The notes beneath the pieces were generated by a model that ran no database searches, had not been told where the DNA came from, and worked only from the letters and a program-made list of their open reading frames with translations. Shown in pieces: positions 1 through 27,249 of a DNA stretch of 27,249 nt. The number at the start of each line of letters is the position of its first letter. The stretch's first letter is position 1. Source of the DNA: a virus; the IMG/VR virus record IMGVR_UViG_3300032288_000775, positions 1 through 27,249 of that record; one strand, given 5' to 3'. The position numbers were made by a program, and so were the translations under genes.

Positions 1-1686
1 AACTTATCTGATTTTGCAGAGTTCTCTGAAAAGTACCTTGGTACTAAAGTACCAGCCCACATGCTCAACGTAGTTGACATGTTGGAAGGAAAAGAACCTC
101 GTTGGGTTCATGACTCCATGGTATACGAAAAAGGATCGGCGGGTCTATCCCGCCTCTTGGTAAATGTTCCACCTAACCATGCCAAGACCATGACCATCAC
201 AATTAACTACGTAACTTATCGAGTAGTTAAGAATCCTAATATCAACGTCATGGTTATATCCAAGACACAGGAACAGGCAAAGAAGTTTTTGTATGCGATC
301 AAGCAACGCTTGACGCATCCTCGGTACGCCGACCTTCAGGTCGCCTTTGGTCCTACCGATGGATATAAAGCAACCGCCGACCAGTGGTCGGCTACCAAGG
401 TATATCTTGGTGGAGATGCTAGAGACTCCGATGCTAAAGACCCAACCATTGAAGCTATTGGTATGGGCGGGCAGGTTTATGGTAACCGTGCCGATCTAAT
501 TGTTTTAGATGACGTGGTCACTCTGAGTAATGCTTCAGAGTGGGCTAAGCAACAAGAATGGATTCGTCAGGAAGTTGCCTCTCGTCTACCGCCAGGAGGC
601 GGTCAGCTCTTGGTAGTTGGTACCAGAGTCTCCGCAGTTGATCTATATAAAGAATTAAGAAATCCAAGCCACTACACCGATGGTGTACTCCCTTGGTCAT
701 ATTTGTCCATGCCTGCAGTCTTAGAATATGCAGACAAGCCAGAGGATTGGAAAACTCTCTGGGAAAAATCAGAACAACCCCTTACTGAGGATGACACCCC
801 AGATGAGGCTGGAATGTTTGATCGATGGACAGGACCGCGTCTAACGGCGGTCCGTAACGAGGCTGGACCAGCTAAGTGGTCCTTGGTTTACCAGAACCTC
901 GATATTGCGGAGAATGCAATCTTCGACCCGACATGCGTCAGAGGCGCAGTCAATGGAATGAGAAAATCGGGTGCTTTGGTTGCAGGCGCAGCAGGACATC
1001 CTAATAACTCTGAGAACTTTTATAAGGTTATAGGTATTGACCCAGCAATGTCTGGTGATACCGCTGCTGTTGCCTATGCGGTTGATCGCAGGACACATAA
1101 ACGCTACGTCATGGATGTTCACATCATGACAGCCCCTACACCTGCAGCAATCCGTTCTTTAATTAAGGAGTGGACCGATGTGTATAAACCACATGTGGTC
1201 ATTGTGGAATCAAATGCCTTTCAGCTTTTCCTTACACAAGACGAAGAAATTCGTAACTTCCTGTCGACACGAGGTATAGCTTATAGACCTCATTACACAG
1301 GAAATAATAAACAGGATCCCGAGTTCGGCGTAGCCTCACTCGCTCCTTTGTTTGGCACCATTACCAAGCGGGATGGTGTCATGAACAACTTTAAGCATGC
1401 TGGCGATAACTTAATTGAATTACCAGATAGCTCAAAGAATGAACACGTAAAAAAGTTAATAGAGCAATTAGTAACATGGCAACCAGGAGTGCAAGGTAAG
1501 AAACTCAAGATGGATGCTGTTATGGCTTTATGGTTTTGTGAAATTGTAGCCAGAGAAACTTTATTAACTTCGACCAATGTACCTAATTTTTTAAAGAATC
1601 AATTTACTCCTCGTGGAGAAATTGAATCAAGGTACATCATCAACCTAGATGACTTAGCTGCAGCGCAGCATAAAGTGAGATTGTGA
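1..1686 (+). CDS. terL: Terminase large subunit, 5'-truncated
   Basis: DNA-packaging motor: ATPase plus headful/site nuclease that docks on the portal and fills the procapsid. The frame is open from base 1, so the true start lies upstream; the first internal ATG is at 61. Counting from that Met, the Walker A-like motif PPNHAKT is at residues 37-43, Walker B ADLIVLDD at 144-151, and the coupling motif LLVVGTR at 183-189. The RNase H-like nuclease follows, with GIDPAMSGD (325-333), the acidic residue in VIVESN (E383) and the late aspartate in KMDAVMALWF (D485). All key residues look intact. The stop overlaps the portal start by 4 bases (GTGA), as expected for a packaging operon. No small terminase subunit is visible in the window. 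The family call is firm; only the N-terminus is missing. Confidence 0.95.
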   Translation, partial: NLSDFAEFSEKYLGTKVPAHMLNVVDMLEGKEPRWVHDSMVYEKGSAGLSRLLVNVPPNHAKTMTITINYVTYRVVKNPNINVMVISKTQEQAKKFLYAIKQRLTHPRYADLQVAFGPTDGYKATADQWSATKVYLGGDARDSDAKDPTIEAIGMGGQVYGNRADLIVLDDVVTLSNASEWAKQQEWIRQEVASRLPPGGGQLLVVGTRVSAVDLYKELRNPSHYTDGVLPWSYLSMPAVLEYADKPEDWKTLWEKSEQPLTEDDTPDEAGMFDRWTGPRLTAVRNEAGPAKWSLVYQNLDIAENAIFDPTCVRGAVNGMRKSGALVAGAAGHPNNSENFYKVIGIDPAMSGDTAAVAYAVDRRTHKRYVMDVHIMTAPTPAAIRSLIKEWTDVYKPHVVIVESNAFQLFLTQDEEIRNFLSTRGIAYRPHYTGNNKQDPEFGVASLAPLFGTITKRDGVMNNFKHAGDNLIELPDSSKNEHVKKLIEQLVTWQPGVQGKKLKMDAVMALWFCEIVARETLLTSTNVPNFLKNQFTPRGEIESRYIINLDDLAAAQHKVRL

Positions 1687-3446
1687 CATTAATGAAAGAA
1701 CTTGTACAAGCATTTGAGCAATTAAAAGCTCGCAATTCCGAGCGCGATAAACGCATGCGCGAGGTTGCATTGGTAAGAGCAGGTAATGCAGATCAGGTAT
1801 TCCGTGGGTTATTCCCAGAAGGAGTCTGGTCACGTCCTATCATTGCCAATTTAATTGATGTTGTTGCACGAGACGTTGCTGAACAGGTCGGTGTTCTTCC
1901 TACCATTACTGCTGCTGGTGATTCATCTTTAGATGATAACCAGCGTTCTAAGGCTGACAAGCGTACCAAGATTGCAAACTACTACGTAGCTGCATCTAGG
2001 CTTGGAACGGAACTACTGCGTGGCGCAGATCAGTTAGCAACTTACGGTTTTGTTCCTTTGAGAGTTGAACCAAACTTTAAAGATAAAAGACCGCACATCC
2101 ATGTAGAAAACTCTATGGGTGCTTACTTTGATATGGATCGCTTTGGTGTTGTAAACATCTATGCTCGTTTATATCATCGTAAGGCTGGCGACTTAGCAGC
2201 ACATTTTCCAGAATATGCTGATCAAATTTTGCAATCTAATACATACACTCGTGGTGATGGAAACTCATTGCTACAAGTTGTACGTTGGACAGACAAAGAT
2301 AAAACAGTTTTATTTCTTCCAGATCGTGGAGGTTTAGTACTTGCAACAACGCCAAACAAAACAGGCATTGTCCCAATTGCGATTGCTCAACGCCCTTCTC
2401 TTGATGGGGAAGCCAGAGGTCAATTCGATGACGTTCTTCCAGTCTATGCTGCGAAAGCAAGACTTGCCCTTCTTACTATGGAAGCTGTTCAAAAATCTGT
2501 TGAAGCTCCCCTTGCTCTTCCTAATGATGTTACTTCTTTATCCATTGGTCCTGATTCGGTCATTCGTTCGAACAGTCCTGAAAAAATACGTAGGGTTAAT
2601 TTAGACGTACCACAATTTGCTTTTGCTGAGAACAATGTTTTAGCAGATGAAATGAAATTAGGAACACGTTTTCCTCAAGCACGTGCAGGACAATCAGAAG
2701 GTTCAATCGTTACTGGTCAAGGTGTTAAAGCACTTATGGCTGGATACGATTCACAAGTTAAAATTTATCAATCAATTCTTGGCGAAGCAATTGGTCAAGC
2801 AATCTCGTTTGCTTTTGCAACCGATGAAGCATACTTCTCTGATGTAACTCGTGAAGTATCTGCAACAGCCAATGGAGTTCCATACAAATTAAAATATAAA
2901 CCAAGTTCAGATATCAATGGTAACTATGGAGTAACCGTTGAATACGGTTTAATGGCAGGTTTAGATCCTAACCGAGCATTGGTATGGGGTCTACAAGCTC
3001 GAGGAGATAAGTTAATCTCTCGTGGAATGTTGCGTCGCAACCTTCCTATCTCACTAAATGCTGGTGAAGAAGAGCGAGCAATTGACATTGAAGAGATGCG
3101 TGATTCACTTAAAGCGTCCGTATCACAAATGGCTGCAGCAATTCCACAAATGGTTGCACAAGGTCAAGATCCAATGAAGATTGTTGAAAAAATGGCAAGC
3201 GTTATTAATGATCGCAAAAAGGGTGTATCTCTTGAAGATGCGGTAGCAAATGCATTTAAGCCAGAACCAGCACCAAAACAACAACCAGGCATGCCAGAAG
3301 CACCAATAGGTGCAGAAGCAATGGCTGGTGGTCCAGCACCACAAATTCCACAAGGTAGACCAGCAATGCAAGAACTTCTTGCGGGTCTTACTGGTGGAGG
3401 AAATCCAAATCTATCAGCGAGAGTTACTCGCCAAATACCAGCATAA
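1683..3446 (+). CDS. Portal protein
   Basis: Probable portal, the dodecameric ring at one capsid vertex through which DNA enters and leaves. It is 587 residues, within the usual portal range, and directly follows the terminase with a 4-base overlap. Start GTG at 1683; an ATG three codons later (1692) is an alternative. The N-terminal part is helical and charged (residues 1-60, including LFPEGVWSRPIIANLID). The middle has alternating beta/helix segments with the Gly/Tyr-rich run GADQLATYGFVPLRVEPNF typical of the portal core. The C-terminal 60 residues are Pro/Gln/Ala-rich and probably disordered. The call rests on position, length and general resemblance to podovirus-like portals rather than a diagnostic motif. 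Confidence 0.85.
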   Translation: MTLMKELVQAFEQLKARNSERDKRMREVALVRAGNADQVFRGLFPEGVWSRPIIANLIDVVARDVAEQVGVLPTITAAGDSSLDDNQRSKADKRTKIANYYVAASRLGTELLRGADQLATYGFVPLRVEPNFKDKRPHIHVENSMGAYFDMDRFGVVNIYARLYHRKAGDLAAHFPEYADQILQSNTYTRGDGNSLLQVVRWTDKDKTVLFLPDRGGLVLATTPNKTGIVPIAIAQRPSLDGEARGQFDDVLPVYAAKARLALLTMEAVQKSVEAPLALPNDVTSLSIGPDSVIRSNSPEKIRRVNLDVPQFAFAENNVLADEMKLGTRFPQARAGQSEGSIVTGQGVKALMAGYDSQVKIYQSILGEAIGQAISFAFATDEAYFSDVTREVSATANGVPYKLKYKPSSDINGNYGVTVEYGLMAGLDPNRALVWGLQARGDKLISRGMLRRNLPISLNAGEEERAIDIEEMRDSLKASVSQMAAAIPQMVAQGQDPMKIVEKMASVINDRKKGVSLEDAVANAFKPEPAPKQQPGMPEAPIGAEAMAGGPAPQIPQGRPAMQELLAGLTGGGNPNLSARVTRQIPA

Positions 3447-3459
3447 CAAGGAGAAACAA

Positions 3460-3609
3460 ATGTTTGGAAAGCAAGGAAAAGTAGCTAAGGCTCCAACTTC
3501 AAGCGCAATCATGGGTAAGAAGAATAGCGGAGCAGTAAAAGGTGGCGGAATGGTAAAGCAAGGCGTTTTACCAAAAGGCACCAAAGGCAACAAAAACAAA
3601 CTTAAGTAA
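3460..3609 (+). CDS. Tiny basic protein, unknown function
   Basis: A 49-residue Lys/Gly-rich protein (MFGKQGKVAKAP... ending KGNKNKLK). The start at 3460 is chosen because AAGGAG lies at 3448-3453 just upstream; extending the frame to an earlier ATG at 3310 would overlap the portal gene by 137 bases without support. It has no hydrophobic segment or Cys/His motif. The strong basic charge suggests binding to nucleic acid or to acidic head surfaces, which is inference. It sits between portal and a LysM virion protein, so it is probably a minor head component or a head-assembly helper. I do not recognise the family. Confidence 0.6.
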   Translation: MFGKQGKVAKAPTSSAIMGKKNSGAVKGGGMVKQGVLPKGTKGNKNKLK

Positions 3610-3635
3610 TTAAATTTTATAAGTAAAGGATAACT

Positions 3636-5219
3636 ATGGCAGCCAAGACTCCAAAGAAATTCAGGCAGGCACGTAAGGCTGCCAGAACAGACGCTAAAAA
3701 AGTTTTTAGTGGAAAGAAACAAGCAGGATTAAAAGATAAAAATCCTCTTATTAAATATTCTGCTGATGACAAAAAAGCTCTTAGCGAAGTATCACAAGAA
3801 GCTAAAGGTAGATATATTACCGACGATAAAGGTAATAAAATTAAAACTACCAACATGACTCCAAAAGAAGCAGCAGCAGAATACAAGCGTACTCGTGCTG
3901 CATCTAACGAAGCATTTCGTTCTGCAATGCGTGCAGAGTTTGGTGAGTATGCTGGCAAGAAAGCTACTCAAGCAGATTACGATTCTAATCCAAAGTTTAA
4001 AGACAGAGCACCTAAAACTGCTCCAGGAAAACCAGCACCTAAAGTAACTGAGGCAGGTAAGGTTCGTAGTGCAGTAACTGCAACAGAGCCAAAGCCACAA
4101 GGCTACAAGGTTGATAAGACAGGTAAGAAAATTAAAGAAGCTAAAGCTCCTGCTAAGCCAGGCGAAAGTAAAGCATTTAAATCTAAAAAAACATTTGGTC
4201 AAGTTAGTAAAGCAGTAGCCGACAATACTAAAGCACCAGTTGTTAAAAAAGGTTTTGCTGCGGGTAAAGAACTTAATGCAGAAGGTAAAGCTATCTACGA
4301 TAGACTTATTAAAGAAGGTATTAAGCCTAAGTCTGCACTTAACAAAGCTTTATTCCGTCAAGAAAAAGGAGCAAAGGTAGCAGCTAAAGCTGCAGCACCT
4401 GTTGCTAAAGCAGCCAAGTCTGCTGCTACAGCGGTTAAAGCACAAGGTCCAGTTAAGTCTAAAGTACCAGCAGGTGCTAAACCAATTGGTTCTGGTTCAT
4501 TTAATCCAAAGACTGGAAAACTTGATTTTAAGTTTGATAATAAACAAATCAAATCTATTGTTGAAAAAAATAAAGCTGCTAAAGCAGCAAGCGGTAATAA
4601 AGTATTATTAACTAAAGGTTTAATGGGTCAACCAAAACAGACACCAATTAAAGTACCTTCAACAGTTGTGTCATCTAAGCAAAATGTTCCAAGTAAAGAA
4701 CTTGCTGTGCGTCCTAAAGCAGGTCCAGTTGCGGTTAAAGCAGCAACAACCTCTGCTAAAAAGAAATTTACCGCTAAAGGTGCAGCACTAGGTGCTGCTA
4801 GATTAGCAGGCAAAGCAGTTACAGGAAAAGTTGGAATGGCAGTTACTGCTGCATCTTTGCTAGGCAAACCAGTATTACAAGCTCTTACAAAAGAACCAGC
4901 AGGTGCTAAGAAAGCAAAGATTAATTCTGCTAAAACTCCAGGACCAGAGGCTCGTAGTAATCAACCACGTATTACTGGACAAGGAAAATTTGTTGGCGTA
5001 GGAGCAGGTGGGTCTACTTACAAAGTAAATGCTGGAGATACATTATCTGGTATTGCTAAGAAGTCTGGCGTAAGTCTTTCAGAGTTGATGGCTGCTAATA
5101 AGAAAATTAAGGATCCAAAAAAGATCTATAGAAATACATCAATCAACATTCCATCAAAAGGCAAAGTTCCTGCTGGTGGTTATACAGGTCCTATTCCATA
5201 TCGCCCTAAAAAGAAGTAG
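3636..5219 (+). CDS. Lys/Ala-rich virion protein with C-terminal LysM domain
   Basis: 527 residues. AAAGGA at 3625-3630 precedes the ATG at 3636. Residues 1-440 are of low complexity, very rich in Lys, Ala, Pro and Thr, with many KAA, PKA and AKA repeats and a strongly basic charge. Residues about 461-508 form a LysM peptidoglycan-binding domain (YKVNAGDTLSGIAKKSGVSL, then AANKKI and SINIPS). The protein ends in YRPKKK. LysM binds N-acetylglucosamine in peptidoglycan or chitin, so the protein probably touches the cell wall during entry, while the basic stretch could hold packaged DNA. No catalytic domain is seen, so it is not itself a lysin. The location next to the portal suggests an ejected or internal head protein. 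The LysM call is firm; the role is inferred. Confidence 0.8.
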   Translation: MAAKTPKKFRQARKAARTDAKKVFSGKKQAGLKDKNPLIKYSADDKKALSEVSQEAKGRYITDDKGNKIKTTNMTPKEAAAEYKRTRAASNEAFRSAMRAEFGEYAGKKATQADYDSNPKFKDRAPKTAPGKPAPKVTEAGKVRSAVTATEPKPQGYKVDKTGKKIKEAKAPAKPGESKAFKSKKTFGQVSKAVADNTKAPVVKKGFAAGKELNAEGKAIYDRLIKEGIKPKSALNKALFRQEKGAKVAAKAAAPVAKAAKSAATAVKAQGPVKSKVPAGAKPIGSGSFNPKTGKLDFKFDNKQIKSIVEKNKAAKAASGNKVLLTKGLMGQPKQTPIKVPSTVVSSKQNVPSKELAVRPKAGPVAVKAATTSAKKKFTAKGAALGAARLAGKAVTGKVGMAVTAASLLGKPVLQALTKEPAGAKKAKINSAKTPGPEARSNQPRITGQGKFVGVGAGGSTYKVNAGDTLSGIAKKSGVSLSELMAANKKIKDPKKIYRNTSINIPSKGKVPAGGYTGPIPYRPKKK

Positions 5220-5226
5220 GTAACTT

Positions 5227-5649
5227 ATGTCAATGGTTAATCCTGCTGCTGTTCCTATGCCTGGAGCAATGTCTAATCGAAGTGACTTGCCACCATCACA
5301 AGGAGCGATGCAATTACCAGATGCAGCATATGGCGAGCAACAAAGATTTCAAGCGGAACAAAACGCTGCACCTATGGCTAAAGCTAAAAATCTTTTAGCG
5401 GATATCGTTCCATTAGGTGCAGAAACCCGCAGACCAAACGAGTTTGTTACTGCTGGCGTTGATGCTGGTCCTGGTCCAGGTAGAGAAATACTTGGTATAC
5501 AGAATCCAGCAGATACACAAGTTGCTGATCTATCTATGATATCTAAATACCTTCCGTTGATGCAGGCATTTGCTGATTCACCTAATTCAACTGGAACCAT
5601 GAAGGCATTTACTAAATATCTAAAAAGCCAAATAGATGAAAATATTTAA
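5227..5649 (+). CDS. Hypothetical 140-residue protein
   Basis: Short Met/Pro/Ala-rich N-terminus (MSMVNPAAVPMPGAM), a middle with an E-T-R-R-P-N-E-F-V-T segment and a GPGPGRE turn, and a helical C-terminal half ending KYLKSQIDENI. It starts 7 bases after the LysM gene; ATG at 5227 and at 5233 are both possible. There are no membrane segments, cysteines or recognised motifs. It lies in the portal-to-capsid block, where neighbours are probably virion components, so a minor structural role is likely, but I do not recognise it. Its last 14 bases overlap the next small gene. Confidence 0.7.
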   Translation: MSMVNPAAVPMPGAMSNRSDLPPSQGAMQLPDAAYGEQQRFQAEQNAAPMAKAKNLLADIVPLGAETRRPNEFVTAGVDAGPGPGREILGIQNPADTQVADLSMISKYLPLMQAFADSPNSTGTMKAFTKYLKSQIDENI

Positions 5650-5806
5650 AAAGTTTGAAGAGAATCTTGAGTATCTTGGTTTTGAATTAGCACCAGTTGC
5701 TTGGGATCTAGCACGATTTGATTTTGAATCAGATGATGATCGTTATGCACTATTAGAAGAATTAACTGCTGGAAGGGAAATTAATCCGAATGGGAATATG
5801 GGATGA
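5636..5806 (+). CDS. Small acidic helical protein (56 residues)
   Basis: This gene fills an otherwise empty 140-base gap. ATG at 5636 overlaps the upstream gene by 14 bases and TGA at 5804-5806 overlaps the next gene by 17 bases. The product begins MKIFKKFEENLEYLGF and contains VAWDLARFDFESDDDRYALLEEL; it looks like two amphipathic helices with an acidic turn. No good Shine-Dalgarno sequence precedes it, so translation would depend on coupling to the upstream gene. Its plausible amino-acid composition and fit in a tightly packed operon support it being real. Function unknown; a chaperone-like partner of the giant protein that follows is possible but unsupported. Confidence 0.5.
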   Translation: MKIFKKFEENLEYLGFELAPVAWDLARFDFESDDDRYALLEELTAGREINPNGNMG

Positions 5807-8800
5807 CTGGAGAGCTGAAACAGGCACAACTTCAACTCCTAACCCTTTAAGCAGAGTTAATGAATTTAAGAAAGAACAATTAGATAAAACTGCTGTAGGT
5901 AGGGTAGAACAAAAAGTTGGTGCTGGCATTGCTGGCGCAGTTGAAAAAGGATTAAATAGTCCATTTAGATTCTTAGTTAACCCTGCTCTTAATTTAATGA
6001 ATGCAGTTGGCGGTGCGGTTAGTGCCGTTACTCAAACAGTAGCAACTCCTTTCTTGGCAGCAGAAGCATCACGCCAAGGTAAGACACAAGGATTTGTGCA
6101 AAGCTTTAGGTTTGCCAGAGAGCAAGCTAAAAAGATTTCAATGGGTCAAGCACTTGCTACACAAACTGGTCAATTAATTGGAAACTTTCTTCCAGACCAG
6201 ATTACACCAACATTTATGGACAAAGACTTTGACGTCTTTGACGACAGACAAAGAAACCAAGCATATAAGAATGAGTTTTTTGGATGGGTTGCATCTGGTA
6301 GCACAGATTTAGCACTTGCTTTACTTGGATCTAAAGGTGTTGGCAGTGCTGTTAAAGCAGCTAAGACCACAGCACTTGGTTCTGAAAAGATAGTAACCAA
6401 GGCTGATCAAGATTTATTTAAAAAGAATTTAGAAGAAGCTGTTGCTTGGGGTGTTCGTAATGATGGAACTCCACCACCTACAGGTCTATCTAAATTAGTA
6501 GATGATGCAGTTAAGACTAAAGATGTAAGCAAGATTATTGCTAATCCATTAGTATCTAACGGATCTAACCCAAATCGTTCTGCATCTATCATGGCTCGCA
6601 TTGACAACCACAGAGATATGGCTGATTACCTATTAGCCGAGCGTGGAGACAAGTTAGCTTTCCAAAGATTTTTCACTAAGTCACCCTTAATGGCTGACCA
6701 TTTAGATAACTACGGAATGAATAACATAGATCCAATTTCGGATCTATCTAAGATTCATACAGAATCTCTTGATCCTAAGTTAACTCCTAGATATCAGCAA
6801 CTTATTGATGATAAGAAGGCAAGAGATAGAGAGTTTAAATACGCTCTAGATAGTTTTAAAGATGATATTAACGTAGGTCAGTTCTCATCTTATAAGCCAG
6901 GTAAGTTTGCAGCGATTGAATCAGTTAAACTTGCTAAAGAAAAGATTAAACTTGAAGCCAAGTTTGGTGATCTAAAGTTATTTGGCAAAGATGGTGGTAA
7001 TGGTTGGAGAACTCAGGTTTACCAATCATCTCCATATGATCGTGTTATCCGTACCATTGCTTGGGTAGGCTCAGGTCGCCCACAGGGAATGATCAATATA
7101 TCAAACCCACGTAAGTATGAATCAGCAATGGATGTGCTTTCAGATCTTAACCGACTACAAATTCTTCGTGGTCAAGAAGGTACTGACTTTAAGCGCAAGA
7201 TGGTATCTAGGTTCCTAAACGCCCAAGATGATACTCAACGTGCAATTGCCTTAGATTACATTGAGCAGCAGGTGATGCTTCGCCTTGCAAAGTTTGCAGG
7301 TGCTGGAGATGTTCAAGATATTAGAACCGCTGCTGACCAAGTTAAATTAATTACTAGCTGGCATGAAGCAGTTAAGGGTCGTCGTCAAACCATAAAGGAA
7401 TATGCCACTAAAAATGGTTTTATTCCAGATGAAGATGGCGGAGTTAACGTAAGCAACTTCTTTTCTATTTCAAACGAAGCATCAGTCATACCAATGCTTG
7501 ATTTCCGTAAACTAGAAATAGAAGTTATATTAAATTCTAAAAGAGTTTTAGGTGCAAGATCACCAATCACCCAAGCTGAGGTAAGAGGAGCAGTCGCTTC
7601 TAAGGGTCTCATGGGTACTGGTGAGTTTTTGGATTTAGCAAACGCAACATTCAGCAATTTAAACCTAATTCGCCTTGCTTATATCCCAAAGAACTCAATA
7701 ATTGATCCATTTGCTAGAGCAAGTATGGCTCTTGGTAACCTAAGTTTACTTAAGAATGCAATTCCAGGTGTAGTCAACCTTGTTCATAACAACAGTTTGC
7801 GTATAGATTCAGCAAAAAGGTTTATACCAGGGTCTCCATCTAATCATGCTCGCAAAGTAGAGAAGCAAGCACAGAAAGAAATGGATATTCTTGCTGCTGA
7901 GTTAAAGCCAGTAGTTGAAAGATGGGAAACTGCTCAAAAAACTTTTGATGAGGCAGAGAAAAAACTTAATGCTGCAGTAGCAGCACAGGCAAAAGCCGAA
8001 GCTGCGCTTCGTAACTCATCTAAAACTAATAAAGCAGACCTTACTGCTGCTAAAAACAACGCAGATTATCAAATGTTTTTGGCTCAAAGAGAATTTGTTG
8101 ATGCAGACGATGCATTAACCAACAGTGCTGACATGGTAAATGGTGTTTCTTCCCTAATGAAGAAGCATAGAGATACTCTTACCGCTGCTGCTACACACAG
8201 AGCAGAGTTGCAGAACTATAAATACCTAGGACAAGACAAAGAAATCCTAGAAGTCGGTGGCAAGAAGTACAGTATTGATGGTTTGGCTGATCCAAACATT
8301 CGTGGAGCAAGTGCTTACCTTGCTGAAATGGATACTGCTGCTAACTTTATTAACACTCAGTCACAATCTCAAATTTCTAGACAATTAAGAGCAGATGGCA
8401 CACGATTTGTAACCATCAAGCGCAACGAAGTCAAGCCATACATGAATGCTTTGACCCATATTGCTAATCGTCAGATTCGTCAAGAGTTAGATCTTCCACT
8501 TGGAATGATGTTCCGTGGAGATTCACCTATTGAAATTGTTAGATGGCTATATAAAGACACCAAGGGTGCTGAGTATCGCCGTCGTATGGAATCTCGTGCT
8601 GGCAAACCAATGGGTCAAGATGATTTCTTGAACTGGGCTACAGCAACTCAAGATAAATTATTTAAGATGTATCCAGATCCAAACATTCGTGAGATTATCT
8701 TAAACAGAAACGTCAGCATTGATGAAATGACTGCAGCGTTAAAGAATAGACCAGATCTTCTGCCTGAAATTGATGGACCAAATATTGATCTATCAGATTT

Positions 8801-10724
8801 AAATGGTTTAGAGCGTGGTCTTGTTAAAACTCAAGGTGCAATTGATGCAGCTTGGAGAGTTTTGGCAGCATCTGAAAATAGAATGGTTCGTAATCCACTC
8901 TTCCTTACTTACGTAAGAGAAGAGATGAAGGATCTTATTGCAGCAGCACAACGAAATGGTATAGATCCATCGGATGCTGTGGTTAATAACCAGTTCCGTC
9001 AGGTTGCATACCGTAGAGCTACAGATCGTGTAGAGAGAACTTTGTATTCCTCACGTCGTCTAAGCAATGGTATGTATGCAGCACGATTTGCAATGTCTTT
9101 CCCTCTAGCATTCTTTAACTCACAGGCTGTGGCTCTTCGCCTTATGGCAAAGAACCCAATGAATGCCTACTGGTATAGCACGATTGCTAACGCCTTTGAT
9201 AACTTTGAATCATATGAAGATGAAGAAGGTAATACCTACAAGAAGGCATCTGATGCCCCAGCGGGTACTAAGTTAACAGTTAGATATCCAATCCCTTATG
9301 GCGATAAATTACCAAAAGGTATTAAGGACGCACTTAAACCATTCACTGACCCTCGTGGCGGTGGAGTAAAGTTTAATCCAAAGCAAATGGAGTTCATGGT
9401 TGCTGATCCAAGCGTATCTTGGTTTGGTGGAATTGCATTATCTGAACTTGTTAAGAATGGTATTAATGCGCCAGGTGGATTATGGAAAGTTTACGGCGAA
9501 GATATATCAGAAGCTTTAAGAAATACTTTTGGTGATGACTTCTATGAGAATAGTTTACTTTATGGTGGCTATCCAATTGAAGGAAAGAACGCTTTCTTTA
9601 CTACAGCAAATGCAATAATGCCAAGTTACTTACAGTCTTTGATAGACGCAGGTAAGTTCCCTGGATTTAAGAGTGAGCGTTTTGCTGATGATGTGAACAT
9701 GATGTTTAGAGTTCAATACTCTGAATGGGATCGTAATGGTCGTATAGGTAATCCACCTGATATGGATTCTGCTGCTAAGGCAGCAGCTAATATGGCATTT
9801 ATTAGATCTATAACCCAGTTCTCTGCACCAATTTCTGTTAGCTTTGATCCAGTAACTAGGGCTGCAACTCAATATTACAGCAACCTAGTAGAGCAATTTA
9901 ATGGTGATTACGATAAGGCTCAAGACCGATTTGTTCAAGACTTTGGTGTTGACGGTCTAGCATTTATTGGGTCTAACCGAAAGAACATAGCAGGAGTAGC
10001 AGCAAACCTATCTGATATTAAGATGATACGTAATAACCCAGAGTTATTAGAAAGTATCGGCAGATACGATACCAAGTTTGCTCAGATGTTATCGACTGGT
10101 TATGGCGATTTAACAGATGAATACTCCACCGAAGTTGCTGCGATATATAAGAAGTTAAATTTTCCTGGTGGATATAACTCACCATTGACTCAACAAAAGA
10201 GTGCTGAAGAAGTACGAAATAGTGTTGAGGCAAGACGTGGTTGGTATGAGTATGACAAGCTTTCTAAATGGAGAGATGCCATGATGTATCAATACGGTAT
10301 CCGTTCTACCTCAGAAGCTAGATACGAATCTAGTGGTATGCAGGCATACTTTAATGAACAGGTACAGCGCATAAGTGGCGAGTTTAAAGGTTGGGCTGAT
10401 GAGCGTTCTCAGGGTCAAAAAGACTTTTGGAACGTTACTGTTCCAGTAATAGAAGAGATTGTTTCTAACCAAAAATGGATGAGCCATGCTGGTAAACAAA
10501 CTAATAAGTGGAATGAAATTTCTTTCTATTTACAGCAGATCAAGCAATGGAAAAAAGAATACGACTTGGTCATGAATGACCCAGGTCGTGAAAGAGATCT
10601 AAGGGTTCAATTGTCTCAATGGCACTTTGATTTCCTACAAGTAGCAGGAGATGATTTTGATACATTCTCAGCAAGGTGGTTTGAAAACATGCCTCAATTA
10701 AGTACAGACTTGGTGGTTAGATAA
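5790..10724 (+). CDS. Giant virion protein (1644 residues), candidate internal/ejection protein
   Basis: The largest gene of the window, starting MGIWDDWRAETGTT; a GGAAGGGAA purine tract lies about 10 bases upstream. Residues about 40-95 contain Ala/Gly-rich amphipathic helices (AGIAGAVEKGL, LNLMNAVGGAVSAV) that could insert into a membrane. Residues about 690-800 form a long Ala/Glu/Lys-rich coiled coil. A hydrophobic stretch at about 1098-1120 (FAMSFPLAFFNSQAVALRL) follows an Arg-rich helix. The remaining parts are mixed helical with no enzyme motif that I can name. Size, helical content and place between portal and capsid genes fit a multifunctional internal virion protein delivered into the host with the DNA, as in short-tailed phages. 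That function is inferred. A tape-measure role is less likely because no tail tube genes accompany it. Confidence 0.75.
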   Translation: MGIWDDWRAETGTTSTPNPLSRVNEFKKEQLDKTAVGRVEQKVGAGIAGAVEKGLNSPFRFLVNPALNLMNAVGGAVSAVTQTVATPFLAAEASRQGKTQGFVQSFRFAREQAKKISMGQALATQTGQLIGNFLPDQITPTFMDKDFDVFDDRQRNQAYKNEFFGWVASGSTDLALALLGSKGVGSAVKAAKTTALGSEKIVTKADQDLFKKNLEEAVAWGVRNDGTPPPTGLSKLVDDAVKTKDVSKIIANPLVSNGSNPNRSASIMARIDNHRDMADYLLAERGDKLAFQRFFTKSPLMADHLDNYGMNNIDPISDLSKIHTESLDPKLTPRYQQLIDDKKARDREFKYALDSFKDDINVGQFSSYKPGKFAAIESVKLAKEKIKLEAKFGDLKLFGKDGGNGWRTQVYQSSPYDRVIRTIAWVGSGRPQGMINISNPRKYESAMDVLSDLNRLQILRGQEGTDFKRKMVSRFLNAQDDTQRAIALDYIEQQVMLRLAKFAGAGDVQDIRTAADQVKLITSWHEAVKGRRQTIKEYATKNGFIPDEDGGVNVSNFFSISNEASVIPMLDFRKLEIEVILNSKRVLGARSPITQAEVRGAVASKGLMGTGEFLDLANATFSNLNLIRLAYIPKNSIIDPFARASMALGNLSLLKNAIPGVVNLVHNNSLRIDSAKRFIPGSPSNHARKVEKQAQKEMDILAAELKPVVERWETAQKTFDEAEKKLNAAVAAQAKAEAALRNSSKTNKADLTAAKNNADYQMFLAQREFVDADDALTNSADMVNGVSSLMKKHRDTLTAAATHRAELQNYKYLGQDKEILEVGGKKYSIDGLADPNIRGASAYLAEMDTAANFINTQSQSQISRQLRADGTRFVTIKRNEVKPYMNALTHIANRQIRQELDLPLGMMFRGDSPIEIVRWLYKDTKGAEYRRRMESRAGKPMGQDDFLNWATATQDKLFKMYPDPNIREIILNRNVSIDEMTAALKNRPDLLPEIDGPNIDLSDLNGLERGLVKTQGAIDAAWRVLAASENRMVRNPLFLTYVREEMKDLIAAAQRNGIDPSDAVVNNQFRQVAYRRATDRVERTLYSSRRLSNGMYAARFAMSFPLAFFNSQAVALRLMAKNPMNAYWYSTIANAFDNFESYEDEEGNTYKKASDAPAGTKLTVRYPIPYGDKLPKGIKDALKPFTDPRGGGVKFNPKQMEFMVADPSVSWFGGIALSELVKNGINAPGGLWKVYGEDISEALRNTFGDDFYENSLLYGGYPIEGKNAFFTTANAIMPSYLQSLIDAGKFPGFKSERFADDVNMMFRVQYSEWDRNGRIGNPPDMDSAAKAAANMAFIRSITQFSAPISVSFDPVTRAATQYYSNLVEQFNGDYDKAQDRFVQDFGVDGLAFIGSNRKNIAGVAANLSDIKMIRNNPELLESIGRYDTKFAQMLSTGYGDLTDEYSTEVAAIYKKLNFPGGYNSPLTQQKSAEEVRNSVEARRGWYEYDKLSKWRDAMMYQYGIRSTSEARYESSGMQAYFNEQVQRISGEFKGWADERSQGQKDFWNVTVPVIEEIVSNQKWMSHAGKQTNKWNEISFYLQQIKQWKKEYDLVMNDPGRERDLRVQLSQWHFDFLQVAGDDFDTFSARWFENMPQLSTDLVVR

Positions 10725-11506
10725 TGGCTGAATTAAGATATGGTCCTAACGGTGAAAGTCTTGTACCAGGAACTAAGGCTTATGAGCAAGGTTCAACCAC
10801 TCCACCAGTAATGTTAACCACGGAATTACCTACCTTTACTCCAAGAACAAAACCTGTTTTAGTACCTGGAATAAAAGATTCAGTTACTGCAGAAGAAGCA
10901 AAAGCTTGGTTTAAGTTCCTTAAGAATAACAATAAAGCACGTTACGAACAATTTGTTAAAGAATTATCCGCACGAGGTGTATCTAAATCAGCAGCACAAA
11001 AAGTGTGGGGCGATGCAGTTGACTGGACACAAACAATTGGTGCAGTAAGTTCTAACCCAGAAGATTACTTAGATGTTTTAGATCCAGCAGATTACGCTGG
11101 AGCAACTAAGAAATACGGAACTCAGAAACAACGTGATGAGCGTGTAACTCAATACAGCCCATCTGCAGGTGCTCAAACTATTTCCGATACTATGGAAGAA
11201 GAACTTGGTCGTACTGCATCTGCTAATGAAATAGCAGCAGCCACAGCAGCGATGAACGCTGCTGCTGCAAAAGAACCATCTATATTTGAAGGAACTACAA
11301 CTACTGCCCCTGGCGGTGAAGGTTTTGAACTAGGTTCAACATCTACTAAAGGGATTCAAACAACTGGATTTGATCCAACTATGTTTGCTCGCAACTTTGC
11401 TCGTAGTCAACCAGACTTTGCAGAATCATTTGCTGCTAAGAATGTATTAAAAATAATTAATAGTTTATTAACTGATAGAAACTCTATTGGAAATGTGGTG
11501 AGCTAG
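10724..11506 (+). CDS. Hypothetical virion-block protein (260 residues)
   Basis: Starts MAELRYGPNGESLVPGT, with its ATG sharing one base with the stop of the giant gene (TAATG), a sign of translational coupling. Residues about 50-100 form a compact helical region (EEAKAWFKFLKNNNKARYEQ, then a KSAAQKVWGDAVDW helix). The middle has an EELGRTASANEIAAATAAM helix, and the C-terminal part is Gly/Thr-rich with FDPTMFARNFARSQPDFAES. There are no membrane segments or cysteine motifs. Co-transcription with the giant and LysM genes suggests a minor virion protein. I do not recognise the family. Confidence 0.75.
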   Translation: MAELRYGPNGESLVPGTKAYEQGSTTPPVMLTTELPTFTPRTKPVLVPGIKDSVTAEEAKAWFKFLKNNNKARYEQFVKELSARGVSKSAAQKVWGDAVDWTQTIGAVSSNPEDYLDVLDPADYAGATKKYGTQKQRDERVTQYSPSAGAQTISDTMEEELGRTASANEIAAATAAMNAAAAKEPSIFEGTTTTAPGGEGFELGSTSTKGIQTTGFDPTMFARNFARSQPDFAESFAAKNVLKIINSLLTDRNSIGNVVS

Positions 11507-12741
11507 TGGCATATAAGATTAAAAAAGGTGACACTCTTTCTGCTATTGCTAAAGCTAATGACACAACAGTTAAAAAGATTATGGATGCCAATCCATCTAT
11601 CACTAATCCTAATTTAATTAGGGCTGGTGCAACTCTTGTTATTCCAAGCAAAATATCTACTTCTAAACCAATAGTTACTACATCTGGCACTACATCTTCA
11701 AATAGTGGAACAACAACTAGTTATGCCCCTGGCAGCACCTCAGTTATAACTTCTGGTATTTCATCTACAGGTGGAACTCAACTAGATAAATTTTCTCCAG
11801 CCCAACTTGCTGCCAAGTTTGGTGTGGCTGCTGCGGTTCTTAATTCAGATAAGAGTCTTCAAGATGCTTTAAATAGAATCCTTGGTCTCGACGGCAGTGG
11901 AACCATGATCACCGATCCAGAATTACAAACACAAATTATTCAGGGTACTGCTTGGTATAAGAACCAGACAGATACCCAACGTAAGTATGCATTCTTTAAA
12001 CAGACAAATCCTGGTCAGTTTGCTGCGGACTTACAATTAAATGCAAGTGAAATTATTAAGATGTGGGCAGAAAATGGTTTAACAATTACCGCATCTCAAG
12101 CTATTCAATATGCAGAACAAATGATGCAACAAGCAGTTATCCAAGATGGCAAAGTTATTAGATACGATAAATCTTATTTACAAAAATTAATGGCTGATTC
12201 TATAAAGTTTGATAAGACAAATACTTTTGAAAGCAATGGCAAGGTTATCTATGACCTTGATGGAAAGCTTGAGACTATGGCTCAAGCTTTGTACGACAGA
12301 GCATATGACTATGGATATCCATCAACTGTATCAAATGAAGGATTTAAAAAATGGTTCGAGGCGTCAATTAAAGGATTGGTTGCTGGAACATTAAATCCAG
12401 AAGACATTGATGATGAGCTAGAAAAACGTGCAATGTCATTATTTCCTGGATTAAAAGATCCACTATCGCGGGGGCAAACGCTACGTCAAGCAGCAGATCC
12501 ATGGTTAAACGCAATTGCGAATACTTTAGAAATTGATCCTAAATCACTAGATCTTAATAACGATGTTGTGCAACAAGCTCTTAATTATACAGACGAAAAA
12601 GGAAACATAGTCCCTATGAATCTTTATGGTGCCAAAAAATTAGCTCGTCGTAGCAAAGACTTTGACTTTACTCAAATAGCCAAAGAAGAAAAGACAGGTA
12701 TTGCTGCAACAATTCTTAGAGATCATGGGTACCTAGCATGA
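11506..12741 (+). CDS. Virion protein with N-terminal LysM domain (411 residues)
   Basis: GTG start at 11506 shares one base with the preceding stop (TAGTG). Residues 2-48 form a LysM domain (YKIKKGDTLSAIAKANDTTV, then NPNLIRAGATLVIPS), followed by a Ser/Thr/Gly linker (about 50-95) and a helical body. The body contains GTAWYKNQTDTQRKYAFFKQ, a pattern I recall from minor virion proteins of actinobacterial phages (WY/WW-K-T followed by Arg/Lys-rich helices). There is no catalytic domain, so wall binding rather than wall hydrolysis is expected. The next gene begins inside its last codons (ATGA overlap). It is the second LysM protein of this block. The domain call is firm; virion location is inferred from context. 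Confidence 0.85.
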   Translation: MAYKIKKGDTLSAIAKANDTTVKKIMDANPSITNPNLIRAGATLVIPSKISTSKPIVTTSGTTSSNSGTTTSYAPGSTSVITSGISSTGGTQLDKFSPAQLAAKFGVAAAVLNSDKSLQDALNRILGLDGSGTMITDPELQTQIIQGTAWYKNQTDTQRKYAFFKQTNPGQFAADLQLNASEIIKMWAENGLTITASQAIQYAEQMMQQAVIQDGKVIRYDKSYLQKLMADSIKFDKTNTFESNGKVIYDLDGKLETMAQALYDRAYDYGYPSTVSNEGFKKWFEASIKGLVAGTLNPEDIDDELEKRAMSLFPGLKDPLSRGQTLRQAADPWLNAIANTLEIDPKSLDLNNDVVQQALNYTDEKGNIVPMNLYGAKKLARRSKDFDFTQIAKEEKTGIAATILRDHGYLA

Positions 12742-14189
12742 GACCAGATGATTTTTATAATTCTTACGGAGCGTTTCAAGAAGTATACAAAGAAGCAACT
12801 GCTCCAGTTGTAGATAAACAACCAACAAAAGATATTACAGAAAACTTTATGTCTAACTCTGCTATTGGCGGAGCAGAAGCTAATGCTGCTGGTAATTCAA
12901 TGTTGGCACAAGGTTATTCAATGGCAGAGGCTACTACAACTGCACGTTTAGCAGGACAGGCAGCAGCATATTTTGCTGCTAATCCAGACATAGATCCGCT
13001 AACTGGACAAAAGAAAGTTGCATCAGAAGAACCACCAGAGGATCAACAGAAACCAGATACTGGTGGACAAACACCAACTTTTGTTGATCCAACCACTGCA
13101 GCGACTGCAGGAGTTCAAGATCAAATTGCAGAGTTAACAAAACAAATTGCAGCCATGCAGGCTGCAGCAGCAGCTGAAGCTGCTAAACCAAAAGTGGTTG
13201 GTCAAAAGACTGTACGTAAAACTGGCGGAGTAGTTGAAGTTTATCAAGTAATGTCTGATGGAACTCAAGGATCTTTAATTGAATCATATAAAGATTTTGG
13301 TGCTCGTGATTCAGTAATGAAGATGTTTGAAAATACTGGTCTAGGTCAAGCATATATTGATTCCCTTATGTCAACTATTGATAAAGTTTATGAAGAGAAT
13401 ATTATGCCAACTGATGCTCAAGTTCTTAATAGTATCTATAATAGCGATGCTTATAAGACTCGTTTTGCAGCTAATGAAATAATTAAAAAACGCATGGCTG
13501 AAGGCAAGGGTCGCCCTGGAGACAGGCTTTTGCAACCATATGAGTACATCCAAACCGAAAAAGCCTATGAGGAAATCCTTAAAGAAGCAGGTCTTCCTAC
13601 TGGTTTTTATGACCAACAAGAAGATTTTACAAATTTTATTGCTATGGGTGTAAGCGTTGGAGAATTAACTGACCGAGTAAACATAGCAAAGAATGCTTTA
13701 AATAATGCTGATGAGAACATTAAGACAGCACTTAAAGATTACTATGGATTAACCAATGAAGATTTAACAGCATATCTTCTTGATAAAGACAGAGCAATTA
13801 ATCTTATTGATTCTAGATTTAAATACACAACTGAAGAAGCCAAGAAGATGTATACATCTGCAGAAATTGGTGGAGCTGCACTTCGTGCAGGTCAAATGTC
13901 TGATAAAGCATTTGCTGAAGAAATTTATAAAGCAGGTAAGGCGGGTCAGGCAGAGTCTGCATTCCAGACTGCAGCAGCGCAACAGAAAGATTACCGCCGA
14001 CTTACAGGTCTTTATGGTGAGACAACTGACGAGCAAGATCTTGCTCGTGAAGAACTAGCACTTGCTGGTGGAACAGATGTCACAATGAAAAAGAAGAGAC
14101 TAGCTTCTAAAGAGAGAGCACTGTTCGCACAGAAGAGTGCAATTGATAAGACTTCACTTGGAAGAGTTTCTCCAAAGTCTGAAATATAA
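12738..14189 (+). CDS. Probable minor virion protein (483 residues)
   Basis: Starts MRPDDFYNSYGAFQEVYKEA and overlaps the LysM gene by 4 bases. Residues about 95-118 are Pro/Glu/Gln-rich, and a short coiled coil lies near 124-150 (QIAELTKQIAAMQAAAAAEA). The C-terminal half is helical. It contains the GGAALRAGQMSDKAFAEEIY segment and a following Gln/Ala helix, which resemble the ends of minor head proteins in actinobacterial phages. A charged tail (MKKKRLASKERALFAQKS) closes the protein. No enzyme motif is visible. It is the last gene before the non-coding leader of the capsid block. Exact function unknown. Confidence 0.75.
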   Translation: MRPDDFYNSYGAFQEVYKEATAPVVDKQPTKDITENFMSNSAIGGAEANAAGNSMLAQGYSMAEATTTARLAGQAAAYFAANPDIDPLTGQKKVASEEPPEDQQKPDTGGQTPTFVDPTTAATAGVQDQIAELTKQIAAMQAAAAAEAAKPKVVGQKTVRKTGGVVEVYQVMSDGTQGSLIESYKDFGARDSVMKMFENTGLGQAYIDSLMSTIDKVYEENIMPTDAQVLNSIYNSDAYKTRFAANEIIKKRMAEGKGRPGDRLLQPYEYIQTEKAYEEILKEAGLPTGFYDQQEDFTNFIAMGVSVGELTDRVNIAKNALNNADENIKTALKDYYGLTNEDLTAYLLDKDRAINLIDSRFKYTTEEAKKMYTSAEIGGAALRAGQMSDKAFAEEIYKAGKAGQAESAFQTAAAQQKDYRRLTGLYGETTDEQDLAREELALAGGTDVTMKKKRLASKERALFAQKSAIDKTSLGRVSPKSEI

Positions 14190-14329
14190 ATAGGTTCCGT
14201 TCCTGATCGACCAGCCCAGGTAACGTGTATCAGTCTGGCAGTCATCGCGTCTACAAATTACTTCCCCTGGTAATGAGTACGTGCGGTGCAAACCCGATGA
14301 GGGTCCAACTAACAATAGGGAGAAAAGCA
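14190..14329 (+). promoter_or_regulatory. 140-base structured leader before the scaffold/capsid genes
   Basis: This is the longest non-coding + strand gap in a block where genes otherwise overlap, and it is richer in G and C than its flanks. It can form several local pairings: GGT-GCAA-ACC at 14285-14294 (a GNRA-type loop), ACCC/GGGT at 14292-14304 around GATGA, and AGGTAA (14218-14223) with TTACTT (14258-14263). The first two share the same ACCC and exclude each other, so a switch is conceivable. An imperfect direct repeat (14216-14229 and 14266-14279) lies inside. No convincing -35/-10 pair or tRNA fold was found. It may be a leader RNA, promoter or RNA-processing site governing high capsid expression. 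Confidence 0.4.
14317..14322 (+). promoter_or_regulatory. Ribosome binding site deciding the scaffold start
   Basis: AGGGAG lies 7 bases before ATG 14330. It fixes the scaffold start there rather than at an in-frame upstream codon at 14225, which would translate the leader. Confidence 0.75.
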
Positions 14330-14788
14330 ATGGCAGAATATAACGAGTACGAAACGTTCGAAGACGACGATGACTATAGTGGAACTGATTTAGTCAAGAA
14401 ACTTCGCAAGCAAGTAGATGTACTTTCCAAGCAACTTAAGGAAAGAGAATCTATTATTGAGGAGTTTCAAACCTACAATCATGAAGCAGCAGTTGGAGAA
14501 GTACTAGAAAGTTTTGGACTTAATCCAAGAATCGCAGCATTTATTCCATCGGATATTGAAGCCGACGAGGAAGCAGTAGCTGAATGGTTAAATGAATACG
14601 GCGATGCTTTTGGCATTACTGCCGTTGATGAATCAGAATCTGGAGAACCAGATCCTGATGCTCAAGCATTTGAGCAAATGTCAGATTTTGAGAATGGTGA
14701 TGTCGACCCATCAGTGGGTCGAGATATAGCCTCTTTGATTGCTAACGCATCATCACCAGAGGAACTAACACAATTCTTAAGAAACTGA
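14330..14788 (+). CDS. Acidic scaffolding protein candidate (152 residues)
   Basis: Begins MAEYNEYETFEDDDDYSGTD. It has an acidic N-terminus, a coiled-coil helix (VKKLRKQVDVLSKQLKERES, about residues 24-50), an FGLNPRIAAFIPSDIEADEE middle and a helical C-terminus ending SSPEELTQFLRN. Small, acidic, coiled-coil proteins immediately before the major capsid gene are typically scaffolds, which guide shell assembly and then leave. This is assigned by position and composition. An embedded protease is not visible, nor is one elsewhere in the window. Only 35 bases separate it from the capsid gene. Confidence 0.75.
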   Translation: MAEYNEYETFEDDDDYSGTDLVKKLRKQVDVLSKQLKERESIIEEFQTYNHEAAVGEVLESFGLNPRIAAFIPSDIEADEEAVAEWLNEYGDAFGITAVDESESGEPDPDAQAFEQMSDFENGDVDPSVGRDIASLIANASSPEELTQFLRN

Positions 14789-14823
14789 TTAACCCAAATC
14801 AACCCTAATAGAAGGAATTAAAC

Positions 14824-15798
14824 GTGCCAATAACACCAGCTACGTCAACAACGACATCAACGATGTCGAACTTGATCCAGACTGCGTATGACAAGTACAT
14901 TGAGTTTTCCCTTCGCTCAGAACCAATGTTCCGCAAGTTTGCGGACAAGCGTCCTGTCGATGTGACAAACCCAGGTAACACTGTTGTATTTCAAGTCTAC
15001 ACAGATCTATCACGTGCTACATCAGCACTAACACAAACACAAGATCCAGATGCAGTAGAACTAAGCAACACCAATAAAGTTAATGTTACTGTTAACGAAT
15101 ACGGTAATGCTGTAATTACTACTGAGCGTCTTGCTCTTGAGTCTCTATCAGCAATCGACCCAGCAGTTGCAGACATGTTGTCATTCAACATGCGTGACTC
15201 ACTAGATTCACTTGTATGGGCTAAGCTCACAGGTCTTGCAACAGGTCGCTACACAGGAACATCTTCAGCCGATGAGTCAGTACTTAACGGACAAGATGTA
15301 TCTTCATCTACTTCAGCACCTTATATCACAGCAGCACTTGCTCGCCGTGGTGTAGCAAAGCTACGTGGTGCAAACGTACAACCTCGTGATGGTGGTCTAT
15401 ACACCGCACTAATCCACCCAGATGTTTCTTACGATCTTCGTTCAGAAGCACAGTCTTCAGGATCTGCTGTATGGCAGCTTCCACACACTTACACCGAAGC
15501 TGGTGTAGGTAACCTATGGTCTGGCGAGATCGGAATTTTCGATCAGGTTCGCTATATCGAGACTCCTCGTGCAGAAGCACTATCTGGTTCAGGTACTTCA
15601 AAGGTTTACGGAACTGTTCTTCTTGGCAAGCAGGCTCTTATTGAGGCTGTTTCATACGAGCCAAAGACAGTTATCGGTCCAGTTACAGATAAGTTGATGC
15701 GTTTCCGCCCAGCGGGTTGGAAAGGTCTTCTTGGATGGAACGTATTCCGTACAGAAGCACGTTACGTTATCAAGACCAAGTCAAGCATCGCGTCTTAA
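14824..15798 (+). CDS. Major capsid protein, N4-gp56-like
   Basis: 324 residues, HK97-fold type related to phage N4 gp56. GTG start at 14824 follows AGAAGGA (14810-14816) with ideal spacing; ATG at 14863 has no such site. Family-like segments are SLRSEPMFRKFADKRPV (N-terminal), GNTVVFQVYTDLSRATSAL, VNEYGNAVITTERLALESL, DSLDSLVWAKLTG and the late YEPKTVIGPVTDKLMRFRPA. It is preceded by the scaffold and followed by a strong hairpin terminator, consistent with high, separately controlled expression. Codons tend to end in C more than in neighbouring genes (ctt/cgc/tac-rich by eye), fitting a highly expressed gene. Family call is confident although made from memory. Confidence 0.88.
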   Translation: MPITPATSTTTSTMSNLIQTAYDKYIEFSLRSEPMFRKFADKRPVDVTNPGNTVVFQVYTDLSRATSALTQTQDPDAVELSNTNKVNVTVNEYGNAVITTERLALESLSAIDPAVADMLSFNMRDSLDSLVWAKLTGLATGRYTGTSSADESVLNGQDVSSSTSAPYITAALARRGVAKLRGANVQPRDGGLYTALIHPDVSYDLRSEAQSSGSAVWQLPHTYTEAGVGNLWSGEIGIFDQVRYIETPRAEALSGSGTSKVYGTVLLGKQALIEAVSYEPKTVIGPVTDKLMRFRPAGWKGLLGWNVFRTEARYVIKTKSSIAS

Positions 15799-15805
15799 TT
15801 TGGCG

Positions 15806-15831
15806 AAGAGGGGCTGGAAACAGCCCCTCTT
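15806..15831 (+). terminator. Intrinsic terminator after the capsid gene
   Basis: A perfect 11-base-pair stem (AAGAGGGGCTG with CAGCCCCTCTT) closes a GAAA tetraloop 7 bases after the capsid stop. The T-run after it is short (TTTA), so termination may be partial and let some transcript reach the small genes downstream. The stem may also protect the capsid mRNA 3' end. Confidence 0.8.
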
Positions 15832-15857
15832 TACCTACTAAAAGAAAGAAGATAGAT

Positions 15858-16025
15858 ATGCCAATGGTAGAAGGTAAGAAGTTTCCATATACTAAAAAGG
15901 GAATTGCTTTAGCTAAGAAGGCTTCTATGAAGCATGAAAAGACTGAAGGCAAAATGGAAAGAGAAGTTGAATACGGTAAGAAAAAGATGGGCGTTAAGAA
16001 GCCTAAGTTGAAAAAGAAGAAGTAA
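15858..16025 (+). CDS. Small Lys-rich protein (55 residues)
   Basis: Starts MPMVEGKKFPYTKKGIALAK and ends GVKKPKLKKKK. ATG at 15858 is chosen because an A/G-rich tract (GAAAGAAGA) precedes it and because the longer frame would run back through the capsid gene and its terminator. The FPYTKKGIALAKKA pattern is familiar from small post-capsid proteins of many environmental phages. The strongly basic charge suggests binding to DNA or to the capsid surface, as inference. The stop shares one base with the next start (TAATG), and the C-terminal tail is nearly identical to that of the next protein. Confidence 0.7.
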   Translation: MPMVEGKKFPYTKKGIALAKKASMKHEKTEGKMEREVEYGKKKMGVKKPKLKKKK

Positions 16026-16195
16026 TGAAAAAGACTAAAGTTCAAAAGGTCTTACATGAGTTTAAAACTGGAACCCTTCACTCAGGCAAGGGCGGACCAG
16101 TAGTTAAGAATCGCAAACAAGCAATTGCTATTGCTATGAGCGAGGCTGGCATGAAGAAACCAGGCGTTAAGAAACCTAAAGTAAAGAAGAAGTAA
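16025..16195 (+). CDS. Small basic protein, DUF6496-like
   Basis: 56 residues, too short for many gene finders. It has the pattern KVQKVLHEFKTGTLHSGKGG followed by VVKNRKQAIAIAMSEAG, which I recall as the DUF6496 family of small phage/bacterial proteins of unknown function. It ends GVKKPKVKKK, almost the same tail as the upstream protein. ATG at 16025 is coupled to the upstream stop by one shared base, and the next gene begins immediately after its stop. A nucleic-acid-binding or capsid-associated role is guessed from charge only. Confidence 0.75.
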   Translation: MKKTKVQKVLHEFKTGTLHSGKGGPVVKNRKQAIAIAMSEAGMKKPGVKKPKVKKK

Positions 16196-16471
16196 ATGGA
16201 TCCTAGACTAAAGCGAGCAGGTGTATCTGGCTTTAATAAGCCAAAGGCTACACCGACGCATCCAAAGAAGTCTCATATTGTTGTAGCTAAATCTGGCTCA
16301 CAAATAAAGACTATTCGTTTTGGTCAACAAGGGGTTTCAGGTTCACCAGAGAAATCAGGTGAGACCAAAAAGTATAAACAGCGTAGGCAAAGTTTCAAAG
16401 CGCGTCATGCCAAGAACATCAACAAGGGTGTTATGTCAGCAGCCTATTGGGCAGACAAGGTGAAGTGGTAA
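16196..16471 (+). CDS. Conserved small basic phage protein (91 residues)
   Basis: Begins MDPRLKRAGVSGFNKPKATP and contains HPKKSHIVVAKSGSQIKTIR, GQQGVSGSP and a C-terminal KARHAKNINKG...AAYWADKVKW. I recognise this arrangement as a widespread small phage protein of unknown function (possibly the DUF6321 group; number from memory). The KSHIVVAKSG...IKTIRFG strands followed by a basic RHAKNI helix suggest a compact nucleic-acid-binding fold, as inference. It starts directly after the preceding stop, with no gap. Confidence 0.78.
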   Translation: MDPRLKRAGVSGFNKPKATPTHPKKSHIVVAKSGSQIKTIRFGQQGVSGSPEKSGETKKYKQRRQSFKARHAKNINKGVMSAAYWADKVKW

Positions 16472-16725
16472 TGGCAAAGGTATTTCGTGGACCAACATAT
16501 AAATACAGACCTGGTCGTGAGTACGACCTATGGTTTGTTTCTTATCCTATCGGTAAGACCGTTGTTAAATCTGGTGGAGTTTGGAAAACAATAGTTGTTC
16601 CACAAGATTCAGATTTAGAAACATACCAACGTGTATTACGCGGTGGTTATGACAATGTAATAACAGATGCAGAGGCATCAGAACTAACAGCTGCAGGATA
16701 TGGAGATTATATTTTCAATGTCTAA
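16471..16725 (+). CDS. Hypothetical 84-residue protein
   Basis: MAKVFRGPTYKYRPGREYDL start at 16471 is coupled to the upstream stop (TAATG). An upstream in-frame start at 16447 exists but would overlap the previous gene by 25 bases. The sequence alternates beta strands and turns (WFVSYPIGKTVVKSGGVWKT) with a late acidic helix (ITDAEASELTAAGYGDYIF). There is no cysteine, membrane or catalytic motif. Its location between capsid and adaptor genes could fit a head-completion or decoration protein, but I do not recognise it. Confidence 0.7.
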   Translation: MAKVFRGPTYKYRPGREYDLWFVSYPIGKTVVKSGGVWKTIVVPQDSDLETYQRVLRGGYDNVITDAEASELTAAGYGDYIFNV

Positions 16726-16960
16726 TTGTAGATCGGGATGTAAAACCCAAGACCATGAAAACTGGGGCGAGTGTGCTAGGGCTGCCAATTTTAGTATTAC
16801 AGATCCACTTGCTAATGCAGCATCAAAGCTTGCTAATAAAGAATTAAATGCTTACAGAGAAGCTAGAAAGAATGGCATACAGCCAGCATCAACCAGAATT
16901 AAAGATATTAATAAAGCCGTTCGATTGGCTGATAAAGTTGGAAAGGCGGTTAAAGCATAA
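16718..16960 (+). CDS. Small CxxxC...H...C protein (80 residues)
   Basis: The N-terminus MSNCRSGCKTQDHENWGECA holds Cys4, Cys8, His13 and Cys19, a zinc-knuckle-like spacing. A helical body follows with ELNAYREARKNGIQPASTR and a basic C-terminus. I recall this CKTQDH...GECARAAN pattern from many actinobacterial phages, always without a known function. ATG 16718 is preferred over 16700 because GGAG lies 12 bases before it and the Cys motif then sits at the very N-terminus; the choice is not firm. The start overlaps the previous gene by 8 bases and the stop shares one base with the next start. Confidence 0.72.
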   Translation: MSNCRSGCKTQDHENWGECARAANFSITDPLANAASKLANKELNAYREARKNGIQPASTRIKDINKAVRLADKVGKAVKA

Positions 16961-17853
16961 TGGCTACGTTAACACAATTAACAGAACGTACACTTGGTGA
17001 AATAAGTTCATACGTAAGAAACCAAGAGTCTGTCACTATTTCAACAAATACGATTGATTCCGATGACCTTGTCATAATTGTAGATGATGCAACAGCTCTT
17101 AGTAAAGGAATCGTGGAAATTAATGATGAACTTCTTTATGTAAAAAAATCTGTTGCAGCAAGTGGAACGATCCAAATTCTTGGTACTTCTGGAAATCCAT
17201 CTGGTCGTGGTTGGCGTGGAACTACAGCAACAAGCCATGTATCTGGTTCTGTTATAAGAAACAATCCAATATTTCCCAAGTTTCAAATTAAAAATGCAAT
17301 CCTTGACACAATAAAGGGAATGAACTTTCCTGTTATTGCCAATGAAACATTTACATTTAACGGTAGTGATTACTCCTACGTTATGCCAGACGCTTTGGTA
17401 GATGTAACTGGGGTCTCATGGGAACTGCCAGACTCAACTGGAGTCTGGGCTTTAATCAAACGCTGGAGATTAGACACAAACTATTTAGATAGCGGAACAA
17501 CAAAACAAGCTTTAATTCTAAACGAAGCACCAATGTCTGGTGCTGACGTTAGAGTTCAATACACAAAGTTTCCAACAGTAATTACCGATAACCAAGATCT
17601 AACAGCAAGCGGATTACCATCTTCTTGTGAAGATGTGGTACGCCTTGGTGCTATGTATCGTTTACTCTCAACCGTTGATCCAGGCAAAGTGATTTCTACA
17701 TCCGTATCTGCGGATGCAATGGATCAACCAGTATCTGCTGGCGCATCTACCAATGCTGCCAAATATATTTTTCAGCTTTACACCGTCCGCCTTGCGGAAG
17801 AAATAGCAAAACAGCAAGCCAACTTCCTTAACACTATCCAGTACTCGAGGTAA
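16960..17853 (+). CDS. Head-tail adaptor/connector candidate (297 residues)
   Basis: Starts MATLTQLTERTLGEISSYVR, coupled to the previous stop by one base. Residues about 25-103 look like a small beta domain (EINDELLYVKKSVAASGTIQ, GRGWRGTTATSH, GSVIRNNPIF). The helical/beta body holds FQIKNAILDTIKGMNFP and SSCEDVVRLGAMYRLLSTVD, and the protein ends in a long helix (YTVRLAEEIAKQQANFLNTI). Position right after the capsid cluster and before the fibre fits a neck or adaptor protein that joins portal to tail. The beta domain has a partner in the fibre that follows. Function is inferred from order and length; no diagnostic motif is seen. Confidence 0.65.
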   Translation: MATLTQLTERTLGEISSYVRNQESVTISTNTIDSDDLVIIVDDATALSKGIVEINDELLYVKKSVAASGTIQILGTSGNPSGRGWRGTTATSHVSGSVIRNNPIFPKFQIKNAILDTIKGMNFPVIANETFTFNGSDYSYVMPDALVDVTGVSWELPDSTGVWALIKRWRLDTNYLDSGTTKQALILNEAPMSGADVRVQYTKFPTVITDNQDLTASGLPSSCEDVVRLGAMYRLLSTVDPGKVISTSVSADAMDQPVSAGASTNAAKYIFQLYTVRLAEEIAKQQANFLNTIQYSR

Positions 17854-17856
17854 CTA

Positions 17857-19317
17857 ATGCCATCACCAACACGTTATTATTCATCCACAGCAGCAAAGAC
17901 GACGCTGGCTAATTCTATTAGCGCAGCGTCAACAAGCCTTGAACTATCTGCTGCATCAAACTTGCCAGTTCAATATCCATATACACTTGTTCTTGAAAAG
18001 GATACTGCGAACGAAGAAGTAGTTGAGGTCACTAGCCTCATTGGTACTGCCTACCAAATTACACGTAACATTGATAACTCTGGTGCTAAGTCACACGCTA
18101 TTGGGGCAAATGTTGAACACGGTGTATCAGCTCGTGACTTTACAGAATCTAGATCACATGAGGCAGCAACAACTGGAACTCATGGAATTAATGGTGACTT
18201 TGTTGGTACTGCTGGAACTCAAACAATTACTGGTCTTAAAACATTATCCAATGCAATCATCTCGGGCGTTGCTGCTGATGTAAATGTTAGCAACTATAAG
18301 ATTACAAACCTTGCTACTGGAACTGCAACTAGTGATGCTGCTACATATGGACAGGTTTCAGCTATTGCTGGGTCCGCAGCATCTGCTGCGACCAGTGCCT
18401 CATCTGCTGCAACTAGTGCCACCTCAGCTCAACAGTGGGCAACCAAGACAGATGGAACAGTTGATGGAGTTGAGTTCTCTGCTAAGTATTACGCTGGTAT
18501 TAGCAACTCTGCTAACTCATTAAGTAAAGTTGACATAGATGCTAAAGGTGATTTACTTGTTGGTTCCGCAAACGATGCTTATACAAAATTAACAGTTGGT
18601 GCAAATGGCACAATTCTTTATGCTGACAGCACAACAACTTCTGGTCTTAAATACACAACAACTTCTGGTGTCAGATTAAGTGGAACTTCACTTATCCTCG
18701 ATGCAGATCCAACAGTTCCGTTAGGTGCTGTAACCAAACAATATGCAGATGCAATCTCTGCTGGTTTAAATGCACACGACTCAGTTGATGCAGCAACCAC
18801 ATCTGCAATTACTGCAACATATACTGCTGGAACAACTGGTGCTGATGGTGGTACTGGTGTAGGTGCAACACTTACAGTAACAGCAACTGGTGTCTTTATT
18901 GTTGATGGATACACAACTGTTCTTGGTGACAGAATACTTGTAAAGAATCAAGCAACTGCAACTCAAAATGGTATTTATCGAGTATCAACCGCTGGAGAAG
19001 TTGGAGTATCTGCAGTTCTTACAAGAACAGATGACTATAACAACAGCATTGCTGGCGAAGTATTTTCTGGAGATATGGTTTTTGTTATTAACGGAACTTT
19101 GTATAACAACACTGGTTGGGTTATGAACTCAGTTGGAACCGCAACAACTCCAACCAAGGGTATCAAAATTGATACAGACAATATTGCCTGGACACAGTTC
19201 ACTGGTCTAGGTGTAGTAACAGCTGGATACGGATTAACAAAAACAGATAACACTTTGAGTATCGCTCAAAGTTATACAGATGAAATAGCAGTAAGTGCCG
19301 TAATGGGCATTTACTAA
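17857..19317 (+). CDS. Tail fibre protein (486 residues)
   Basis: The N-terminal beta domain (about residues 10-90: TSLELSAASNLPVQYPYTLV, EEVVEVTSLIGTAYQITRN) probably docks the fibre to the tail. Residues about 172-197 are an Ala/Ser/Thr heptad-like stretch (SAASAATSASSAATSAT), common in trimeric phage fibre shafts. Then follow SAQQWATKTDGTVDGVEFSA and GDLLVGSANDAYTKLTVGAN, both frequent fibre segments. From about 289 a C-terminal beta domain contains GDRILVKNQATATQNGIYRV and a TGWVMNS region, also a common fibre module. The host receptor is unknown. GAGG precedes ATG 17857 by about 8 bases. The fibre call is firm at the level of architecture. Confidence 0.85.
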   Translation: MPSPTRYYSSTAAKTTLANSISAASTSLELSAASNLPVQYPYTLVLEKDTANEEVVEVTSLIGTAYQITRNIDNSGAKSHAIGANVEHGVSARDFTESRSHEAATTGTHGINGDFVGTAGTQTITGLKTLSNAIISGVAADVNVSNYKITNLATGTATSDAATYGQVSAIAGSAASAATSASSAATSATSAQQWATKTDGTVDGVEFSAKYYAGISNSANSLSKVDIDAKGDLLVGSANDAYTKLTVGANGTILYADSTTTSGLKYTTTSGVRLSGTSLILDADPTVPLGAVTKQYADAISAGLNAHDSVDAATTSAITATYTAGTTGADGGTGVGATLTVTATGVFIVDGYTTVLGDRILVKNQATATQNGIYRVSTAGEVGVSAVLTRTDDYNNSIAGEVFSGDMVFVINGTLYNNTGWVMNSVGTATTPTKGIKIDTDNIAWTQFTGLGVVTAGYGLTKTDNTLSIAQSYTDEIAVSAVMGIY

Positions 19318-19338
19318 GAGAAAAGGAAACAGTAACTA

Positions 19339-19653
19339 ATGGCTGTAAATACTAAACTGCTGGCTAGAACAGCAGCATCAACATCAAGCACAACGCTATA
19401 CACACAACCAAGCACAAGTGCTATCACGGTTGTAACAAATATTGCTGTGACTAATACAGCAGCTACTGCTGCAACATTTACACTTTCAATTGGTGGGGTT
19501 GCAATTCAATCTGGTTCAACACTTGCTGCCAATTCAACTGCATATTTGGATCTTAAGCAGGTTATTCCAGCAAGCGATCCAGTAAAAACAATTACTGGAT
19601 TTGCCTCAACAACTTCAGTTAACTTTCATATCAGCGGAGTGGAGATAGTATAA
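19339..19653 (+). CDS. Small beta-rich fibre-associated protein (104 residues)
   Basis: Starts MAVNTKLLARTAASTSSTTL; AAAGGA lies 14-19 bases... upstream of ATG 19339 within GAGAAAAGGAAAC. The sequence is rich in Thr, Ser and Ala with regular beta strands (AITVVTNIAVTNTAATAATF, STAYLDLKQVIPA, VNFHISGVEIV), the look of a small immunoglobulin-like or beta-sandwich domain. It lies between the fibre and the Asp-box propeller protein. A fibre cap, decoration or connector role is likely but inferred. The next gene starts 2 bases after its stop. Confidence 0.65.
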   Translation: MAVNTKLLARTAASTSSTTLYTQPSTSAITVVTNIAVTNTAATAATFTLSIGGVAIQSGSTLAANSTAYLDLKQVIPASDPVKTITGFASTTSVNFHISGVEIV

Positions 19654-19655
19654 CT

Positions 19656-22070
19656 ATGGGTATCAACGTATTTCCTGTTCCAGTAACATCAACTGGAGGT
19701 TTGACAAAGAAAAGAATTGTTGGAGATGCTGAAATTGCAACCAATTCACATGCAATTCCAATAACTGGAAATGCTGGAACTTCTACTGGTGGTGTTGCAA
19801 CTAAATTTGCAAATAGTACTTGGGTTACAATACAACCAGGTGGTAGATTATTAACATCAACTGATGGCGCAACATGGAATTATGTTTTAAATAATATAAT
19901 GGATGCTCTTTCAAAAAGAACTGAAGGATATTTAATACAATATAGACCAACTGCAAATTGCCAACAATTAGAATTTGCTAATGGAACATGGGTTGCTTAT
20001 TTTTCAAACTCGGTTGTATTAAAATCAACAGATTTAATTACATGGACGGTTTCATTAGATTTATCAAGTCCCACCTCCATTGGCGGTACTGGCACTGGTT
20101 TAAACAGAGCTGGTAGTTCTGGTAGTATTATTTGGAACGGAACAGCAAACCTATGGATGCTTGTTAATAGTGGTAAATTTGTATATACTTCACCAGATTT
20201 AACTACATGGACAGAGCAAACAGCTGGCTGGACAACAGCAGCTGGAATTACAGCTGTACCACGTAAAGCAATTTGGGCTAATCAATTATTTATTATCATA
20301 GATGATCTTGGACAAATTGTAACTTCTGCTGATGGAGTTAGTTATAATTTAAGAACTGCAATATTTGGTGGAACTTCTGCTGCAGATATTGCAACCAATG
20401 GTCTAGGATCAAATGCATCAGCAACAACAGTTATTGTTGCTGCTTCTGGTAAATGGGGTTATTCTACCAATGGAACTACTTGGACTATTAATACAACAAA
20501 CGGAGCTATTGCGCATACAGCTGTTATGTGGGATGGAAGTAGATTTGTTGTTGGTACCACTACTGTAGCTTCAGCGTTTTATTCAATAACTGGAACTGGT
20601 GGTTTAGCAGCTTGCGCCACACCAACATCGCTACCAGCATTAACTACAAGTAGGCAACAACTTGCTACCAATGGATCTGGCGTAGTTGTAGTTTGGACAG
20701 TAGCTGGTTTTATTAGATCAACTGATGTAACGGTATCATGGTCTCCTTACTCATCAATTGTTAATTTTGGTTCAACTGAATCCGCAGCAATGTATACAAA
20801 TTCACAACAATCAAGATTTTCATGTGTTGATGGTAATGGAAAAGTTTGGTTAGTATCTGGAAAATTTGGAAGATTATTTGTTTCTTCTGATGGTGGAACT
20901 ACATGGACATTTCATAACTCTACAATAACACAAATAACAAATACTACTGCAGAATCCGCAATTACAATTACTGGAATTTATTATTTAAATAATTTACTAT
21001 TTGCAACTACCAGCAGTACTGGTCTTTATGTAAGCTCTGATAATGGAGCAACATGGGGTACTGTGATTTCTGGATTTACAGGTGGTATTATTGGTATGGC
21101 ATATGGCAATGGAGTTTACATTGCAATCTGTGCAAGCGCAGTTGGTGCATCTAGCAATAATTCTGTTTTCCGTTCAACTAATGGAACCTCATGGTCTGCA
21201 ATTACTACTGGTTCAACTGGTGGTGCTACATCTGGATTATTTTACAATTCTACTGCAGTATCTTACGATACTTTTTTGCCATGCTCTGTTATTTTCGTAA
21301 ATGGAAATCCAGGGTGGTTTGAAATAACAATTGGGTTATCGACAAATGATACTTTATGGAAAACATCACGATCTGTAAATGGATCGTATTGGGTTGATGG
21401 AAATAATGGCAATCTAGATGGTAATGATTTTACCGTTATTCATACAATTGATATGCCATCTCCTTTTAGCACTTCACAAGCAATTGGAACATATACTTTT
21501 ACTCCTTCTACTTTGCAAAATACTGTGGCAATAAGTCGTACCTCTCCAATTCAATTTGGATCAGGAAATGGAAAAACTGTTATGCTTTTAAGACATGCTC
21601 ATGCAGTATCAAAGGTAAATATATTCGTTGCTGTAAGAAATAATTCTACCTGGCAAGCTACAAGAAATGTTTACGTTGCATGTAAAATTAATGATTCAAC
21701 ACCATTTTTAAATCCACAAATTCACATTAATGCTGCCGCTTCGTATGATACCATTAGTGCGGTTGACAATGGTGAACCAATTCATATTAGTTACAATGCA
21801 AACATTGGATGGGTTGCAGCATATTATTATTACAGAGGTACCGCAGCTGCTGTTTCTGGTTTAGTAATTATAAGTTCAACAGATGGCATTAACTGGGAAT
21901 ATGTTGGACAAATAAATAATATTACTTCTTCGAATGTTCCTTATTATTATGTATTCACCAATGAGGTAGATAAAGTATTTGTAGTTTGTGAAAATGGAGC
22001 TACGACCAGTAGAAGCAGTGGTACTAATTTCTATTCATTCCCAGTTACAACACAACCATCTATAGCGTAA
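19656..22070 (+). CDS. Asp-box (BNR-like) beta-propeller tail protein (804 residues)
   Basis: About ten Asp-box motifs of the S-x-D/N-x-G-x-T-W type recur: STDGATW (68-74), STDLITW (124-130), SPDLTTW (179-185), SADGVSY (224-230), STNGTTW (270-276), STDVTVSW (355-362), SSDGGTTW (410-417), SSDNGATW (460-467), STNGTSW (507-513) and STDGINW (741-747). These mark blades of sialidase-like propellers. The catalytic Arg triad of sialidases is not evident, so glycan binding is safer than hydrolysis. The N-terminal GINVFPVPVTSTGG segment probably attaches it to the tail. It is one of the most AT-rich genes in the window by eye. Likely receptor-binding spike or fibre. Confidence 0.82.
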   Translation: MGINVFPVPVTSTGGLTKKRIVGDAEIATNSHAIPITGNAGTSTGGVATKFANSTWVTIQPGGRLLTSTDGATWNYVLNNIMDALSKRTEGYLIQYRPTANCQQLEFANGTWVAYFSNSVVLKSTDLITWTVSLDLSSPTSIGGTGTGLNRAGSSGSIIWNGTANLWMLVNSGKFVYTSPDLTTWTEQTAGWTTAAGITAVPRKAIWANQLFIIIDDLGQIVTSADGVSYNLRTAIFGGTSAADIATNGLGSNASATTVIVAASGKWGYSTNGTTWTINTTNGAIAHTAVMWDGSRFVVGTTTVASAFYSITGTGGLAACATPTSLPALTTSRQQLATNGSGVVVVWTVAGFIRSTDVTVSWSPYSSIVNFGSTESAAMYTNSQQSRFSCVDGNGKVWLVSGKFGRLFVSSDGGTTWTFHNSTITQITNTTAESAITITGIYYLNNLLFATTSSTGLYVSSDNGATWGTVISGFTGGIIGMAYGNGVYIAICASAVGASSNNSVFRSTNGTSWSAITTGSTGGATSGLFYNSTAVSYDTFLPCSVIFVNGNPGWFEITIGLSTNDTLWKTSRSVNGSYWVDGNNGNLDGNDFTVIHTIDMPSPFSTSQAIGTYTFTPSTLQNTVAISRTSPIQFGSGNGKTVMLLRHAHAVSKVNIFVAVRNNSTWQATRNVYVACKINDSTPFLNPQIHINAAASYDTISAVDNGEPIHISYNANIGWVAAYYYYRGTAAAVSGLVIISSTDGINWEYVGQINNITSSNVPYYYVFTNEVDKVFVVCENGATTSRSSGTNFYSFPVTTQPSIA

Positions 22071-22081
22071 AGGAGAAACTA

Positions 22082-22285
22082 ATGAATAAGTTCTTATCAA
22101 AGAAAGATATCGCAGCTATTAAGTCATACCTTCGTGCTCTACTTGCATCTGGTATTACTATGGGTATCGCATTGCTTACCAGCATGCGACCAGAATACGC
22201 AGTTCTGATTGGTGCGCTTGCTGCCCCACTTGCAAAGTGGGCAGACAAGACAGAAACAGAATACGGAATCGGGTCTAAAGAATAA
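22082..22285 (+). CDS. Small membrane protein, holin candidate
   Basis: 67 residues, AAAGGAG 6 bases before ATG 22082. After a basic N-terminus (MNKFLSKKDIAAIKSYLRAL) come two hydrophobic segments, roughly 20-34 (LLASGITMGIALLTS) and 39-51 (YAVLIGALAAPLA), separated by a short polar turn, and a charged tail (KWADKTETEYGIG). Two membrane spans, small size and position two genes before the endolysin fit a holin that opens the inner membrane at lysis. The second span is short, so topology is uncertain. The stop shares one base with the next start. Confidence 0.65.
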   Translation: MNKFLSKKDIAAIKSYLRALLASGITMGIALLTSMRPEYAVLIGALAAPLAKWADKTETEYGIGSKE

Positions 22286-22518
22286 TGTCTACCAACGAAT
22301 GGGCTGGCATCGCAGTTGCGGTGACCACGATAGTTGCCAGCTTTGCTGGCTCAGTTCGTTGGCTGGTAAAGCATTACCTAACTGAACTTAAACCAAATTC
22401 TGGAACGAGTCTCCGTGATTCCATCGACAGATTGGAAAACAGAGTTGACGATTTATTCTTAATTGTATCGAGGGGTTATGAGCCAAAAAGAAAAGTTTCT
22501 AGAAGTCGCAAAAAATGA
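22285..22518 (+). CDS. Single-span membrane protein, second lysis protein candidate
   Basis: 77 residues. Residues about 5-28 form one membrane span (WAGIAVAVTTIVASFAGSVR), followed by an amphipathic/coiled-coil region (LRDSIDRLENRVDDLFLIVS) and a basic tail (PKRKVSRSRKK). This layout resembles small holin-like or antiholin proteins that pair with a two-span holin. It is coupled to the upstream gene by one base, and its last 41 bases overlap the endolysin gene in another frame. Function is inferred from position and topology. Confidence 0.6.
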   Translation: MSTNEWAGIAVAVTTIVASFAGSVRWLVKHYLTELKPNSGTSLRDSIDRLENRVDDLFLIVSRGYEPKRKVSRSRKK

Positions 22519-22978
22519 AATAGGTACCGTTGAGGGACCAAAGGATAATGAAACCAAATATGGTGCTTTTACCAAAGCAAACTTTCAACCATGGTGTGGT
22601 TCATTTATTATGTGGTGTGCTAATCAAGCAGCTCTTAAAATTCCCAATGTAGTTGGTACATCTATTGGTGCTGAAAAGTTTAAAGGTATAGGCGCATGGT
22701 CTAATGCAGAAACCGCTAAACCTAAACCTGGCGATTTAGTCTTCTTTGATTTTGCCGAAGGTGGCAATCCAATAGATCATGTTGGTATTGTCCTTAAAGA
22801 CAATGGCGATGGAACCATTACTACCATTGAAGGTAATACATCTGGAGACAAAAAGAAGTCAGCCAGCGAACGCAACGGTGGAGAAGTAGCACAAAAGATC
22901 CGTGGATATAAAAAAGATAATAAAAAGAAGTTAAAGGTTTTTGTAGTTGGATTTGGTACACCTAAGTTTAAAGACTAG
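22478..22978 (+). CDS. Endolysin with CHAP domain
   Basis: 166 residues, a Cys/His peptidase-amidase that cuts peptidoglycan cross-links or stem peptides at lysis. The catalytic Cys is C40 in PWCGSFIMWC, the His is H101 in DHVGIV, and the third polar residue is E118 or N120 in TIEGNTS. KPGDLVFFDF at 84-92 is typical of the fold. ATG at 22478 is preferred because GAGGGG is just upstream and MSQKEKFLEVAKNEIG starts the domain naturally; the frame also extends back to a TTG at 22463. No cell-wall-binding domain follows: the C-terminus is a Lys-rich tail, so the protein is catalytic domain only. Its start lies inside the preceding holin-like gene, which couples their synthesis. Confidence 0.9.
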   Translation: MSQKEKFLEVAKNEIGTVEGPKDNETKYGAFTKANFQPWCGSFIMWCANQAALKIPNVVGTSIGAEKFKGIGAWSNAETAKPKPGDLVFFDFAEGGNPIDHVGIVLKDNGDGTITTIEGNTSGDKKKSASERNGGEVAQKIRGYKKDNKKKLKVFVVGFGTPKFKD

Positions 22979-22991
22979 TTAGGAGTGTTGC

Positions 22992-24899
22992 ATGGCAACA
23001 ACAAATAAATATCTTAAAGGCGATTTGCCTATTGCTATTAGCATCAACATTCCTACCGCCTTGGTTCGATATGAACGTGATGACTTTGCTGCAAGTTATG
23101 CTATTGGTAATACTCCTTGGCTATCTGCCGTCAGTGATAACAATAAGTTAAGTCGTATTACTACGACCTACCAGAAGGAACGTATTGACCAAGGCTCAAC
23201 GGCGGGTGAGCAATCCCTATCTAACTGGTGGCTTCGGTCTGCAACCTCATGGCATCACGGCGCAGGTGAAAGATACTACGATGCAGACACAAGCGATCTA
23301 TATCGCTTCTATGAATCAAATAACATTAACTGCTGGGAGATAGGAAACCTATCTCTATTACCAGCCACAACAAATTTAAATACATCTGCTGCAACCTCAC
23401 CAGCAACTGTATTGGGTGGAACGTTCTACATATCTAATGGTGCTGTTAAATTTTATAATGGGACAACCGTTACTAGCACATCGCTTGGCACATCCACTGT
23501 TGCCCAGACGTTGACAACAGATGGAACCTTTGCACTTGTCGGTGCAAACGATGGTATCTACCAAGTAGGAACAGATCTAACTGTAACAAAGTTGTGGAAC
23601 AAAAAGACTGGTGTAACAACACAAACAGTTCAAGCAATTGCTTATGTTAAAGACCGTATTGTTGCTGGCATTAGTCATGACAATGCAGATGTTAATCTCT
23701 ACGAGTTAGCTCGCAACCCAGTTTCACCTCCTGCTACCATGGGAAGTCCCGAAATTAGATTTACCTATGCCAACTCTTCGCTAACATTCAATACAATTAG
23801 TGAGCTACCTTCAGCTGTTATCGTTGGCTATACACAAGGTTCTGTGTCAAGAGTTCAAGCTTATACATTAAACACAGCCTCTGCCTTAGCAGCACTTAAT
23901 GATCCTTCGATCATTGCAGAGTTTCCAAGAGGTGAAACGCTTAACCAAATTCGTGTATATCTTAATGAGTTTGTTGTTGCAGCAACAACCAAAGGTGTTC
24001 GAGTTGGAAACGTTGGCACGGATGGATCTTCATTTACCTATGGTCCACTGAATGTAACTGGAAACGTAAACGATTTAGCTTTTGACTCCAACTATGTATA
24101 TGGAACTAGAGCAGATGCAATCTCTGGCTCGGTTGGTCTATGGAGAATCGATCTTGGAACACCAGTTGGTAATGGTTATGCATGGGCATCTGACTTAGTA
24201 ACAGATGATCAAGTACCTAATGGTGTTGCTTTCATCGGCACAACTGGAAGAAAGTTTATTACCTCCGCATCTGGTACATGGATAGAATCCGCAACAGTTA
24301 AGGCTGCGTCTGGTTATCTTAAATCTGGATGGATTAGATTTGGTACTAGTGAGCAAAAGCAACCAGTATCGTTAGCAATTAAATCAGACCCTAATCAACT
24401 GGGAATTCTTGGATTTGCTATTGCCGATCAAGAAAATCAAAACGTAACACTTGATGGTGTACCACTTGGTATGTCAACTGAAATCAGCTTATCATCTACT
24501 TTACAACCAGCAGATCATTTTGAAATTACATTCAGCTTTACAAGAAACCCAAGCGATAATACTAAATCACCACAGCTTGAAGAGTGGCAGATGCGAGCAT
24601 TGCCAGCACCTATCCGTTCAAGAACTATTACTATCCCACTGTTATGTTATGAAGAAGAGACCGACTCAAATGGTGTCATTAAACATTCAGACCCATGGCA
24701 AAGAATCAACTACCTTGAGCGTATTGAACAGAATGGTGGAGCAGTTTTATATCAAGACTTCACATCTGGCGAAGAACGCATCTGTGTTATTCGCGCTATT
24801 CAGTTTGAACAATCAGCACCACCTACTTTTGCAAGAGGGTTTGGTGGAATAGTAACTATTCAACTTCAGACCATTGACGTTGAACAAGCTATTCAATGA
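22992..24899 (+). CDS. Tail protein, beta-rich, nozzle/minor tail candidate (635 residues)
   Basis: TTAGGAG lies 6 bases before ATG 22992. The N-terminal part contains KERIDQGSTAGEQSLSNWWL and SATSWHHGAGERYYD, a motif pair I recall from minor tail proteins of actinobacterial phages. Residues about 130-430 look like a beta propeller (repeated strands such as GTFALVGANDGIYQVG, GNVNDLAFDSNYVYGTRAD). The C-terminal 200 residues form another beta domain (LLCYEEETDSNG, YLERIEQNGGAVLYQD, IRAIQFEQSAPP). In a short-tailed phage it could be the tail nozzle; in a siphophage it would be a minor tail or baseplate protein. The stop overlaps the next start by 4 bases (ATGA). Confidence 0.72.
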   Translation: MATTNKYLKGDLPIAISINIPTALVRYERDDFAASYAIGNTPWLSAVSDNNKLSRITTTYQKERIDQGSTAGEQSLSNWWLRSATSWHHGAGERYYDADTSDLYRFYESNNINCWEIGNLSLLPATTNLNTSAATSPATVLGGTFYISNGAVKFYNGTTVTSTSLGTSTVAQTLTTDGTFALVGANDGIYQVGTDLTVTKLWNKKTGVTTQTVQAIAYVKDRIVAGISHDNADVNLYELARNPVSPPATMGSPEIRFTYANSSLTFNTISELPSAVIVGYTQGSVSRVQAYTLNTASALAALNDPSIIAEFPRGETLNQIRVYLNEFVVAATTKGVRVGNVGTDGSSFTYGPLNVTGNVNDLAFDSNYVYGTRADAISGSVGLWRIDLGTPVGNGYAWASDLVTDDQVPNGVAFIGTTGRKFITSASGTWIESATVKAASGYLKSGWIRFGTSEQKQPVSLAIKSDPNQLGILGFAIADQENQNVTLDGVPLGMSTEISLSSTLQPADHFEITFSFTRNPSDNTKSPQLEEWQMRALPAPIRSRTITIPLLCYEEETDSNGVIKHSDPWQRINYLERIEQNGGAVLYQDFTSGEERICVIRAIQFEQSAPPTFARGFGGIVTIQLQTIDVEQAIQ

Positions 24900-25111
24900 T
24901 AGATAATTTAATTACATTAGTACAACCAGAAGAAAGATCGCCATTAGTCACACAAGTTCGTGTGGCTCTTAATGTTGCTGGAGATGATCTGCTTGATGCT
25001 CCCCTACAGGAAGTATTAAGAGGGTTGCAGCGTCGCATAGACATTCCAGCAGTCGGGTGCATCAATAAAGCCACGCTGGATGCGCTCGCAGTTGCTCCAC
25101 CAGAATGGTAG
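24896..25111 (+). CDS. Small peptidoglycan-binding-like protein (71 residues)
   Basis: Residues about 18-65 (LVTQVRVALNVAGDD, then VLRGLQRRIDIPAVGCINKA and TLDAL) follow the PG_binding_1 pattern: an N-terminal helix, F/L-Q-R-R-x-G/D-I/L-P-x-x-G turn and x-T-L-D-A-L helix. No catalytic part is attached. It starts inside the last codons of the tail gene and is the last gene before a strong terminator. It may supply in trans the wall-binding function that the CHAP endolysin lacks, or belong to the tail tip. The 3' half is richer in G and C than neighbouring genes by eye. The domain call is moderate because the protein is short. Confidence 0.65.
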   Translation: MIDNLITLVQPEERSPLVTQVRVALNVAGDDLLDAPLQEVLRGLQRRIDIPAVGCINKATLDALAVAPPEW

Positions 25112-25117
25112 GGCTAG

Positions 25118-25153
25118 AAAGAGAGGGGGACTTAATTGTCCCCCTCTTTTTTT
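25118..25153. terminator. Strong, probably bidirectional intrinsic terminator
   Basis: A stem of about 13-14 pairs (AAAGAGAGGGGGAC with GTCCCCCTCTTTTT) around a TTAATT loop sits 6 bases after the stop of the peptidoglycan-binding-like gene and is followed by seven or more T's on the + strand. On the - strand the complement also ends in a T-rich run. It therefore can end both the late + strand operon and the convergent methyltransferase gene, whose stop lies at its edge. Confidence 0.88.
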
Positions 25154-25727
25154 ATTGGATTTTTTTAAGCCAAACTTGAGGACCATCTTCAATTTTTTCA
25201 ACTCGACCAATTAATAAATGAATCAATGTGTCTATTGCATAACGTGGATCATAGAAATCTCCTTTGCCCATGCTCCACATATAATCATCAAATGCAATTA
25301 ATCCACCAACAACTGTTTGTTCATATGCATTCATTCCATCACGTAGTACGGCAAATGCAGTATGGTCACCATCAATATAGATAAAGTCATAGCCACCACC
25401 AGAGATAGAAAAGAATACGTCGCTACGTTTTTTACTTGGTATTATCTTTTTCTTTTCAATAGCTTCTTTATTTTTTTCATAGTATGTATTCCATACATCA
25501 TTCCAATCCATTTGTTTATGGACTGGCTCGTCAGATCCTTGCCAAGTATCTACATCTATTAAAATAGACGACTCATGCTGAAGGATATTGTCTGCCATCC
25601 ACTTAGAGGCATCTCCTGTATATGCACCTATTTGAACACAGCGCAAGGCTGTGTTCGCCAAAGGAAGTAAGTGACGTTCAAAGTTTGCCTTTGCGATAGT
25701 TTCTTCAAACCAATTTGGATATGTCAT
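25152..25727 (-). CDS. Class I SAM-dependent methyltransferase
   Basis: 191 residues, the only - strand gene. It has SAM-binding motif I VQIGAYTGDAS (31-41), an acidic post-I segment SILIDVDTWQG (D58, D60), YDFIYIDGDH (113-122) and GGLIAFDDY (141-149), the layout of the Methyltransf_24 group, which includes sugar O-methyltransferases. The DGDH and FDDY acidic residues could bind a metal. AGGAAA lies a few bases upstream of the - strand ATG. The gene is oriented against the flanking phage operons and has its own terminator, as expected of a moron (an extra gene expressed independently). Target could be a surface glycan, tail glycan or small metabolite; this cannot be told from sequence. Not a DNA methylase, since no DPPY or PC motif is present. 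Confidence 0.85.
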   Translation of the reverse strand: MTYPNWFEETIAKANFERHLLPLANTALRCVQIGAYTGDASKWMADNILQHESSILIDVDTWQGSDEPVHKQMDWNDVWNTYYEKNKEAIEKKKIIPSKKRSDVFFSISGGGYDFIYIDGDHTAFAVLRDGMNAYEQTVVGGLIAFDDYMWSMGKGDFYDPRYAIDTLIHLLIGRVEKIEDGPQVWLKKIQ

Positions 25728-25863
25728 AGTTTCCTATTCTTTTCACGGCTCGCATTAAGCGAGCCTTTCCCTCCCACCACCCCTCAACCCTATCAGATTA
25801 TTGGTAAGAGTTATATGCGTGTCGTTACCCACGATTCTTGGTGTGTTGGTTTATTCTACTGGT
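25728..25863. other. Divergent intergenic region with a small hairpin
   Basis: 136 bases between the - strand methyltransferase and the + strand exonuclease genes, where promoters for both directions must lie. It holds a perfect 7-pair hairpin, GGCTCGC/GCGAGCC at 25747-25765 with an ATTAA loop, followed by TTTCCCT on the + strand, and then a C-rich tract (CCCTCCCACCACCCC). I saw no convincing consensus -35/-10 pair in either direction. In the - strand transcript the hairpin would fall about 20-38 bases before the methyltransferase start. Confidence 0.45.
25747..25765 (+). terminator. Possible weak terminator or regulatory hairpin
   Basis: Perfect 7-base-pair stem with a 5-base loop and only three following T's in the + direction. 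It could end read-through from the late operon or act in the leader of the divergent - strand gene. It is too weak to assign firmly. Confidence 0.4.
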
Positions 25864-26055
25864 ATGAACGAACTTCCTCCGCATAGATCTTATAGCCAGT
25901 TATCTACTTGGCAATCCTGCCCACAGAAATACTACCTAAGCAAAGTGGCTATGGTTCCAGAGAAACCTGCGGTATATCTTGCTGCTGGTTCTGCTGTCCA
26001 CTCCATGCTGGAGTGGCTCAACCATGAGCTTTACAAGAAGCAACTTGACAATTGA
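25864..26055 (+). CDS. Cas4/RecB-like exonuclease, N-terminal piece
   Basis: 63 residues starting MNELPPHRSYSQLSTWQSCP. It carries the first two elements of a PD-(D/E)XK exonuclease of the Cas4/RecB type: the S-x-S-Q-L-x-x-W-x-x-C-P segment, in which C19 is the first of four cysteines for an iron-sulfur cluster, and A-G-S-A-V-H-S-M-L-E, in which H46 is the conserved active-site His. It then ends at TGA in the helix LNHELYKKQLDN. The catalytic Asp/Lys and the other three cysteines are not in this frame; they are in the gene at 26238-26909. ATG 25864 is chosen because the family motif begins there; its ribosome site is poor. Its last 32 bases overlap the zinc-ribbon gene. It may be a real subunit or a broken end. 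Confidence 0.65.
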   Translation: MNELPPHRSYSQLSTWQSCPQKYYLSKVAMVPEKPAVYLAAGSAVHSMLEWLNHELYKKQLDN

Positions 26056-26251
26056 TCAACGTGGTATACCAAGTAATGAGTGTATCAATTGCGGATCAAA
26101 CATACAGGTTATCCGTGCCATCTTTGCTGACTATGAACTGGTCATGTGGTTCCTTGATTCTTTCTGTGCAGGATGTGGCTCACCAATGACAGCACCTACA
26201 CCTGTGGATAATCCTGACTATAAAGAAGAGGATGATGATGACCTCTATTGA
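26024..26251 (+). CDS. Zinc-ribbon protein between the exonuclease pieces (75 residues)
   Basis: Starts MSFTRSNLTIDQRGIPSNEC. Two CxxC knuckles, C20/C23 (CINC) and C48/C51 (CAGC), are separated by 24 residues, a typical zinc ribbon, with an aromatic/acidic middle (IFADYELVMWFLDSF) and an acidic tail (NPDYKEEDDDDLY). Standalone zinc-ribbon genes of this look (RGIP...C..CG, then C..CG..TAPTP) are common in actinobacterial phages in my memory. ATG 26024 has GGAG about 10 bases upstream and overlaps the N-terminal exonuclease piece by 32 bases; its end overlaps the C-terminal piece by 14-20 bases. It may bind DNA or bridge the two nuclease pieces. Upstream in-frame TTG at 25979 is less likely. 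Confidence 0.68.
   Translation: MSFTRSNLTIDQRGIPSNECINCGSNIQVIRAIFADYELVMWFLDSFCAGCGSPMTAPTPVDNPDYKEEDDDDLY
26225..26231 (+). promoter_or_regulatory. Ribosome binding site for the C-terminal exonuclease piece
   Basis: GAAGAGG lies 6 bases before ATG 26238, the third of three consecutive in-frame ATGs (26232, 26235, 26238). It lies inside the zinc-ribbon coding region and shows that the C-terminal piece can start translation by itself, rather than being only the remnant of a frameshifted gene. Confidence 0.6.
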
Positions 26252-26909
26252 TTTGACACAAAAGTGGCTTGAGGTATTTAATGATGCCGTCAAGGAGACC
26301 GAAGAGAAATCTGGTATTCCCTCGACAGAGTGGAAAACAGCAGGACGTAAGACCACCTTGCGTCCTGATGGGGAAGATCTATCGTTCTGGCAAAGCGATG
26401 GACTCAAGCAGGTAGAGGCGTACCAGAAATGGTATGAGTCTTCTGGTTGGAAAATTGCTACGATGCCCGATGGTCGTCCTGGAATTGAATGGGCTGCTGA
26501 TGTTCACTTCGGGGGAACACCAGTTCGCTTTATTGTTGATGCGATCTACCAAGTAGGGGAAGACTTGGTAATCGTTGATTACAAGACAGGTTCTAGGACA
26601 CCATTTGGCATGATACAAGCAGGCTTGTATGCATCTGGTATTGAGAAAGTAATGGGCGTCCGTCCTAAGTGGGGCGCATTCTTTATGACAAGACAAGGTA
26701 CGCTTGACGATCTTATAGATCTGTCGCACCTAACCATAGATTATTTTGAGTATGTATTTGGTGCAATGAACCATTCCGTATTGAACGGATGGTTCCCACC
26801 ATCCGTAGGTGATTCATGTCGGATGTGTTCATTCCAAGATAAATGCCCAGCAATGGGTACTATAGATTTCCCCTTGCAAATACCAACAACAAAGGGAAAG
26901 AAAGGATGA
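26238..26909 (+). CDS. Cas4/RecB-like exonuclease, catalytic C-terminal piece
   Basis: 223 residues starting MTSIDLTQKWLEVFNDAVKE. It carries the rest of a PD-(D/E)XK exonuclease: D101 in FIVDAIY, D114-Y-K116 in VIVDYKTG, Q127 and Y131 in IQAGLYASG, and the C-terminal cluster C194, C197 and C203 in DSCRMCSFQDKCPAMG. In Cas4-type enzymes these three cysteines pair with one N-terminal cysteine around a 4Fe-4S cluster; here that cysteine is on the separate protein at 25864-26055. Enzymes of this type resect DNA ends 5' to 3' or trim ends for recombination. The first start codon at 26232 is also possible. The stop lies 4 bases before the next gene start. The family is clear; activity without the N-terminal piece is doubtful. 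Confidence 0.85.
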   Translation: MTSIDLTQKWLEVFNDAVKETEEKSGIPSTEWKTAGRKTTLRPDGEDLSFWQSDGLKQVEAYQKWYESSGWKIATMPDGRPGIEWAADVHFGGTPVRFIVDAIYQVGEDLVIVDYKTGSRTPFGMIQAGLYASGIEKVMGVRPKWGAFFMTRQGTLDDLIDLSHLTIDYFEYVFGAMNHSVLNGWFPPSVGDSCRMCSFQDKCPAMGTIDFPLQIPTTKGKKG

Positions 26910-26913
26910 ACTA

Positions 26914-27249
26914 GATGACTGAATCTAAGTTCTCGTATACAGGTAAGCTAAACAGCACAGACCTATTCACTGTCCGAGGTGATAGTGCTGCTGAGTTTGC
27001 TACCAACATGACTGCTGCTATCGAGGCAATCAAGGCAGCAACAGAACTACAGACCGCACTTGGTGGTCGTGGTGGTATGACATCAATGGATAAGGCAGTA
27101 CAAGCTTTGTCTAATGGTGGATTGAATCCAACCGTAGTTAGTTCTGGTCCTACTTCTATTGAAGTAGTTAAAGACAAGTATGGTAATGAGTGGACATATG
27201 GACATCCAGATGCTCCAGATCTACCAGATGGTCGTGGCAAGTACGCCAA
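26914..27249 (+). CDS. Hypothetical early-block protein, 3'-truncated
   Basis: AAAGGA lies 7 bases before ATG 26914, and the frame is open to the end of the window (112 codons). It begins MTESKFSYTGKLNSTDLFTV and has an N-terminal beta segment (SYTGKLNSTDLFTVRGDSAA), an Ala-rich helix (EFATNMTAAIEAIKAATELQ), a Gly-rich linker and then YGNEWTYGHPDAPDLPDGRG. The C-terminus is missing, so a family cannot be given. Its place right after a Cas4-like exonuclease suggests a recombination or replication role, such as a single-stranded DNA-binding partner, but this is only from neighbourhood. Confidence 0.6.

Follow-up and report, generated by a model that had tools for sequence, protein, structure and literature searches.

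A Cas4/RecB-family actinophage exonuclease encoded by two genes, probably the product of an ancient gene fission

Enzymes encoded in pieces are known in phages, mostly as insertions in T4-like phages, and a homing endonuclease at the junction is common in such genes-in-pieces enzymes, though not required. The documented cases from T4-related phages include the NrdA of Aeh1, which is split by mobE, the gp43A/gp43B DNA polymerase of Aeromonas phage 25 and the gp39/gp60 topoisomerase of T4, and function was retained in the tested cases (PMC2988022, PMC3653736). Actinophages, for their part, encode single-chain exonucleases, such as D29 gp69, Fred313 gp69, SWU2 gp68, Pahexavirus gp36 and, in the Streptomyces phages Ponzi and Manuel, gp36 and gp35, respectively.

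The window analysed here, i.e. the whole stretch of 27,249 nucleotides of IMG/VR virus record IMGVR_UViG_3300032288_000775, carries two genes, exoN and exoC, that compare with both sets of systems. The single-chain actinophage exonucleases are homologous to exoN and exoC over both pieces, display the same active-site residues and cysteines and are encoded at a similar place near DnaB-like helicase genes. However, each of them is one gene and one chain, and they are about 28–35% identical to exoC. Like the split enzymes of Aeh1, phage 25 and T4, exoN and exoC would provide one enzyme from two separate phage genes. Unlike them, they concern another enzyme and another phage group, no homing endonuclease is recognised at their junction, their split is fixed across two diverged phage groups and, if a metal cluster forms, its ligands would be distributed across the chains. 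A split Cas4-like phage exonuclease is not described in the titles and abstract openings of the literature searched, a body of work outside which most subscription journals lie.

Two genes for successive parts of one exonuclease

The features of the locus and of related loci are listed in Table 1. An earlier note, made from the letters alone, had given the positions and lengths of exoN and exoC and the residues named in them, all of which agree with the sequence. It had also credited exoC with a ribosome-binding site of its own, and a GAAGAGG does precede the ATG at 26238, at a distance of 6 nt. As the ATGs at 26232 and 26235 are in frame too, exoC may encode 225 aa. Among relatives, the exoC starts have a median pairing energy of -6.3 kcal/mol (background, -2.2), and exoN in the window has no strong ribosome site (-2.7 kcal/mol). 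The gap between the two genes is filled by a third gene, P2, that was absent from the earlier note; it shares 32 nt with exoN and 14 nt with exoC, and the GGAG preceding it has a pairing energy of -6.7 kcal/mol (background median, -2.2). Just 5' of exoN lies a methyltransferase gene of the Methyltransf_24 type.

Table 1. Coordinates of the features of the split exonuclease locus (positions in the window) and of features in related loci (locus or accession given)
Feature	Position	Strand	Basis
Methyltransf_24-type methyltransferase gene	25152-25727	minus	
exoN (N-terminal piece, 63 aa, C19 and H46 in GSAVH)	25864..26055	+	PF12705/PHROG 69 matches
GGAG, possible ribosome-binding site of P2, within exoN	26010..26013	+	sequence
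P2 (75 aa, CxxCGS...CxxCGS, zinc-ribbon-like)	26024..26251	+	separate conserved gene
GAAGAGG, ribosome-binding site of exoC, within P2	26225..26231	+	sequence
exoC (catalytic piece, 223 aa)	26238..26909	+	PF12705 and PHROG 1870 matches
Free-standing P2 homologue (CxCG...CxxCG...TAPTPxD)	OX376641.1 26775-26951 (L478 2276-2455); L479 572-751; L481 1465-1689		
Junction insert, F5-type phages	L348 2045-3017, L376 2682-3011, L382 2661-3005		
Overlapping primase-like genes	L310 30102-30975; L478 4524-5388, minus strand		

The products of exoN and exoC cover successive, non-overlapping stretches of PF12705, PHROG 69 and PHROG 1870. PF12705 (PDDEXK_1, cut-off 22) is matched by exoN at positions 3–53 (E 1.7e-7, 31.9 bits) and by exoC at positions 87–247 (E 2e-7, 31.7 bits), and each gene exceeds this cut-off in all 14 records searched. 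PHROG 69 is matched by exoN at positions 86–141 (E 8.4e-12) and PHROG 1870 by exoC at positions 75–292 (E 2.6e-58). When aligned with single-chain relatives, exoN followed by exoC amounts to a complete exonuclease, as had been proposed from the letters, and the split point falls in the variable loop that follows the GxAxH helix. As in genes-in-pieces enzymes, two intact genes thus encode successive parts of an enzyme that is single-chain in relatives. Neither P2 nor the junction genes of relatives gave any significant match to a homing endonuclease or a remnant of one.

The residues of a nuclease active site, namely H46 of exoN and D101, D114 and K116 (D-x-K), Q127 and Y131 (Q-x3-Y) of exoC, are invariant in the aligned relatives. 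The same holds for C19 of exoN and C194, C197 and C203 of exoC, whose 1+3 pattern, as in the 4Fe-4S subset of the family, suggests the ligands of such a cluster. Furthermore, C19 and H46 are kept in 22 of 22 distinct exoN relatives. The profile of CRISPR Cas4 proper (TIGR00372, cut-off 65 bits) was matched below its cut-off by both exoC (26.1 bits) and exoN (16.5 bits); judged by its sequences, the pair is Cas4-like, not Cas4.

Conservation and age of the split

Relatives were sought by IMG/VR scans using as queries exoC, P2 and exoN, plus the exoC of a cultivated relative and that of its kin, and the loci counted were those with distinct exoC DNA and both genes complete among the best 80 matches per scan. 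These amount to 184 loci, 92 of the type found in the window and 92 of the type found in the cultivated phage LanE43AprF5 (F5). Within these best 80 matches per scan, the split occurs at the same place in all 184 loci and none is fused; since the scans gave the best 80 matches each, relatives that are fused or more distant may have escaped them. A genome-contig scan with exoC as query gave no match.

The earlier note had listed findings that would speak against its reading, namely reads with indels that bring back one frame, decay of exoN in close relatives that retain the other piece, or a full second exonuclease. Among the 184 distinct loci there is no fused or frame-restoring variant. As regards decay, exoN is present wherever at least 250 upstream bases exist, the five loci without an exoN match having fewer than 250, and its dN/dS is about 0.02. 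Indeed, purifying selection is strongest on exoN: the median pairwise dN/dS is 0.018 in its core, compared with 0.047 in that of P2 and 0.097 in exoC, values that are approximate because dS is above 1. Lastly, a PF12705 search of the window record and 13 near-full-length relatives (39–42 kb) retrieved only exoN and exoC and no further nuclease of the family.

The F5-type loci include those of two cultivated phages of freshwater actinobacteria, LanE43AprF5 and LanE43AprE7, both of which carry the split pair and were isolated on 'Ca. Planktophila' (PMC10202952, in the main text of which the exonuclease is not mentioned). The terminase of F5 is 49% identical to that of the window, and this kinship with F5 and E7 suggests a Planktophila-like host for the window phage. 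Between the two types, exoC shows roughly one-third identity. A tree of 17 rows places the split forms together, without exception, across a branch (support 93/99) from seven single-chain actinophage exonucleases. This favours a single ancient fission, although the tree has long branches and its support falls short of being decisive.

A nuclease probably rebuilt from two chains

The two genes are intact, separate and co-conserved, with a common split point, invariant residues and independent starts. We regard as quite probable that an ancient gene fission gave rise to a two-subunit Cas4/RecB-family exonuclease, whose active site and probably Fe-S cluster would extend across the chains. In the ancestor of a wide group of actinophages, the gene of an ancestral single-chain phage exonuclease of this family would have broken within the variable loop that follows the first conserved helix. 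exoN and exoC would now share an operon, with a separate start for each, and their products would associate to reconstitute a single nuclease. H46 of exoN would come to lie beside D101, D114 and K116 of exoC in the rebuilt active site, while C19 together with C194, C197 and C203 would hold one 4Fe-4S cluster across the two chains. The junction itself would tolerate other genes, P2 in the case of the window's group. We infer from the sequences that the two products assemble physically, that they have the cluster in common and that they act as an exonuclease in replication or recombination. More tentatively, the 4Fe-4S cluster, with one cysteine from exoN and three from exoC, might act as a staple between the chains, in which case cluster supply or oxidation could control their assembly.

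It is unlikely that exoC is instead a self-sufficient nuclease and that exoN plays another role, such as regulating exoC or binding DNA. The D, D-x-K and Q-x3-Y motifs are all on exoC, and the core of its model is fairly confident (mean pLDDT of the whole model, 70); however, exoN always accompanies exoC and keeps as invariants C19 and H46, both of which are needed by the single-chain enzyme. The structure nearest to the exoC model among those of the Cas4 family is ACE1 (9iab, Argonaute-associated; E 2.2e-6), the matches with MGME1, RecE, AddAB and Cas4 being weaker. Unlike exoC, the Cas4-family structures are single-chain, and TM-scores are only about 0.4, for a model made without exoN and with its tail unresolved. 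This tail, which carries the cysteines (184–223), has the appearance expected if a partner chain is missing and so gives partial support to the two-subunit enzyme, although the alignment may simply have been too shallow.

Genes at the junction and persistence of the split

P2 is an independent gene. A P2 profile detects it as a single copy, at the junction, in 9 of 9 window-type records, its four cysteines are kept in all 33 distinct sequences and nearly every locus has ATG or GTG as the P2 start codon. Two similar loci, L027 and L031, have ACG at the conserved start position; with the ATG replaced, P2 in these loci must be initiated at another site or be made inefficiently. The Lar-type restriction alleviation zinc ribbon (TIGR03655, cut-off 39.6) was matched by P2 at 16.1 bits (E 0.01), a weak likeness in sequence that is a resemblance only, and the structure model of P2 is poor (mean pLDDT 53).

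In the F5 record and in three of five other F5-type records, the same profile detects a homologue (about 59 aa; BLASTP E 5e-9 with P2) that is free-standing. This homologue lies far from the exonuclease genes and, in F5, is near a WhiB-like gene. Its existence in F5-type genomes indicates that P2 most likely either entered the junction or left it, and need not be the cause of the split. Could P2 nevertheless serve window-type phages as a third subunit, keeping exoN and exoC in contact? It is conserved and lies between both genes, overlapping both, in all 92 window-type loci, but the split is the same in F5-type phages, where P2 is either free-standing elsewhere or undetected, and we consider this role as improbable as the self-sufficiency of exoC.

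Across relatives, the gap between exoN and exoC ranges from -17 to +955 nt, and the junction shows direct overlap, P2, an unrelated 107–115-aa gene, or two genes (955 nt). Three distinct F5-type loci carry one extra gene of about 109–115 aa, and L348 (on the same contig as L405) carries a related 107-aa gene together with a 218-aa gene. The 107–115-aa gene takes, in a few F5-type phages, the same site as P2 in the window-type ones. These extra genes gave no significant family match, save one with DUF7574 just below the cut-off, and one member of the 107–115-aa gene, used as a scan query, retrieved its own contig only. L348, whose junction insert is the largest, also has a 149-aa ORF (1161–1610) that is HNH endonuclease-like by eye (LDHLCRNKWCVNPYHL); it lies upstream of exoN, at a distance of about 250 nt.

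This variation bears on the production of a single chain by programmed +1 frameshifting, which would join exoN to exoC in F5-like loci and exoN to P2 and exoC in window-like ones. Each next frame is +1 in the overlapping loci, and +1 read-through yields an open chain. However, the stop codons and flanking bases vary freely, exoC retains its own start codon and ribosome site, and whole genes or 296–955 nt lie between the pieces in four distinct loci. As junction gap and gene content vary, frameshifting is excluded as a general route to one chain, and we hold it to be very improbable. That the gene is simply broken, by a sequencing slip or as a pseudogene, has a negligible probability. Nothing but an initial impression that the reading frame is interrupted speaks for it, whereas the same split is found in every relative examined, including many independent assemblies and two cultivated phages, with both pieces under strong purifying selection. 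The earlier note had likewise argued against a simple slip, on the ground of the exoC ribosome-binding site.

The fission of a Cas4/RecB-family gene into two subunit genes thus remains the preferred reading and, because two cultivated phages carry the pair, the assembly of exoN with exoC is directly testable. Related phages possibly harbour another split enzyme: Manuel carries two overlapping genes, gp41 and gp42, both annotated as DNA primase, and F5 two overlapping primase-like ORFs. Methods of gene finding and family searching that presuppose a single chain will easily miss or misname the 63-residue exoN product. The age and spread of the split lay outside what could be known from the letters of one stretch of DNA: the split of a Cas4-like exonuclease persists across two diverged groups of actinophages, and its active site, and probably its Fe-S cluster, would be distributed over two chains.
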